Part shown: piece by piece, positions 1 to 64,000 of the stretch | How positions within the stretch are numbered: position 1 is the first letter of the stretch | How the letters are laid out: each line of letters starts with the position of its first letter | Origin: Bacteroidota bacterium | Lineage (GTDB): Bacteria > Bacteroidota > Bacteroidia > Flavobacteriales_C > GCA-002722245 | Reading direction: 5' to 3' | Length of the DNA: 64,000 bases | NCBI GenBank assembly: GCA_026390935.1 | Contig: JAPLEZ010000145.1 | Span: 143,961-207,960 of the forward strand | Translations under genes and position numbers: made by a program | The notes under the pieces: model-generated | Seen by the model: only the letters and a program-made list of their open reading frames with translations | Databases searched by the model: none | Told to the model about the DNA's origin: nothing

Positions 1-3000
1 TACTTTGTCGTTAACAATTTCAGCTTCCGTTTTGCGCATCATTTCGCCAATCTTGTCAAGATCGCCATTGCCACCAGCGCCCCCTTTCCCATCCTTGTTT
101 AGTTGCTGATTAAGTTGCTGTAAATGTTGTCGAATTGCAGCTTGTTGGGCCGCTAATTTAGCTAAATTTTTCTTTTCTCCGGATTCTCCTTTTTCACCAT
201 CTTTTCCAGATTTACCTCCCTTATCTTTTCCGTCCTTCATGTCCTGCATTTGCTTGCTCATCTGCTGTTGCATTTTCTTTAAAGTTGAAATAGAGGGGGG
301 GCCATTGCCAGGTTTATCGCATTTTTTGGATCCAAACATTTTTTGGGCCATTTGCTGCTGCATTTGCTGAAGAGACTCATCTAGCATCAAAGCCAAATTG
401 TTAGAAGAGGTCATCACGTAATGTTGCTTTTCATTGGCCTCACTTGTTCTTCTTTCTGCCAAAAGTGCTACGGCCTCCTGCAAATTCTGATTGATCATGC
501 CTATTTCCTTATTAACAATAGACTGCAACAGCACTTGCCTTTTGCTCAAAGCCAAAAGGGAATCTTCAATTATTTTTGCGTCGTTTTTCAATTTGTGCTG
601 CTCCTTCGTCAACTGCACATATTTTGGATCTTGAGGATAAGTTTTTTTGAAGCTATTCATCAACTTTTCTTGCTCAAACGAGAGGTACAAAAGATTTTCT
701 AATATCTGACGCATTGCGTTCATATCCTCCGCCTGCTGTTGTTTTTCTTCCTTTTCCTTCATTGCAGAAAGTTCCTTCGACATTTCCTGCATTTTTTCAG
801 ATGCGTTCTTTTGATTTTCGGAAGCAGGTTTATTCTTGTTTTGTTGAAGATTATCACCCGCCTTCTTCATTTCATCCTGCACCTCATTTTTCTTCTCCTG
901 CGGATCATTGAACAACTTAGGGTATTCCAGTTTTGAATTTTTATCTTTTAAATCTTCAATGTCCTTTTTCACGTTTTCAAACTCTTTGTTGAGCTCTTCC
1001 TGCTTCTTCATCAACTCCTCTTGCTTCTTCTTATCCGCATCTTTGGTTTCTTCAGACAACTTTTTTTGTTCCTGCGACAATTTATCCAATTGATTGATGG
1101 TGCTTTCCAATTTTTCCTCAAACTCTATTTGCTTAAATATTTCCAAGGTTCTGTCAAGTTCTTTTTCTGCTTCCTTGTTGTTCATGTTGATCTTTTCTAA
1201 CAGCTCCTCAGTTTTCTCTTTCGACATTTCATCCATCAGCTTTTTCAACTCTTCAAACTGCTCTTTCATCTCTTCAGGAAGGAGCTGATCCATCAATTTT
1301 TGCAACTGCTCCTGCTTTTTCATCAATTCTTCAGATTGCTCAAAAAACGCATCTTTTTGCTCATTGATATTTTTATTTTCCTCTTTCAACTGATCCACCT
1401 TTTCAGAGAAAGCGTCTTGCTTCTTTAAAAATTCCTTGAGTTTCTTTTTATCCGACCATTCCAGATCCTTTTTGTTCAACAACTCATTTTTGATTTCCTC
1501 ATATTCTTTTTGAAGTTGATCAGCCTCCTTTGCAGCGCTTTGCAGCTTGTCGATCATGTCGTTTTGCTTCGACTGTACACTTTCTTCAACATCACTCACA
1601 CTAGGCATCTGAAAGGATGATAATGCTGATTTAGCCGACTTCCTTCCATTAACGCCATCATTGTCCCAAACCTCAAAATAATATTCAATAGATTCCCCTG
1701 GCTTCAAATCAAGCGCCTTTAAATTCGTAAAATGGTTAAATTCCTGTTCTTGCAAAACGGAATTGATTTTAATTTCCTTCACCTGAAAAGATTTTGGCGC
1801 AGAACCATCCACCTCAATTTTATGGTAGTTAAAAGTCAATCGGGAAAGTCCATAATCATCAGCTATAAAGCCCACGCTGAATATTTTATTCAACTCAAGC
1901 GTATCTTCAACATTCTCAACTTTTATCTCTGGATAAGCATCTTTTTGCACGTTGATGAAATAACTTGTGGATTCAGAATTGTCCAGCATTTTATTAGACG
2001 CTTTCATCACATATTGCTGAGTCTCCACAATTTTTTTGCTAAAAGAAAAAACGTCATCCTCCTGTTTGAGGCGGTAAACGGAATCTGCAAAAGTGAGGGC
2101 AACGGCATCAGTATTTTTTGTGTTAAAATTCCAGCTCACCTTTGTTCCTTCAGGAATGGCTAAATCACCTGTGTTTTTAATGGTTTCCGCTGGTTTATGA
2201 AGATAAGGCGGATAATTCAATAGAATTTCCATCTCTGTTACCAAAGCTTTCGGAAGGGCTAAAAGAGTATGTTTTTCTGAAGTCACCTCGTCAGTTTTCA
2301 AAATAAACTCCGTGTTTTGATTCACGTTTTTAAACAAATAGCTAAAATGTATTTTATCCGCCTTTTGGAGTTTTATTGTACTGCCGGCCATTTCCACATA
2401 AACTTCTTCGGGAATGACAGAGCCTTCAACAATAATATTCAATTGAAAGTCTTCATTTTGGGCCACTTTCAATTCCTTATTTACAATATTAAAGTGATAA
2501 GGTAAAGGTGCCGCAAAGTACGTTTGATGATGGAGAATCCTATTTGCGCTATCCCTCACCACCTGTGGGAAAACCATCCACCCCAAAATGAAAAACAGAA
2601 AAATAAATGCCAGATAACGTGCATACTTAATGTTTTCACGAAAATCTACTGCCGAAGAAAAAGGAAGCGGACTTAATTCCTCTACCTTTTGATTGATTGA
2701 AGCCAACAACAACTCGTTTTGCTGTTGCGAAATATTTTGCAATTGTAAGGCATTAATTAATTTATCTTGAATCTGCTTAAAATGTCCCGATAACATTTTG
2801 GCCGCCTGTTCATAAGAAATCGTTTTGCTCCACTTGTACAATTTCGACAACGGAAGAACAAAAAATTTAGCAAACACAAACAGTGAAACACCTAACAAAC
2901 TATAAAACAAAAAGGTTCTCACGCCTGTTTCAAACCGTCCGAAATGTTCAGCCACAACAGTAAAAAGAAAGAAGGAAAGCACGATTATCGCAGCATACAA

Positions 3001-3084
3001 AGCTCCTTTAAGAAGTTGATTTTTATAATACTTCTTAATAAACTCATCCAATTTAAGGCGCAATATGTCGAACTGGTTATTCAA
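1..3084 (-). CDS. DUF4175-like large membrane/coiled-coil protein, partial (C-terminus runs off the window edge)
   Basis: Not in the ORF track because it has no stop inside the window. Manual reverse translation gives a continuous frame: (M)NNQFDILRLKLDEFIKKYYKNQLLKGALYAAIIVLSFFLF...VVRDSANRILHHQTYFAAPLPYHFNIV... then a long K/E/Q-rich coiled coil and QQQMAQKMFGSKKCDKPGNGPPSISTLKKMQQQMSKQMQDMKDGKDKGGKSG. No ATG near the 5' end; TTG at 3084-3082 is the likely start. Confidence 0.75.
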   Translation of the reverse strand, partial: MNNQFDILRLKLDEFIKKYYKNQLLKGALYAAIIVLSFFLFTVVAEHFGRFETGVRTFLFYSLLGVSLFVFAKFFVLPLSKLYKWSKTISYEQAAKMLSGHFKQIQDKLINALQLQNISQQQNELLLASINQKVEELSPLPFSSAVDFRENIKYARYLAFIFLFFILGWMVFPQVVRDSANRILHHQTYFAAPLPYHFNIVNKELKVAQNEDFQLNIIVEGSVIPEEVYVEMAGSTIKLQKADKIHFSYLFKNVNQNTEFILKTDEVTSEKHTLLALPKALVTEMEILLNYPPYLHKPAETIKNTGDLAIPEGTKVSWNFNTKNTDAVALTFADSVYRLKQEDDVFSFSKKIVETQQYVMKASNKMLDNSESTSYFINVQKDAYPEIKVENVEDTLELNKIFSVGFIADDYGLSRLTFNYHKIEVDGSAPKSFQVKEIKINSVLQEQEFNHFTNLKALDLKPGESIEYYFEVWDNDGVNGRKSAKSALSSFQMPSVSDVEESVQSKQNDMIDKLQSAAKEADQLQKEYEEIKNELLNKKDLEWSDKKKLKEFLKKQDAFSEKVDQLKEENKNINEQKDAFFEQSEELMKKQEQLQKLMDQLLPEEMKEQFEELKKLMDEMSKEKTEELLEKINMNNKEAEKELDRTLEIFKQIEFEEKLESTINQLDKLSQEQKKLSEETKDADKKKQEELMKKQEELNKEFENVKKDIEDLKDKNSKLEYPKLFNDPQEKKNEVQDEMKKAGDNLQQNKNKPASENQKNASEKMQEMSKELSAMKEKEEKQQQAEDMNAMRQILENLLYLSFEQEKLMNSFKKTYPQDPKYVQLTKEQHKLKNDAKIIEDSLLALSKRQVLLQSIVNKEIGMINQNLQEAVALLAERRTSEANEKQHYVMTSSNNLALMLDESLQQMQQQMAQKMFGSKKCDKPGNGPPSISTLKKMQQQMSKQMQDMKDGKDKGGKSGKDGEKGESGEKKNLAKLAAQQAAIRQHLQQLNQQLNKDGKGGAGGNGDLDKIGEMMRKTEAEIVNDKV

Positions 3085-3141
3085 ATAAAAGCTTAGCTTT
3101 CCACTAAAATAACGAGTTATTCGCTTTGTTACACAAAAATA

Positions 3142-4017
3142 TTATTTGTCTTGACGGAACGCTCTAGCAAAAACACCCAAAGGCAACATTTGATTTTGAG
3201 AAGACGGAAGAACAATTTCCCCAATCTGGCATTGGTCATCCAGCTGTTTATACGACTGTAAAAGATTGCGCAAAATCAGCGAAGAAAAGCCCAAAGAGTA
3301 GGTGTTAATAATAAAGAAATGTTCTTTTGGATCAAGCATTTCGAATACACAAGCGAGTAATTCATCAATATCACGCTCTAGTTTCCAACTTTCTCCATTC
3401 GGACCGTGACCAAAAGCCGGGGGATCCAAAATGATTCCATTGTATTTAATTCCTTTTTTTGCAGCCTTTTTTGAATAATACAAAGCATCTTCCACCATCC
3501 AGCGAATATCTTTTAAGCCGCTGATTTCCATGTTTTCTTTTCCCCATGAAACCACTTGTTTGATCGCATCAAGATGAATTACATCTGCGCCCGCAGCTTT
3601 TGCAGCCAAGGAAGCTCCGCCGGTATAAGCAAACATATTCAGCACTTTTGGCTGTGGTGTATTCATTTTTTTAATGCTCTCATAAATGTAATCCCAATTG
3701 GCAGCTTGTTCAGGAAAAACCCCAACATGCTTGAATTTGGTGAGTCCCAATCGCAATTTAAAACCCAAATGATCGTAAGAAATCTTCCACTGATCAGGCA
3801 TTGTTTTAAGCTTCTTCCAGGTTCCCTGAGAACTGGAATCAGGTACAAATTTTACGTGAGCCATTTGCTCCCACTTTGAATAAGGAAGGGCTCTTTTCCA
3901 AACAGCTTGAGGTTCAGGACGAATGGTAATGTACTGTCCGAAGCGCTCGAGTTTTTCATCGTTACCACAATCAATTAACTCGTAATCTTTCCAATGTTGG
4001 GGAGATAAAATTTCCAT
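3142..4017 (-). CDS. Class I SAM-dependent (rRNA-type) methyltransferase
   Basis: ORF MEILSPQHWKDYELIDCGNDEKLERFG...VLNMFAYTGGASLAAKAAGADVIHLDAIKQVV...GIILDPPAFGHGPNGE; SAM-binding motif and DPPAFG catalytic motif. Confidence 0.85.
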   Translation of the reverse strand: MEILSPQHWKDYELIDCGNDEKLERFGQYITIRPEPQAVWKRALPYSKWEQMAHVKFVPDSSSQGTWKKLKTMPDQWKISYDHLGFKLRLGLTKFKHVGVFPEQAANWDYIYESIKKMNTPQPKVLNMFAYTGGASLAAKAAGADVIHLDAIKQVVSWGKENMEISGLKDIRWMVEDALYYSKKAAKKGIKYNGIILDPPAFGHGPNGESWKLERDIDELLACVFEMLDPKEHFFIINTYSLGFSSLILRNLLQSYKQLDDQCQIGEIVLPSSQNQMLPLGVFARAFRQDK

Positions 4018-4069
4018 AAAACAAAGATAAGTTTAATGTTTAAAGTTCAATGTTCAATGTTAGAAAAGC

Positions 4070-4077
4070 TATATTTG
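4070..4077 (+). promoter_or_regulatory. Bacteroidota-type -7 box TATATTTG directly upstream of gltX
   Basis: Perfect TAnnTTTG match (tatatttg), 4 nt before the gltX ATG at 4082. Confidence 0.5.
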
Positions 4078-4081
4078 CATC

Positions 4082-5469
4082 ATGAGAAAAGTTAGAGTGC
4101 GATATGCACCAAGCCCAACAGGACCACAACATATAGGGGGAATCCGAACTGCATTATACAATTATCTATTCGCTAAAAAGCACGGAGGCGATTTTATCCT
4201 GCGTATTGAAGATACCGATCAGGGACGATATGTTGCTGGTGCTGAGCAGTATTTAATTGATTCCGTAAAATGGTGCGGATTTGATTTTGACGAAGGCGTT
4301 CACGTAGGCGGACCTCACGCTCCATACCGTCAAAGCGAAAGAAAAACGATTTATAAACAATATGCCGATCAGCTGATTGATTCCGGCAATGCCTATTATT
4401 CTTTCGATAGCAACGAAGCAGTAGAAGCAAAAAGAAAAGATGCCGAACAACAAAAGAAAACCTGGCAATACGACGCTTCTACAAGAGGTGAAATGATCAA
4501 TTCGTTGACCTTATCTCCGGAAGAAGTAGAACAAAAACTAAAAAAGTATTGTTCAAATCCGACGGCATGCCAACTTATCACCTGGCCAACGTTGTGGACG
4601 ATTATCTAATGCAGATTTCACACGTCATCAGAGGCGAAGAATGGTTGCCATCAGCACCACTTCACGTTCAACTATACCGAGCTTTAGGCTGGGAAAATGC
4701 AATGCCCGAATTTGCGCATTTGCCTCTATTGCTTAAACCCGACGGCAATGGAAAACTGAGCAAGCGCGATGGCGACAGATTGGGATTCCCTGTATTTCCG
4801 CTCAACTGGACTGATCCTAAAACAGGAGAATTTTCTTCAGGATATAAAGAAGCCGGATATTTCCCGGATGCTTTTTTAAATCTCCTCGCTTTATTGGGTT
4901 GGAACCCTGGAACAGAGCAAGAATTGTTTTCTATGGAAGAAATGATTCAAGCTTTTTCACTGGAAAAAGTAAGTAAGTCAGGCGCTAAATTTTCTTTGGA
5001 TAAAGCGCGATGGTTCAATCAGCAATACCTGCAAAAGAAAAGCGCGCAAGAGATCTTATCAATGTTAGAATTTCCGGCAAATAACTTGAATGCCCCGCAA
5101 TTAGAAAAAATAGTAGAGTTACTTAAACCGCGCTGTGTATTTGCAAAAGATATTCTAACTGTTGGCTCATTTTTCTTTGCTGCCCCAACAATATACGACG
5201 CTAAAACAGTAGAGAAAAAATGGAAAGAAAATTCTCCTCAAATCGTTAAAGATTTACAAGAAATATTCGCTCTGGAAACAGAATTTACTGCAGCAAATTT
5301 AGAGGCGAAATTTAAAGCTTACTTAGAAAGCAAACAACTGGGTTTTGGCGCAGCAATGCCTCCGTTAAGACTGATGATCACAGGATTTGGTGAAGGCCCG
5401 TCGTTATTTGATGTGATGGAGATTTTGGGGAAAAAGGAGTGTTTGACGAGAATGAATAAATCCATTTAA
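4082..5469 (+). pseudogene. gltX: Glutamyl-tRNA synthetase, split into two frames with an internal segment missing
   Basis: ORF 4082-4609 starts [46 protein letters not shown]; the frame beginning GTA at 4546 continues [38 protein letters not shown]...KLSKRDGDRLGFPVFP. The segment normally between the two (..YVIRFKxP...IIRG...LDDK) is absent and the frame shifts at about 4541-4548. Confidence 0.85.
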
Positions 5470-5471
5470 AA

Positions 5472-5984
5472 ATGAAAATTTTTATTCTATTTCTTTTAAT
5501 ATTTGTGTCAATTAAGATTCCGGCCCAAATTGATACAAACACTAATGAAGAGATAAAATGCACCAGCCCTCTTTACTTCAAAAACCAAAAAGATTCATCT
5601 CATTATAAGATTGCCTGCTACTATAAAAACGACACAGCCGGAACCTTCTTTCAAGGCATTTATTCCTGGACAGACTATAAAAACTTCAAGAAACATGGAC
5701 TTGAAGAAATCTATTATCATGAAAAAGAAGTTCCCGTTATTACCAAAACAAAAGGAAATCACTACTACGAATATCAATATACAGGACAAAAACTCACAGG
5801 CTGGTGGAAAAACGGATTGAAACACGGTACTTGGTATTATTTTGATGTTTATGGCAAAATTATTCTCAGAGAAAAATGGAAGAATGGCATCAAAATAAAG
5901 CCTAGTAATCCTAGAAAAATTAAGCATCTTTGTTATCCACTAACACCATATGGAAGAAGAAATAAAATCCCTCAATTTCATTGA
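5472..5984 (+). CDS. Hypothetical secreted protein with MORN/YwqK-like segments
   Basis: Signal-peptide-like N-terminus [52 protein letters not shown] resembles YwqK/MORN repeats; C-terminus overlaps the glnS start. Confidence 0.55.
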
Positions 5985-7620
5985 GCAAATCATTGAAAAA
6001 GACCTGTCCGAAGGTAAAAACGAAAAACGCGTTCACACCCGTTTCCCGCCTGAACCGAATGGTTATTTGCACATTGGACATGCAAAATCCATTTGCTTAA
6101 ACGGCGGATTGGCAAAGAAATACAACGGTAAATTCAACTTGCGTTTCGACGATACCAATCCCGAAACAGAAGAAGAAGAGTACGTAAAATCCATTCGTAA
6201 CGACGTACAATGGCTAGGCTTTCAATGGGACAATGAATTTTGCGCTTCTGACTATTTTGATCAGCTATATGAATATGCCGTTCAATTAATCAAAGCTGAT
6301 AAAGCTTTTGTTTGCTCTTTAACTTCTGAACAAACTTCTGAATACCGAGGTAACACAATGATTCCGGGAAAAAACAGTCCGGATAGAGATCGCTCTATTG
6401 AAGAAAATTTAGATTTATTCAACCGCATGAAAAACGGTGAATTCCCGGATGGAAAATACACGTTGAGAGCGAAAATCGACATGGCTTCTCAAAACATGCA
6501 TTTCCGGGATCCTGCAATGTACCGCATCAGAAAAAAACACCATTGGAGAACTGGCAATAAATGGAACATATATCCCATGTACGACTACGCGCACGGCGTT
6601 TCCGATGCAATCGAAGGCATTACACATTCCGTTTGTACATTGGAATTTGAAGTACATCGTCCGCTTTACGAGTGGTTTAACAATACCATCGCAACAAAAT
6701 ACCGCCCGCAACAAATTGAAATGTCGCGATTGAACATCACTTACACGGTGATGAGCAAAAGAAAACTCATGCAACTCGTGAATGAAAAACACGTGTCGGG
6801 ATGGGATGATCCGCGCATGCCCACGATTTCCGGATTGCGCAGAAGAGGTTACACACCTGAAGCCATTCGTGATTTTTGCGAAAGAGTAGGGATCTCCAAA
6901 AGAGAAAACCTGATTGATGTTTCTTTATTGGAATTCAGCATTCGTGAGGATTTAAATAAAAAAGCGCCGCGAGTAATGGGTGTTTTAAATCCACTAAAGG
7001 TTGTTATCACCAATTACCCGGATGATCAAATAGAAGAACTGGAAGCGATCAACAATCCTGAAAAACCCGAAGACGGCAGCCGCATGGTTCCTTTCAGCAA
7101 GGAGATTTATATTGAACAGGAAGATTTTCAGGAAGTACCAGCCAAAAAATGGTTCCGTTTAGCGCCAGGCACAGAAGTGCGTTTGCGTTATGCATACTTC
7201 ATTACTTGCCAAGAAATCATAAAAGACGCAAGTGGAAAAATCACGGAATTACATTGTACTTACGATCCTGCATCCCGCGGCGGAAATAGTCCGGATGGAA
7301 GAAAAGTAAAGGGCACTATACATTGGGTTTCTGCAACAAAAGGAATTCCTGCAGAAGTGCGATTATACGACAGGTTATTCACCGCAGAAACACCCGATAA
7401 AGGAGACGTAGACTTCAAAGAGTTAATCAATCCAAACTCTCTACAAGTCATTAAATCCATTCTAGAGCCTTCGTTAGCCGAGGCAAAAGCAGGGGAGACG
7501 TTCCAATTTGAGCGAATGGGGTATTTCTGCGTAGATAAAGAATCTTCAGCGCAAAATCTGGTTTTCAACCGGACAGTGACATTAAAAGATGGTTGGGCAA
7601 AACAAGCCGAAAAAAACTAA
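5950..7620 (+). CDS. glnS: Glutaminyl-tRNA synthetase
   Basis: [49 protein letters not shown] and [11 protein letters not shown]; full-length 556 aa. Confidence 0.95.
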
Positions 7621-7622
7621 AT

Positions 7623-7973
7623 ATGCATACAGTAACAATAGAAGGAATTAAGCTTTTCGCCTACCATGGTTGTTTGGAAGAAGAGGGGAAAGTAGGCCGA
7701 CACTACATCGTTGATGTGCATGTAGAAACCGATTTCACAGAAGCAGCAGAGAACGATGATCTTTCAAAAACGATTGATTACGTAACCATCAATACGATAG
7801 TGAAGGAAGAAATGGCTATCCCTTCTAAACTTATTGAAAGCGTTGCAGCGCGTATCATCAAACGGATTCGACAAGAATTCAACACCGTTTACGGCACCAA
7901 AGTTTGTATTAAAAAACTAAGTCCGCCCGTTCCAGGAGATGTTGAATGGGTGTCCGTAATCATCAGCGAATAA
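7623..7973 (+). CDS. folB: Dihydroneopterin aldolase
   Basis: MHTVTIEGIKLFAYHGCLEEEGKVGRHYIVDVHVETDF...KLIESVAARI; the ATG at 7623 is preferred over the upstream ORF start overlapping glnS. Confidence 0.9.
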   Translation: MHTVTIEGIKLFAYHGCLEEEGKVGRHYIVDVHVETDFTEAAENDDLSKTIDYVTINTIVKEEMAIPSKLIESVAARIIKRIRQEFNTVYGTKVCIKKLSPPVPGDVEWVSVIISE

Positions 7974-8018
7974 AATCAACTATACGTAGTAAAAGGATTA
8001 TTCCTATATTTGTGTCAT

Positions 8019-8092
8019 GGTCCGGTGGCCGAGCGGCTAGGCAGAGGTCTGCAAAACCTTCCACAGCGGTTCAAATCCGCTCCGGACCTCCA
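8019..8092 (+). tRNA. tRNA-Cys (GCA)
   Basis: Acceptor stem GGTCCGG/CCGGACC, anticodon loop CTGCAAA, T-loop TTCAAAT, encoded CCA. TATATTTG promoter box just upstream. Confidence 0.93.
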
Positions 8093-8100
8093 ACAAAAAA

Positions 8101-8128
8101 CCCCTTATCGAAAAATAAGGGGTTTTTT
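8101..8128 (+). terminator. Rho-independent terminator after tRNA-Cys
   Basis: ccccttat-cgaaaa-ataagggg followed by T6. Confidence 0.85.
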
Positions 8129-8146
8129 AATTTTAGAAAATTTACA

Positions 8147-8842
8147 TTAATCATCTCTTCTCCCGCCCAATATTCTAAGGAGCAATAAAAAGAGATTAAT
8201 AAAATCAAGATAAAGCGTTAAAGCGCCCATAATGGATAATTTTTTGAAATCTTCGGTTCCAGCTTCTCCTGCATAAATCTCTTTTATCTTTTGAGTGTCG
8301 TAAGCGGTAAGACCCACAAACACCAACACCCCAACATAGTTGATGATTTTAGCCGTCATAGTGCTTTCAACAAACATATTCACTACAGAAGCAATAATAA
8401 TTCCTATCAAAGCCATGGTCAATATCCTTCCCATCGACGTAAGATCTTTCTTAGTATAAAAACCATAAGCACTCATTGCTGTGAAAGTACCCGCAGTAAT
8501 AAGGAAAGTGGTGGCAATCGAGCTTTGAGTATAAACATGAAAAATCAAAGAAAGAGTTATGCCATTCAATACGGAATACGCGACAAATAAATAAGTAGCG
8601 GTTTGTGAGCTTAAAGTGTGAATTCTTGCTGCCAAATACCAAACCATAGCCACTTCACCTATTAGTAAACCAAAATAAAGAAATTGATTTCCAAGCAACA
8701 CTGCCATCATTTCTTCATTGGCTGCTGTTGCCATTGCAACAAAACCTGTAATCAATAAAGCTGCGGCCATCCAGGCATACACCTTCGAAATGAAAGTTGC
8801 TTGTTCATGTGCCTTATCCACTGTTAAATCTTGATTGTACAT
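8147..8842 (-). CDS. Bax inhibitor-1/YccA family membrane protein
   Basis: Seven hydrophobic segments; ...GVLVFVGLTAYDTQKIKEIY...GALTLYLDFINLFLLLLRILGGRRDD typical C-terminus. Confidence 0.9.
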   Translation of the reverse strand: MYNQDLTVDKAHEQATFISKVYAWMAAALLITGFVAMATAANEEMMAVLLGNQFLYFGLLIGEVAMVWYLAARIHTLSSQTATYLFVAYSVLNGITLSLIFHVYTQSSIATTFLITAGTFTAMSAYGFYTKKDLTSMGRILTMALIGIIIASVVNMFVESTMTAKIINYVGVLVFVGLTAYDTQKIKEIYAGEAGTEDFKKLSIMGALTLYLDFINLFLLLLRILGGRRDD

Positions 8843-8971
8843 ATAGATTAATTTTACCGGAAAGATAATTGATTTTTAGAATTCCTTATCGGTCTTAGCT
8901 TAATCATAACATTTTTTAAATAGTTTTGCAGCTCACTGTTATCGCCTAACAGTTTACTAAACAAAAAAAGG

Positions 8972-10084
8972 ATGAAACCAGATTTAAATTATCAGGTTGC
9001 ACTTACCCTTATTCCGGGTGTGGGACCGCTCATTGCCAAAGCATTGACCGAACATTTAGGTTCAGCAGAAAAAGTCATTAACGCTAAACCGAAAGAAATA
9101 GAAGAAGTCCCTGGAGCCAGGAGAACACTATGGAAATCTATTGCAGAAAATAAAGACGAAGCTTTAAAACGCGCAGAAAAGGAAATTACCTTTATTGACA
9201 AACATAAGATTCATGCATTGTTTTATCAGGACGACGATTATCCATCGCGATTAAAAGAATGCGACGATAGTCCATATTTACTGTATTACAAGGGAAAAGC
9301 ATCGCTCAACGCAGGAAAAATAATAGCTGTGGTTGGTTCACGAAAATCAACGGAATACGGTCGTTCAGTCACCAATAAACTAATAAACGAACTAAAAGAT
9401 TACAACATTTTAGTGGTGAGTGGTTTAGCCTTGGGAATTGACATTGAGGCGCATCGGTCCTCTTTGGAACACAACCTTGATACCATTGGTGTTCTTGCGC
9501 ATGGATTAGATAGAATATACCCGTCACTACATCGAGATACTGCAGAAAAAATGTTGGAAAGGGGAGGGCTGCTAAGTGAATTTCTGTCGGAAACCAATCC
9601 CGACAGGGAGAATTTTCCCAAGAGAAACAGAATAGTCGCTGGAATGGCTGATGCAACAATAGTGATAGAATCAGGAGAAAAAGGAGGTTCATTAATCAGC
9701 GCTGATATTGCGCACTCCTACGGAAGAGAAGTATTTGCTTTTCCCGGAAGAACAATTGATAAATATTCCATTGGTTGCAACCGACTCATAAAATCGCAAA
9801 AAGCCATTATGATAGAAAACGCCGAAGACCTCATTCAGCAAATGGGTTGGGGCGAAGGAAAGAAGGAAAAACAGTTGAAATTACAAATGAATTTATTCAC
9901 GACTCCGGAGCAAATGATATTGAATTTCATTGCGGAAATGAGTCCAATACACATTGATTCTCTTTCGTCTTTGTCGGAGCTTTCCTTGCCGGTATTAAAA
10001 AATCATTTGTTTCAATTGGAGATGAAAGGCGTTATTAAAATGGTGCCGGGAAATAGAATACAGTTGGCTGAAATGGTGTTTTAA
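8972..10084 (+). CDS. dprA: DNA-processing protein DprA
   Basis: YLLYYKGKASLNAGKIIAVVGSRKSTEYGRSVTNKLI...VVSGLALGIDIEAHRSSLE...GGLLSEFLSETNPDRENFPKRNRIVAGMADATIVIESGEKGGSLISADIA. Confidence 0.95.
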   Translation: MKPDLNYQVALTLIPGVGPLIAKALTEHLGSAEKVINAKPKEIEEVPGARRTLWKSIAENKDEALKRAEKEITFIDKHKIHALFYQDDDYPSRLKECDDSPYLLYYKGKASLNAGKIIAVVGSRKSTEYGRSVTNKLINELKDYNILVVSGLALGIDIEAHRSSLEHNLDTIGVLAHGLDRIYPSLHRDTAEKMLERGGLLSEFLSETNPDRENFPKRNRIVAGMADATIVIESGEKGGSLISADIAHSYGREVFAFPGRTIDKYSIGCNRLIKSQKAIMIENAEDLIQQMGWGEGKKEKQLKLQMNLFTTPEQMILNFIAEMSPIHIDSLSSLSELSLPVLKNHLFQLEMKGVIKMVPGNRIQLAEMVF

Positions 10085-10101
10085 CGTATACCGAACCCAC
10101 C

Positions 10102-11538
10102 TTATCTGGTATTTTTAAAGTCGCTCTCGGTATCAACAATAATTTTCTCGTTCCTATTGGCCAATTCCCATGCGGTAAAGAAAACCAAACGGGCAATTTT
10201 TTCCACTTTATCAAAGTTGATTTTATCAACAGTATCGCTTGGTTGATGGTAATCGGCGTGAGTTCCATTAAAATAAAAAATAACCGGAATACCATTTTTC
10301 GCAAAATTGTAATGATCGGAACGGTAGTAAAAACGATTAGGGTCTTCTGGCGCATTAAAGGTATAATCCAATTCTAGCTTAGTGTACATGGTATTTGCGC
10401 TATCGCTGATTTTATGCAATTGAGAGCTTAATTTATCACTTCCAATCAAGTACACATAATCGGGATTGGTTCCATGCTTTTCATCAATACGACCTATCAT
10501 ATCAATGTTTAAATCGGCAACGGTACTTGCTAAAGGAAAAATAGGGTTAGAAGTATAAAAAGAAGAACCCAACAAACCCTTTTCTTCGCCTGAAACAGTC
10601 ATGAATAAAATACTTCGTCTTGGACCATGACCCTCTTTTTTTGCTTGCTGAAAAGCTTTAGACAGTGCTATCACAGCCGCAGTTCCCGAACCATCATCAT
10701 CGGCACCATAATAAATTTTACCATCATGTATGCCCAAATGATCGTAATGAGCTGTTATCACTACAACTTCATTTTTCAAATCACTGCCTTCTACATAACC
10801 CAACACGTTTTCAGAAGAAACTTTATCGGACTCGATACTGATTTTTATTCCAACAGTGCACTCCAATTCTTTGTTAGAAAAGTTTTTCATTTTGATTTTA
10901 AAACGAAGTGCTTTCTTAGCCGACTTAATAGATAAAAAGAAAAGCGGGGTTGAATGTTTCGCGTCTGTTTCTAATACTTTAAGCTTCTCGGCCCGCAAAC
11001 GATAGCCAGACAAATTCATTTTAGTAGCAGCCTTTTCATCTATCAAAAAAACAGCGCTTGCTCCCGAATTCATTAATTCCTTTATTTCCTTTTCCGTATA
11101 GCCTTTCAACATTGTAAAAACAACCTTGTCTTTTAAGTTGCTAGTGGGTTTGGTAATAAAAATGGCCTTATCAGCAGAAATCTCCGCATTTGAAAAATTA
11201 GAAAGATGATAATAGTCGACCAAAAAATCTAACTCTTTTCCATTGATATTAATGCTTACTTGCTCTGGCTTTATAGTAGACAAATAAAACGGCTGAAAGT
11301 ATGTGTTGTTATAGGGCGCTATTCCAAATGAGTTGAATTGCTTGGCAATATATCTTGCTGCCTTTTTTTGTCCGGGTTGTGCAGTTTCCCTTCCTTCTAA
11401 AGAATCAGAAGCGAGCACTGTAATAAATTCCTTTATATCGCTTGAACGAACAAACGTAGAATACTTTATTGCTACAGAATCCTGCGCAAATAAAGACATT
11501 CCCAGACTTAAAAAGCAAAAAACACAAATGTATTTCAT
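10102..11538 (-). CDS. M28 family metallopeptidase (secreted)
   Basis: Signal peptide; VVVITAHYDHLGIHDGKIYYGADDDGSGTAAVIALSKAF...MTVSGEEKGLLGSSFY...DHYNFAKNGIPVIFYFNGTHADYHQPSDTVDKI. Confidence 0.88.
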   Translation of the reverse strand: MKYICVFCFLSLGMSLFAQDSVAIKYSTFVRSSDIKEFITVLASDSLEGRETAQPGQKKAARYIAKQFNSFGIAPYNNTYFQPFYLSTIKPEQVSININGKELDFLVDYYHLSNFSNAEISADKAIFITKPTSNLKDKVVFTMLKGYTEKEIKELMNSGASAVFLIDEKAATKMNLSGYRLRAEKLKVLETDAKHSTPLFFLSIKSAKKALRFKIKMKNFSNKELECTVGIKISIESDKVSSENVLGYVEGSDLKNEVVVITAHYDHLGIHDGKIYYGADDDGSGTAAVIALSKAFQQAKKEGHGPRRSILFMTVSGEEKGLLGSSFYTSNPIFPLASTVADLNIDMIGRIDEKHGTNPDYVYLIGSDKLSSQLHKISDSANTMYTKLELDYTFNAPEDPNRFYYRSDHYNFAKNGIPVIFYFNGTHADYHQPSDTVDKINFDKVEKIARLVFFTAWELANRNEKIIVDTESDFKNTR

Positions 11539-11539
11539 G

Positions 11540-11968
11540 CTAACAAGCTATTTTATTAACTCGGTTAGCATGTCTTCCTCCTTCAAAATCAGTTGAAACA
11601 AAAGCTTCTACAATTTCTATTGCGAGTTCTTTTGAAATAAAGCGAGAGGGAAGTGCCACTACATTAGCATTGTTATGTTGACGAGCTAGTTGAGCAACTT
11701 CAACATTCCAGCACAAAGCTGAACGCACATTTTGGTGCTTATTTGCTGTCATATTAACTCCATTTGCACTTCCGCAAATCAATATTCCTAATTTATAAGC
11801 ACCATCATTAACAGCCTTAGCTAACGGATGAGCATAATCAGGATAATCACAACTTTGATCGGAGTTGGTTCCGAAATCCTTTATTTGATGGCCTTTCGAC
11901 TGCAAATATTCTTTTATTGTATCTTTCAGCAGGTATCCTGCATGGTCGGCGGCAATTGCAATTTCCAT
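11540..11968 (-). CDS. rpiB: Ribose-5-phosphate isomerase B
   Basis: MEIAIAADHAGYLLKDTIKEYLQSKGHQIKDFGTNSDQSCDYPDYAHPLAKAV...GILICGSANGVNMTANKHQNVRSALCWNVEVAQLARQHNNANVVALPSRFI. Confidence 0.95.
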   Translation of the reverse strand: MEIAIAADHAGYLLKDTIKEYLQSKGHQIKDFGTNSDQSCDYPDYAHPLAKAVNDGAYKLGILICGSANGVNMTANKHQNVRSALCWNVEVAQLARQHNNANVVALPSRFISKELAIEIVEAFVSTDFEGGRHANRVNKIAC

Positions 11969-12408
11969 GGTTACGATATTAACATTTTACAAACAGTTCT
12001 TTTTTTTAAAAAATTAAACAACTGTTTTTTAGTGGTTTAACTTAGTGAGTTGTTAACAGGATTAATGTTCAGTAATAATAATGAGTCTGATAACTTTGAG
12101 GTAAAAATAGTCAGTTAATCTTAATAATAATTCTAATGCGTAATGTTATTTGAAAAGAAAAACGATTAAGTGAAAACTTAAGGTAAAAGAGTTAACAAAA
12201 TATAAACACTAAATATTGGAGGGTTTATTAACTTTATAAAAATTATCAATATTGTTAAAAACAAACTATTCACCTAATTATCAATTGATTCAAAAATTTA
12301 TGTAGTTGATAACCGGTTAATAAAGATGGATTAATCAACATTCCAAATAAAAGAGAAAAAGATAAACACAATACTAACAGGATATATTACAATAACATAA
12401 AAGATAAA

Positions 12409-13404
12409 ATGAATTTTAATATTAATGATATTGAGGAGAAAGGGTACTTAGACGTTTCTGTGAATCCTTCCTTAGATTTGTTCCATGAAATTGAAAAACT
12501 CAAAAAGGAAAAAAATGCAGTCATCTTAGCGCACTATTATCAGGATTCCGATATTCAGGATATTGCTGATTATATCGGAGATAGTTTAGGTTTATCGCAA
12601 CAGGCTGCTAAAACCAATGCCGACATTATTGTTTTCGCTGGTGTTCAGTTTATGGCAGAGACAGCAAAGATTTTATCTCCACAAAAAAAGGTTTTACTGC
12701 CCGATTTAAAGGCTGGTTGTTCACTAGCAGATTCTTGTCCGGGAGATGAATTTAAAAAGTTTAAAGATGCACATCCAGATCATTTAGTGATTTCATATGT
12801 AAATTGTTCAGCGGAAATTAAAGCATTAACAGATATCGTTTGTACATCAAGTAATGCTTTACAAATCATTGAAAGTCTGCCAAAAGAGCAAAAAATAATA
12901 TTTGCTCCCGACAAAAACTTAGGAGCTTACCTAATTAAAAAAACAGGACGAACTATGGTTTTGTGGGATGGATCCTGCATGGTTCATGAAATTTTTTCCT
13001 TAGAAAAGATAGCTCAATTGAAAAACAGGCATCCTAATGCACAATTACTAGCTCATCCAGAGTGTGAGGCGTCGTTATTACAAATGGCTGATTACATCGG
13101 TTCTACAACAGGAATATTAAACTATTCTGTTAAGAGTGATTGTAAAGAATTCATTGTTGCTACAGAAGCTGGAATTATCCATCAGATGCAAAAGAGTTCG
13201 CCTGAAAAAACATTTATTCCTGCACCTCCTAACAATACATGTGCTTGTAATGATTGTCCGCATATGAAACTAAATACTTTAGAAAAATTATACAATTGTT
13301 TGAAGTATGAATTACCTGCTATTGAAATGAATGCAGCGTTAATTGAACAAGCTAAAAAACCAATTATTAGAATGTTGGAAATTTCGGAGAAATTAGGATT
13401 ATAA
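12409..13404 (+). CDS. nadA: Quinolinate synthase
   Basis: [74 protein letters not shown]...[17 protein letters not shown]. Confidence 0.96.
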
Positions 13405-13407
13405 AAA

Positions 13408-14961
13408 ATGGTTCAAAATTTAAAGTTTAAGGTTCAGCGTTTATTTTTTGGCTTATGCCTTATAACTTATAGCTTTTCATATTGTCAGGATTCCACACAA
13501 TTTAAAATTTACTATTATCCTTCAGGAATAAAATCCAGTGAAGGATATTTAAGCATGGGAAAACCTGATAAATATTGGAAAACATATTTTGAAAATGGAA
13601 AAATTAGAACAGAAGGAAATCGTAAAAACTTTGAATTAGATAGTATCTGGAAATTTTATTCTGACAACGGACAATTAAGTTCAACGATTGAATACAAAAA
13701 CGGAAAGAAACACGGTTGGAAAACAAATTATGACTCACTTCTTATTTCAAAAGAACATTTTGTTAATGATGAAAAAGAAGGCTGGTCGTACAGTTATTAT
13801 TCTTCAGGAAAAGTAAAAACAGAAGGCTGGTTTGAAAAGGGAAAGCAAGTTGGTAAAGCTTATAAGTACAGTGAAAATTCTGATACTTTAATTATTGAAA
13901 TAAGCATTTATAAAAATGGAATTCTTCAAAAAAAAGAAGACATTAATAGCATTGATAAATTAGGTAAAAAACAAGGAGCCTGGAAGTGGTTTTATCCCAA
14001 TAAAACAATAAAAGCAGAAGGGTATTTTAAAAATGATTTATTGCACGGATATTATAAAAGCTATGATATTTCGGGCAATTTGAAAGAAGTATTTAAATAT
14101 GAAAACGGAGTAAAAATTGAAAATGCTCCAGAGCTCGCAAAAGTAGAAGTGAAAAAAGAATATTATCCCAACATGAAAGTCAAATCATCGGGAGCTTACA
14201 TAGATGGAAAAAAAGAAGGTGCACATAAATTTTTTGATGAGCAAGGCAATGTAACAGCAACTAAAATTTACAAGGATGATGTGGAGATAGGTAGCGGAAT
14301 TATTGGTAATTCAGGAAAACGAGATGGCGAATGGAAAGAATTTTATGAAGATGGACAAGTAAAAGTAAGCGGTCTTTTTAAAAACGATGTAAGGGTAGGA
14401 AAATGGATTTATTACTATCCCAATAAACAAATAGAACAGATAGGCGAGTACAACGCTAAAGGACTTCCTGTTGGTGAATGGAAGTGGTATTATGCCTCAG
14501 GAAAATTATTGAGAGAAGAGAGATTTGATGGTGGTTTGGAAGAAGGTCTTTTGATTGAATATTCGGAAGCAGGAAAAGTAATTACAAAAGGTTCATTTGT
14601 TCTGGGTTTTAAAGAAGGTGAATGGATTTATGAAATGGGTGTTTACAAAGAAATTGGATCGTACAAAAACGATTTAAGAGAAGGTGTATGGAAGCACATT
14701 TACACCGATAATAATAAACTTCGATTTGAAGGATCTTTTCAAATGGGAAATGCAGTTGGACATCATAAATTTTATTATCCTTCGGGAATGCTGAAATCAG
14801 AAGGACCTTATGTTGGAGGAGCAAAAAATGGCGATTGGAAATATTATGATGAGGCAGGAGAAATAGAAAAAATAATTACTTTCAGGAACGACGAAGAATA
14901 TAAAATTAACGGACTTAAAGTAAATCCAGAAGAGCAAAAAGATGAAGGAAAAAAGCAATAA
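13408..14961 (+). CDS. YwqK/MORN-repeat secreted protein
   Basis: More than ten ~22-aa repeats of the form GxWxxYYxNGKxxxEGxYxNGxxxG; N-terminal hydrophobic signal region. Confidence 0.75.
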   Translation: MVQNLKFKVQRLFFGLCLITYSFSYCQDSTQFKIYYYPSGIKSSEGYLSMGKPDKYWKTYFENGKIRTEGNRKNFELDSIWKFYSDNGQLSSTIEYKNGKKHGWKTNYDSLLISKEHFVNDEKEGWSYSYYSSGKVKTEGWFEKGKQVGKAYKYSENSDTLIIEISIYKNGILQKKEDINSIDKLGKKQGAWKWFYPNKTIKAEGYFKNDLLHGYYKSYDISGNLKEVFKYENGVKIENAPELAKVEVKKEYYPNMKVKSSGAYIDGKKEGAHKFFDEQGNVTATKIYKDDVEIGSGIIGNSGKRDGEWKEFYEDGQVKVSGLFKNDVRVGKWIYYYPNKQIEQIGEYNAKGLPVGEWKWYYASGKLLREERFDGGLEEGLLIEYSEAGKVITKGSFVLGFKEGEWIYEMGVYKEIGSYKNDLREGVWKHIYTDNNKLRFEGSFQMGNAVGHHKFYYPSGMLKSEGPYVGGAKNGDWKYYDEAGEIEKIITFRNDEEYKINGLKVNPEEQKDEGKKQ

Positions 14962-16471
14962 AACAAAAGCTTCATCCGGCGAAAAAGGCAAAAAACTGGA
15001 AATAGAAAGCCAGTTGCGCATAAGCGAAGAAAAACACAGAATGCTTTTCTCTAAAGCCAACGACTCCATTTTTATTATTAAAGACAATAAAGTGATTGAT
15101 TGTAATGAGAAATCACTGGAGATGTTTGCCTGCACACAAAATGAAATTATTGGAAAGGCGATGTATCATTTTTTGCCCGAGAAACAACCAGACGGCGCCG
15201 ACTCCATTTTAAATTTTTATGATCTTACACTGCTTGCTTCAAATGGACAATCGCAGTTTTTTTATTGGAAATTTTTGCGTTTTAAAGGCGAGCAATTTGA
15301 TGCAGAAGTGAGTTTAAATTCTTTTGTAGTGAACGGGGAAAATATGTTGCAGGCGATAGTACGCGACATTACACGCAGAAAGGAAGCAGAGGAATTTAAA
15401 AACAAAAGCATCAAGAGTTATTTCGAGATTTTTAATACTAGTTCCGACTATATTTTCATTATCAATGAGCAGGAATACATCATTGATGTTAACAAGTCAA
15501 CCATAGATCGATTCGGTATTTCCAAAGAGGAGATCATTGGAAATACTTTTAAAATACTAAGTGATCAGATTAGAAATGATTTTGCGATTTTTCAAAAGAA
15601 TATTAATGAAAGCTGGAAAAAGCAAAAAAAATTCGATTGGTGGGGGAAAACGCGCAAGGGAGAAATTTTCCCAATGGAGATCATTTTACGCAATGGATCT
15701 TATTTTGGAAAAAATGTGTTGATTGTCAATGCCCGTGATATTTCTGAGCGTGTAATGGCGGAAGAAGAAAGGCTAAGAGCTGAAATTGCTGAAGCGAATT
15801 CTACTTTTTTAAAGAAAGAAATTGATGAAAGAAAAATCAGTGAGGAAAAGCTGAAAGAAACTTTGTCGGAAAGAGAAATGCTGTTGAAAGAAGTTCACCA
15901 CCGTGTAAAAAACAACCTTCAGGTGATCTCTAGTATCCTTAATTTGCAGTCTTCTTATGTTAAGGATCAATACACGCTTTCCATGCTTAAAGAGTGTCGC
16001 GACAGAATTAAATCCATGTCGTTTATTCACGAAAGTTTGTACCAAACGAAAAACTTTTCTCATGTGGATTTCGGCGACTATTTGAAAAGCTTGTGTTCCA
16101 ATTTATTGTACTCTTATTCTGTAAGTGGTAGGGTAACACTGAATTACGATATTGACAATATTTTTTTAACGCTCGATACGGCAATTCCTGCAGGACTCAT
16201 TGTAAACGAGCTCGTGTCAAATTCGTTGAAATATGGCTTTCCAGATAATCAAAAGGGAAACATTTTTGTATCTTTGAAGAGCACGAAGAAAGGACTTAAT
16301 GTTTTAATTGTTGAGGACGACGGAGTGGGTATGCCACCAAGCGTAAATTTTAAGGAAACAGATTCTCTGGGATTACAGCTGGTAGTAACCTTGTCGGATC
16401 AAATTGACGGAGAAATAACATTGAAGGAAGGAAAAGGGGCTTGTTTTGTAATAGAATTTAAAGCAAATTAA
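14942..16471 (+). CDS. PAS-domain sensor histidine kinase (HisKA_2 type)
   Basis: Two PAS-like blocks (SKANDSIFIIKDNKVIDCNEKSLEMF; TSSDYIFIINEQEYIIDVNKSTIDRF), HisKA_2 block LLKEVHHRVKNNLQVISSILNLQSSYVKD, ATPase block LIVNELVSNSLKYGFP. Confidence 0.9.
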   Translation: MKEKSNKTKASSGEKGKKLEIESQLRISEEKHRMLFSKANDSIFIIKDNKVIDCNEKSLEMFACTQNEIIGKAMYHFLPEKQPDGADSILNFYDLTLLASNGQSQFFYWKFLRFKGEQFDAEVSLNSFVVNGENMLQAIVRDITRRKEAEEFKNKSIKSYFEIFNTSSDYIFIINEQEYIIDVNKSTIDRFGISKEEIIGNTFKILSDQIRNDFAIFQKNINESWKKQKKFDWWGKTRKGEIFPMEIILRNGSYFGKNVLIVNARDISERVMAEEERLRAEIAEANSTFLKKEIDERKISEEKLKETLSEREMLLKEVHHRVKNNLQVISSILNLQSSYVKDQYTLSMLKECRDRIKSMSFIHESLYQTKNFSHVDFGDYLKSLCSNLLYSYSVSGRVTLNYDIDNIFLTLDTAIPAGLIVNELVSNSLKYGFPDNQKGNIFVSLKSTKKGLNVLIVEDDGVGMPPSVNFKETDSLGLQLVVTLSDQIDGEITLKEGKGACFVIEFKAN

Positions 16472-16476
16472 GAGAT

Positions 16477-17235
16477 ATGAGCAACATTAGGGTATTGGTC
16501 GTTGAAGACGAAAATATTGTGGCCAAAGACATTCAGATGAGTTTGGAAAAAATGGGATACAACGTCATCGGAACAGCTTCCTCCGGCGAAAAAGCTTTGG
16601 AAATTCTGAAGGAAAATCAGCCAAGCATTATTTTGATGGACATCATGCTCAAAGGAAAAATGAGTGGAATTGACACCGCCGAAATAGTGAAAAACGAATA
16701 CGATTTACCCATTATATTTTTAACAGCATACGCCGACGAGAGTACGCTCTCCAAAGCAAAAATCACCGAACCTTACGGTTATATTCTTAAACCATTCAAA
16801 GAAATTGATTTACACACATCCATCGAAATGGCGCTTTACAAGCACAAAAAAACAATGGAATTAAAGAAAGAAGTAAAGGTTTTTTCGGCAATTTTAGACG
16901 AAAGAACTTCTCCTGATTTTATTTTCATTCGTGCAAAATCAAAGTTGGTGAAGATTAAAATGGCCGATCTTTTTTATGTAGAAGCATTGAAGGATTATGT
17001 TATTTTTCACACCGCCAGTGAAGATTTCACGCTGCACTCTACGATGAAGGATATTGAGACAAAACTGCCCGCCAGTCAATTCATTCGTGTTCATCGTTCG
17101 TTCATCGTTCGCGTAGATCGCATTATTTCTTTGGAGCAATCACAAGGAATTTTGTATCTCGAAGGTGATGAAACACCAATTTCTATTGGCGGATCTTATA
17201 AGGATGATTTGTTGAACAGATTGAATTTCGTTTAA
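16477..17235 (+). CDS. LytTR-type response regulator
   Basis: Receiver domain VLVVEDENIVAKDIQMSLEKMGY...ILMDIMLKGKMSGIDTAEIV plus LytTR output LVKIKMADLFYVEALKDYVIFHTASEDFTLHSTMKDIETKLPASQFIRVHRSFIVRVDRI. Confidence 0.92.
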   Translation: MSNIRVLVVEDENIVAKDIQMSLEKMGYNVIGTASSGEKALEILKENQPSIILMDIMLKGKMSGIDTAEIVKNEYDLPIIFLTAYADESTLSKAKITEPYGYILKPFKEIDLHTSIEMALYKHKKTMELKKEVKVFSAILDERTSPDFIFIRAKSKLVKIKMADLFYVEALKDYVIFHTASEDFTLHSTMKDIETKLPASQFIRVHRSFIVRVDRIISLEQSQGILYLEGDETPISIGGSYKDDLLNRLNFV

Positions 17236-17495
17236 TGAACAAAGCTAATCTATTGAAGGGCGCATCTTGGTTTATTGCAGTTGTAGCCGTGCTTTCCTTG
17301 ATTTTATTTCTGGTGAGCGGACTTTTGAAAGATCACCTTTTTGATCTCATTCTGTTTGTGGGAATGCTTTTTATCATCTCCGATTTACTAAAGAAATACA
17401 AAGCCGAAAAAAAGAAATGGCATATACCTGCAATTATCTTCTTCGCAGCTGTATCGGTGCTTTATATAGTTTACTTTTTTGTGGTTTCGAAGTAA
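17235..17495 (+). CDS. Small hypothetical membrane protein
   Basis: Three hydrophobic segments in 86 aa; ATG overlaps the preceding stop. Confidence 0.6.
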   Translation: MNKANLLKGASWFIAVVAVLSLILFLVSGLLKDHLFDLILFVGMLFIISDLLKKYKAEKKKWHIPAIIFFAAVSVLYIVYFFVVSK

Positions 17496-17538
17496 GGCCA
17501 GGTTAAACTATTGCAAAACGAATGGGAACGCATGGAAA

Positions 17539-17980
17539 ATGGTCCGGTAATGTCCTCCTGACGAAGGAAGGATCTATCGCCCTCTAATTCACAAATCATT
17601 ATATTTGCTTCGCCAACTAAATATTAATGGACCACAATTATTTCGTTTATATTCTTACTAATCCTAAGAAAACAGTTTTATATACTGGTGTTACCAATGA
17701 CTTAGCAAATCGTGTGAATGAGCATTTTGAAAAGCGAGGAAATCCATCTTCGTTTGCAGGAAAATATTATTGTTTTAATTTGATTTACTATGAGCGCTTT
17801 GATCAAATAGAACACGCTATAGAAAGGGAAAAGGAAATTAAAGGATGGAGAAGGGAAAAGAAGGAAAAGTTGATTGTGGCCTTTAATCCGGAATGGAAAT
17901 TTTTAAACAATGAGATGATGGATTTGTGAAGTATAGGGCGATAGATCCTTCCTTCGTCCAGGAGGACATTACCGGACCAT
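17539..17980 (+). mobile_element. GIY-YIG nuclease gene bracketed by family-A REPIN-like arms (inside-out arrangement)
   Basis: Left 17539-17583 atggtccggtaatgtcctcctgacgaaggaaggatctatcgccct; right 17935-17980 agggcgatagatccttccttcgtccaggaggacattaccggaccat; inverted complements apart from one inserted C. ORF 17627-17929 between. Confidence 0.75.
17627..17929 (+). CDS. GIY-YIG nuclease family protein
   Basis: YFVYILTNPKKTVLYTGVTNDLANRVNEHF...AIEREKEIKGWRREKKEKLIVAFNPEW; intact GIY-YIG core, catalytic Arg/Glu positions retained; own TATATTTG box at 17600-17607. Confidence 0.9.
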   Translation: MDHNYFVYILTNPKKTVLYTGVTNDLANRVNEHFEKRGNPSSFAGKYYCFNLIYYERFDQIEHAIEREKEIKGWRREKKEKLIVAFNPEWKFLNNEMMDL

Positions 17981-18063
17981 ATTCACTGCACTTCCGCCAT
18001 TAGTGCCTCGAGGTGACCAATAAATTAAATTTTGCAGTTTGCACTTCTTAGAAAGAATAATTC

Positions 18064-20208
18064 CTAAAAATCCCCGTCTTCCTCCGTTGCGATATTGAAA
18101 TCCAATTGCTTTTTCACCAGATTGGCACCTATCACTTTAATTTTGATTTTATCGCCGAATTGGTACACTTTACCTGTGCTGCGACCAACCATGCGGTAAT
18201 TGTCGGGATCGTGCGACCACGTGTCTCCAAACATGCTTTTAACGGATACCATCCCTTCACATTTGTTCTCAATGATTTCGCAATAGAGCCCCCATTCGGT
18301 AACGCCTGAAATCACCGCTTCAAAAGTTTCACCAAGGTGAGTTTTCAAATATTCTACTTGTTTGTATTTGGTAGATTCACGCTCTGCTTCGGCTGCCAAT
18401 CGCTCTCTTTCAGAGCAATGCACGCATTGTTCTTCATAGGTTTCCTTGTTGGCAGATTTGTCGCCGCTGGCATATTGCTGCAATAAACGATGTGCCATTA
18501 CATCGGGATAACGACGGATAGGAGAGGTAAAGTGAGAATAAAAATCAAAAGCCAATCCGTAGTGACCAATATTGTCGGTAGAATATTCCGCTTTCGCCAT
18601 TGTACGAATGGCAAGGGTTTCCAGCATTGACCCGTAATTTTTTGTTTTGGCGTCGGCCAGCATTTTGTTGATGGCGTGACCTACTTGTCGCGGTGTTTGC
18701 GCATTTAACTCGTATCCGAATTGTCGCACGAAACCAGCGAAAACATTGAACTTTTCCATCGCTGGCAAGTCATGCACACGGTACACAAAAGTTTTGGCTG
18801 GTTTTAAATCTTTGCCCACCGACATTGCCACATATTTGTTTGCCAGCAACATGAATTCTTCAATGAGTTTGTTGGCGTCTTTTGATTCTTTAAAGTAGAT
18901 CCCAGTAGGGACACCGTGCTCATCGAGATGGAATTTAACTTCCATTTTATCGAAGCTCACTGCACCATCTTTCATTCTTTGTTTGCGAAGAATTTTTGCC
19001 AAACGATCGAAGGTTAAAATTTCATCTTTCAAATCTCCTTCTCCTGTTTCAATGACTTGTTGCGCTTCTTCGTAGCTAAAGCGACGATCAGAATAAATTA
19101 CGGTTCTTCCTATCCAGCGATTGACTACTTCTGCATTGTCTGTAATTTCAAAAATGCAGGAGTAGCATAGTTTTTCTTCGTGCGGACGAAGAGAACAAAC
19201 GCCATTAGATAATTTTTCGGGAAGCATTGGAACTACGCGATCCACAAGGTAAACAGAAGTCGCTCTATCGTATGCTTCTTTATCGAGAATGGATCCTGGT
19301 TGTACATAATGCGATACATCGGCGATGTGAACGCCAATTTCCCAGTTTCCGTTTTCCAGTTTTTGAATGGAAAGCGCATCGTCAAAATCTTTTGCGTCGT
19401 GCGGATCTATGGTGAACGTGGTGATTTTACGCATGTCGCGACGCTTGGCAATTTCAGCTTCGGAAATGGTATCGGGAATTCTTTCTGCGTATTCTTCCAC
19501 TTCTTTAGGGAACTTGGACGGAAGTCCATATTGAAAAAGAATGGCGTGCATTTCAACATCATTATCACCAGCATTTCCTAATACTTCAACAATTGCTCCG
19601 TTGGGATTTTTGGCGCCTTTGGGCCAGTCGAGCATTTTTACAATTACCTTCTGACCGTTTTTTGCGTTGTTTAATTTGCTGGAAGGAATGTAAAAATCAA
19701 CATGGATTTTCTGGTTGTCGGGAATCACAAAACCGAAGTCTTTTACCAATTCCACAGTACCAATAAAATCAACGCGTTTGCGCTCTACCACTTCAACAAT
19801 TTTACCTTCCGGTTTTTTTCCGCGACCAGGAATAATTTCCACTTTCACTATATCTTGATGCATTGCATCTCCAGTGAATTTTTGAGGAATATAAATGTCT
19901 TCTTCGCTGTCCTCAATAATGATATAGGCTGATCCCGACGCTGTAAAATCGGCTCTACCAACTAAACCCCCTTTGGATTCTTTTCCCGCACCGAGAACAA
20001 ATTTTCCGCGGTGAATTTCTTTAATACTTCCTTTCTCAACCAATTGAAACAAAACGTCCAATACTTTTCTTTGCGCGTCTTTGTTGGTGATGCGCAAATC
20101 TTTGGTGATTTGTTTATGGCTTAATTCTCTTTCACCGGCTTTGTAAAATAGCTGCAACACCGAGTTGGTGAGGGCTCCGGTACTAATGTCTCTGTTGTTT
20201 TTACTCAT
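18064..20208 (-). CDS. rnr: Ribonuclease R
   Basis: TFTIDPHDAKDFDDALSIQKLENGNWEIGVHIADVSHYVQPGS...YAHFTSPIRRYPD-like SHFTSPIRRYPDVMAHRLL; C-terminal S1 domain. Confidence 0.95.
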   Translation of the reverse strand: MSKNNRDISTGALTNSVLQLFYKAGERELSHKQITKDLRITNKDAQRKVLDVLFQLVEKGSIKEIHRGKFVLGAGKESKGGLVGRADFTASGSAYIIIEDSEEDIYIPQKFTGDAMHQDIVKVEIIPGRGKKPEGKIVEVVERKRVDFIGTVELVKDFGFVIPDNQKIHVDFYIPSSKLNNAKNGQKVIVKMLDWPKGAKNPNGAIVEVLGNAGDNDVEMHAILFQYGLPSKFPKEVEEYAERIPDTISEAEIAKRRDMRKITTFTIDPHDAKDFDDALSIQKLENGNWEIGVHIADVSHYVQPGSILDKEAYDRATSVYLVDRVVPMLPEKLSNGVCSLRPHEEKLCYSCIFEITDNAEVVNRWIGRTVIYSDRRFSYEEAQQVIETGEGDLKDEILTFDRLAKILRKQRMKDGAVSFDKMEVKFHLDEHGVPTGIYFKESKDANKLIEEFMLLANKYVAMSVGKDLKPAKTFVYRVHDLPAMEKFNVFAGFVRQFGYELNAQTPRQVGHAINKMLADAKTKNYGSMLETLAIRTMAKAEYSTDNIGHYGLAFDFYSHFTSPIRRYPDVMAHRLLQQYASGDKSANKETYEEQCVHCSERERLAAEAERESTKYKQVEYLKTHLGETFEAVISGVTEWGLYCEIIENKCEGMVSVKSMFGDTWSHDPDNYRMVGRSTGKVYQFGDKIKIKVIGANLVKKQLDFNIATEEDGDF

Positions 20209-20280
20209 GCTAATAAAAATAGAAAAATGTATAACATGGTGCCATTGATGGTCCAGAAGTTATGAACAGAAGAGTATTAT

Positions 20281-22653
20281 CTAAAACAATATTTTGTACG
20301 ATCCTACAGGGAATAAGCCCAATTGGTATTCGGTTTTAACGGCCTTTGCGCTGTTGTCGTAAATTTGCTGAAATACGTTTTGTGTATTAAAAATATTTTG
20401 AACGTTGATGGTCCATTCTTGCGTGATTTTTTTCGAATTCAATCGATAGCTTGCTTTTAAATCTGCACGGAAGTAATCGTGGAATTTGTGCACGTAAATA
20501 TCAGTTGTATCATATTGAACTCTTGTAGCTGCAATAGATCTATTGAGGTCAATTCCGAGATATCTTTTGCCGCCAGCAAAGGTTACTTTAGCATCAACTT
20601 GTAACACGCCTCTTTTCCCCACTTTCCATTCAAACCCTGATAATGCATTAACGGCATAATTACCATTGAAAGCGGTGTTGCGCTCAACACCGTCGCCACC
20701 GCTGTATTTTGAATCGTAAAGAGAAGCGCTAACTAAATAGTAGTAACACTTATTGAAGTTTCTTTCCAAAGTAAATTCTAAACCATAATTTCTCCCTTTC
20801 CCTTCGTTTACTAGGCTATCCACACGAGGAAATGCAAAATCGGCCCCAAAATTTGCCATACTGAAATACGAGTTTTGAGCCACTGGAGTGTTGTAAACCT
20901 GCTGATAGTAACTCTCAATTTTCATGCGTGTATTTGCTTTTATGGCGATGTTGTAACCGAGCACGAGGTGATTGCTTTTTGTGAAACCCAACTTTTCGTT
21001 TGTTCGGATGGTTGAGTTGTCGCTAAGTGTGGTTTCAAGCAGGTAAGTGCTGAAAGGTTGAATTTGCGAGTGCACTCCGGCAGCTAGCGACAAAGACTGT
21101 TTTTTGGTTAAGTCCCAATTGAGTCCTGCACGAGGTTCCACTGCATAGGCTGCATTCATTGTCAAAGTTTGATAATGTAAACCAACATTCAGCTTTAATT
21201 GATCAGTAAATTTGTGCTGAAATTGTGAATATCCCTGCACCAAAAATGTTTCGCCAGTGAAGTCGTAACCCGTGAACCATTTTGAATTTGAAAGAAATTT
21301 TTCGTTGTAGCTTACATGATAGAGATCCACAATAAATCCCGATTTCCATGAATTTCGGGAAGAAAATTTGGTGTTGATATACCAGTTCAATGAATACTTT
21401 ATTTCGCTGGAGTTGTCTTCATAAATCTTTCCGGGATTAAGTTTATCCTTATCGAGGGAGTCGGTGCGCACCACTTGTCCAGTACCTGAGGTTGCATATA
21501 CAAGGCGCATGTGTGTTTTTTGATTGAGGTATAAAAGGTAGCTTATTCCCACAACACCCATGTTGGAATTGAGGTAAGCATTGCTTCCAGCCTGGGTATA
21601 TGAAACATCATTCTCTTTTTTCTTCTTGCTTTCCAGTATAGAAATATTGCTCATTCCACCCACCCCGAAAATTTCTAGTCGACCCGATTTTTGTCCGAGA
21701 GGAATGTCCACATTGAAAGTCAAATCTTGATACTGAGGAACAGCAGCAACACCAAAGGAAATGCCCAGCGCATCAAAAATTCCTAAAGTAGAATAACGGT
21801 AGTTTGCCATGTAGGAAGCTTTGCTTTTTTTACTGAAGGGGCCTTCTGCTCCCAGCTCCATACCATTGAAACCAAACATTCCAGTTCCCTCAAATTTTTC
21901 ATTGTTCCCGTGACGTAGTTTTAAGTCGAAGGCGCCAGCGACAGCATTCCCATAGTCGGCAGGAAAAGCGCCAGTCATAAAATCCGATTTCGCTAAATTA
22001 TTGTTGTTGAGGATAGTGATGGGACCACCTGTACTTCCCAGAGATCCAAAGTGATTGGGATTTGGAATATTAATGCCGTTCAAGCGCCACAAAATTCCCG
22101 ACGGAGAATTTCCGCGGATGATGATGTCGTTGCGATTGTCAGACGAAGAAATCACACCAGCGTAATTCATTGCCATCCTTGAAACGTCGTTTAAACTACC
22201 GGCAAAACGTTCGGTTTGTTTTGGAGTAAGATTCACGTTGCTATTGACTACCGCTTCGTTTTCGGCCTTAGTAGAGCTTTTTCTAACTATTTTAATTTCA
22301 TCGGCAGTAATTATTTTTTCTTCCATTTCTATTTCCAAATACAGCTCTTTTCCTGATTTCACTTCTTGGTTGGCAAGCGTCATTGAGCCGTGTGATGAGG
22401 AAGAAATAATAATAGTTTGACGACCAACAGGAACATTTTTCAATTTAAAATAACCTTTGGCGTCGGTGCTTGAAGAAAGATTTGTGCTTTCAACGCTAAC
22501 AACGGCGCCTTCCACAGGCAATTTGGAATTTTTATCGATCACCTGTCCGCGCACCGATTGTGTGAGGCCGTTGGAAAAAGCTGCGGTAGAATCCTGCGCA
22601 GATAATGCTGTGTAAGAAAACAGTAAAATGTATAGTAGGCTGTAAAGTTTCAT
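20281..22653 (-). CDS. TonB-dependent receptor with N-terminal carboxypeptidase-regulatory-like domain
   Basis: Signal peptide; VRGQVIDKNSKLPVEGAVVSVES..; plug region NDVSRMAMNYAGVISSSDNRNDIIIRGNSPSGILWRLNGINIPNPNHFG; beta-barrel C-terminus ending F. Confidence 0.88.
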   Translation of the reverse strand: MKLYSLLYILLFSYTALSAQDSTAAFSNGLTQSVRGQVIDKNSKLPVEGAVVSVESTNLSSSTDAKGYFKLKNVPVGRQTIIISSSSHGSMTLANQEVKSGKELYLEIEMEEKIITADEIKIVRKSSTKAENEAVVNSNVNLTPKQTERFAGSLNDVSRMAMNYAGVISSSDNRNDIIIRGNSPSGILWRLNGINIPNPNHFGSLGSTGGPITILNNNNLAKSDFMTGAFPADYGNAVAGAFDLKLRHGNNEKFEGTGMFGFNGMELGAEGPFSKKSKASYMANYRYSTLGIFDALGISFGVAAVPQYQDLTFNVDIPLGQKSGRLEIFGVGGMSNISILESKKKKENDVSYTQAGSNAYLNSNMGVVGISYLLYLNQKTHMRLVYATSGTGQVVRTDSLDKDKLNPGKIYEDNSSEIKYSLNWYINTKFSSRNSWKSGFIVDLYHVSYNEKFLSNSKWFTGYDFTGETFLVQGYSQFQHKFTDQLKLNVGLHYQTLTMNAAYAVEPRAGLNWDLTKKQSLSLAAGVHSQIQPFSTYLLETTLSDNSTIRTNEKLGFTKSNHLVLGYNIAIKANTRMKIESYYQQVYNTPVAQNSYFSMANFGADFAFPRVDSLVNEGKGRNYGLEFTLERNFNKCYYYLVSASLYDSKYSGGDGVERNTAFNGNYAVNALSGFEWKVGKRGVLQVDAKVTFAGGKRYLGIDLNRSIAATRVQYDTTDIYVHKFHDYFRADLKASYRLNSKKITQEWTINVQNIFNTQNVFQQIYDNSAKAVKTEYQLGLFPVGSYKILF

Positions 22654-22799
22654 GGTTGCAAAAGTATAAATACAATGTTAATAATGCAGAGGTAAGGTGC
22701 ACTTTCATTCGAAGTTTGGATTAAACAATATGATTTTTCCATCCTTTGGTAAAGAAAAAATAATTCCCTATGTTTGGATAGAACCAAACCGGGCTTACA

Positions 22800-23324
22800 A
22801 TGCTTTCCAAAAAAGTACAAGACACTTTAAACAAGCAAATTTTATTAGAAGCAGAATCTTCAAACCTTTATCTGGCAATGGCTTCATGGTCGGAGAACAA
22901 GGGATTAAGTGGCACTTCTGAGTTTTTATACCGTCATTCTGATGAAGAAAGAACGCACATGTTGAAATTGGTGAGATATGTGAATGAAAGAGGCGGACAA
23001 GCAAAAATACCAGCCATTAAACAACCTCCAGTAGATTTTACATCATTAACAGCTTTATTTGAAGGCTTGTTGAAACACGAGATATTTGTATCCGACGAAA
23101 TCAATAATGTAGTGGACATCTGTTTGAAAGAAAAAGATTTTACTACTCACAATTTCATGCAGTGGTACGTGGCTGAACAAATTGAAGAAGAAGCAACAGC
23201 CAGAAAAGTAATGGATAAATTACACCTTATCGGAAATGACAAAGGTGGATTGTATTTATTCGACAGAGATTTAGAAAATCTCGCCGGTGCTTCAATAGCT
23301 ACCGGAAAACAAGATCAGAATTAA
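22800..23324 (+). CDS. ftnA: Ferritin
   Basis: MLSKKVQDTLNKQILLEAESSNLYLAMASWSENKGLSGTSEFLYRHSDEERTHMLKLVRYVNERGG...FMQWYVAEQIEEEATARKVMDKL. Confidence 0.95.
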   Translation: MLSKKVQDTLNKQILLEAESSNLYLAMASWSENKGLSGTSEFLYRHSDEERTHMLKLVRYVNERGGQAKIPAIKQPPVDFTSLTALFEGLLKHEIFVSDEINNVVDICLKEKDFTTHNFMQWYVAEQIEEEATARKVMDKLHLIGNDKGGLYLFDRDLENLAGASIATGKQDQN

Positions 23325-23346
23325 CTAAACAGCTGTAATAATTATT

Positions 23347-23703
23347 TTGACACGTTTAATTGCTACCATATCACTTGTGCTCACTGCCGTAATTTTTACA
23401 GGTTGTCACAGAACTTATTACGATGATACCGTTAGAACTCCGCGAGGGAAGCAAGGGTATCACGACAGTTACAGTTCCCGTCCTTATCAAAAAAAGAGGG
23501 TGAAAATGGGCGACTCTTATGCTAGTGAGGGCAGAACCAAAGTGCAACAAGAGTACAGAGACAGCTACTCCACCAAATCCAAAAAATCATCGGGCAGCAA
23601 ATACAAAGATTCGTATTCTTCCGGTCACGGTAAGAAAAGAAGACTTAGGTTTTACGATAGCTTCTCTTCCAAAAAGAGAAAGAATATATTCCTGTCGAAG
23701 TAA
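23347..23703 (+). CDS. Small basic lipoprotein with five imperfect DSYSS repeats
   Basis: Lipobox-like ..AVIFTGCHR; repeats YHDSYSSR, MGDSYASE, YRDSYSTK, YKDSYSSG, FYDSFSSK; TTG start. Confidence 0.6.
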   Translation: MTRLIATISLVLTAVIFTGCHRTYYDDTVRTPRGKQGYHDSYSSRPYQKKRVKMGDSYASEGRTKVQQEYRDSYSTKSKKSSGSKYKDSYSSGHGKKRRLRFYDSFSSKKRKNIFLSK

Positions 23704-23816
23704 GCACTTGATTAATGAATTAGAAGGGATAGCTCAAAAATCCCTTAATCTTTTCATCAAGTGAATCAAGGTTCATACATTTTCCCTACTTTAGAAGCGC
23801 AGAAATTCGAAATATT

Positions 23817-26800
23817 TTGAGGGCACTTTTTTTCCTTTCTTCCTTGTTTTTTTTCCAGCTTTTAGCAGGACAGAGTGACGACATTAAATTTAGTCGCTTT
23901 ACCACAAAGGCCGGACTTTCCCACAACATTGTAAATGAAGTAATTCAGGATGGTAGAGGTTTCATGTGGTTTGGAACCCAGGATGGATTGAACCGCTACG
24001 ACGGCTATAATTTTGTGGTTTACAAACCCGATTTGTATGATAGCACGTCTTTATCCAACAATCGCATTACCGCTTTGTGCTATGATCCACGCGGATTTAT
24101 ATGGATTGGAACAGCGGCAGGATTAAATATTTATAAGATAGACAGCGATGAATTTATTTCCCTTTCCAATCTGGCAGGTGGATCTTTGGCAGCCAGCAAG
24201 CTCGCTATTCAAGGCTTGTACCGTGATCAGCTGGGCACCATTTGGGTGGCAACACGTGAAGGTGGGTTAAGTAAAATCACCATTACCGGAAGTAATTTGG
24301 AAACTTTGCAAGTGAAGCATTTTGTATGGCTGCACAAAAACCCCAAATCATTAAGCTCTAACAATGTTACCGCTATAACTCAAGATGCATCAGGGTTTAT
24401 ATGGGTGGGAACTGATAATGGCTTAAACATTTACAATCCCAAAACAGAGGACTTTCAAAGGATTTTATCTGGAAGCAAAAGAAACGACAAGCTTTCTCAT
24501 CCTTATGTGACCAGTATTTTTGAAGATTTGAGAGGAGATGTTTGGGTAGGTACCAAGCGAGGATTGAACAGAGTGATTATCGATGAAACAGATTTAAAAA
24601 ATGTTCAATTTGCAACTATTCCTTATTATCACAACGCCAGGAGTGCTTATTCGCTATCTGATGATCGGGTAGAAAGTATCTTTCAGGACGCTGAAGGAAT
24701 TTTGTGGGTAGGGACCGATTATGGATTGAATGCCATGGATTTGGCAGAAAAATCCAGTAAGGACACCTCGGTGCAATTTGTAAAATATTTTTCAGAAGCC
24801 ATCAAAGACTTGTCGCTCGCACACAACAAAGTCAATAAAATTTATCAAGACGAATCGGGAATCATATGGCTGGCCACAGAAAGAGGCATTAGCAAGTTTG
24901 ATAAACTAAAGCAAAAACTTCAAAATTATTCTTTGGAGCAATATTGGGACATCACTACACACACCATTAATGTGTGGTCATTTTGCGAGGATGAGTCGGG
25001 TGGTTCATGGATCGGCAATGAAAAGGGCTTGTGCTATATCAATCGCAAAAAAGGCACAACTTACAAAGTACAGCTCAAGGATCCTATGAACGTGTATGCC
25101 TTATGCTACGATAAGAAAAAAAGAGTATTGGCAGGAACCGATCAGGGCTTGTTCATAGTGCAAAAAAACAGCGACACCACTTATGTCTTAAAGCGTTTTG
25201 CCTTGCCAGGCATCAAAGAATTTGTTGATCCTGTGTATTCTATAGTATGTGATGCTAAAGGTACCTATTGGATTGGTGGGCTGCGCGGTTTGGTGGTAAT
25301 GAATGCGCAGGAAACAAGGGCTTACAAGCATTATTACGATGTAAATAATTTCAAAGGAATAGGGAAGGGAGCTGTAAATTTCATTTTTGAAGATGCTGCT
25401 CATGATATTTGGTTGGCCACTAATGGCGGTGGATTGAATAAGGTGGTGAATCCTTCGGATTTGAATTTGCTGGAGTTTTCAAAAATCACACACGACAAGA
25501 AACTACCCTATTCTCTTAACAATGATGCTATTCTTTGCATAGAAGAGTTTCCTAAAGGAATACTTTGGCTTGGAACGTACGGAGGTGGGTTAAACAAATA
25601 TGATATTGAAAGAGGGAGAACAAAACACTTCACAGAGCAAAATGGCTTGAGTAATAATATTGTGTACGGTATATTAAAGGACAATGCCGGCAAACTGTGG
25701 CTGAGCACAAATAAAGGCTTGTCGAAGTTTGATCCCATCGCCGAAAAATTCCGCGTATTCAAAGAAGAGGACGGTTTGCAAAGTGATGAATTCAACAAAG
25801 GCGCATCATATAAATCACCACAAGGCGAAATGTATTTTGGAGGAATCAATGGCTTCAACGTGTTTTTTCCGGCCGATGTAAAGCCTAATAAAATTCCGCC
25901 TAAAATCGCGCTCACTGCGCTTTTACTGTCGAATAGGCTAATTGAACCTGGTCCGAATTCTTTATTGAAAAAAGACATTAATTCTTTGGAGTACATTGAA
26001 ATTCCATACGTTGACAATGCCATTACTATTAAGTATTCTGGTTTACATTTTACTTCTCCCGAAAACAATCAGTATTCCTATATCCTTGAAGGGTTCATGG
26101 AAAGCTGGCAAGATGTAGGCAATAAAAGAGAGGTGAGCTTTACCAATCTCGATCCGGGAATTTATACTTTCCGAGTGCGCGCGGCCAATAGCGATGGCAT
26201 TAAATCCAATGACGTTCCATCCCTTAAAATTATCATTACACCACCTTTTTGGATGACTTGGTGGTTCCGAACTTTCATCATTGCTGTTGCACTCGCCATT
26301 GTTTTGGGTGTGTATTATTCAAGGGTGGCCATCATTAAAACACAAAAGAGGGTGTTGGAATACAAGGTGCAGCAACGTACCGAAGAGGTAATGCAGAAAA
26401 AGGGAGAGATTGAGGAGCAAAAGGAGAAACTGGAGATTGAGAAAAATAAAACAGAACAGTTGCTGTTGAATATTCTTCCGGCTGAAACAGCAAAAGAATT
26501 ATTGTCGACTGGTCGCGCTGCGCCACGTCACTACAGAATGGTGACTGTGCTTTTTGCCGACTTTAAAGGCTTTACCCAAATTGCTGAGCGTTTGCGTCCG
26601 GCAGAACTGGTAGAGGAGTTGGATACTGCTTTTAATGCCTTTGATGATATTGCCGACAAGCACAATATTGAAAAAATTAAAACCAGCGGTGATGCGTACA
26701 TGGCCGCAGGTGGTGTGCCTATCCGTAATAAAACCAATCCGGTGGATTGTATCTTGGCTGCCATGCAGATTCAAGCCTATATTAAGGACCAATCTATAAT

Positions 26801-27755
26801 TAATGCCAATAATCCCGACAAGCCGAAATGGGAATTAAGAATAGGAATTCACACAGGTGAAATCATTGCTGGTGTGGTTGGAAAGAAAAAGTTCGCTTAT
26901 GACATTTGGGGCGATACTGTAAATACTGCAAGTAGGATGGAGTCTAGTTCTCAGGCCGGACAAATTAACATTTCAGGAACCACTTACAACATGGTTCAGG
27001 AGTATTTTGATTGCGAGTATCGCGGAAAGATTCCGGTGAAGAATAAGGGCGACATTGATATGTACTTTGTTAAAGGAATCAAGCCTGAATTGTCGAAAGA
27101 CAAAAAAGGATTTGTTCCTAATATCGCCTTCCAGGAATTACATCATTTCAACGTTTACAGTAAGCTTAATTACAATAAGGTAAAACAGTTTGTGATCAAC
27201 AAGCTGGAGAAAGAGTTGCCGGAAAACCTGTATTATCACGGTCCGCACCATACCCGAGATGTTGTTCAGGCAGCAGAACGAATTGGTAAAGCCGAAGGAT
27301 TAGATCCTGAAGAATTGATGTTGGTTAAAATGGCGTCGCTACTGCATGATGCGGGCTTCCTGAATAAATACTGGAGCAATGAGCCTGAAGGCGTTAAAAT
27401 AGCCAAGGAAATGCTTCCTGCTTACGGATTTACCGATTCACAAATTGATATTATTGAAGGATTGATCATGGCCACCAGCATTCCGCAAAAACCTACGAAT
27501 CACCTTGAGGAAATCATTTGTGATGCCGATTTGGATTATTTAGGAAGAGATGATTTTGAAAAAATCAGTCTGACTTTACAGCAGGAATTGCTCGATTACG
27601 GCGGCATCAAGAATCCGGAAGATTGGGATCCTATTCAGGTCAAATTCCTAACTGCACATAAGTACTTTACTAAAACAAATGTAGAGACGCGTCAGGCTAA
27701 AAAAGAAGAGCATCTAGCCACTATTAAGAAGAGGATAGAGGCGAATAGTAAGTAA
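23817..27755 (+). CDS. Two-component-type beta-propeller / Y_Y_Y sensor fused to class III nucleotidyl cyclase and HD phosphohydrolase domains
   Basis: Signal peptide; many Reg_prop motifs (GFMWFGTQDGLNRYDGYNF, GFIWIGTAAGLNIYK, GDVWVGTKRGLNRV); Y_Y_Y and TM (WWFRTFIIAVALAIVLGVYY); cyclase VTVLFADFKGFTQIAERL...KIKTSGDAYMAAGG...YDIWGDTVNTASRME; C-terminal HD YYHGPHHTRDVV...MASLLHDAGFL...ICDADLDYLGRDDF. TTG start. Confidence 0.88.
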   Translation: MRALFFLSSLFFFQLLAGQSDDIKFSRFTTKAGLSHNIVNEVIQDGRGFMWFGTQDGLNRYDGYNFVVYKPDLYDSTSLSNNRITALCYDPRGFIWIGTAAGLNIYKIDSDEFISLSNLAGGSLAASKLAIQGLYRDQLGTIWVATREGGLSKITITGSNLETLQVKHFVWLHKNPKSLSSNNVTAITQDASGFIWVGTDNGLNIYNPKTEDFQRILSGSKRNDKLSHPYVTSIFEDLRGDVWVGTKRGLNRVIIDETDLKNVQFATIPYYHNARSAYSLSDDRVESIFQDAEGILWVGTDYGLNAMDLAEKSSKDTSVQFVKYFSEAIKDLSLAHNKVNKIYQDESGIIWLATERGISKFDKLKQKLQNYSLEQYWDITTHTINVWSFCEDESGGSWIGNEKGLCYINRKKGTTYKVQLKDPMNVYALCYDKKKRVLAGTDQGLFIVQKNSDTTYVLKRFALPGIKEFVDPVYSIVCDAKGTYWIGGLRGLVVMNAQETRAYKHYYDVNNFKGIGKGAVNFIFEDAAHDIWLATNGGGLNKVVNPSDLNLLEFSKITHDKKLPYSLNNDAILCIEEFPKGILWLGTYGGGLNKYDIERGRTKHFTEQNGLSNNIVYGILKDNAGKLWLSTNKGLSKFDPIAEKFRVFKEEDGLQSDEFNKGASYKSPQGEMYFGGINGFNVFFPADVKPNKIPPKIALTALLLSNRLIEPGPNSLLKKDINSLEYIEIPYVDNAITIKYSGLHFTSPENNQYSYILEGFMESWQDVGNKREVSFTNLDPGIYTFRVRAANSDGIKSNDVPSLKIIITPPFWMTWWFRTFIIAVALAIVLGVYYSRVAIIKTQKRVLEYKVQQRTEEVMQKKGEIEEQKEKLEIEKNKTEQLLLNILPAETAKELLSTGRAAPRHYRMVTVLFADFKGFTQIAERLRPAELVEELDTAFNAFDDIADKHNIEKIKTSGDAYMAAGGVPIRNKTNPVDCILAAMQIQAYIKDQSIINANNPDKPKWELRIGIHTGEIIAGVVGKKKFAYDIWGDTVNTASRMESSSQAGQINISGTTYNMVQEYFDCEYRGKIPVKNKGDIDMYFVKGIKPELSKDKKGFVPNIAFQELHHFNVYSKLNYNKVKQFVINKLEKELPENLYYHGPHHTRDVVQAAERIGKAEGLDPEELMLVKMASLLHDAGFLNKYWSNEPEGVKIAKEMLPAYGFTDSQIDIIEGLIMATSIPQKPTNHLEEIICDADLDYLGRDDFEKISLTLQQELLDYGGIKNPEDWDPIQVKFLTAHKYFTKTNVETRQAKKEEHLATIKKRIEANSK

Positions 27756-27771
27756 CGCATTTCGTATAGAG

Positions 27772-27813
27772 TTTTCTTGTAGAGACGCAAAATTTTGCGT
27801 CTCTACAAGAAAA
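27772..27813. repeat. 42-bp perfect palindrome
   Basis: ttttcttgtagagacgcaaaa|ttttgcgtctctacaagaaaa. Confidence 0.9.
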
Positions 27814-27833
27814 CCCGAGATTGATAAAACAAA

Positions 27834-27861
27834 AAAACGCCCTGTATACACAAGGCGTTTT
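27834..27861. terminator. Bidirectional terminator between convergent genes
   Basis: aaaacgcc...ggcgtttt with A-rich and T-rich flanks between convergent CDSs 23817-27755(+) and 27883-28716(-). Confidence 0.7.
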
Positions 27862-27882
27862 CCATTTAATTCAATCTTATTT

Positions 27883-28716
27883 TTACAATGTTCTGTAGTT
27901 GTACATAGGGTTAAGCTCAGTGAAGTCTTTTGTTGGATTAACCGTCAAAACTGGTATTTGAGCTTCATTGGTAATCAACTCTTCTTCGTTTTGTTTGAAC
28001 ATAGGATTTAAAGTTCTGTAGTTCAAATTGATGATGGCGATCAAATCGGCATCAACGCTAACAGCGTAATGGATACAGTGTTTTGAAAAGTCACCATCTT
28101 CGCCGCTAATGGCTACTTCAAAAGGAACTTTTTGCTGAGCGAAGAATTTTTTCGCGTAAGCAATATTGGCTTCTAATTGTTTTTTGGTGAAAGGATCGTC
28201 TTCTTTATTTCCAAAAATGTGAACTGTTGAGCCCAAACGTTTGGCCATTGCCGCAGTCATATCCAGTTTTAATTTGGTTTCTGCAGAAAGGTCGATAGGG
28301 AATACAATGTTTTTATAGCTTTCAGGCACACGCTTGTCTTGAACTACGATAAACGGAATAACAGAAGCAGTGATCACTTTCATGGCGTAGCTTCCAACCA
28401 AGTGCTGAATACCTTTTCTTCCGTGAGTTCCCATGATGATCAATTGAACATCCATAGCTTCCGCTACAATAGGAATTTGTTTGATAAAATCACCAACAGC
28501 CACTTTCGCTTCGGCAGTGATGCCTGATTCGCGAATACCTTCTACAATTGGTTTTAATTTAGCCAAAACGGCTTGAACCTGAGATTCTTTTTCCACTACG
28601 TGAAGAACAATGATGTGTCCGTTCATTATTGTAGCCATCTTTTTCCCGTGATTGATAGCCGTTGTAGCAACTGAACTAAAGTCGGTTGGGATTAAAATCT
28701 TATAAGTTGTTTCCAT
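27883..28716 (-). CDS. Universal stress protein (tandem USP domains)
   Basis: YKILIPTDFSSVATTAINHGKKMATIMNGHIIVLHVVEK...LIIMGTHGRKGIQHLVGSYAMKVI; second USP half. Confidence 0.9.
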   Translation of the reverse strand: METTYKILIPTDFSSVATTAINHGKKMATIMNGHIIVLHVVEKESQVQAVLAKLKPIVEGIRESGITAEAKVAVGDFIKQIPIVAEAMDVQLIIMGTHGRKGIQHLVGSYAMKVITASVIPFIVVQDKRVPESYKNIVFPIDLSAETKLKLDMTAAMAKRLGSTVHIFGNKEDDPFTKKQLEANIAYAKKFFAQQKVPFEVAISGEDGDFSKHCIHYAVSVDADLIAIINLNYRTLNPMFKQNEEELITNEAQIPVLTVNPTKDFTELNPMYNYRTL

Positions 28717-28923
28717 GAAGAAGAATTAATTAATGCTTGTGCCCGGTTAATTAAGTTATGCAAAAATATATAATTAATGCATAGTGTCAATTAAGATAAT
28801 AAAAAACATGAAATAAATTTGCCTTCTTATAAAATCTGCCGAGTGAAATGGTGTGGAAAGGGAGTCAAAGTAAAAATGAATGTCTAATCAATAGATGTTT
28901 TGAGGATTATATATATTTGAAAA

Positions 28924-29298
28924 GTGATACATAGAATTGTTTCCATATTAATACTTGTAGCAGTTTTGTCGCAAAGCCTTGTTAAATCAATGCTTGTGGT
29001 GAATTATGAGGTCAATAAGACTTCTATTGCCAAAAAATATTGCGAGAACAAGGCGAAGCCAAAAATGCATTGCGATGGTAAATGTCATCTCAAAAAGCAA
29101 TTGAAAAAAGAAGAAAAAAGAGAAAAGTCGCCTTTTTCGGAAAATCAAAAGGAACAATACGAGGTACAGTTTTTTGTTGAAGACTCTGCACTCAATAACA
29201 ATCTTGATTTCCCTAACGTTGGAAACAATCCCGTGGATTATTCGTGTTCTATAAGCACGGTTGATCCCAACAAAATCTTCCAGCCGCCTAAATGTTGA
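28924..29298 (+). CDS. Small secreted Cys/Lys-rich hypothetical protein
   Basis: GTG start; signal anchor IVSILILVAVLSQSLVKS; YCENKAKPKMHCDGKCHLKKQLKKEEKREK motif. Confidence 0.65.
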   Translation: MIHRIVSILILVAVLSQSLVKSMLVVNYEVNKTSIAKKYCENKAKPKMHCDGKCHLKKQLKKEEKREKSPFSENQKEQYEVQFFVEDSALNNNLDFPNVGNNPVDYSCSISTVDPNKIFQPPKC

Positions 29299-29341
29299 TT
29301 TCAATTCAGCAAATCACATTTATTCATTAATACATTTTTCA

Positions 29342-30415
29342 ATGCGTTTATCTTTCCTCGGATGGGCTATAGCGTTATTGCTTTGGCCATCTAAAGAGAT
29401 ATTTGCTCAGGTAGTTCGCGATAGTGTTTTTACCTGCAGCGATAATTGTTGTTGCGATATTGCCGTAGCTCCACCTGCCGGAGTGATGATCAGTCATGTT
29501 CATCGCAAAGGGGAGTGGATGCTTTCTTACCGACTGATGAATTCTGCAACAGACGGATTGCTATCGGGAAGTTCGGCGATTGCAGCCAACAGCGTTTTTA
29601 CCAATTATTTGATGTTGCCTTCCAGCGCTCAAATGAATATGCATATGTTTATGGCGATGTATGGCGTAAGCAATAAATTAACCCTGATGACCATGTTCAA
29701 TTACAATAGCATGAGCATGGAAATGGCGATTTTTTCCAATGATGCAGAGCACAATCATTCTTCAGTAGCCGGTAAAAACAATGTGATGCAAACAGCGGGT
29801 TTTGGGGATGTGAAAGTGCAGGCTTTGTATGATGTTTTAAACTCTAACAAACAGCAGTTGGTGTTTAGTCTAGGCGCTAGTCTCCCTTCAGGTAATATTT
29901 CATTGCAGGGCAATTCCAATGATCTAGTCTATACCAATAGTCGTTTGCCTTATTCCATGCAAATGGGCTCCGGAACGGTAGATGCTTTAACGGGCATTAG
30001 TTATATGTATCACAACCGTAAAATTGCCACAGGGGCGCAGTCAACCGCTGTTTTTCGCACTTACAACAACAGTGTGGGGTATCATTTGGGCAATGAATAT
30101 TCGTTGCAGGCATGGATGGCTTACAAGTACTTGAATTTTTTGAGTACTTCAGTTCGTGCTGAGTATAGCGTTGTCAATAAAATTTCAGGAAAGGATGCTT
30201 CTTTGTATGTTTATAATGAGCCCTCTGCAAATCCTGATAATTATGGCGGACAAAAACTAACTCTTTATCTTGGCTCTACCTGGCAAATAGGAAGTGGAAT
30301 TTTTAAAAACAATCAATTGGGTGTCGAATATGGATTACCAGTGTATCAATATGTGCAAGGAATACAGCCACGCGTAAGCTCTTTTTTATATGCCTCATGG
30401 GCATTTACATTTTAA
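29342..30415 (+). CDS. Outer-membrane beta-barrel/transporter-like protein with Met/His-rich segments
   Basis: Likely start ATG 29342 (MRLSFLGWAIALLLWPSKEIFAQ signal peptide); CSDNCCCDIAVAPPAGVMISHVHRKGEWMLSYRLM; MNMHMFMAMYG; NSMSMEMAIFSNDAEHNHSS; C-terminal SFLYASWAFTF. Confidence 0.7.
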   Translation: MRLSFLGWAIALLLWPSKEIFAQVVRDSVFTCSDNCCCDIAVAPPAGVMISHVHRKGEWMLSYRLMNSATDGLLSGSSAIAANSVFTNYLMLPSSAQMNMHMFMAMYGVSNKLTLMTMFNYNSMSMEMAIFSNDAEHNHSSVAGKNNVMQTAGFGDVKVQALYDVLNSNKQQLVFSLGASLPSGNISLQGNSNDLVYTNSRLPYSMQMGSGTVDALTGISYMYHNRKIATGAQSTAVFRTYNNSVGYHLGNEYSLQAWMAYKYLNFLSTSVRAEYSVVNKISGKDASLYVYNEPSANPDNYGGQKLTLYLGSTWQIGSGIFKNNQLGVEYGLPVYQYVQGIQPRVSSFLYASWAFTF

Positions 30416-30425
30416 ATAATAATTT

Positions 30426-31205
30426 ATGTCGAAAAAAATAATTTATATGTTTTTGATCTTCGGACTAGGATTTTCTTCTTGTGAGAAACCTAATCCCGAT
30501 GATGAGGACAAAGACGAGCAAAAACCAGTTCCCACAGGGACTCTGCGTTTTCATTTGCATACCTACGTTGAGAACAACGAAGTAGATGGCTATAATATCT
30601 CTTATACCACTGATGCCGGCCGACAAATATCGCTGTCCATCGCTCAGGTATATATTTCAAATGTACAGGTGGTAAAATTAGATGGATCGGTAATTAATTT
30701 GCCAGATACAATTCTACTTAAGACCTTAGCGGACGAAACGTATACCGTTGGCAAAGTTCCTGTGGGAAATTACAAAGGTATACGCTTTAAGGTGGGACTG
30801 AGCGCGGCCTATGATGCACAAAACCCTGTGCTATCGAAAGATTCGGCTGCGCTCAACCACTCTGAAATGTGGTTTGGAAATACCGCTCAATCCGATGGTT
30901 ATATTTTTATGAATGTGCAGGGCTCTGTAGATACTACTTCAGATCTTTCGGGCGTAATGATGCCTTTCATATATAAAGTTGGTACGGCCAGCAATTATGT
31001 TTCTGTAAACATGCCGGAGCAAAATTTTTCTATCCTTGAAAATCAGGTGGAATATGCGCACATGGTTTTGGATTGCAGCAAATTGTTTAACGGAATAAAA
31101 CTGAATGAAGCAGCCAATCTTTCCCTTGCAGGCAAAGCAGATAACAACAGCGCCCTTGCTCAGAAAATAGCAGCCAACATCCCATTAATGTTTAAGCTCG
31201 AATGA
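30426..31205 (+). CDS. MbnP-family (copper-binding type) lipoprotein
   Basis: Lipobox FGLGFSSCEKP; LRFHLHTYVENNEVDGYNISYTTDAGRQISLSIAQVYISNVQVVKLDGSVI...KVPVGNYKGIRFKVGLS. Confidence 0.75.
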   Translation: MSKKIIYMFLIFGLGFSSCEKPNPDDEDKDEQKPVPTGTLRFHLHTYVENNEVDGYNISYTTDAGRQISLSIAQVYISNVQVVKLDGSVINLPDTILLKTLADETYTVGKVPVGNYKGIRFKVGLSAAYDAQNPVLSKDSAALNHSEMWFGNTAQSDGYIFMNVQGSVDTTSDLSGVMMPFIYKVGTASNYVSVNMPEQNFSILENQVEYAHMVLDCSKLFNGIKLNEAANLSLAGKADNNSALAQKIAANIPLMFKLE

Positions 31206-31585
31206 TAAGAGGAGCGACATGTTTTTTATTCTTTTTTCTGGCGGCCTGTACCTACGAAAAGATAGAGCCGGTGAAAGATTGTGGATTGCCGGAAACGGTG
31301 TCTTTTAGCAAAGATGTTTTGCCTTTGTTGAATGCCAATTGCAGTTATGCAGGGTGTCATTCGGGCGTTTCTCCGGCAGGCGGATTGGATTTAGCGGATT
31401 CCGTTGCATACAAAGAATTATTAAAGCCCGGAAGTGGATATGTGGATACTTTAAATCCATCGTTCAGCATCTTGTATGCGCAAATGAAATCCACTTCCAA
31501 TCCAATGCCACCCAGCGGAAAACTGGATGATTGCAAATTGCAGTTGATCTTAAAATGGCTTGAACAAAAAGCCAAAAATAATTAA
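31202..31585 (+). CDS. Cytochrome c-like lipoprotein with CX4CH motif
   Basis: VSFSKDVLPLLNANCSYAGCHSGVSPAGGLDLADSVAYKELL...PMPPSGKLDDCKLQLILKWLEQKAKNN; ATG overlaps the preceding stop. Confidence 0.75.
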   Translation: MIRGATCFLFFFLAACTYEKIEPVKDCGLPETVSFSKDVLPLLNANCSYAGCHSGVSPAGGLDLADSVAYKELLKPGSGYVDTLNPSFSILYAQMKSTSNPMPPSGKLDDCKLQLILKWLEQKAKNN

Positions 31586-31602
31586 TTAGAAAACTTAAAA
31601 TC

Positions 31603-34167
31603 ATGAACTCAAAAAATATACATTTTTTAAGCGCATTAATGCTGCTTATATCTCACATTTCATTTGCCCATTTTGGCCAGAGAGGTCCACTCGGAGGAAC
31701 CGCAACTATAGGGTACACTTATGATACTCTTGTATGTATTGGTACTGCTGAAGGTGGTATTTTCTTCAGCACCAATTCCAATACTACAGCCTGGTCGGTG
31801 AAACCTGTTGGCTTACACAGTGGAAAAATCACAGCCATAACCCATTCGGGAAAATATCTTTTCACCGGAACGGCTGAAACAGGGGTATACCGTTATACTG
31901 GTTTTGTGGGCAGCGACCGCTACTGGGAAAAAGTAAGCAGTGGCTTGACCAATACTAAGATTAAGTCGTTGGCTGCGATTGACTCCATTACTGTAGTAGT
32001 TGGTACCGATGGCGGCGGATTGTTTAAAACCAAAAATAAAGGCGCAAGCTGGACAGCAATAAACAACGTATCATTGAACAGCAAAGTGATTACTGCAATT
32101 GTAAATGCAGGCGCACGACTCCTCCTTTCAACACAGGATGGCGGCGTGTTTTTCTCTGATGACAAAGGAGATACCTGGCAAAGCTTTAATGATGTAAACA
32201 CTGCAGGCATCGCAGGAACCAACATGCTTTCGTACAATGCCACCAGCGACGAGCTTCTGGTGTTGAACAACAGCGGTTTGTTTATTGCGGGCAGCGCAAG
32301 TACTGTCAACACAGCCAACTACAGTGCTGTAACAGCTCTTGCCAATACAATTATCAAAGACATCGATAACAATGGAACTACATGGATCATCGCTACCGAT
32401 AAAGGGGTATATACATCTGCTTCAGGAAGCATCAGTTTCTCTGCTCAAAACAATGGTTTGCCAAGTACCAACGTAAATGTGGTGGTGGCTTTTAAACTTA
32501 AATCACGTTTTATTGCCGGAGTTGATCACGAAACAATGTACAAATCAAATGACACTGGCATCAGCTGGAGCGCAGTAAATACAGGATTTAACAATCTTGC
32601 TACTTACGCGATGTTTACCAACGGAGTGAATTTTGTGGTGGCTGCTACCGAAAGAGGTGTGCACATAAGCACCGATTTTGGCGCCAATTACAAGATTCTG
32701 AACAAAGGCCTTAGCGACAGTTTGAATGTAAGCGATATTACTTTATTTGGAACCAAATTGCTGGCTACCACTAAAACGGGAGTTTTCCTAAGCGCCGATA
32801 CAGCCAAAAACTGGAGCGATATCAGCGGAGCTATTGGCAGCGTTCCTATAAAGAAAGTTTTTTCTTCTGCTTCCTATGCATATGTAATTACTGCCGATGG
32901 GAAAGTTTACCAGTCGGATTTGGTAAACGGATGGACCTTGATTCAAACCGGCTTACCACTAAATGTAAAAACTAGCTCTCTGGCTTTTTATGAGGGCAAA
33001 ATCATCTTGGGAGCTTATGGTGACGGAGTATATACAGCTGATGAAGCTTTCAGCAGCTGGACAGCCCTAAATACAGGACTTACCAACAAGAATGTAACAT
33101 CAGTTACAACCTTGGTAAGAGCAGCTGGAACCAAATTGTTTGCTGGAACCGATGGAGCAGGGGTGTTTGTGGCTGATGTGGTTTCAAGCAACTGGACAGC
33201 TACTTCTCCTACATCCATTTCCCATACTACCATGATTAATCTTGACGGAAGCAAAATTGAAGCTATGGCTACTTACGGCGGATATGTGTTTGCCAGCTAT
33301 CAGGGCGGATTGTTAACTACCAAGGATTTCGGTCAAACCTGGGTTGCTGGTGGTAACCAGTTTAATTTGCCGAGTTATACGCATGTTAGCAAAATTTCTT
33401 GTGTTACCACCCGTGTTTATGTAGTAACCGATAACAATGGTTTGTATTCTAATGCGCTTTCAGAACTTGATCCTGTCGCAAGTATTTCAGAAGCGCAAAA
33501 TTTACTATGTAACAATACCTGCAATGGAACAGCAGCAGCAACTGTTGTGGCAGGAAGTGGAGCCGTTTCTTATTTGTGGAGCAATGGACAAACATCAGCT
33601 ACTGCCACCGGTTTGTGTGCAGGTAAATATGTTGTAACGGTAACCGTTGGAGTAGAAACAGCCACCGACAGTATTGTAATTAGCGAACCAGCTGCTTTGA
33701 GCGTTGTGCTTTCTTCTGTGGCAAGCTCAGGCAGCAATGGTGAGGCTTCTGCTTTAGTTTCAGGCGGAAAAGCACCTTACAGCTACGCATGGAGCAATGG
33801 CAAAGACAGCTCAGCTATTGTAAATCTTGCGCCTGGTAAATACGATCTTACTATTAGTGATGCTAATGGCTGTACTCTGGATACCAGCGTAAACATTGTT
33901 TCTTCTAACGGTGTTATGGCATTGGAAAACAATGTTGTTAATGTTTTCCCTAATCCAAGCAACGGTAAAGTAATTTTGGATCTTTCATCACTAAAAGGAT
34001 CAGTTCAAAGCATTGCAGTATATGATGTTACCGGAAGAATGATTCAAAATCACGCGTCGGTACATGTCTCTTCATTTGCATTGGATATCAACGGTATCGC
34101 AGGCGTTTACTTTATCAGAGTAAGCACTGGGGATGCTGTAATTGTTTCAAGAGTAATTGTAGAATAA
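31603..34167 (+). CDS. Large T9SS-secreted beta-propeller protein with SprB-like repeats and type A sorting domain
   Basis: Repeated GTAEGGIFFSTNSNTTAWS / GTDGGGLFKTKNKGASWTAINN blades; SprB-like LLCNNTCNGTAAATVVAGSGAVSYLWSNGQTSATATGLCAGKYVVTV; C-terminal VFPNPSNGKVILDLS...YDVTGRMI. Confidence 0.85.
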   Translation: MNSKNIHFLSALMLLISHISFAHFGQRGPLGGTATIGYTYDTLVCIGTAEGGIFFSTNSNTTAWSVKPVGLHSGKITAITHSGKYLFTGTAETGVYRYTGFVGSDRYWEKVSSGLTNTKIKSLAAIDSITVVVGTDGGGLFKTKNKGASWTAINNVSLNSKVITAIVNAGARLLLSTQDGGVFFSDDKGDTWQSFNDVNTAGIAGTNMLSYNATSDELLVLNNSGLFIAGSASTVNTANYSAVTALANTIIKDIDNNGTTWIIATDKGVYTSASGSISFSAQNNGLPSTNVNVVVAFKLKSRFIAGVDHETMYKSNDTGISWSAVNTGFNNLATYAMFTNGVNFVVAATERGVHISTDFGANYKILNKGLSDSLNVSDITLFGTKLLATTKTGVFLSADTAKNWSDISGAIGSVPIKKVFSSASYAYVITADGKVYQSDLVNGWTLIQTGLPLNVKTSSLAFYEGKIILGAYGDGVYTADEAFSSWTALNTGLTNKNVTSVTTLVRAAGTKLFAGTDGAGVFVADVVSSNWTATSPTSISHTTMINLDGSKIEAMATYGGYVFASYQGGLLTTKDFGQTWVAGGNQFNLPSYTHVSKISCVTTRVYVVTDNNGLYSNALSELDPVASISEAQNLLCNNTCNGTAAATVVAGSGAVSYLWSNGQTSATATGLCAGKYVVTVTVGVETATDSIVISEPAALSVVLSSVASSGSNGEASALVSGGKAPYSYAWSNGKDSSAIVNLAPGKYDLTISDANGCTLDTSVNIVSSNGVMALENNVVNVFPNPSNGKVILDLSSLKGSVQSIAVYDVTGRMIQNHASVHVSSFALDINGIAGVYFIRVSTGDAVIVSRVIVE

Positions 34168-34179
34168 GTTTTTAATTAG

Positions 34180-34214
34180 AAAGGGGGCAGATTTTTCTGT
34201 CCCCTTTCTTTTTT
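34180..34214 (+). terminator. Rho-independent terminator
   Basis: aaagggggcag-atttttctg-tccccttt stem followed by cttttttt. Confidence 0.8.
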
Positions 34215-34279
34215 CAATCATAAAATTATCTTTGTGGGGCTTAATTAAACGAGTCGCCTGACTCCCTAAACAAAATTTT

Positions 34280-35196
34280 ATGGTATTAAAAAACGAACTC
34301 ATTGTTCAAATTAAGAGCATTATTGCTCAGTCTCAAGAGAACGCTATTCGCTCGGTTGATTTCCAAAGAGTGTTGATGTACTGGAACGTTGGCAAAACTA
34401 TTTTAGAAGAAGAGCAAGAAGGAAAACAAAGGGCAAATTACGGCCAATTTTTAATAAAGAATCTTGCGGCAGCTTTACAGCCGGAATTTGGCAGCGGCTT
34501 TTCAGTGCGGCAATTGGAGCGTTATCGGCAGTTTTACAGGGCCTTTCCAAATGCGTCCGCACTGCGGACGCATTTGAGTTGGATGAGGTCATCCACCTGT
34601 TCCACACAACCCTTCAGGCCCTCGGCATCCAGGCAAGTAACAAAGAAGATATAATTGCAATGGCTCGTGGTGAAAAAATTCCGGACAAAGCCAGCGATAT
34701 TATTAAGGATCCAATGGTTCTTGAGTTTTTGGGACTAAAGCAGAATGCGTCTTATTATGAAAAAGATTTTGAACAAGCGATCATCACGCATTTACAAGAT
34801 TTTTTATTGGAGATGGGAAATGGATTTTCTTTTGTGGCCCGTCAGCAGCGCATCCATTTAGAAGGAGATGAATTTTTTGTTGATTTGGTTTTTTACAATC
34901 GTTTATTGCGTTGTTTTGTGATCATTGAAATTAAAACGCATAAATTGACCCATCAGGATTTAGGTCAGTTGCAAATGTATGTCAACTACTTTGACCGTAC
35001 TCAGTGTTTGCCCGATGAAAACCCCAGTATTGGAATTTTACTTTGTGCCGATAAAAATAATGCGGTGGTGAAATATACCTTGCCGTCAGATAATAAAACA
35101 ATTGTCGCTACTCAGTATCATTTATATCTTCCTACAGAGGAGCAGCTTACCAAAGAACTTAAACAGGAGTGGAATCGATTCAATCAGAAAAAGTAA
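34280..35196 (+). pseudogene. DUF1016 / YhcG-type PDDEXK nuclease, disrupted
   Basis: N-terminal ORF 34280-34654 (IIAQSQENAIRSVDFQRVLMYWNVGKTILEEEQEGKQRANYGQFLIKNLAAALQPEFGSGFSVRQLERYRQFYRAFPNASALRTHLSW) then frame change; C-terminal ORF 34579-35196 (ARGEKIPDKASDIIKDPMVLEFLGLKQNASYYEKDFEQAIITHLQDFLLEMGNGFSFVARQQRIHLEGDEFFVDLVFYNRLLRCFVIIEIK). Confidence 0.82.
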
Positions 35197-35232
35197 AACT
35201 ATTTTTGAAAAGAGTATTTTTACAGAACAATT

Positions 35233-35823
35233 ATGATCTCATTTGAATTTTCGCAACAGGAACAAAGCATCCAGCCTCATTTAGAAAAAGAGGAAAAGCT
35301 TTTATGGATAGGCATTCCCAAACAAGGAATCTTATTTTCCTGGTTCGATATTTTTTTAATTCCATTTAGTTTGGCCTGGGGCGGTTTCGCTATTTTTTGG
35401 GAATACATGGCCTTGCAAATTGTATCAGAGGGCGAACCATTTTTTGAATATATTTTTCCCATTGTTGGTATTCCCTTCGTCATCATTGGTTTTCAGTTGA
35501 TGATAGGGCGCTTTTTTTCTGATAAGAGAAGAAGAGCAAATACCATTTATGCCCTTACCAATCAAAGGGTTTTGTTTCAACAGAAAGAAGAAATCTGGTA
35601 TTACAAATTGGAAGACATAAAGAACATTAATGTGTCGGAAAGGAAAGACGGTTCGGGAACTATTTTCTTTTCTGACGTTTATTCCCCTGTCCTGAATATT
35701 GAAACCATCAACTGGCCTTCACGGAAAAAACAAAAACCACAACCAACATCTTTTGATAAAATCCAGGAAGTACGGGTGGTTTACGAGAAGATTCTAAAAG
35801 CGCAAAGTAATAAAATTCCTTAA
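35233..35823 (+). CDS. PH-like domain membrane protein
   Basis: Two TM segments; TIYALTNQRVLFQQKEEIWYYKLEDIKNINVSERKDGSGTIFFSD bacterial PH-domain signature. Confidence 0.65.
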   Translation: MISFEFSQQEQSIQPHLEKEEKLLWIGIPKQGILFSWFDIFLIPFSLAWGGFAIFWEYMALQIVSEGEPFFEYIFPIVGIPFVIIGFQLMIGRFFSDKRRRANTIYALTNQRVLFQQKEEIWYYKLEDIKNINVSERKDGSGTIFFSDVYSPVLNIETINWPSRKKQKPQPTSFDKIQEVRVVYEKILKAQSNKIP

Positions 35824-35852
35824 ACACTTTTTTGTTTTCAATTAATATCGTA

Positions 35853-35864
35853 ATATTGCAATAT
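35853..35864. promoter_or_regulatory. Candidate ArsR-family operator
   Basis: Perfect palindrome atattgcaatat within ttaatatcgtaatattgcaatatagatatatag, immediately upstream of the ArsR ATG (35877). Confidence 0.5.
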
Positions 35865-35876
35865 AGATATATAGCA

Positions 35877-36206
35877 ATGGGAATTTCAAAAACCGAACAT
35901 TTTACCGAAAAGCAAAACGAACTGGCTTCTTTAATGAAGGCATTGGCACATCCAGCGCGTATTGCAATAATTGAGCATATCATAAAAGTAAACGCCTGCA
36001 TATGCAACGATATAGTGAACGAACTGCCGCTGGCCCAACCCACTATTTCGCAGCATTTAAAAGAGTTGAAAAACGCAGGGATCATCAAGGGAAATATTGA
36101 AGGAAATGCCATTTGTTACTGCATCGACGAAAAAGTGATTGCCAAATTGCAAAAAATATTTTCGGGTTATGAAATGAAAATTGAAAAGAAAAGATCTTGT
36201 TGTTAG
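35877..36206 (+). CDS. ArsR-family transcriptional regulator
   Basis: ELASLMKALAHPARIAIIEHIIKVNACICNDIVNELPLAQPTISQHLKELKNAGIIKGNIEGNAICYCI. Confidence 0.92.
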   Translation: MGISKTEHFTEKQNELASLMKALAHPARIAIIEHIIKVNACICNDIVNELPLAQPTISQHLKELKNAGIIKGNIEGNAICYCIDEKVIAKLQKIFSGYEMKIEKKRSCC

Positions 36207-36304
36207 ACTTAAAAATCAAAAAGATGAAATATTCATTATTCCAAAACGAAATAATTACAGATAATGAACATTCCATCTGACCCTAAAAATTAAATTATAT
36301 ACAG

Positions 36305-36778
36305 ATGAAACTATCCCAAATCAAAAACATTTTAACTTCTTTAGAAGCGGTTAATTTTGAATTACCAGACGGAACAATGGTTCCTGTGCATTATCATGTA
36401 ACGGAAGTCGGACAAATAACCAAAAACTTTATTGATTGCGGCGGCACCATCCGACAAGAAAAGAAAGTGAATTTTCAATTGTGGGAAGCCAATGATACCG
36501 ATCATCGCTTGGCGGCGCAAAAGCTTTTGAAAATTATTGCCCTTTCCGAAAAGGCTTTAAACATTGAAGATGCAGAGGTTGAGGTGGAATATCAAACCAC
36601 AACAATTGGCAAATACGGCGTGGAATTTAATGGAAAAAACTTTGAGCTGGTTTCATTAAGCACTGCTTGTTTGGCGAGCGACAGTTGTGGAATTCCTGCT
36701 GAAAAAATGAAACTGAATTTAGTGGATTTGGGAGCAAAGGAATCTTCTTGTTGTGCGCCTGGAGGCGGCTGTTGTTAA
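36305..36778 (+). CDS. DUF6428-like protein of arsenic-type operons
   Basis: MKLSQIKNILTSLEAVNFELPDGTMVPVHYHVTEVGQITKNFIDCGGTIRQEKKVNFQLW...; C-terminal SSCCAPGGGCC. Confidence 0.75.
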   Translation: MKLSQIKNILTSLEAVNFELPDGTMVPVHYHVTEVGQITKNFIDCGGTIRQEKKVNFQLWEANDTDHRLAAQKLLKIIALSEKALNIEDAEVEVEYQTTTIGKYGVEFNGKNFELVSLSTACLASDSCGIPAEKMKLNLVDLGAKESSCCAPGGGCC

Positions 36779-36795
36779 CTTACATAGAGGCCGGG

Positions 36796-36888
36796 ATAGA
36801 TCCTGAAACAAGTGCAGGATGACATTAGCGGGCATTATCTGAAGAATATGGTTCACATTGGTCATCCTGAACTTGTTTCAGGATCTAT
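36796..36888. repeat. REPIN-like element, arm family B, copy 1 (93 bp)
   Basis: atagatcctgaaacaagtgcaggatgac-[attagcgggcattatctgaagaatatggttcacatt]-ggtcatcctgaacttgtttcaggatctat. Confidence 0.85.
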
Positions 36889-36921
36889 TTTCATTCTAAA
36901 TAATAATCAAAAAATAAAACC

Positions 36922-37533
36922 ATGAATACCCTTTTACCTTCTCTCGAAAGCTTCAGAAAAAAGCTTGATTTTTCAGTCATCTCTGATGAAAGAAAAATAA
37001 TTTTAAATGAATTGATCACCTACATTCAGCAGCAGCGTAATTCCGGCAAAGAAATTCACCTGAATTTTATTTGCACGCACAACAGTCGTAGAAGTCAGTT
37101 CTCCCAAATCTGGGCACAAACTGCCGCCTATTATTATGGGATAAAAGCCCATTGTTATTCGGGCGGAGTGGAAGTAACGGCATTTAATGAACGTGCCGTT
37201 GAATCTATAAAGCGGACAGGATTCAAAGTGGAAAAAAACGGAGAAGGCAATCCGAAATATTCGCTTTTTTTCTCTGATGATGCAGCGCCTATTATTGCTT
37301 TTTCAAAATTGTATGATGATGAAACAAGCGCGAAATCAAATTTTGCAGCAGTAATGACCTGTTCTCATGCCGATGAGAATTGTCCCTTCATTCCCGGTGC
37401 CGACAAACGCATTCCGGTGAGATATAACGATCCAAAAGCATTTGACGACACTCCTCTTGAAGTGCAAAAGTACGATGAGCGCTCAAAAGAAATTGCTACT
37501 GAAATGTTTTATATTTTTAGTCAAATATTATAG
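36922..37533 (+). CDS. Low-molecular-weight phosphatase / arsenate reductase-like protein
   Basis: HLNFICTHNSRRSQFSQIWAQTAAYYYGIKAHCYSGGVEVTAFNERAVESIKRTGFKV; C(X)5R loop CTHNSRRS. Confidence 0.85.
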   Translation: MNTLLPSLESFRKKLDFSVISDERKIILNELITYIQQQRNSGKEIHLNFICTHNSRRSQFSQIWAQTAAYYYGIKAHCYSGGVEVTAFNERAVESIKRTGFKVEKNGEGNPKYSLFFSDDAAPIIAFSKLYDDETSAKSNFAAVMTCSHADENCPFIPGADKRIPVRYNDPKAFDDTPLEVQKYDERSKEIATEMFYIFSQIL

Positions 37534-37539
37534 ACGCAA

Positions 37540-38172
37540 ATGAAAAAACATTTCCCTGAATTTCTAGCCACGTTTATTGTTGTGTTTTGCGGAACAGGTT
37601 CAATAATTATCAATCAAATTAGTGGCGGTATAATTGGTCATAGTGGTATTGCCGTGACGTTCGGATTGGTGATTATGGCGATGGTATATGCTTTTCCGAA
37701 AGCACAATTTAATCCTGCAGTATCATTGAGTTTAGCTCTTTTTGGCTTGTTGAATAAAGTCGACGCAGCGAAAAATATCGCGTTTCAGTTTGCAGGGGCT
37801 TTTGCAGCAAGTGTAGTATTAAAATTAATATTTCCAGAAGCACTAACATTAGGCGCCACTATTCCTTCCGGACCGCATATGCAATCGTTTATTTTAGAAA
37901 TATTTTTGATGTTTTTCTTGGTGTTGGCTGCGTTAAAAGTGGGTGAATATACCAAAGAAATTCAAGCTTTTACAGGAGTTGTAGTTGGCGGAGTAGTATT
38001 GCTGGAAGCCATGTTTGCCGGACCAATTAGCGGAGCATCAATGAATCCTGCGCGTAGTTTTGCTCCAGCTATTTTAAGCGGGAATTTGGATGGATTGTGG
38101 ATTTATTTAACGGCGCCTTTTATTGGAGCCATAGGAGCATTTATAGTTTGGAAATGGTTAAAAGAGATATAG
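37540..38172 (+). CDS. MIP/aquaporin family channel (AqpS-like context)
   Basis: Two NPA boxes FNPAVSLS and MNPARSFA; six TM pattern; follows arsenate reductase-like gene. Confidence 0.9.
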   Translation: MKKHFPEFLATFIVVFCGTGSIIINQISGGIIGHSGIAVTFGLVIMAMVYAFPKAQFNPAVSLSLALFGLLNKVDAAKNIAFQFAGAFAASVVLKLIFPEALTLGATIPSGPHMQSFILEIFLMFFLVLAALKVGEYTKEIQAFTGVVVGGVVLLEAMFAGPISGASMNPARSFAPAILSGNLDGLWIYLTAPFIGAIGAFIVWKWLKEI

Positions 38173-38537
38173 AAAATCGTGCAGATATTGAAGCATTGGT
38201 AAATGCATTTTATCTGAAGGTGGAAAAGGACGACGTGATTCGTCATTTTTTTACGGATGTGGTGAAACTGGATTGGAGTAAACATATTCCAGTGATGTAC
38301 GATTTTTGGGAATCCATTCTTTTAAATACGCACAACTACAAAGGAAATCCAATGCCTGCGCATGTTTCTCTCAACGAAAAGTCACCAATGAAAAAGGAGC
38401 ATTTCGACAGATGGATACAACTTTTTTCTGCTACTATAGATGAATTGTTTCAAGGTGAAAAGGCAGAGCAGGCAAAGACAAGAGCATTGTCAATTGCAAC
38501 TGTAATGCAAATAAAAATGATTCAAAAAAGTAAATAG
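38154..38537 (+). CDS. Group III truncated hemoglobin
   Basis: ATG 38154 MVKRDIENRADIEALVNAFYLKVEKDDVIRHFFTDVVKLDWSKHIPVMYDFWESILLNTHNYKGNPMPAHVSLNEKSPMKKEHFDRWIQLF; overlaps the aquaporin end by 19 nt. Confidence 0.85.
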   Translation: MVKRDIENRADIEALVNAFYLKVEKDDVIRHFFTDVVKLDWSKHIPVMYDFWESILLNTHNYKGNPMPAHVSLNEKSPMKKEHFDRWIQLFSATIDELFQGEKAEQAKTRALSIATVMQIKMIQKSK

Positions 38538-38626
38538 ATCCTGAAACAAGTTCAGGAAGACGTTAGCATGTATTATCTGAAGAGTATGGTTCACATTTGT
38601 CATCCTGAACATGTTTCAGGATCTAT
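38534..38626. repeat. REPIN-like element, arm family B, copy 2 (93 bp)
   Basis: atagatcctgaaacaagttcaggaagac-[gttagcatgtattatctgaagagtatggttcacatt]-tgtcatcctgaacatgtttcaggatctat; same length and orientation as copy 1; overlaps the TAG stop of the hemoglobin gene. Confidence 0.85.
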
Positions 38627-38678
38627 TACAGGAGGACAAGAATAGGGTTACCTTTTTCATTTTTTGGAATGAATAAAT

Positions 38679-39326
38679 ATGAAAACCTTTTTTAAATATT
38701 TGTTGCGTTGCACTTTAGTGGTGCTTTCGTTGATTGCTTTATATTTCGTTGTAGCCTTTATTTTATCCTATATTCCGGCAGATGTAGAAGAAGTGCTCGA
38801 TGAAAAAAATCAAACATTTTACATTCAATCCAATGGGACACATTTGGATATTGTGTTGCCGGCAGAGGCGATTGACACTTCTTTTCTAAATAAATTACAA
38901 GTACCGAAAAGCACAAAATACCTTGCCTTCGGATGGGGAAATAAGGAGTTTTATTTTAATGTGCCTGAGTGGAAAGATCTTTCCGTGGGCTTAGCGTTTC
39001 GTGCAGCATTTATGCAATTGGAGGCGGCGCAAAGAGTCGCATACATAACACGATCTCGTGAGAATTGGACAGAGGTGAAAGTGAGTTCGTCGCAAATGAA
39101 AAAACTAAATGATTTCATTTTTTCATCTTTTGTTTTGAAAGAAAAGCAACTCGTGAAATGCGATTGTCCGCTTGAATATCAAAACGTAAATTTTTACGAT
39201 GCTAAGGGAAATTATTCCTGTATCAACACTTGCAATGTGTGGGTGAATGATGCCATGAAAGCCTCGGGGGTAGAGACTTCTGTGTGGTCGCCTTTTCATT
39301 TTGGTGTGCTGCATCATTTGGAATAA
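38679..39326 (+). CDS. TIGR02117/DUF2459 family protein
   Basis: FYIQSNGTHLDIVLPAEAID...YLAFGWGNKEFYFNVPEWKDL...NVWVNDAMKASGVETSVWSPFHFGVLHHL. Confidence 0.8.
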   Translation: MKTFFKYLLRCTLVVLSLIALYFVVAFILSYIPADVEEVLDEKNQTFYIQSNGTHLDIVLPAEAIDTSFLNKLQVPKSTKYLAFGWGNKEFYFNVPEWKDLSVGLAFRAAFMQLEAAQRVAYITRSRENWTEVKVSSSQMKKLNDFIFSSFVLKEKQLVKCDCPLEYQNVNFYDAKGNYSCINTCNVWVNDAMKASGVETSVWSPFHFGVLHHLE

Positions 39327-39350
39327 AAACGAAAATACTATCTTCATCAC

Positions 39351-40931
39351 ATGAAGAACTTTGTTGAAAAGCTGGATCATTTTTTCATTCATCCTAAACT
39401 TCACTCCAATATTGAAGAGTACGGAAGAGCCCGCATTTTACTGTATGCGATGATGATGACCACATTGTTTTCTGCTTCATATAGTACCTACTACGAATTA
39501 ACACATGAGAATATTCATATTGTAAAGCACGTCGCAAATATTGTTGGTGCTTTTACCGGATTGATAGGGATGATCCTTCTAAAGTTCATCTCAAAATTTA
39601 AAGTCACTTTTTTTTCAATGTTGGTGCTTGCGGATATTTTGGTGTTTACTAGCACTTTTTTTTCTGGTGGAATTTATTCGGTGGATTTACTGTGGATGGT
39701 GATTATTACCATGATAGGATTTTTGTTTGTAGGCAATAAGAGTGGAATTATTTTGTTGTTTACCGCATTGGCGTATTTTGCGGCTTTCTTCGCAATGGAG
39801 AATTTGGGCATTCATAATTTTGCAAAGGACAGTCTGGATTTAGGCGCTGGCTATAAGTTATACAATCTTATTTTTTTAGGAGGATTGGCTTCTTTCATCA
39901 CTTATTTTTTTGTGAGTGGAGCTGGTAAAATCAGAAAGGAGTTGGATGAGTTAAAGGAACGTCACGTAAAAAGTTTGGATTACAAATACCAACACATTAC
40001 TGAAAATGCAAACGAAATTATTGCATTGCACAGTGCAAATGGAGACACAACTTTTATCTCTTCTGCTATAAAATCAATTTTGGGTTATGAAGCAGAAGAA
40101 TTGCTGGGAAATAAATATGCTTTACTTTTAGGTGAACAGCTGGGGAACAAAGAATTGATGTGTGTTTCAAAGGATGGTAGAGAAGTGTGGTTGGAACTTT
40201 CATACAATCCCATTAAAGATGAAATGGGCAGCGGTGAAGTGTTTATTTCTATGGCGCGCGACATCAGTGCGAAAGTTTTAGAGAATCAGAAAATCACACA
40301 GCTGCGCAAGCAAATCGCCAATGATTTCCATGATGAAATGGGCAATAAACTGGCTGCCATTACTTTGAATTCAAATATTTTGTCCATCAAAACAAAAGAT
40401 AATCCGGAGGTGACAGATATTATTTCTAAAATTGAAAGCACTTCTAAATCTTTATACCAGCAATCTCGAGATTTCATTTGGTCTATTGACGCTAAGAGTG
40501 ATGAACTGCGGGAAATATTTTCTTACCTGAGAGATTTCGGGGACGATTTTTTTCATTCTCTTCCTGTTAATTTTTTGGTGGAAAGCAAAGGCTTTAGTGA
40601 GCAGGAAAAAATTATATTGCCCATGTATTGCGGTCGGCACATCATTTTAATTTTTAAAGAAGCGTTGACAAATTCTGCAAAGCACTCGAAATGTAAAAAT
40701 GTAATTTTGTCGCTGGCAATTGAAAAAGACGCCTTTACCATTAGCGCTAAAGATGATGGAAAGGGAATTTCAGCAGAAGCAAAGGCGGGAAAAGGATTGA
40801 ATTCCATTCGTGAACGCGCTAAGAATATTCATTGCGAATTGAATGTCGTTACAGATGCTTCAGGCACAAAAATTTCTCTGCGAGGAGAACTACCCAAAAT
40901 GGGTGAGATAGTATCATCAATTCAACAGTAG
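39351..40931 (+). CDS. PAS-containing sensor histidine kinase (HisKA_3, NarX-like)
   Basis: N-terminal TM helices; PAS block YQHITENANEIIALHSANGDTTFISSAIKSILGYEAEELLG; QIANDFHDEMGNKLAAITLNSNIL; ATPase block IILIFKEALTNSAKHSKC...AKDDGKGI. Confidence 0.9.
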   Translation: MKNFVEKLDHFFIHPKLHSNIEEYGRARILLYAMMMTTLFSASYSTYYELTHENIHIVKHVANIVGAFTGLIGMILLKFISKFKVTFFSMLVLADILVFTSTFFSGGIYSVDLLWMVIITMIGFLFVGNKSGIILLFTALAYFAAFFAMENLGIHNFAKDSLDLGAGYKLYNLIFLGGLASFITYFFVSGAGKIRKELDELKERHVKSLDYKYQHITENANEIIALHSANGDTTFISSAIKSILGYEAEELLGNKYALLLGEQLGNKELMCVSKDGREVWLELSYNPIKDEMGSGEVFISMARDISAKVLENQKITQLRKQIANDFHDEMGNKLAAITLNSNILSIKTKDNPEVTDIISKIESTSKSLYQQSRDFIWSIDAKSDELREIFSYLRDFGDDFFHSLPVNFLVESKGFSEQEKIILPMYCGRHIILIFKEALTNSAKHSKCKNVILSLAIEKDAFTISAKDDGKGISAEAKAGKGLNSIRERAKNIHCELNVVTDASGTKISLRGELPKMGEIVSSIQQ

Positions 40932-40940
40932 TTTTGTAGT

Positions 40941-41561
40941 ATGGGAAACAGAATAGTGATTATTGAAGACAACAAAGACATTAGGGAAGCCTTTACTCTT
41001 TTATTGAATTTGCGAGATGATTTTTTAGTGGTGAATGCCTATTCCAATTGTGAAGATGCACTAAAAAATATAGAAGAAGATGCTCCACATATCGTATTGA
41101 TGGATATTGATTTGCCGGGTATGAGCGGTATTGAGGGCACTAAAATCATCAAGAAAAATTTGCCTTCCGCCAACATCATCATCATCACTGTTTTTGAAAA
41201 TGGCAAAACCGTTTTTGATGCGCTGTGTGCAGGTGCTACAGGCTATTTGACAAAGAATAGCGATAAGGACCGGCTCATGAGTGCCATCGACGAAGTGATT
41301 AAAGGCGGTGCGCCAATGAGCAGTAAAATTGCGCGATTGGTGGTACAGTCGTTTCAAAAAAACAGGAACTCACCCCTCACTTCCCGTGAAACGGAAATAC
41401 TTTCGCAAATCGCAGAAGGGAAGAGCTACACGAATATTGCCGATACCATTTTCATTTCAAAAGAAACAGTGAAATACCATATCAAAAACATCTACATCAA
41501 ATTGCAGGTGAACAATAAAGCCGACGCAATTAAAAGAGCGAACGAGGATAGGTTGATTTAA
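40941..41561 (+). CDS. NarL/FixJ-type response regulator with LuxR HTH
   Basis: RIVIIEDNKDIREAFTLLL...HIVLMDIDLPGMSGIEGTKII; SPLTSRETEILSQIAEGKSYTNIADTIFISKETVKYHIKNIYIKLQVNNKADAIKRA. Confidence 0.93.
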   Translation: MGNRIVIIEDNKDIREAFTLLLNLRDDFLVVNAYSNCEDALKNIEEDAPHIVLMDIDLPGMSGIEGTKIIKKNLPSANIIIITVFENGKTVFDALCAGATGYLTKNSDKDRLMSAIDEVIKGGAPMSSKIARLVVQSFQKNRNSPLTSRETEILSQIAEGKSYTNIADTIFISKETVKYHIKNIYIKLQVNNKADAIKRANEDRLI

Positions 41562-41881
41562 CCCACCCCTAGCCCCTCCAAGGAGGGGAATTAGTTACTG
41601 AACCATATTCAAATCATTTTCAGGAAATGCCAGCTAATTAATTCCCCTCCTTGGAGGGTGATGACCCAGCATTTGGCAAATCGGCTTTTTTATTGAGAAT
41701 GCTCCGCGCTCACGGCTTCGCCGGCGCGGAATCTTTTTGTTTAGAGCTTAATACGAGGCGAAGCATCTACACAAATAAATACCGCGCCGGCGAAGCCGTG
41801 AGCGCGGAGCGTGAAATCTTAGTTATTTGCCGATTTGCCAAATGCTGGGACATCACCCCTTGGAGGGGTTAGGGGTGGGTT
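41560..41881. mobile_element. Nested palindromic element: REPIN-like arm family C, interrupted by a second and third inverted-repeat element
   Basis: Outer arms aacccacccctagcccctccaaggaggggaa (41560-41590) and ...ccttggaggggttaggggtgggtt (ending 41881); core ttagttactgaaccatattcaaatcattttcaggaaatgccagctaattaa. Confidence 0.8.
41659..41855. mobile_element. MITE-like insertion (197 bp) inside the right arm of the family-C element
   Basis: 27-bp TIR tgatg(a/t)cccagcatttggcaaatcggc at both ends (1 mismatch); flanked by direct repeat ccttggaggg (41649-41658 and 41858-41867). Contains a further 29-bp perfect inverted repeat gctccgcgctcacggcttcgccggcgcgg (41701-41729 / 41782-41810). Confidence 0.75.
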
Positions 41882-41890
41882 GATTCAATA

Positions 41891-41941
41891 AAAACTACCC
41901 AATTCAGGGAGTACAACTTTTTCATGTGGGCAGTAGTTTCG
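41891..41941 (+). promoter_or_regulatory. Candidate response-regulator box plus -7 promoter, copy 1
   Basis: aaaactacccaattcagggagtac (41891-41914), 19-nt gap, tagtttcg (41934-41941). Confidence 0.6.
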
Positions 41942-41945
41942 TTGC

Positions 41946-42017
41946 ATGCAAAACAAACTCTTCCATTTCTTTCTTTTACTCCTTTCCATTTTTCTTTTGA
42001 TCATTTCGAAGCCCTAA
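41946..42017 (+). CDS. Putative 23-aa hydrophobic microprotein
   Basis: ATG CAA AAC ... CCC TAA = MQNKLFHFFLLLLSIFLLIISKP; directly downstream of box copy 1 and abutting box copy 2. Confidence 0.3.
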   Translation: MQNKLFHFFLLLLSIFLLIISKP

Positions 42018-42069
42018 AAAACTACCCAATATGGGGGGTACTGCTAAGGGTGTTCAGGACGTAGCTTTG
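42016..42069 (+). promoter_or_regulatory. Candidate response-regulator box plus -7 promoter, copy 2
   Basis: aaaaaactacccaatatggggggtac (42016-42041), 20-nt gap, TAGCTTTG (42062-42069); upstream of CDS 42095. Confidence 0.7.
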
Positions 42070-42094
42070 GCCCATCACTAAAAAACCAGAAACT

Positions 42095-43099
42095 ATGAAC
42101 AAAAAAATTACTTCTTTATTTTTCACATTATTCGCTGCAACGTTTGTGATGGCGCAAACTGCGCCAGTATTGCACTTTAAAATTAAAGGCAATATAGCCG
42201 ATTCATCTACAAACAGTTTTGCCACTACAGCCATTGGTTCGGTGACGTATACCAATGGTCGTCACGGAGATGCAAGCAGCGGATTAGAAACAACAGCTGG
42301 AGCAATACAGCTCTCTAATGCTATGGGCGCATATAAAGTTTCTTTCCCTTTTACTTTTGCCACATGGATGAAGATCAATGGTTTCAAAACAGTAAATCCA
42401 CTTTTTACTTCTGAAGACGATCAAACATCTTATAGTGGAATATGGGTGCAGGTGCTTGCTGACGGAACGGTAGCTGCAAACGTGGGCAATGGCGGTTTGC
42501 CAAATTCTACAGGAAGAAAATCGGCTGTCACAAATTCGCCTGTAATTACCAATACTAATGCTTGGTATCAAATTGTGGTGGTAGCCAATTCCATTTCCAA
42601 TTTTGCAATTTATGTGAATGGCGTGTTGGCTCCATCTACTTTGTCGGGTTCGGCAACAAGTATGGTGTATCTCAATGGCATGAACAGTTTTGGAAAAGTG
42701 GGTTCGTACAACAAAGGCAGCTCAAGCAATTATTATTTTGATGGTGTAATTGATGAAATGGCTTTGTGGTCAACGGGGATCAATGAAAGTGAATTGGATG
42801 CTATTTTATTAGAAGGCACAACCAATTACAACACTGCTGTTGAAAACAAGGAGGAAGTGAATTTTTCCTTTTACCCGAATCCATCCAATGATAATATTTC
42901 TATCACACTGCCTTCCTCTTTCAATGGTGAAAGCACCAGCATTAAAATTTACGATGCTTTGGGTGCTTTAGTTAAGCAAGAGCAGATTACTGTTTCAGGT
43001 GTTCATGATTTATTGATTCAGGATTTGGCGAAAGGAGCTTACGTGCTACAAATTCAAAACGATAGAGGAAGTGCTAATAAAGCGCTTATCGCTTATTAG
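42095..43099 (+). CDS. LamG-domain T9SS-secreted protein
   Basis: Signal peptide MNKKITSLFFTLFAATFVMAQ; LamG-like FPFTFATWMKINGFKTVNPLF...NAWYQIVVVANSISNFAIYVNGV...FDGVIDEMALWSTGINESELDAIL; C-terminal FSFYPNPSNDNISITLP. Confidence 0.88.
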   Translation: MNKKITSLFFTLFAATFVMAQTAPVLHFKIKGNIADSSTNSFATTAIGSVTYTNGRHGDASSGLETTAGAIQLSNAMGAYKVSFPFTFATWMKINGFKTVNPLFTSEDDQTSYSGIWVQVLADGTVAANVGNGGLPNSTGRKSAVTNSPVITNTNAWYQIVVVANSISNFAIYVNGVLAPSTLSGSATSMVYLNGMNSFGKVGSYNKGSSSNYYFDGVIDEMALWSTGINESELDAILLEGTTNYNTAVENKEEVNFSFYPNPSNDNISITLPSSFNGESTSIKIYDALGALVKQEQITVSGVHDLLIQDLAKGAYVLQIQNDRGSANKALIAY

Positions 43100-43117
43100 T
43101 GATTGTCTAAATTTTTT

Positions 43118-43149
43118 AAAAGCTCCTGTTAAAAACAGGGGCTTTTTTT
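43118..43149 (+). terminator. Rho-independent terminator
   Basis: aaaagctcctgttaaaaacaggggctttttttat. Confidence 0.88.
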
Positions 43150-43153
43150 ATTT

Positions 43154-43206
43154 AAAAACTACCCACATTGGGGGATACAGCATCCCTGCTTCTGCATGTA
43201 GATTTG
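43154..43206 (+). promoter_or_regulatory. Candidate response-regulator box plus -7 promoter, copy 3
   Basis: aaaaactacccacattgggggatac (43154-43178), 20-nt gap, TAGATTTG (43199-43206); upstream of CDS 43226. Confidence 0.7.
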
Positions 43207-43225
43207 CTCAACTAAAATAAATACT

Positions 43226-44782
43226 ATGAAAAAACAATTACTCACATTAATGCTCATTGCTTTTTTATGCAATGGTTCTTTCGCTTTTAACAAAGCTATC
43301 AACACCTATTCTTCTGGTTATGGTGCTACTTCCACGTATCCTTTAACAGGAGTATGTGCTTTTACACTTGAAACCTGGTTCAATGGTTCATCAGGAACAA
43401 CGTACGCTCGATTAATTAGTTTTTCTAATTATGCATTTGAAATTGCTGGTGGAGGAGGAACAATTAGTATTTATGATGGATCCTGGAGAGCTACTGGTGT
43501 TACTGGAATGGGTAGTGGCTGGCATCATGTAGCGGTTACCAATGACCTAACGAATTTTGTTGTGTATGTGGACGGAGTGCAGGTATATACCAAAGCTTCT
43601 GTTGCAAGAGATTTTACAGGACAAGTGATGAATATCGGACACGATGCTAAAGTTCATACTGCCAATCAGAGATTTCCCGGGAAATTCGATGAAGTTAGAG
43701 TTTGGAACAGAGCTTTATCTGCGATAGAAATTGCTATTGTAAAAACCAAGCAAGCGTTAGGTACTGAAAGTGGTTTGGTGGTGTATTATGATTTTAACGA
43801 CGGAACAGGAACAAATAAAGTGAGCAACACACATCATTTAACCCTTGCAAGCTCTCCAGCTATTATCACCACCAATTTCATCGACTATATCAAAGATTGG
43901 GGCATGTCGTACGATGGTACAGATGATAGAACTTATTTGGCAACACCTATTACAGGCAACAACAATTTCACTTTCGAAACGCAATTTAAAACTACATCAA
44001 CAAATCCTTCAACTCATAGCCGATTTATTAGCTTTCCATCCTACCTATGTGAAGTAGCTATTGTAAATGGAGTGATACAATCATACATGGGCTCAGGAAC
44101 CTGGGTAGCTTGTTCTGGAAGCGGATTTAACGACGGACAATGGCATCACTTGGGAGTTACAAAAAATGGAACAGCAGTAACCATTTACGTTGATGGTGTT
44201 GTTGTAGGAACAAGATCCGCAACACTCAATCTATCTAGCAACATGTATTTTGGCGGGACTTCAGTTTCAACAGATTATTTTGTAGGAACTTTGGATGAGA
44301 TCAGAATTTGGAATATTGTAAGAACTAAGGATGAAATCGGACTAAATTTTAATACCGAGTTGGCTGGCAATGAAACGGGTTTAGTAGCTTATTGGGATTT
44401 CAATACAGCAACTGGAGCAACAAATATTAGTAATATGGTTAATTCTGGGACAGCCTTGACACGAGCTGGTGCTGGAGGCTCAAACAATTATCCGCAATTT
44501 GTCGATGCCACAAAAAATGAAATTGCAACTTCAACCAATGAAATTTTATCAGCAAATGAATCTGTGCTTACAGTGTATCCAAATCCGTTTACTTCAGTAA
44601 TTACTTTGAACATACCTTCAGTAAATAAGGTAGTGGTGATGGATGCAGCTGGTAAAGCGGTTTTTTCGGTAAATAATTCGGGTTCACAAATTGATTTGTC
44701 GTCGTTGAATGCCGGAACATATTTCATGAATGTTTATAGCGATCAAGCAGTGCAAACCGCTATTGTAGTGAAACAGCAATAA
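43226..44782 (+). CDS. Double LamG-domain T9SS-secreted protein
   Basis: Two LamG-like blocks (FTLETWFNGSSGTTYARLISF...GKFDEVRVWNRALS; FTFETQFKTTSTNPSTHSRFISF...GTLDEIRIWNIVRT); C-terminal LTVYPNPFTSVITLNIPS. Confidence 0.88.
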   Translation: MKKQLLTLMLIAFLCNGSFAFNKAINTYSSGYGATSTYPLTGVCAFTLETWFNGSSGTTYARLISFSNYAFEIAGGGGTISIYDGSWRATGVTGMGSGWHHVAVTNDLTNFVVYVDGVQVYTKASVARDFTGQVMNIGHDAKVHTANQRFPGKFDEVRVWNRALSAIEIAIVKTKQALGTESGLVVYYDFNDGTGTNKVSNTHHLTLASSPAIITTNFIDYIKDWGMSYDGTDDRTYLATPITGNNNFTFETQFKTTSTNPSTHSRFISFPSYLCEVAIVNGVIQSYMGSGTWVACSGSGFNDGQWHHLGVTKNGTAVTIYVDGVVVGTRSATLNLSSNMYFGGTSVSTDYFVGTLDEIRIWNIVRTKDEIGLNFNTELAGNETGLVAYWDFNTATGATNISNMVNSGTALTRAGAGGSNNYPQFVDATKNEIATSTNEILSANESVLTVYPNPFTSVITLNIPSVNKVVVMDAAGKAVFSVNNSGSQIDLSSLNAGTYFMNVYSDQAVQTAIVVKQQ

Positions 44783-44807
44783 ATTTTCTCAGTTGTTTTT
44801 TAAAGCC

Positions 44808-44840
44808 AAAAAGCTCTTGTCATATGACGGGAGCTTTTTT
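44808..44840 (+). terminator. Rho-independent terminator
   Basis: aaaaagctcttgtcatatgacgggagctttttt. Confidence 0.85.
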
Positions 44841-44859
44841 GTTTTATCTTTACCCTGCT

Positions 44860-44933
44860 GGTTTCGTAGCTCAACTGGATAGAGCATCAGGCTTCGAACC
44901 TGAGGGTTGGGGGTTCGAATCCCTTCGGGACCA
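44860..44933 (+). tRNA. tRNA-Arg (TCG)
   Basis: Acceptor GGTTTCG/CGGGACC, anticodon loop CTTCGAA, T-loop TTCGAAT; no encoded CCA. Confidence 0.9.
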
Positions 44934-44993
44934 CACTTAGCGCATCTAAAAAGGCTTGAAAGCATTGATTTTCAAGTCTTTTTTGTTTTTGTT

Positions 44994-47006
44994 CTAATAT
45001 ATTTTAAACTCAAAATCGTGGTAGTATAAACTGTCGTGTTGAACGTTGTTGATACTAATGAAAAACTCATAGGGCGCTTTCGTGATTTTTGGAAGATATA
45101 CTGGTAGATCTATTTTTTCCCATTGACCGTTTTTTTTCAGTAAGTTTTTTAGTCGGAAGGTTTTATTAAAAACACCTTCATCATCTACTACCACCGATAC
45201 CGCTATTTCGCAATTTACTTGCTTAGGGGAGAAGAAGTAAGAGGAGATGAGCACGATATTATCGCGTTGTGTGATCAACGGAATATTTTTGGATTTGTAA
45301 GCGATGCCGTAGTCCATTGTGGGCGTCATAAATCCTACCGGTTGATTTTCAAACAGAAGTTTTTTTGTACTTTTTCTATTGTGCCAATGCGCCTGTTGTT
45401 TGAGTCCTGGAATAAATTTTTCGTGCAGTAACAGTTCTTTGTTTTCTATGCCGATAAAGTCGTGTAAACTTTGATTTACATTAGATAGCGCACAAACTGA
45501 GATTTTACCATTGTCGGCAATTTTTTTAATTCTTGTCAAAATTTCAGGACAGTTCAAATAAACATCTGTGACAAAAAACTCATTTTGAACCACAATATAA
45601 TCGTACTTCCATTGCAGTGCTTTTAGCAAATTTTCTTTAGTGGTGGTCATTACAGCAAATCCTTTTCGTTGCATGAGCACAAAGGGAATGTTGGGGGCGT
45701 ATGCGTCAATCACAAGGATGGTGGCGTTGCGTTTTATTTTAAGCTGATCGAGAAATTCAGCTGAACCTTCAAAATTGTTTGTGGTTGCAGCAACTCTGTC
45801 CCAGGATCCACTTTCTCTTTTTAGTTTTTGTGTGTGCAAAGCTGCTGCTGCAAGCGGAATTCCTACAAGTAGCAAAGCTAGAGTTGCCAAGCGAGGAGCG
45901 CGATTAAAGTGCGGTAAGCGGGCTAACAGAAGAATGAGAAATAAAAGCGCTGGAAGAAAAAAGCTGTCTAAAAAGTAATAGTCGTGAGCAGGAAATTGTC
46001 GCAGCATAGCGATGGCGAAAAGCACGCAACCAACAAAATATGCGGTCAGAAAAATACCCATGGAGCGCAGAGGTAATGCACGCTCTGCTTTGCTTTTAAA
46101 CATTTGGAGTAGTGCGCCCAGCAGCACAAGCGATAGCAACATGTAGTGGATTGCAGTGAAGTATTGAGTGCTCCAATTGTTGTACACATCTTTAACTATT
46201 TCTTTGGTTCCATGTAAAGTTTTGGCTGGCAGTAGTTGATTTAAAAAAAGCGAGCCATAAGTGAATTGCATGTGATTTTGATAGGCAATCGCGGTAAACA
46301 GAATAAGGGCTGCCGCAGGGAAAGCCAGAAGCAGCGATTTAAACGCAATTTCTTTTTTGATACTGCGCAAAATTTCTAGTCCGAAAACAGCAATCAACGG
46401 CAAAACAAATGTTGTTCTGGCCAGCGCACCAAGCAAGAGAAAGCCAATCGCGACGTACAAGTTTTTTTGCCTACCGTCTTGCAAATATTTTACATAGAAA
46501 TGGAGGCCGATGATGGCGTTGGCCAAGGAAGGAATAGTAGGCAGAAAGCCTGACTGATAGTAAACAAATACGGGCGAGCAGGCGGCGAAGAGCAGCACTA
46601 GTAGCGATTTAAAAAAGTCTTTAGTCAGCAACTGCGTCAATTGAAACAGAAAAAACAAAGCAGCGAAACTATAAAGTAAAATATATCCTCTAAAAATACA
46701 GGGAGCGTTTGTATTAAAAAGCTTCATGAAGATGGCTGGAATATAATCGTGGATAGGGAAATTCACAGCAGTAATTCTTTCGGCAGACGGCACTTCAAAA
46801 TTGCCAGGAAACTGGCGATTGAGCACATAGGTTTGAGGATGAAAGAAATCGAGATTGTTTTCCACAAAACCGATGGAAAGCGCATATCTATCGCTTTGTG
46901 CCCAGGCGTGCGTATGTGAAGGAAAATCGTTGATGTAGGAATGCTGAAAGAGAATTCCCAGTATCAAGATGACGCAGAATGCAAATGCTGATTCAAATTT
47001 TTTCAT
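44994..47006 (-). CDS. Polytopic membrane protein, likely GT39/ArnT-like glycosyltransferase
   Basis: About ten TM segments with early luminal acidic/aromatic loop HTHAWAQSDRYALSIGFVENNLDFFHPQTYVLN, large C-terminal soluble domain. Confidence 0.65.
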   Translation of the reverse strand: MKKFESAFAFCVILILGILFQHSYINDFPSHTHAWAQSDRYALSIGFVENNLDFFHPQTYVLNRQFPGNFEVPSAERITAVNFPIHDYIPAIFMKLFNTNAPCIFRGYILLYSFAALFFLFQLTQLLTKDFFKSLLVLLFAACSPVFVYYQSGFLPTIPSLANAIIGLHFYVKYLQDGRQKNLYVAIGFLLLGALARTTFVLPLIAVFGLEILRSIKKEIAFKSLLLAFPAAALILFTAIAYQNHMQFTYGSLFLNQLLPAKTLHGTKEIVKDVYNNWSTQYFTAIHYMLLSLVLLGALLQMFKSKAERALPLRSMGIFLTAYFVGCVLFAIAMLRQFPAHDYYFLDSFFLPALLFLILLLARLPHFNRAPRLATLALLLVGIPLAAAALHTQKLKRESGSWDRVAATTNNFEGSAEFLDQLKIKRNATILVIDAYAPNIPFVLMQRKGFAVMTTTKENLLKALQWKYDYIVVQNEFFVTDVYLNCPEILTRIKKIADNGKISVCALSNVNQSLHDFIGIENKELLLHEKFIPGLKQQAHWHNRKSTKKLLFENQPVGFMTPTMDYGIAYKSKNIPLITQRDNIVLISSYFFSPKQVNCEIAVSVVVDDEGVFNKTFRLKNLLKKNGQWEKIDLPVYLPKITKAPYEFFISINNVQHDSLYYHDFEFKIY

Positions 47007-47102
47007 ATCGGTTAAAAGGCCTTCTGTGTTTTCCTTTAGTGAAAGTACTTATCTCTTTGGAAAATAAATTCTTTGTTGGTGAAAAATATTTTAGATCATA
47101 CT

Positions 47103-47130
47103 AGGGGTATTTTCATGTTCGGTTGTCTTA
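47103..47130 (+). promoter_or_regulatory. Candidate ECF promoter AGGGGTA-N15-GTCTTA upstream of the sigma gene
   Basis: aggggta ttttcatgttcggtt gtctta; same boxes and exact spacing at 50776-50803 and 50905-50932. Confidence 0.6.
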
Positions 47131-47760
47131 ATGATATTGCTGTACATTCTTAAAATGTATCTTAGCGGAAATTTTCTGAATGAGATGCATTTGAATGAGC
47201 AGCAATACTGGCAGTTTATTCGTGAAGGCGATAAAAAAGTGTTTGAACAAGCGTTCAAGACTTACTATTCTCCTTTGTGCAATTATGCTTGCTCAATTTT
47301 GAAAGATATGGATGAAGCAGAAGAGGTAGTGCAAAATTTATTTTATTCCATTTGGAATAAGCGAGAATCTTTGCAGATTACTGATTCCTTGAAATCCTAT
47401 TTATACAGGGCAACGCACAATGATTGTTTGAACAAGTTGAAACACGGCAAGGTGCGGGCGATGCATGCTGAAGAAATTAAAATGACCACAGGATTTCATT
47501 CTGATGATGCATCAAAAGATTTGCAGGGAAAGGAATTGGCCGCGCAAATCAACACTGCAATTGAAGCGCTTCCTGAGCAATGTGGAATAGTATTTAAACT
47601 GAGTCGTTTTGAAGAATTGAAATATTCGGAAATAGCAGCACAACTGAATATTTCCATCAAAACGGTAGAAAATCATATGGGTAAAGCTTTGAAGCTATTG
47701 CGCGATAGTTTAAAGGAATATTTGCCTTTTTGGCTGCTGATGTTATTTTTAAATTGTTGA
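47131..47760 (+). CDS. ECF (sigma-70 family) RNA polymerase sigma factor
   Basis: FEQAFKTYYSPLCNYACSILKDMDEAEEVVQNLFYSIWNKRESLQITDSLKSYLYRATHNDCLNKLKH...LPEQCGIVFKLSRFEELKYSEIAAQLNISIKTVENHMGKALKLLR. True start may be ATG 47185. Confidence 0.93.
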   Translation: MILLYILKMYLSGNFLNEMHLNEQQYWQFIREGDKKVFEQAFKTYYSPLCNYACSILKDMDEAEEVVQNLFYSIWNKRESLQITDSLKSYLYRATHNDCLNKLKHGKVRAMHAEEIKMTTGFHSDDASKDLQGKELAAQINTAIEALPEQCGIVFKLSRFEELKYSEIAAQLNISIKTVENHMGKALKLLRDSLKEYLPFWLLMLFLNC

Positions 47761-47761
47761 T

Positions 47762-48757
47762 ATGGAACTAGAAAATATAGACGATTTAATTGCAAAAGTG
47801 CTCGCTGGAGAAGCCAGTGAGAAGGAAATTTCTACTCTCAATGCATGGAGAAATGTTTCGGATGAAAACAGAGTTTATGTAACGCAAAGTGAAGAAATTT
47901 TTCATCAGATACACAGTGTGCGTTTGGAGCGTAAAGTGGATGTGAATAGAGCCTGGAAGGACTTAAATGAAAAAATTTCAACTCCCGAAATCAAGAAAAT
48001 TTCGTGGTTCAACAGCAAAACGATCATTAGAATTGCAGCATTATTTATTATTCTTTTAGGTGCAGCCCTAACATTAAAATTGTTGAATCACGACAATGCG
48101 CAAAGTACTATGCAAGTGGTGGCAAGCAACACTAGCGTGTTGGATACTTTGCCAGATGGAAGCACTGTCTTTTTGAACAAAAAAAGTACGATTACTTATT
48201 CATTAAATGCGGATAATATTCGTGAAGTGCACTTGAGCGGTGAAGCATTTTTTAACGTGGTGCACAACAAGGAGCAAGCATTTGAAATTGTAATTGATGG
48301 CGTGAGGGTAAAAGATATCGGCACAGCGTTCAATGTAAAAGCACTACCTGGAAGCAATGAGGTGGAGGTAGTTGTAGAAGAAGGAGAAGTGCAATTTTTC
48401 ACCAATGACAACCAAGGGCTTAATTTGATTAAGGGACAGAAAGCGCAGTACAATTTAAACACGAAATTATTTTCGCAAAGCGTGATCAATGTGAATGAAA
48501 ATGCATTGAGCTATCGTACCAAGGAATTTCATTTTAGCGAAAGCACTTTGAAAGAAGTAGTACAAAAACTGAATGATGTGTATGCTTGCGACATTCGTTT
48601 GTACGACGATAAAATTGCCAATTGTAAAGTGTCGGTGGTTTTTAAAAATGAAGATTTAGAAATGATACTTTCTGTTTTATCCGAAACACTTGATTTAAAA
48701 ATTGAACGAAAAGAAAATCATTTTCTTTTGAAGGGAGAATCCTGTTCGGAAATTTAA
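47762..48757 (+). CDS. FecR-family anti-sigma factor
   Basis: VVASNTSVLDTLPDGSTVFLNKKSTITYSLNADNIREVHLSGEAFFNVVHNKEQAFEIVIDGVRVKDIGTAFNVKA; C-terminal DUF4974-like block. Confidence 0.92.
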   Translation: MELENIDDLIAKVLAGEASEKEISTLNAWRNVSDENRVYVTQSEEIFHQIHSVRLERKVDVNRAWKDLNEKISTPEIKKISWFNSKTIIRIAALFIILLGAALTLKLLNHDNAQSTMQVVASNTSVLDTLPDGSTVFLNKKSTITYSLNADNIREVHLSGEAFFNVVHNKEQAFEIVIDGVRVKDIGTAFNVKALPGSNEVEVVVEEGEVQFFTNDNQGLNLIKGQKAQYNLNTKLFSQSVINVNENALSYRTKEFHFSESTLKEVVQKLNDVYACDIRLYDDKIANCKVSVVFKNEDLEMILSVLSETLDLKIERKENHFLLKGESCSEI

Positions 48758-48760
48758 TTT

Positions 48761-50581
48761 ATGAAGCAGCGCATCGTCCTTCTTTTGCTTGGTTTTTTCT
48801 TGTGTACTCAATCTGCATATGCTGTGGTTCCTGCGTTGGAGCGGGAAGTAAATTTTACTGTAAGCAATGAACCCATTGCAAAAGTTCTTGCAAAAATACA
48901 GGAGCAAACCGATGTAATTTTCTCTTACAATTCTTTATTGCTGAGTAATATTTCTCCGCTTACTTTACAACTCAAACACAAAACCATTCGTGAAGCACTC
49001 ACTTTAATGTTGCCAAAATCGATAGAGTATAAGGCCAAAAACAACTACATCATATTGAAGGAGCAAGTCGTTAAACCGAATGAAAAGAAAAAAGAAATCA
49101 GCGGTTACGTTTATGAAAAGAACACGAACAAAAAAGTAGCCAACGTTACCATTTACGATAAAACCACCTTACAATCGGCAACCACCAACGATTACGGATT
49201 TTATAGCATAAGTGCTGCTAAAGAAGAACAGTGCTTAACGGTGAACAAAGAAAAGTACCGCGATACTTGTGTGGCGCTCACCACGCTGGAAGATTCACAA
49301 CTTGCCAACATTACTATTGATCCTGTTGCCGATACTTTGCAAGAAGATAGCTTGCGATGGAAGTTAGCGCGTGCGGAATTTAACACGCATATCAACAATT
49401 TATTTGTGCGTTCTAAGGCGTATTTCAATATGCTCAATGTGAAAGATAGTTTGTCTCGCGACTTCCAATTGTCACTTCTTCCTTTCGTTGGAACGAATGG
49501 CTTGCTGTCGGGAAATGTGTACAATAAATTTTCTGTCAATGTATTTGGTGGTTATGCTCGTGGAACTAAAGGAGTGGAAGCAGGAGGTTTTTTTAACATC
49601 GACAGGGAGAACATGAAAGGTGCACAATTTGCGGGATTTTTTAACGTGGTGGGTGATACAATGAAGGGAGTGCAGGCGGCAGGGTTTTTTAATGTAACGG
49701 GAAAAGGCGCGCGGGGAATTCAAGGGGCAGGTTTTTTTAATTTAAATTTTGGGGAAGTGAAAGGTGTACAGGGCGCTGGATTTTTAAATGTAAATCGGGA
49801 ATTGTTTAAGGGCCTGCAAATGGCCGGATTCATGAATGTGGGATTAAACAATTTATATGGAGGAACACTTTCTGGGTTGGTAAATTTCACATGGAAAAGT
49901 AATCGTTCTATTGAAGCTGCAGGATTGGTGAACGTTGCCCAATTTGGGGATAACAACATACAACTTGCCGGATTGGCAAACAAAACAACAAAGGGCACAA
50001 CAGCTTTTCAGGCGGCAGGATTACTCAACAGCGCTCACTTTTTAAAAGGAGCGCAAATAGGTGTGATCAACTATGCTGATTCAGCAAGCGGAGTTCCAAT
50101 TGGCTTATTAAGCATTGTAAAAACTGGGGTTCATCAAATTGAAATTTCGGCCGATGAGTGGATGTACGGCAATGTATCTTTGCGAAGTGGAGTGAATGCT
50201 TTCCACAATATTTTTAGCGCTGGTATTAGTCCCAATCAAAATGTATGGCAAGTTGGGTACGGTGTAGGAACTTCGATTAAAATAAAAAATAAATTAAGAG
50301 CTGATGTAAACGTATCGGTGCATCATATCAGCAAAGGAAATTTTTATATAGGCACCAGTGAATGGGGTAAAATTTATCTTGGTTTGGAATACCGTTTTTC
50401 AAAAGGATTGTCGCTTGCTGCGGGTCCTACATTTAATTTTTATTGGTCGGATAAATTGTTGCCCGACTATAACAGCACGTACAGCAGCATAACTCCGTAT
50501 CATTCGTACAATGTTGATTTGGCAAACGATTTCAACTTAAAGGGATGGTATGGTGCACGAGTGGCGCTGAGGGTTTTTTAA
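48761..50581 (+). CDS. STN + carboxypeptidase-regulatory-like domains fused to GxQxAGFxN repeat surface protein
   Basis: STN-like REVNFTVSNEPIAKVLAKIQEQTDVIFSYNS...; ISGYVYEKNTNKKVANVTIYDK; tandem repeats MKGAQFAGFFNVVGDTMKGVQAAGFFNVTGKGARGIQGAGFFNLNFGEVKGVQGAGFLNV; no TonB plug/barrel signature seen. Confidence 0.75.
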   Translation: MKQRIVLLLLGFFLCTQSAYAVVPALEREVNFTVSNEPIAKVLAKIQEQTDVIFSYNSLLLSNISPLTLQLKHKTIREALTLMLPKSIEYKAKNNYIILKEQVVKPNEKKKEISGYVYEKNTNKKVANVTIYDKTTLQSATTNDYGFYSISAAKEEQCLTVNKEKYRDTCVALTTLEDSQLANITIDPVADTLQEDSLRWKLARAEFNTHINNLFVRSKAYFNMLNVKDSLSRDFQLSLLPFVGTNGLLSGNVYNKFSVNVFGGYARGTKGVEAGGFFNIDRENMKGAQFAGFFNVVGDTMKGVQAAGFFNVTGKGARGIQGAGFFNLNFGEVKGVQGAGFLNVNRELFKGLQMAGFMNVGLNNLYGGTLSGLVNFTWKSNRSIEAAGLVNVAQFGDNNIQLAGLANKTTKGTTAFQAAGLLNSAHFLKGAQIGVINYADSASGVPIGLLSIVKTGVHQIEISADEWMYGNVSLRSGVNAFHNIFSAGISPNQNVWQVGYGVGTSIKIKNKLRADVNVSVHHISKGNFYIGTSEWGKIYLGLEYRFSKGLSLAAGPTFNFYWSDKLLPDYNSTYSSITPYHSYNVDLANDFNLKGWYGARVALRVF

Positions 50582-50613
50582 ATAACATTCTAAAAGTAGT
50601 TAGGAGTGCGATG

Positions 50614-50720
50614 TAAAGGGCGATAGATCCTTCCTTCGTCAGGAGGACAAATGTGAACCACACTCGGCAGGAAATGCCCGCTAATGTCCTCCTGACGAAG
50701 GAAGGATCTATCGCCCTTTA
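50614..50720. repeat. REPIN-like element, arm family A, copy 1
   Basis: taaagggcgatagatccttccttcgtcaggaggaca-[aatgtgaaccacactcggcaggaaatgcccgctaa]-tgtcctcctgacgaaggaaggatctatcgcccttta. Confidence 0.85.
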
Positions 50721-50775
50721 AATAATACTGCTCCTGCTTAATCGCGCTTCTTTTTAAAATATTTTTTTCGGGAGT

Positions 50776-50803
50776 AGGGGTAAGTTCTTTTTATGTTGTC
50801 TTA
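50776..50803 (+). promoter_or_regulatory. Candidate ECF promoter (copy 1 of the duplication)
   Basis: aggggta agttctttttatgtt gtctta. Confidence 0.6.
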
Positions 50804-50904
50804 AAGCAAAACATAAAAATTATGAAACATTTAAAACTACTTTTCACCATTGTCTTTTTCAATCTCTCTTTATTTTGTTTTGCTCAAGAGCTTTTTTCTG
50901 GAGT

Positions 50905-50932
50905 AGGGGTATGTCCTTTTTATGTTGTCTTA
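50905..50932 (+). promoter_or_regulatory. Candidate ECF promoter (copy 2 of the duplication)
   Basis: aggggta tgtcctttttatgtt gtctta. Confidence 0.6.
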
Positions 50933-50950
50933 AAGCAAAACATAAAAATT

Positions 50951-52078
50951 ATGAAACATTTAAAACTACTTTTCACCATTGTCTTTTTCAATCTCTCTTT
51001 ATTTTGTTTTGCTCAAGAGCAAGACAGCGCAGCGGAAAAGCAAAGAGATTTTCAACTCACGTTCGTTACTCCTATGGGAACCAATGGAGTGGAGTCGCAC
51101 AAAACAATTAATAAATTATCCGTCAATATTTTGGCTGGTGTAGCCAAGGGAGTGAATGGTATTGAGCTGGGCGGATTCAGCAATGTAATTTTGCAAGATG
51201 TACATGGAATTCAGGCTTCGGGCTTCAGCAATGTTGTGCTAGGAAAGGTGCAGGGAGCGCAGTTTTCTGGATATGTCAATTTTAATAAAGACAGTTTAAC
51301 AGGCGCACAATTTTCGGGATTTACCAACGTGAATTTAGGAAATACCAAAGGTGCGCAACTCACTGGTTTTGCTAATTACAATCGTAAAAATTTAGTCGGA
51401 CTGCAAGGTAGTGGATTTACCAATGTGAATTTGGGTACCTTGAAAGGCGCTCAACTAGCGGGTTTTGCCAACATTAATTCGGGTGATGTTGATGGCTTGC
51501 AGGCGAGTGGATTTATCAATTATGCGCGCAAAGTAAAAGGTGCACAATTGGGCTTTATCAATATAGCGGATTCAGTGGATGGCGCGTCAATAGGATTTCT
51601 TAGCATAGTAAAAAAGGGAATGCATCAAGTGGAATTGTCGGCCGATGAATTGTTTTACGGTAACGTTGCAGTAAGAACAGGAACCCATTTATTTCATAAT
51701 ATTTTTAGCGTTGGAGCGGCATCTAATTCGTCGGGTTTATTGTGGCACGTTGGATATGGAATAGGTACTTCTTTTCGTATCAACGATAAAATTCGCAGCG
51801 ATTTAACTCTTTCTACACAGCACGTGAGCAAAGGGTTATTTCATTTCGGCACCAGTGAATTGTACAAAGTTTACCTTGGTGTGGAATATCGTTTAGCGCC
51901 TAAAATCAGTATTGCTGCGGGACCAACCTTTAACTTGTTTGTGAGTGATGCTTTGCTTCCTGAATATACTGGAATTTATGATGGCATTGCTCCCTATTCC
52001 ATTTTGAATGAAACCAACAGCAATGGCTTCAATGTGAAGGCATGGGTTGGCGGAAAAGTCGCCTTTCGCTTTTTGTAA
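50951..52078 (+). CDS. GxQxAGFxN repeat surface protein, paralog of the C-terminal part of 48761-50581
   Basis: MKHLKLLFTIVFFNLSLFCFAQEQDSAAEKQRDFQLTFVTPMGTNGVESHKTINKLSVNILAGVAKGVNGIELGGFSNV...; ORF track starts at the duplicated upstream ATG 50822, in frame. Confidence 0.75.
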   Translation: MKHLKLLFTIVFFNLSLFCFAQEQDSAAEKQRDFQLTFVTPMGTNGVESHKTINKLSVNILAGVAKGVNGIELGGFSNVILQDVHGIQASGFSNVVLGKVQGAQFSGYVNFNKDSLTGAQFSGFTNVNLGNTKGAQLTGFANYNRKNLVGLQGSGFTNVNLGTLKGAQLAGFANINSGDVDGLQASGFINYARKVKGAQLGFINIADSVDGASIGFLSIVKKGMHQVELSADELFYGNVAVRTGTHLFHNIFSVGAASNSSGLLWHVGYGIGTSFRINDKIRSDLTLSTQHVSKGLFHFGTSELYKVYLGVEYRLAPKISIAAGPTFNLFVSDALLPEYTGIYDGIAPYSILNETNSNGFNVKAWVGGKVAFRFL

Positions 52079-52108
52079 AATCAATATTCATAACTAAAAT
52101 CATATACA

Positions 52109-52837
52109 ATGAAAAACTTAAAAACACTGTTAATAGCTACGGCTTCTGCACTAATTTTTTTTCAATCCTGTTCTCCTGATGGTGCCTGGGCAATCAAAGG
52201 AGAAGGTGCGCAAATCACCGAAACAAAAGATCTTTCCAACTTTGATGCTATTGAGTTAGAAATAGATGCGGATGTCATTTATGTGCAGGACAGCGTGTAT
52301 AAAGTAGAGATAAAAGCGCAGCAAAATATACTCGCTATAATGGAAGTGGAAGTGGAAGGAAATGAATTGCAACTGGATTTCCGCAGAAATGTATGGAAGC
52401 ACGATGGGATTGAAATCATTGTGCATTCGCCGCATTTGAAAGCCATGACAATTAATGGAAGTGGAAATGTGAATGTGACTGATACAATAGAAGAAACAAG
52501 CCTGGAGCTTTTAATTACTGGATCTGGAAACATAAAAATAGCGGCGCTTTCTTTGCAAAGTTTAGATGCAAAAATAACTGGTTCAGGAAATGTGACTGTT
52601 GATGGCGGAGTTTGTAGCAGTGAATATTTGACTGTTACTGGTTCAGGAAATATGGACATGGTTATGCTTAGTGCGCAGTCGGCCGATGTTAAAATTACTG
52701 GGTCTGGCGAAGTGTCGGTGGCTGCATCAAACGTTCTTAAAGTGGACGTGTCGGGAAGCGGAAATGTGAAGTACAAAGGAAATCCTTCCATTAGCAAAGA
52801 TATTAGTGGATCGGGAGATCTTATTCACTTGAATTAA
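52109..52837 (+). CDS. Head-GIN (DUF2807) domain lipoprotein
   Basis: FFQSCSPDGAWAIKGEGAQITETKDLSNFDAIELEIDADVIYVQDSVYKVEIKAQQNIL; repeated xxGSGNVxV motifs. Confidence 0.88.
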   Translation: MKNLKTLLIATASALIFFQSCSPDGAWAIKGEGAQITETKDLSNFDAIELEIDADVIYVQDSVYKVEIKAQQNILAIMEVEVEGNELQLDFRRNVWKHDGIEIIVHSPHLKAMTINGSGNVNVTDTIEETSLELLITGSGNIKIAALSLQSLDAKITGSGNVTVDGGVCSSEYLTVTGSGNMDMVMLSAQSADVKITGSGEVSVAASNVLKVDVSGSGNVKYKGNPSISKDISGSGDLIHLN

Positions 52838-52843
52838 TTGAAG

Positions 52844-52873
52844 AAGCGCCCGAAATTTTTCGGGCGCTTTTTT
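52844..52873 (+). terminator. Rho-independent terminator
   Basis: aagcgcccgaaatttttcgggcgctttttt. Confidence 0.9.
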
Positions 52874-52975
52874 AACTCGATCAGTAATCATGACCCTCAA
52901 TTCTTTCAAAATCAATTTAGTTGACCTGTATTGCAATATCTCTTATTTTCGCAGCGCAACACACAACTAACTTGT

Positions 52976-55081
52976 ATGAAAAAATTATTATTCCTTGCCT
53001 GTTTGGCAGCGACTCTTCAATTGAGCGCATCTTCTTTTATTATTAGTAAGCAAGCTTCCGACACCACAGTGTGTTTGGGTTCTTCAGCTTCTTTTTCAGT
53101 AGAAGTCAGCAGCACCGATTCCGTTATCTATAACTGGGAAATCGACAGAGGAAGTGGTTTTATAGTTCTTTCTGGAACGGTATATTCAGGCCTAACTACA
53201 AAAACACTTTCTATCAATGCGGTGTTGGATTCTATTAAGACGTATAAATTTCGTTGTGTAGTGAACGATACCATAGGCGATACTTTGCAAAGCACGCAGT
53301 GCCAATTCAAAATCCCAGCCGGAATTTCAAAAATCAGTCAAACAGAATATACTATTTATTGCCAGGAAACCATCGACACGATGAGCATTACTGCTACTGG
53401 TGTAGTGAGCTATCAATGGAAGTGGGATAATGGTTCGGGTTTTGTAAACATGATGGATGACGCCGATTACAGTGGAACAAATACACGAAAGCTTACTTTA
53501 AAAAATCCGAATTCGGCAATGAATAACTACAAATACAAATGTATGCTTACCTCTGCCTGTGGATTGCAGGACAGCTCCAATACTATAAATTTCACGGGAG
53601 TTACTACCTGTTATTTTTCTTCGGATCCAACAGACGTGACCATGTGTTCATCCAGCGGCGTTTCCAAGCAATTTAGTTGTGGAATGTATGGTCCGCACTT
53701 TTCTGCCCGATGGCAAGTGGATTCAGCAGGCACAGGTTTCAGAGATATTTCCAACAGTGATCCTCTATATTTTTCACCTCACAATGGAAATGGCTTGGCA
53801 ATGAAAGGCAATCCGCCAAGTTATATGGACGGCAATAAATACCGCTGTGTGATGGTGAGTATTTGTAGTGAAGATATATTTTCTGGTGAAGCTACTTTGC
53901 ATGTTGGGTCTTCAACCATTCCGGTGACATCACAACCAAAAAGTGTAACTGCACTTACCAATTCTGATGCAACATTTTCTATTGCGCACACAGGTACAAA
54001 TGTGAGTTATCAATGGCAAGTGAACACTGGTGGCGGCTTTGCTGATATTACCAATAATGCTACGTATCAAGGCGCAACGAGTGCGACTTTAAAGGTGACA
54101 AACGTTAGCAATTCACTCAACGGATATTCGTACAGATGCAAATTGTCGAACACCTGTGCATCCACAGTTACCAGCTCAACGGCAACATTGAGTGTTTTCG
54201 ATTTTAAAATTTGTATGGTGACAATTGAGGATGAAAAAAATCAAATTGTTTTTCAAAAACCAACGAACATGACAACGGTGGATTCTTTCTTTATTTACCG
54301 AGAAGGAACAGTTACCGATCAGTTTGATTTGATAGGAAAATTATTGAGCACAGATTACAGTGCTTTTATCGATGCAACTTCAAAGCCACGCCAGCAGGCC
54401 GAAATTTACAGAATGGCCATTAAGTTTAAAGACGGATCATTGTCCACTATGACCACTCCTCATCAAACGATGTTGCTCACCACTAACCGTGGAGTGAACA
54501 ACTCTACCTGGAATTTAATTTGGAACAAGTACACCGGAATTTCAGTGGCAAGTTATGATATTTACAGAGGGGTTGATTCTACAGCATTGTCTTATTTGGC
54601 AACGGTTTCAGGAAGCAACAGTATTTTCACCGATAATGCAGCTCCAGCGGGAGATATCTATTACCAAATTGTAATTTTAGGCAACACATGTACGCCTGCG
54701 CAAGGCGGACCAGTACCTGCCGGAGTTCCTCATGCCTTAGGAGGAGCAAGCTATACGGCCATTAAATCCAACATCAATCGCACTAAAGATACTGCAAGTG
54801 TTGTAACAGGAATGCTATCTCTTCCTACAGCAGATTTTCAGATTTACCCTAATCCAAGCAGTGGAAATTTCACTATTGATGTCAATGCCAGCACTTCTGT
54901 TTTAGCTACTATTTCGATAACTAATGTTTTGGGTGAAACAGTATTCAGTCAGCAGCAAATGTTGAATGGGGAACAAAAAATTCCTGTAGCATTAGGCGTT
55001 ATATCACATGGAATGTATTTGGTTAAAATACAAAGTGGTGATGCATTGATCAGCAAAAGAATATTGATCAATCAAAAGTAA
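52976..55081 (+). CDS. Ig-like T9SS type A secreted protein
   Basis: Signal peptide from ATG 52976 (MKKLLFLACLAATLQLSAS); Ig-like VTSQPKSVTALTNSDATFSIAHTGTNVSYQWQVNTGGGFADITNNATYQGATSATLKVTNV; C-terminal FQIYPNPSSGNFTIDVN. Confidence 0.82.
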   Translation: MKKLLFLACLAATLQLSASSFIISKQASDTTVCLGSSASFSVEVSSTDSVIYNWEIDRGSGFIVLSGTVYSGLTTKTLSINAVLDSIKTYKFRCVVNDTIGDTLQSTQCQFKIPAGISKISQTEYTIYCQETIDTMSITATGVVSYQWKWDNGSGFVNMMDDADYSGTNTRKLTLKNPNSAMNNYKYKCMLTSACGLQDSSNTINFTGVTTCYFSSDPTDVTMCSSSGVSKQFSCGMYGPHFSARWQVDSAGTGFRDISNSDPLYFSPHNGNGLAMKGNPPSYMDGNKYRCVMVSICSEDIFSGEATLHVGSSTIPVTSQPKSVTALTNSDATFSIAHTGTNVSYQWQVNTGGGFADITNNATYQGATSATLKVTNVSNSLNGYSYRCKLSNTCASTVTSSTATLSVFDFKICMVTIEDEKNQIVFQKPTNMTTVDSFFIYREGTVTDQFDLIGKLLSTDYSAFIDATSKPRQQAEIYRMAIKFKDGSLSTMTTPHQTMLLTTNRGVNNSTWNLIWNKYTGISVASYDIYRGVDSTALSYLATVSGSNSIFTDNAAPAGDIYYQIVILGNTCTPAQGGPVPAGVPHALGGASYTAIKSNINRTKDTASVVTGMLSLPTADFQIYPNPSSGNFTIDVNASTSVLATISITNVLGETVFSQQQMLNGEQKIPVALGVISHGMYLVKIQSGDALISKRILINQK

Positions 55082-55096
55082 ATAGCTGAGCGAATT

Positions 55097-57022
55097 TTAA
55101 TAGTTAAACTCCCAAGCGGTTTTGTACGCAGAAATACTATCTGCATAGTCCAAAAAGTCTTTGTAAAACTGGTGGTTGGCCAAAGTTCCACTATCGCCAA
55201 TCACCACTAATTTTTTCTTTGCGCGGGTCAGCGCTACGTTCATCCTGCGGATATCGCTAAGGAAGCCAATGTCGCGCATATCGTTGCTGCGCACGAGAGA
55301 AATGTAAATGATGTCGCGTTCTTGTCCCTGAAATCCATCAATGGTTTTAATGGCGATGTTAGCAGGAAATGCTTTTAATTCTTCATCTTCCGAGATCAAT
55401 TGCGTGAGGTAGTTCACTTGCTCTTTGTAAGGAGAAATAATGCCTATGCTTAATTTTTTTTCGGGTGTGTGATTTTGAAAAAATTCTTGCAAAAGCATTT
55501 TCAAATGTTTGATCAGCAACACCGCTTCTTCGGGATTGGATGTACTTAAACTTTCTGGATTTAGCACTTCCGTATATCCGCAACCGGCAGTGTCGATAAA
55601 GTCTACAGGGGTATTGAGGAAAGTTTCGTCTTCGTTAAAACTCAGCGTGTTTTGTTTTACAGAATCATCGGCAATCAAATTTGAAGCATAAAATTTTTTG
55701 TTGGAAAAATTCATGATGTGTTCGTGCATGCGGTATTGTGTGTTGAGCATCACCGCTACATTTTCAATGTTCATGCAATGTTCAAACAAGGTTTCTTTGA
55801 GTCCTTGTGCCTCTGCAATTTTCGATTTTACTGTTGGTGGTAACTGACAATGATCACCAGCGAAAATTACGCGCGAAGATCGTGTAATAGGAATCCAGCA
55901 CATGGGCTCTAAAGCTTGTGCCGCCTCATCAATAAACAAAGTTGTGAAATGACGGTTGCGCATCATTTTGCCCGATGACACCACGGGAGTACACGCAATC
56001 ACCTGTGCTTTTTCAAATTGCGATTCAATAATGTAATCTTCTAAATTGTTGGCATCACGCAGGATTTGCTTGGCCTGCTGGTAAAACAATTGTTTTTGTT
56101 CTCTTTCATCGCGATTAAAAACGCGCTTGTATTTTCCTGCCATGCGAAAATATTCTTCGGCAGTTTTTCTAAAGTTTTTTAATTCTTTGTAGGATTCGTG
56201 TGCTGCAATTTTTGCATCTAAAGTGTTCATTAAAACTTCTTCGGAAATACGCGCCGGATTGCCTAAACGCAAAACGGAAATTCCTTCTCGATGCAATTTT
56301 TCCGTTAGCAAATCCACAGCGGTATTGCTGGAACTGCACACCAAAACCTGAGATTCATTTTTTAAAGTTTCGCGGATGGCCTGCACAAGTGTAGTTGTTT
56401 TACCCGTTCCAGGCGGTCCGTGAATAATGGCAATGTCTTTAGCCGACAAAATTTTATTGACTGCTTCATTTTGCGATGCGTTCAAGCGAGGAAGATGCAC
56501 CGGCTGAATTTTTTCAAATGCAGGATTCTTTTTCCCCAACATTACATCACGCAATTGTGCTAGTCGGTTGCCCGATGCAGAAATCACTTTTTCCATCGCA
56601 ATATTCATTTCGCGATAACTGCTTTCGTCAAATAAAATATTCATTCCCAGTTTGCCTTCTTCGCACCAATCGGGCAATTCATCAACTGTTGTAGACAAGC
56701 GGATTTTATTTGGACCAAGAATTTTTACTGTTCCAACCAGAGGGTCAACATCATTGTGTTTATTGGAAAAAAGTGCTGCTTGTTTTCCTCCTGAGAATTG
56801 ATGTGGTTCATTGAAATTGCTTGTTCTTTCAATGTCGAGGTACAAGTATTCTCCCAAACCTACCTCTACATTGCTGATCACTATTGGATACCACGTAACG
56901 CCGTTTTCCTTTCGGTAGTTGATGTTGTTGCGTGAAAAATGTTGTTGGTATTGCGCGAAGTCTTCGTCGCGTTCAATCTTCAATAATTTTACCAGATGTA
57001 ATAAGCGGTCAAGTCCTTCCAT
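55097..57022 (-). CDS. SF1B superfamily helicase (UPF1/IGHMBP2-like AAA domain)
   Basis: IIHGPPGTGKTTTLVQAIRETL; LFIDEAAQALEPMCWIPI; VIFAGDHCQLPPTV; LNTQYRMHEHIMNFSNKKFY; TIDGFQGQERDIIYISLVRSN; DIRRMNVALTRAKKKLVVIGD. Confidence 0.93.
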   Translation of the reverse strand: MEGLDRLLHLVKLLKIERDEDFAQYQQHFSRNNINYRKENGVTWYPIVISNVEVGLGEYLYLDIERTSNFNEPHQFSGGKQAALFSNKHNDVDPLVGTVKILGPNKIRLSTTVDELPDWCEEGKLGMNILFDESSYREMNIAMEKVISASGNRLAQLRDVMLGKKNPAFEKIQPVHLPRLNASQNEAVNKILSAKDIAIIHGPPGTGKTTTLVQAIRETLKNESQVLVCSSSNTAVDLLTEKLHREGISVLRLGNPARISEEVLMNTLDAKIAAHESYKELKNFRKTAEEYFRMAGKYKRVFNRDEREQKQLFYQQAKQILRDANNLEDYIIESQFEKAQVIACTPVVSSGKMMRNRHFTTLFIDEAAQALEPMCWIPITRSSRVIFAGDHCQLPPTVKSKIAEAQGLKETLFEHCMNIENVAVMLNTQYRMHEHIMNFSNKKFYASNLIADDSVKQNTLSFNEDETFLNTPVDFIDTAGCGYTEVLNPESLSTSNPEEAVLLIKHLKMLLQEFFQNHTPEKKLSIGIISPYKEQVNYLTQLISEDEELKAFPANIAIKTIDGFQGQERDIIYISLVRSNDMRDIGFLSDIRRMNVALTRAKKKLVVIGDSGTLANHQFYKDFLDYADSISAYKTAWEFNY

Positions 57023-57153
57023 TGCAGTAAAAATAGAAATTAAAGTAGATATCTATTTTGCGTATTAAATATCAATGCGATATGAAATCAGGAATTTTCA
57101 TGGTCTCACACAACTTCTTGATTGTTTATGCGTCTTCTGAAAAACCCTCTGTT

Positions 57154-57513
57154 ATGAAGAATACAATTAAATTATCACTAGCGCTATTAGTAGTAAGCTC
57201 TGTTTTTATGGTGTCATGTAGTAAGACTTCCACAGCCACTACGACTGACTGTACTGGCGTTGCGCCAACGTACAATGCAGATATTAAAGCTATCATGACG
57301 GCAAACTGCACCTTATCAGGATGTCATAATTCATCTGCTGCTGGTGGTTATAATCTTACTACTTATGAGGCTTGTAAGAATGCAAAAGATAAAATTGTAG
57401 GTTCAGTTCAACATGTTTCAGGCTATCAGGCAATGCCTCAAGGTAGTGGAAAACTGGATGATTCTACTATCACGAAAATCTTTTGCTGGGCCCAAAATGG
57501 CTGCATGCAATAA
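57154..57513 (+). CDS. Cytochrome c-like lipoprotein with CX4CH motif
   Basis: Lipobox VFMVSCSKT; YNADIKAIMTANCTLSGCHNSSAAGGYNLTTYEACKNAKDKIVGSV...MPQGSGKLDDSTITKIFCWAQNG. Confidence 0.75.
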   Translation: MKNTIKLSLALLVVSSVFMVSCSKTSTATTTDCTGVAPTYNADIKAIMTANCTLSGCHNSSAAGGYNLTTYEACKNAKDKIVGSVQHVSGYQAMPQGSGKLDDSTITKIFCWAQNGCMQ

Positions 57514-57514
57514 T

Positions 57515-57727
57515 TTAATCGAGAGAATTGATATATAGCTCTTCTACTTTTTTGCGAGCCCATGGGGTTTTGCGTAAAAAGGTGAGACTGGATTTAATGC
57601 TCGGATTGCTTTTAAAGCAGTTGATGTTGATGTGATCGCTCAACTCTTCCCAACTGTATTTTGTAGTCAAGTCCTCCAAAATCATTTGAAGTGTTTTACC
57701 GTGAAGAGGGTCTTTGCTTTGGGGCAT
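57515..57727 (-). CDS. VF530/DUF2132 family protein
   Basis: [61 protein letters not shown]. Confidence 0.88.
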
Positions 57728-57814
57728 TTCAGTAGTTTGAAATCAAAAGTAGGGATTTGCTTCCTTTTTGTTAAATCCACTTTTAAATAATAAATCTCCA
57801 AGAAAACAGTTAAA

Positions 57815-60172
57815 TTGGTGCTAATGATGTACCGAATGAAAAAATTTCTGCTTTTTTATACCCTTAGTTTTTCGCTGTTGAGCGCCAATGCGCAAGGCGT
57901 TGCAATTGGTCAATGGCGCGATCATTTGCCTTATAACAAAGGGATTGCTGTTGGTGTTGGAGGAAGTAATATATACTGCGCCACCAGTCCCGGAATGTTT
58001 AATTACGATACTCAGGATAAAACTATCAGTCGCATGTCCAAAGCCGAGGGCTACTCGGATGTAGCCGTGAACAGCATGGCGTATTCCGCAACGTATAAAA
58101 TGGAAATTTTGGGTTATAGCAATGGCAATATCGACTTGGTGATTGGTCAGGAGATAGTGAACATTCCTGATATTAAACGCAGTAGCATCCTTGGAAATAA
58201 AACCATCAATCATATTTGTGTTTCTGGTGACCTCGCCTATATCTCTTGCGGGTTTGGAATTGTGGTGCTCGATCTAGCCAAAAGAGAAATAAAGGACACT
58301 TATAAAATAGGGATGAATGGATCCTTTGTTTTTGTCAATGAAATAGCGGTGTACCACGATAAAATTTATGCCGCTACCAAAGAAGGTGTATATGTAGCTA
58401 GTTTAAATAACAGCAATCTGGCGGCTTTTCAAAGTTGGAGCAAAGCCGCTCTACCCGATGGAAATTTTAATACGATTGATGTAGTGAACGACTTGTTGTA
58501 CACTAATTTTGATAAAGCCAACAGCGGAAATCAGGACACCATATTTGCATTTAACAACAGCGTTTGGAGTAAACCTGCTTTGGGTGTGTATTATAACAAC
58601 AATGACATTAAAGACATCAATGCCAGCGCCACTGAATTGCTTATTTGCCTTTTTGGTAGGGCATGGGTGGTGGCTTCTGATTATTCTTTGAAATATGAAT
58701 TTACTGGCTACCACCACGTAAAAAATTGGCCGGATTGGGCAACGGTGGCTCGACCTATGGAATTGGTGGAAAAAGGTGGAGAGTATTGGGTGGCTGATTC
58801 TCTTTTTGGACTTATTCATTTCAAGGAAATGATGGATGAACAGATTATTCCTAACGGTCCGGATTATGCTGATGTGTGGGATATGAAAGCTAAAAATGGA
58901 ACACTTTGGGTGGCTACAGGTGGCTACAGTGGCTCCATCGGACAAACATGGACCAACAAAGGTTTTTATTCTTATAATGGCGCGGAGTGGACGAATTACA
59001 ACGATGTCATCACTCCTGGATGGGCCACCGTCCGCGATTTAATTACAGTTGCTCCTCATCCTACCGACAATAGCGCTTATTTTGGTTCTTTTGGTTACGG
59101 CTTGATTGGCGCTTCCAATGGTTCTGTGGTGGCGGCTTACAACAAAAGCAATTCTACTTTAAAGGACTATAATACTTTTGGGACGGTGTTGGTAACCGGA
59201 TTGGATTTTGACACCAATAATAATTTGTGGGCGCTCAATAGTGGAATGCTTGGATTCCCGGTGGATGAGCCTTTACATCTTTTTAAAAACGGACAATGGA
59301 CGGGATATAAAATTCCAGCGCTTACTTCCAACGCTTCAGTTTTAATTAAATTGATGATTGATTCCGATGGCAATAAATGGATGATTAAAACCAAAACAAA
59401 TTTTGGTGCAGTGGTAGTGAAAGAATCCACCGGAGGAAATTTCAATGTGCGTCACTTCTCCATCAATGAAGGAAGTGGTAAACTTCCATCGGAAAAAGTA
59501 AATGATATTGCGCAGGACAAAAAAGGAAAAATATGGTTTGCTACGGATCAAGGTGTGGCAGTACTCGACTTTAGTTCCGACATGTATAAAAGCAATGTTT
59601 CCTATGATGTGCAGCAAGTTCTTATTCAGGAAGATGGTGTGTGGCATCACCTGCTGGAGTCGCAACGAGTAACAGCCATTGCCATTGATGGCGGCAATAA
59701 AAAATGGTTTGGAACAGAAGGCTCAGGTGTTTTCCAATTGTCGGAAGACGGCAGTAAACAATTACAACATTTCACGAAGGAAAATAGTGCGCTTATTTCC
59801 GATAATATTTTGGATATCGCCATTGATGATGTGACAGGCGAAGTGTTTTTTGGTACCGACAGAGGCATTGTGTCTTACCGAGGAACCGCTACTGAGGGCG
59901 AAGATTACAACGGAATTGTGTACGCTTATCCTAATCCGGTGACCCACGATTTCACAGGAACAATTGGCATTAAAGGCTTGGTGAAAAATGCTTTTGTAAA
60001 AATTACCGACATTACCGGAACGCTGGTGTATGAAACCCGTGCCGAAGGCGGACAGGCTACCTGGGATGGTAAGCGCAACGGGGAACGTGTACAAACTGGA
60101 GTTTACTTAGTGTTTATTTCCAATGACGACGGGACAGAAACTGCGGTGACTAAAATTTTGTTTATCAATTAA
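57815..60172 (+). CDS. porZ: Type IX secretion system protein PorZ-like (beta-propeller)
   Basis: ANAQGVAIGQWRDHLPYNKGIAVGVGGSNIYCATSPGMFNYDTQDKTISRMSKAEGYSDVAVNSMAY; C-terminal YAYPNPVTHDFTGTIGIKGL...ITDITGTLVYE; upstream of recO. Confidence 0.82.
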   Translation: MVLMMYRMKKFLLFYTLSFSLLSANAQGVAIGQWRDHLPYNKGIAVGVGGSNIYCATSPGMFNYDTQDKTISRMSKAEGYSDVAVNSMAYSATYKMEILGYSNGNIDLVIGQEIVNIPDIKRSSILGNKTINHICVSGDLAYISCGFGIVVLDLAKREIKDTYKIGMNGSFVFVNEIAVYHDKIYAATKEGVYVASLNNSNLAAFQSWSKAALPDGNFNTIDVVNDLLYTNFDKANSGNQDTIFAFNNSVWSKPALGVYYNNNDIKDINASATELLICLFGRAWVVASDYSLKYEFTGYHHVKNWPDWATVARPMELVEKGGEYWVADSLFGLIHFKEMMDEQIIPNGPDYADVWDMKAKNGTLWVATGGYSGSIGQTWTNKGFYSYNGAEWTNYNDVITPGWATVRDLITVAPHPTDNSAYFGSFGYGLIGASNGSVVAAYNKSNSTLKDYNTFGTVLVTGLDFDTNNNLWALNSGMLGFPVDEPLHLFKNGQWTGYKIPALTSNASVLIKLMIDSDGNKWMIKTKTNFGAVVVKESTGGNFNVRHFSINEGSGKLPSEKVNDIAQDKKGKIWFATDQGVAVLDFSSDMYKSNVSYDVQQVLIQEDGVWHHLLESQRVTAIAIDGGNKKWFGTEGSGVFQLSEDGSKQLQHFTKENSALISDNILDIAIDDVTGEVFFGTDRGIVSYRGTATEGEDYNGIVYAYPNPVTHDFTGTIGIKGLVKNAFVKITDITGTLVYETRAEGGQATWDGKRNGERVQTGVYLVFISNDDGTETAVTKILFIN

Positions 60173-60183
60173 TAGCACTTATT

Positions 60184-60891
60184 GTGTCGGGAGATTTTGT
60201 ATCGCAAGCCATCGTAATCAACACAATTAATTATTCGGAAAGCGGAGTAATCATTAAATTCTTTACCCGTGAAAATGGTTTGGTAAGTGTGTTTGCGCCG
60301 AAAAAAAAAGGCAATAAAAAAAATTCTTTTCAAGCCTTGTCGATAGTTGAGATTGAATACATGAGCAGAAAAAAAGCTTCCTTGTATCGACTCAAAAGCA
60401 GCAAAATCATCGCCCCCTTCAATTCTATTTACAATGATCCATTAAAAACAATGATGCTGCTGTTTTTGTCGGAAGTGCTCGTTAAAACAGTAAAAGATGA
60501 AGCGGCCAATCCCGAGTTGTATAATTTCCTGCGTCGTGAATTGTTGTTTTTCGATCAGCTGGAAGAAGGTGTTCACAATTTCCATTTGTATTTTTTGTCG
60601 CACTTGATTACACATTTGGGTTTCCGTCCTCTGCAAGGCGAAGGGAAGTTTTTCAACATTGAAGAAGGAGAATTTGTAGAGTTTGAGCCGCGAGAAAAAT
60701 ATTTCAATGAACCCGAAAGTAAAATGTTCTTAAGCTTGTTGCAGAGTTCAGGCGACGATTTAAAATCCATTTGTGTGGATCGCACTTCGCGCATAAATTT
60801 ATTGAAAGGCATTGTTGGTTTTTATCGTTATCACTGTCCGGGTTTTGGCGAATTGAAATCATTAGAAGTACTGGAAGAAGTGTATGTTTAA
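60184..60891 (+). CDS. recO: DNA repair protein RecO
   Basis: AIVINTINYSESGVIIKFFTRENGLVSVFAPKKKGNKKNSFQALSIVEIEY...; GTG start. Confidence 0.92.
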   Translation: MSGDFVSQAIVINTINYSESGVIIKFFTRENGLVSVFAPKKKGNKKNSFQALSIVEIEYMSRKKASLYRLKSSKIIAPFNSIYNDPLKTMMLLFLSEVLVKTVKDEAANPELYNFLRRELLFFDQLEEGVHNFHLYFLSHLITHLGFRPLQGEGKFFNIEEGEFVEFEPREKYFNEPESKMFLSLLQSSGDDLKSICVDRTSRINLLKGIVGFYRYHCPGFGELKSLEVLEEVYV

Positions 60892-60896
60892 AGGCC

Positions 60897-60994
60897 AGGG
60901 CGATAGATCCTTCGTTCGTCAGGAGGACATTACTTACCCATATTGGTATTTCCACTCTGGCTGTCCTCCTGACGAAGGAAGGATCTATCGCCCT
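60897..60994. repeat. REPIN-like element, arm family A, copy 2
   Basis: agggcgatagatccttcgttcgtcaggaggacattacttacccatattggtatttccactctggctgtcctcctgacgaaggaaggatctatcgccct. Confidence 0.85.
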
Positions 60995-61016
60995 GTAAGT
61001 ATTAATTAATTATTCA

Positions 61017-62822
61017 ATGACTGATCATATCACCGATATTTTAAAAACGCTTCCCGACAATCCCGGCGTGTATCAGTTTTTTGATGCGCAGGGAAAGCTC
61101 ATCTACGTAGGAAAAGCGAAGGTTTTAAAAAACCGTGTGCGCTCGTACTTCAATAATTTAGCAAGTCATCATGGCAAAACAAAAGCACTTGTTAGAAACA
61201 TCCGCGACATAAAATATATTTTGGTGGAAAGCGAGCAGGACGCGCTCCTACTGGAAAATTCGCTCATCAAACAATACTTGCCGCGTTACAATATCCTGCT
61301 CAAGGATGATAAAACCTATCCTTGGATCTGTATTAAAAACGAAAGGTTTCCGCGTGTATTTTCTACCCGGAAAATGATCAGGGACGGCAGTCAGTATTTT
61401 GGTCCTTATGCTTCGGGAAGAATGATTTTTACTTTGCTGGATTTCATTCATGAGTTGTTTCCTTTGCGCAATTGCAACCTCAATCTTTCCAGTGAAAACA
61501 TTGGGAATAAAAAATTTAAAGTGTGTTTGGAATACCACATTGGGAATTGTGCCGGACCATGTGAATCAAAGGAAATAGAGGAAGAATACAACGCGAAGAT
61601 TGCTCAGATTAAGAATATTCTGAAAGGAAATATTTCCACGGTGATTCAGCATTTGAAACAAATGATGCAATTGCATGTGGAGAAAATGGAATTTGAAAAA
61701 GCACAAATCATTAAAGAAAAACTGGAGGTACTGGCGAATTATCAAAGCAAGTCGACAGTGGTAAGTCCTACCATAAAAAATATTGATGTTTTCAGCATTG
61801 TAAGCAAAGAAGAAGAGGCCTATGTTAATTATTTAAAAGTTGTGGATGGTGCGATTGTACAGGGACATACGGTGGAAGTGAAAAAGAAGCTGGATGAAAC
61901 GGATGAAGAAATTTTATTGCTGGCCATAGTGGAATTGCGCGAAAGATACCAAAGTGATGCGCCGGAAATCATAGTTCCTTTTGTTCCTGAATTGCAATTA
62001 AGTGGCGTAGAATGGACGCTTCCGCAGCGTGGTGATAAAAAGAAATTACTGGAATTATCAGAGCGCAACGCAAAATTTTTCGGACTCGAAAAAAAGAAAT
62101 CGGCTACAATCAATAAGCCTCTGGAAAAATCTTTAAGAATTTTAGAGCAGATGAAAAAAGATTTGCGACTCTCGCAATTGCCTGTGCACATTGAGTGTTT
62201 TGATAATTCCAACATTCAGGGAGCTTTTCCGGTTTCGGCTTGCGTGGTGTTTAAAAATGCAGTGCCGAGCAAAAAAGATTACCGCATTTTTAACATCAAA
62301 ACAGTAGAAGGTCCAGATGACTTTGCTTCCATGGAAGAAGTGATTTTAAGGCGCTATAAACGCATGTTGGATGAAGCGCAGGACTTACCTCAGCTCATTG
62401 TGATTGATGGCGGAAAAGGGCAGCTGAGTGCTGCGCTGGAGAGTTTGGAAAAACTGGATTTGCGTGGAAAAATTGCCATCATAGGCATTGCCAAACGTTT
62501 GGAAGAAATTTATTTCCCTGGAGATTCCGTCCCGCTTTATTTGGATAAACGATCGGAGAGTTTAAAAGTGATTCAGCAGCTGCGCAACGAAGCACATCGT
62601 TTCGGGATCACTGCACACCGCAATCGCCGTTCAAAAGCACTCACGCAAACGCGTTTGAAAGACATTCCGGGTGTGGGTGAACAAACCATACAAATTTTAT
62701 TGCGCCACTTTAAATCGGTGAAAAAAGTGAGTGAAGCTTCCTTTGAAGAGCTGGATGCCTTGCTTGGAAAAACCAGAGCAGAAGCAGTTTTTAAGGGTTT
62801 GAGTGAAGAGGAGAAGAAATAA
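61017..62822 (+). CDS. uvrC: Excinuclease ABC subunit C
   Basis: LPDNPGVYQFFDAQGKLIYVGKAKVLKNRVRSYF...IECFDNSNIQGAFPVSACVVFKNAVPSKKDYRIFNIKTVEGPDDFASMEEVILRRY...IPGVGEQTIQILLRHF. Confidence 0.96.
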   Translation: MTDHITDILKTLPDNPGVYQFFDAQGKLIYVGKAKVLKNRVRSYFNNLASHHGKTKALVRNIRDIKYILVESEQDALLLENSLIKQYLPRYNILLKDDKTYPWICIKNERFPRVFSTRKMIRDGSQYFGPYASGRMIFTLLDFIHELFPLRNCNLNLSSENIGNKKFKVCLEYHIGNCAGPCESKEIEEEYNAKIAQIKNILKGNISTVIQHLKQMMQLHVEKMEFEKAQIIKEKLEVLANYQSKSTVVSPTIKNIDVFSIVSKEEEAYVNYLKVVDGAIVQGHTVEVKKKLDETDEEILLLAIVELRERYQSDAPEIIVPFVPELQLSGVEWTLPQRGDKKKLLELSERNAKFFGLEKKKSATINKPLEKSLRILEQMKKDLRLSQLPVHIECFDNSNIQGAFPVSACVVFKNAVPSKKDYRIFNIKTVEGPDDFASMEEVILRRYKRMLDEAQDLPQLIVIDGGKGQLSAALESLEKLDLRGKIAIIGIAKRLEEIYFPGDSVPLYLDKRSESLKVIQQLRNEAHRFGITAHRNRRSKALTQTRLKDIPGVGEQTIQILLRHFKSVKKVSEASFEELDALLGKTRAEAVFKGLSEEEKK

Positions 62823-62877
62823 TAATTTGTTTAATACCCGACTTAAATTTAGTTTTGAAAACATTAACTAACACAAA

Positions 62878-63471
62878 ATGAAATCCTTCAAAAAACTATT
62901 TTTTCTTGCCTCCTTAATGGCATTTGCATTGACTTCCTGTACCATTGAAAAGCGATTGTATTCCAAGGGGTATCACTTCCATTTTAAAAATGAAAAACAC
63001 AACGCCAACCAAGAGGAAATTACATCCAGCGTTAAGAAAAAACCTGTAGAAAAAATAGCTAACACCTCTGTTTTCCCCGACAACCAAACCGCATGCATAA
63101 ATGAAGACGAAGTGCCTGTGATCGCAAAACGGGAAAATGATGCTTCGTCCTTCCACAAAGAACAACCAAAGCAAATCCCTGAAATAAGCGCAAAACCATC
63201 TTTTGAAAAAGAGGCTTTAGTACTTGAAACGCCAAATGAATACAGCTATCTGGCCATTGCTTCTTTGGCACTTAGCTTTTTCGGATTGGGAATTCCGGGA
63301 ATTATTTTTGGTGTTATGGCTCTGCATGAAATTGAAGAAAAACCTGCCTTAAAAGGAAAAGGTCTGGCCGTGGCAGGCATCGTTTTGGGCATTGTTCAAA
63401 TTATAGCAATGGTAGGTGCAATAATATTTTTTGTTTTGCTGCTTTCGGCAATGCCGAACGCAACAATTTAA
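62878..63471 (+). CDS. DUF4190-containing lipoprotein
   Basis: Lipobox MAFALTSCTIEKRLYSKGYHF; YSYLAIASLALSFFGLGIPGIIFGVMALHEIEEKPALKGKGLAVAGIVLGIVQIIAMVG. Confidence 0.75.
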   Translation: MKSFKKLFFLASLMAFALTSCTIEKRLYSKGYHFHFKNEKHNANQEEITSSVKKKPVEKIANTSVFPDNQTACINEDEVPVIAKRENDASSFHKEQPKQIPEISAKPSFEKEALVLETPNEYSYLAIASLALSFFGLGIPGIIFGVMALHEIEEKPALKGKGLAVAGIVLGIVQIIAMVGAIIFFVLLLSAMPNATI

Positions 63472-63475
63472 AAAC

Positions 63476-64000
63476 TTAATTTTCTTTTGAAATCAACAAC
63501 TTCTGATGCGCCACAGCCCCTTTGCATACAGCCGTTAAAGTGTAAATCCCAAAAGCGATGGTTGAGCTTTCTATAGTGCTTATATGATTACCCGCTGAAA
63601 CAAAGATTACATTGGTATAAACAGTTTTTCCCGACAAATCCACTACACTAATACTTACTTGTCCTGGTGAGTTCATGCCAGAAAATGAAAGAGTAATATT
63701 TTGATCATTTGCTCCGGTGTAGGCATTAAAGGAAAAGGAATTTGCGCTACTTGTGCTTATGCTTATTGTTTTGGAATAAGATGTTGTTCCGTCATTGTCG
63801 CTTTGCTTTAAGCGGTAGTAGGACGATCCCTGAAACGGACTCTCGTCTTTTGCCGAATAATTGAGTACAGCAGAACTGTTGCCAGCTCCTACCACATGAT
63901 CGAAAGCAAGAAATGAAATACCGTCGCTGCTTTTTTCTACTTCGAAAAAATCATTATTAATTTCAGTGGCAGTGCTCTAGTTTAAGTCAATTGCCGATCC
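63476..64000 (-). pseudogene. T9SS type A sorting-domain protein, C-terminal part, with in-frame amber codon (truncated by window edge)
   Basis: Reverse frame: G S A I D L N * S T A T E I N N D F F E V E K S S D G I S F L A F D H V V G A G N S S A V L N Y S A K D E S P F Q G S S Y Y R L K Q...; TAG at 63979-63977 where such proteins usually have Trp (LxWxTATE). Confidence 0.7.

Follow-up and report, generated by a model that had tools for sequence, protein, structure and literature searches.

A stand-alone GIY-YIG nuclease gene flanked by outward-tagged REPs is a candidate for the enzyme that spreads CGTC-tagged repeats

The window analyzed here is a 64,000-nucleotide stretch of a Bacteroidota genome. 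It contains a small stand-alone GIY-YIG nuclease gene bracketed by inverted arms at 17530-17597 and 17921-17989 (95% and 90% complementary), together with several gene-less copies of related repeats. An initial annotation of the sequence had described an intact GIY-YIG gene between two inverted copies of a repeat designated family A, and gene-less copies of the arm with the opposite orientation elsewhere in the window; both descriptions were borne out. The features are as follows:

17530-17550, no strand assigned: core-like sequence beyond the left tag; it is complementary to 17969-17989 and similar to REPIN cores
17551-17582, plus strand: left family-A arm, TGTC tag outward from the gene, CTATCGCCC tail on the gene side
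17600-17607, plus strand: TATATTTG, putative, resembling the Bacteroidota -7 promoter element, between the left arm and the gene
17627-17929, plus strand: stand-alone GIY-YIG nuclease gene, 100 aa, PF01541 at 61.9 bits, proposed REP-associated enzyme
17936-17968, minus strand: right family-A arm of 33 nt with an additional C in its loop region, tag facing away from the gene
17969-17989, no strand assigned: core-like sequence outside the right tag, inverted-repeat match to 17530-17550
36798-36886, no strand assigned: family-B REPIN with AGATCCTGAAACAAGTTCAGGATGACA arms, gene-less, missing at the orthologous site in genome G007
38536-38624, no strand assigned: family-B REPIN, gene-less, missing at the orthologous site in G007
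50618-50716, no strand assigned: gene-less family-A REPIN, head-to-head dimer with tags facing the core, DNA fold z = -13.6
60898-60993, no strand assigned: gene-less family-A REPIN, head-to-head dimer immediately upstream of uvrC

In a Pfam profile search, the only match of the arm-flanked gene was PF01541 (GIY-YIG), well above the gathering cut-off of 22.6 bits; the gene itself gave no match to a HUH tyrosine transposase of the IS200/IS605 type. Catalytic residues were assigned by comparison with the known GIY-YIG family. R29, H33, E68 and N87 are invariant or conserved in an alignment of 11 sequences, and judged by these residues the nuclease is predicted to be catalytically intact. The gene had also been credited with its own promoter; the TATATTTG element is present at 17600-17607, and a promoter role for it remains putative. 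The other GIY-YIG gene of the window, uvrC, is preceded by a family-A REPIN (region 60898-61300).

The family-A arm core occurs five times in the 64 kb at up to three mismatches, compared with an expectation of 0, and the right-hand arm at the gene, which carries a one-base insertion (CGTCC), constitutes a sixth copy. Since the arm is also found 42 times in the 3.76-Mb source genome, where a reversed control pattern is found 0 times, these are not chance matches. Complete REPINs fold very strongly (DNA fold z of -13.6 and -9.8). By sequence, the window arms belong, with their TGTC tag, to the CGTC-tagged REP superfamily, which Di Nocera, De Gregorio and Rocco established in 2013 and which includes Neisseria dRS3 and Rickettsia RPE-4 and RPE-6 (PMC3733652). 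Traits of the superfamily are an unpaired CGTC (or TGTC/CCTC) tag at one end, an adjacent 8-9 bp stem with a 4-5 nt loop, a short and mostly CCA tail, and a predominance of head-to-head dimers (PMC3733652). These REPs were reported to "apparently lack a dedicated transposase", and the enzyme that moves them was left as the closing question of the survey, in which GIY-YIG is unmentioned (PMC3733652).

Other repeats were noted in the window. A 129-nt unit in two tandem copies (50763-51020, 98% identical) directly follows a family-A REPIN, and a perfect 22-bp inverted repeat with zero spacer, GTTTTCTTGTAGAGACGCAAAA/TTTTGCGTCTCTACAAGAAAAC, lies at 27771-27814. A cluster of other nested inverted repeats (including CCCTCCAAGGAGGGG and GCTCCGCGCTCACGG) occupies 41574-41858; because G007 carries a family-A REPIN at the orthologous spot, this region may be an insertion hot spot.

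Three REP families are present in the source genome, and each is accompanied by a GIY-YIG gene of its own, that of family C being a stop-broken copy. In family A, the arm end that faces the core is TGTC (outward-in reading TGTCCTCCTGACGAAGGAAGGATCTATCGCCC), and nearly all copies beyond the gene are arranged convergently, in pairs that span about 90-110 bp around a variable core. Family B comprises 93 arm copies with the sequence TGTCATCCTGAACTTGTTTCAGGATCT, and family C at least 15 with the sequence CGTC[CA]TTGCGA...GAAGCAATCTC. The tag is TGTC in families A and B, almost all of which form convergent tag-in pairs, and CGTC in family C. The family-B arm has an 8-bp stem and a 5-nt loop (fold z = -4.0), the family-A arm folds weakly (z = -0.95) into a short stem with mismatches, and the family-C arm has an internal loop in its predicted fold. 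Tails are CTA in family B and CTATCGCCC in family A, rather than the short CCA type, which does end several alphaproteobacterial arms. As a separate observation, family-C dimers are tag-out with a spacer of ~80 nt, in contrast to the tag-in dimers of A and B, and three family-C copies share sequence outside their tags (L170-L173).

PF01541 is found at five places in the source genome: the window gene, the C17 gene, the C114 gene, the stop-broken copy on C5, and uvrC. The C17 gene is flanked by family B with outward tags, as at the window gene, and its stop codon lies inside an arm; the C5 copy is flanked by family C. The C114 gene represents another, tRNA-linked kind. This diverged kind was seen directly beside a tRNA gene (Val, Ala or Asn) at L001 1377-1754, L044 540-1000 and L051, followed by a partial or degenerate tRNA copy, a pattern reminiscent of elements that duplicate tRNA segments.

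Homologs were sought across 85,462 species genomes, which yielded 80 loci; only best matches were retained, and the set is hence biased to Bacteroidota. The motif TGTCAT[TC]C, for which the background frequency is about 0.07 per kb on each strand, is present in outward orientation within 300 bp upstream of 54 and downstream of 57 of 79 GIY-YIG loci. With a broader tag, outward copies on both sides were detected at 47 of 75 GIY-YIG genes as opposed to 7 of 696 other ORFs of the same loci, in Bacteroidota and neighboring phyla; small non-GIY-YIG ORFs were flanked on both sides in 6 of 127 cases. Inverted repeats between the two flanks (score of at least 20) were found at 26 of 79 GIY-YIG loci and in 3 of 232 cross-paired controls. 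Plasmid-collection records searched by protein provided loci in Alpha-, Beta- and Gammaproteobacteria and one cyanobacterium. At these mainly proteobacterial loci, outward-tagged arms lie on both sides of 11 of 15 GIY-YIG genes (three of the 15 loci being near-identical Sphingobium strains) versus 12 of 157 other ORFs. Strong inverted arms are present at Sinorhizobium, Neorhizobium, Rhizobium, Sphingobium, Novosphingobium, Azospirillum, Aeromonas and Neisseria loci, with outward-tagged sequences such as CGTCATCCTCGGGCTTGACCCGAGGATCCA in Sinorhizobium and CGTCATCCCAGGGCTTGACCCTGGGATCCA in Rhizobium. In Neisseria gonorrhoeae, a dRS3-type CGTCATTCCCGCGCAGGCGGGAATCC adjoins an apparently degenerate GIY-YIG copy.

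Among the 99 loci with enough flanking sequence, 38 show one lone arm per side, 34 carry a complete REPIN on one side or both (11 on both), and 10 lack arms altogether. The inside-out orientation was described correctly for the window gene; it recurs across phyla and is thus the normal form of the gene unit. The initial annotation had accounted for it by insertion of a circular molecule opened within the core or, alternatively, by the gene's position between elements. Given that the layout is general, with mostly a single outward-tagged arm per side, no special circular event is needed at the window, and circular-molecule insertion was dropped as unnecessary; the alternative matches the general layout, which resembles that of RAYT REPtrons. 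In several Bacteroidota genomes, tandem arrays of the GIY-YIG gene and its arms were also observed (L225, L224, L228, L220/L221).

Arm anatomy was computed on 159 gene-proximal arms. In 46% of arms, as compared with 3% of shuffles, the five bases that follow the tag pair with a five-mer further downstream, and these outer stems covary (ATTCT, ATCCT, ATCCC, ATTCC, ACCCC, GCCCC and ATTGC). A tandem GA/GA mismatch follows the outer stem in 55% of arms and 0.3% of shuffles; a hairpin test that required perfect stems yielded a weak signal in Bacteroidota arms until this mismatch was allowed. Distances between arms and distances between proteins are correlated (Mantel r = 0.55, 0 of 2000 permutations), and within a locus the upstream and downstream arms resemble each other more closely than do arms from different loci. 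Host phylogeny contributes to the correlation, a problem from which within-genome cases are free. Orthologs of the window clade, 71-79% identical to the window protein, occur in three congeneric genomes with TGTC[AC]T[CT]CTGA-type arms, while a second clade has CGTCNTTGCGA-type arms. In one genome, G008, the two clades coexist with a separate arm type each, a pattern that host ancestry alone does not explain. Sequence comparison thus indicates that the arms co-diverge with the nuclease.

The proposal that repeat copy number tracks the presence of the nuclease held in part. Across 198 Bacteroidota genomes, presence of one REP pattern is associated with that of GIY-YIG matches (odds ratio 4.4, p = 3e-5, Spearman 0.42, values that carry no phylogenetic correction). 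The correlation is loose and imperfect: the one pattern searched, which is narrow, is missing from 69 of 116 GIY-YIG-positive genomes; G011 has 137 arms, yet its GIY-YIG domains, checked with PF01541, lie only within larger proteins; and G007 has 17 family-A arms without a gene of the family-A clade. In view of such clear exceptions, use of the pattern as a strict marker of GIY-YIG was rejected. REPs that outlast the loss of their enzyme might explain G011 and G007. Family A reaches its highest copy number and greatest uniformity in the genome that has the matching gene, where 17 of 42 copies are exact (G000), as against 1 of 17 in G007 and 0 of 13 in G009. The central idea of the initial annotation, a GIY-YIG nuclease paired with a palindromic-repeat family, had been staked on flanking of homologs and on co-presence; homologs are generally flanked, co-presence is loose, and the idea survives on both counts.

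Several comparisons indicate that the unit and its repeats are mobile. The order response regulator-orf86-rnr is kept in G007 and G009 (RNase R 91% and 89% identical to that of the source genome), and the gene unit is absent there; the gap is about 16 bp in G007 and roughly 130 bp in G009, compared with about 585 bp with the unit in the window. The four congeneric orthologs have no neighboring genes in common within 6 kb. The two family-B REPINs of the window (36798-36886 and 38536-38624) correspond to empty orthologous sites in G007, at which no clear target-site duplication was seen, the flanks being too diverged. In G148, a 606-bp gene-containing unit is present on two contigs at 93% identity with unrelated flanks; the duplicate is not cut exactly at the tags, as homology runs past them and one copy lacks an outer arm half. 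On Sphingobium plasmids, the unit lies between fnrL and a response regulator in several strains and is absent from TYG72, TYG65, TYG64 and TYG74; in the last two, a double-tagged probable scar of joined outer arm halves takes its place. The positions of the gene between sufB and sufC in Azospirillum and inside a DISARM locus in Planktothrix fit expectations for a mobile gene. Phage carriers were sought as well, with no match in 50,697 phage records.

We consider it probable that the gene, together with the two arms whose tags point outward, makes up a REPtron-like unit in which the GIY-YIG nuclease fills, for CGTC/TGTC REPs, the role that the RAYT transposase fills for GTAG REPs. The observations behind this reading are outward flanking across phyla, arm-enzyme co-divergence and one REP family per GIY-YIG lineage in the source genome, along with insertion polymorphism of the unit and of REPINs, intragenomic duplication and conserved catalytic residues. 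We infer that the nuclease would recognize the tag and the adjacent imperfect hairpin of its own REP subfamily and cut there, and that cutting would drive mobilization. Repair or replication across the cut would then copy or move REP dimers (REPINs) in trans and, more rarely, spread the gene-bearing unit itself. Cleavage by GIY-YIG enzymes is hydrolytic and does not pass through a covalent DNA-protein intermediate, so spread would probably proceed via host repair rather than by classical transposition. In its broadest form, the proposal is that lineage-specific GIY-YIG nucleases have spread CGTC-tagged REPs, dRS3 included, across many phyla through hydrolytic cuts at tagged, GA/GA-mismatched hairpins followed by host repair; this extension we advance tentatively, as slightly short of an even prospect.

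Alternatively, the nuclease might be a homing-type parasite that cuts CGTC-type REPs and is copied into them, the REPs themselves being multiplied by something else. GIY-YIG homing endonucleases are known, 11 of 99 loci have the gene between adjacent complete REPINs, and the gene-less site of Sphingobium TYG64 and TYG74 (CGTCACCCCGGG-TCAAGCCCGGGGTGACG, with small differences in TYG74) is a single double-tagged palindrome in which the exact left and right outer arm halves are joined, as if the gene had split a palindrome. Double-tagged palindromes are otherwise very rare, however (0 in the genus of the source genome and two plasmid records); they were accordingly rejected as a common insertion target, and the Sphingobium site is more likely a deletion scar. 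In addition, the homogeneous family-A subtype is commonest where its nuclease is present (17 exact copies in G000, 1 in G007 and 0 in G009), which suggests that the nuclease drives REP number. On balance, homing is unlikely.

The gene and arms could also be passive neighbors that accumulate in the same intergenic regions, or the arms could act in gene control as terminators or as protecting or repressing hairpins, with no enzyme-substrate relation in either case. REPs are mostly located between genes (PMC3733652), complete REPINs fold very strongly, and different palindromic elements fill the fnrL-response regulator gap in TYG72 and TYG65 (loci L214 and L217). Nevertheless, the scarcity of other ORFs flanked on both sides at the same loci (7/696, and 6/127 for small ORFs), the co-divergence of arms with protein, and the different arms of GIY-YIG clades within one genome make either reading very unlikely. 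Finally, a domesticated nuclease might resolve or trim REP hairpins, its own arms serving as autoregulatory substrates. Structure-specific nucleases do occur among GIY-YIG enzymes, and the arms form hairpins with conserved mismatches, but patchy presence, broken copies, unrelated contexts and empty sites point to a mobile, dispensable gene, and we regard this housekeeping role as highly improbable.

Taken together, these data single out the nuclease as the strongest candidate so far for an enzyme by which a large class of bacterial repeats is spread. The enzyme question of the 2013 CGTC-REP survey can now be tied to a specific candidate, and because matched enzyme-repeat pairs coexist in individual genomes, the question is directly testable in vitro and in laboratory strains. 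Under the broadest form of the proposal, mobility would be transposase-free, parallel to RAYT-REP and independently evolved. If the REPtron-like reading is true, small genes annotated in many genomes as "GIY-YIG nuclease family protein" or "excinuclease ABC subunit C" would encode repeat-spreading enzymes, and families such as dRS3 would gain an explanation.

No bacterial paper linking GIY-YIG to REP, REPIN, MITE, RAYT, dRS3, the CGTC tag or palindromic repeats was found in the open-access literature; enzyme domain, repeats and REPtron concept are all known individually, and their combination appears to be new. The closest solved structures to the window protein by sequence are stand-alone GIY-YIG proteins of the UPF0213/YhbQ-like type (PDB 1zg2, E = 2e-5; 1ywl, E = 0.03). 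With homing endonucleases of the I-TevI type, the gene shares a selfish GIY-YIG character, a patchy distribution and a sequence-linked target, although its product is a single domain of ~100 aa with no separate DNA-binding domain recognized by Pfam, no intron or intein is involved, and the target is a dispersed palindrome. The repeats resemble CGTC-tagged REPs in their CGTC/TGTC tag, adjacent stem-loop, extragenic multi-copy distribution and predominance of head-to-head dimers, and family B also in its 8-bp stem, 5-nt loop and short tail; many Bacteroidota arms differ in having a shorter outer stem, a tandem GA/GA mismatch, and CTA/TCT-type tails instead of CCA. As in RAYT REPtrons and REPINs, a small enzyme gene is flanked by inverted REPs that are dispersed in its own genome, gene-less repeat dimers occur, and one genome can hold several enzyme-repeat pairs. 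In contrast to the RAYT/GTAG system, the enzyme here is a GIY-YIG nuclease unrelated to HUH tyrosine transposases, the tag is TGTC/CGTC instead of GTAG, and the gene unit looks more mobile.

Follow-up and report, generated by a model that had tools for sequence, protein, structure and literature searches.

A nested extragenic palindrome in a Bacteroidota genome, probably built by insertion of an IS1595-type miniature element into a REPIN-like element

Insertion sequences of the IS1595 family make 8-bp target duplications and have ends beginning with GG (PMC8101967, PMC12561309), and one member of the family, ISApl4, uses A/T-rich sites (PMC12561309). Insertion into REP palindromes has been described for ISPsy8, ISPpu9, ISPpu10, ISRm22, IS1397 and IS621, elements that belong to the IS3, IS110, IS4, IS256 and IS5 families; IS1595 is not named in the 2006 survey of such elements (PMC1525189). 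Two further kinds of repeat invite comparison: REPINs, whose published form (PMC3116915) is our reference for the elements called A and D below, and ERIC and other enterobacterial MITEs, which are short, palindromic, intergenic and non-coding (PMC10969869). A literature search joining IS1595, MITE and palindromic, with subscription literature outside its reach, returned no paper.

The locus compared here with these systems lies in genome G000 (3.76 Mb, 155 contigs), in a window of 64,000 nucleotides, the whole stretch of DNA analysed, corresponding to bases 143961-207960 of contig C92. G002, G003 and G004 are sister genomes of the same genus, and counts across the whole of G000 come from pattern searches. 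The nested stretch sits immediately 3' of a response-regulator gene (open reading frame 40941-41561, + strand, with a C-terminal LuxR-type HTH judged by eye), the stop codon of which (41559-41561) runs into the beginning of the outer element, A, at 41560. A preliminary description had read these 322 bp as three nested inverted repeats, and all three are present: outer inverted arms at 41553-41583 and 41858-41888 (90% complementary), transposon ends at 41656-41685 and 41829-41858 (97% complementary), and a core inverted repeat at 41701-41745 and 41766-41810, the REP palindromes of A itself pairing at 41574-41597 and 41635-41658. By chance alone, none of the TIR, REP and core motifs should occur more than 0.1 times in the 64-kb window.

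Element A has the form of a REPIN, an inverted REP pair with a short spacer, extragenic and present in G000 at a low number of copies (~8). In the window its left part (41560-41656, + strand) comprises an intact left REP (palindrome 41574-41587), a long-type spacer and the first half of the right REP, the rest of which, recognised by comparison with intact A elements, follows at 41858-41881 (+ strand). The intervening unit occupies 41657-41857 (+ strand, GGTGATGA...ACATCACC) and measures 201 bp, not the 197 bp first reported; it is bordered by two copies of CCTTGGAG, at 41649-41656 and 41858-41865 (both + strand), that match at 8/8 positions. Excising the unit together with one octamer restores a regular 113-bp A with a long spacer, 96% identical to the copy on contig C47, which bears out the proposal of a REPIN-like element interrupted in its right arm. 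Uninterrupted A elements, which that proposal called for, exist at six other G000 loci (C13:46861, C37, C47, C81, C87 and C139), and G002 contains four. A second interrupted A of G000, at C13:22.8 kb, has a short spacer and is closest to the C87 copy (89.5%); the two interrupted elements are 73.5% identical to each other. Because they represent different spacer subtypes, each nearest a different intact A, two A copies must have been struck independently. The third interrupted A, at G004:C89, was entered in its left REP through the same octamer on the other strand, so that one A octamer has been struck three times across two species.

The 201-bp unit consists of a shell and the core D. As had been suggested, it carries terminal inverted repeats (TIRs), though of 29 bp with one mismatch instead of 27 bp (GGTGATGACCCAGCATTTGGCAAATCGGC at 41657-41685, + strand; GGTGATGTCCCAGCATTTGGCAAATCGGC at 41829-41857, - strand; delimited by inverted-repeat search and copy alignment). 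A 208-bp query detected further copies in G000; by the pattern of the ends, both shell ends occur together at nine sites, of which six are in G000, one is in G002 and two are in G004. Compared side by side, the copies begin GGTGATG and finish CATCACC, with few substitutions. Among ten two-ended elements compared from four genomes (G000, G002, G003 and G004), the flush 8-bp flanks are perfect repeats at five (window, CCTTGGAG; C90, CCTTGCCG; C12, CTTACAAT; G002:C5, TTTTCAAA; G004:C89, CTCCAAGG), match at 7/8 in two (C13 and G004:C116) and match poorly in three (C92, C136 and G003:C25), a one-base shift improving C136 to 8/9 and G003:C25 to 11/12. The duplication made by shell insertion is 8 bp. 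A flanking target duplication had thus been correctly recognised, and direct repeats do recur at other copies, at 8 bp rather than the proposed 10; at the window the direct repeat reaches 10 bp because the GG ends of the element extend, by chance, a run of G in the target. The unit is not tied to one pair of arms, other flanks being seen at other sites.

The C136 copy (G000:C136:7799-8339) is flanked by two palindromes of the F type described below, and its immediate flanks are inverted, not direct, copies (CCTCCGAG / CTCGGAGG), representing either a shifted 8/9 duplication or a later rearrangement between repeats. Within the TIRs an inner block of 5-6 bases varies between elements (CATTT, ATTAA, CTATTT, TTAAAT) and agrees, exactly or nearly, across both ends of any one element, a pattern that suggests several transposase variants may have been at work. 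The window element is short, bounded by TIRs and without a transposase gene (the longest open frame across it is a 73-aa chance frame), and it belongs to a set of multiple dispersed copies with target duplications, as is expected of a MITE; its 8-bp duplication and ends starting GG are those of the IS1595 family.

The core D (41701-41810, + strand, with arms at 41701-41729 and 41782-41810) is 110 bp long in the window and ~130 bp elsewhere, and its boundaries, GCTCCGCG...CGCGGAGC, are identical in the window and at shell-free G002 sites. The 29-bp perfect inverted repeat reported earlier inside the unit is found at the outer ends of this core. D too takes the REPIN form, an inverted palindrome pair with a short spacer and extragenic copies. 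The core is not the same in every shell. An inverted repeat of the form GGCGATAG..CCTTCC fills the C12 and G004 copies and a CCACAGAGACACAGAG inverted repeat the C136 copy; the C90 copy holds half of D together with a GTAGAG-type repeat. Because the shell with D is common to G000 and G002, D would have been captured before the element spread.

The layering does not stop there. A fourth element (CATTACTGTTC...GAA(C/T)A(G)TAATG), itself containing further inverted repeats, interrupts the D core at C92:18451 and at G002:C5:79030, where its insertions are flanked by the 9-bp direct repeats GGCGAAGCC and GGCTAAGCC. The first of these two fourth elements, at G000:C92:18583-18820, outside the window, reads CATTACTGTTC...GAACAGTAATG, with the 9-bp direct repeat GGCGAAGCC and another inverted repeat within. 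The reverse nesting occurs at G002:C27:136546-136842, where a D element lies within a CATTACTGTTC element; the latter is itself placed in a TTTCAGATT..AATCTGAAA palindrome. For the window, the earlier reading of three separate repeat families in a relative age order given by their nesting holds, and we infer at least two mobilising activities behind the nested repeats; with nesting in both directions, no single order is valid for all copies.

A complete element with related ends is present in a sister species, at G003:C25:3776-4744. It is 969 bp long, ends in GGTGATGACCCATTAAATGGCAAACC and a near-perfect inverted copy of it, and encodes a single 301-aa open reading frame, whose product is a predicted IS1595-family transposase by its matches to DDE_Tnp_IS1595 (PF12762, 4.3e-37), Zn_ribbon_IS1595 (PF12760, 6.1e-6) and the NCBI IS1595 model NF033547 (7.5e-56). 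It is an autonomous relative of the window element, with a TIR that is not agcatttggcaaatcggc: the two share GGTGATGACCCA and GGCAAA only, the middle block being different, so that the window element has ends in common with a transposase-encoding relative apart from the middle of the TIR. Sixteen further G003 contigs (records JAHEZM01), at their start or finish, contain only the outer ~80-120 bp of an element whose ends read GG[CT][AG]ATGACCCATATTAAGGCAAA. These broken elements comprise at least three end variants, and one of them codes for a stretch 55% identical to the C terminus of the transposase. Assemblies break inside elements that are present in many copies, and G003 probably holds many full-length IS1595-type copies that were lost in assembly.

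In the 155 contigs of G000 no autonomous partner with the same TIR was found. The only IS1595 gene over the cut-off there (C92:229578-230231, outside the window) was considered as the mobiliser and rejected, its flanking inverted repeat, read by eye as GATTATCCGYAATTRTACCAG, being different. The IS1595-type element around it (C92 ~229314-230314) has a 314-aa open frame, and a short CCGTAAAT..TACGG inverted repeat just 5' of the transposase gene is common to this element and that of G003:C25. Since the G000 assembly holds no transposase with matching ends, the mobiliser of the window element can only be inferred; it would be a transposase of the IS1595 group. An order-wide transposase search (10 genomes of the order) yielded no further close relative, and a scan for the end motif in one genome per species across 84,980 species gave recognisable copies in this genus only. 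Four of the matches elsewhere were inspected (L128, L143, L145 and L146); all are single, lie inside or across long open reading frames and were taken as chance. Other matches fall, for example, in Clostridium, Lachnospiraceae, Thalassospira and Sphingobium.

Target choice was analysed over 26 insertions, 10 two-ended and 16 single-ended. The 13 bases preceding the element follow, with few exceptions, a Y8-N-R4 pattern (pyrimidines at the first eight positions, any base at the ninth, purines at the last four), and the switch from pyrimidine to purine, present at all 26 insertions, is often the centre of an extragenic palindrome. The mean Y8-N-R4 score is 10.9/12 at insertions versus 6.0 in the background, scores of at least 10/12 occur in 24 of the 26 flanks versus 4% of intergenic background positions, and dyad symmetry of at least 7/10 pairs is seen in five of 10 restored sites versus 11% of intergenic positions; with a background drawn from one 64-kb window and sites within one repeat family that are not independent, the corresponding probabilities are small, not exact. 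Many target sites fall in three repeat families: A; E, whose pattern TTCTCCCTTT..AAAGGGAG has 32 matches in G000, 61 in G002 and 10 in G003 (both strands counted) and, when reversed, none in these three genomes; and F, seen in insertion flanks as CCCTCTC..GGAG. A strong target preference of this kind, not coincidence, explains the nesting, and it would reflect recognition of the dyad or of its hairpin or cruciform.

We consider it highly probable that successive transpositions gave rise to the 322-bp palindrome, with an IS1595-type miniature element moved in trans into A. In such a history, A, a REPIN-like palindrome, would have settled where the response-regulator gene ends in its stop codon; separately, D, likewise REPIN-like, would have become the core of an IS1595-type miniature element. 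A transposase of the IS1595 family, acting in trans on the GGTGATGACCCA...GGCAAA ends, would then have placed this miniature element in the centre of the right-hand REP of A, with duplication of 8 bp. Weighing on the other side are the lack of a transposase with these ends among the G000 contigs, the middle TIR block that differs from that of the G003 element, the three poorly matching pairs of flanks, dyad symmetry that is clear in only five of 10 restored sites, and the dependence among insertions into a single repeat family.

The alternative that fares best, although we judge it unlikely, is that the host retains the nested palindrome for a function of its own, for example in terminating transcription of the two-component operon or in stabilising its mRNA at the 3' end, transposition being incidental. 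In nine of 11 copies, the window included, A overlaps the stop codon of a long open reading frame or is no more than 12 bp away from it (no stop codon was placed for copies L154 and L159), making a terminator or 3'-end role possible, and the fold is extremely stable: as single-stranded DNA the nested stretch reaches -129.5 kcal/mol versus -44.5 +/- 4.3 for dinucleotide shuffles (z = -19.9). Copy L158 has a convergent stop codon on either side, at a distance of 1-2 bp. A host function leaves the duplications and dispersed copies unexplained, however; the insert is present in only two A copies of G000, and an Rfam search gave no family at threshold, only sub-threshold matches to microRNA precursors that are due to the hairpin shape. 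A host role of A could in any case be compatible with the transposon account.

That the shell is instead of REPIN type and owes its movement to a RAYT (Y1 transposase), its direct repeats being by-products of REP palindromes, appears very improbable. RAYT-type Y1_Tnp genes are present in G000 and its relatives and every layer is palindromic, but the 8-bp duplications also occur at targets other than A (CTTACAAT, TTTTCAAA, CCTTGCCG), related ends in the sister species enclose an IS1595-family DDE transposase, and neither the A REP palindrome nor the D motif adjoins any of the 27 Y1_Tnp loci examined in G000 and relatives (flanks up to ~1.5 kb). A RAYT origin of the shell was rejected on this lack of linkage and on duplications that point to a DDE enzyme. 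Least credible of all is a single complex element of A, shell and D copied as a unit: C13:22.8 kb does repeat all three layers as they are arranged in the window, but A, the shell and D are each found apart from the other two or in other combinations, and the two composite loci differ in the subtype of their A, which refutes it as a general account.

Beyond the insertion of an IS1595-type miniature element into A, we entertain tentatively, and with slightly less than even confidence, a broader reading. An IS1595 lineage, encountered in this analysis only in one genus of Bacteroidota MAGs, may recognise extragenic palindromes, by their dyad centre or extruded hairpin, as places where it can land safely; its palindrome-carrying miniature derivatives would offer new targets with each insertion, and extragenic DNA would grow as self-propagating nested palindromes. 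If this is true, IS1595, absent from the 2006 survey (PMC1525189), joins the families for which extragenic palindromes serve as landing pads. The locus is a clean case of layered repeats explained by target preference, nested copies with duplications give the relative order of repeat-family activity in one lineage, and the G003 element with an A-type REP forms a donor-target pair suited to separating recognition of the dyad from that of the hairpin.

With ERIC and the enterobacterial MITEs the window element shares its short, palindromic, intergenic and non-coding character, and differs in a layering that can be traced through duplications; we know of no sequence kinship between them. A and D resemble REPINs and BIMEs as dispersed, extragenic, inverted palindrome pairs with a short spacer, but no linked RAYT was found and neither has an obvious GTAG tag, for which reasons we call them REPIN-like only. 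GG ends, 8-bp duplications and an autonomous relative with a zinc ribbon and a DDE_Tnp_IS1595 domain tie the element to the IS1595 family, from which the window copy departs in having no transposase, in carrying another mobile palindrome as its core and in targeting palindrome centres. Like the REP-targeting insertion sequences, it returns to a single exact position within a REP palindrome; unlike them, elements of this type strike several unrelated palindrome families. Targeting of REPs by insertion sequences was thus known, and what is new here is an IS1595-type miniature element that both lands in and carries extragenic palindromes.
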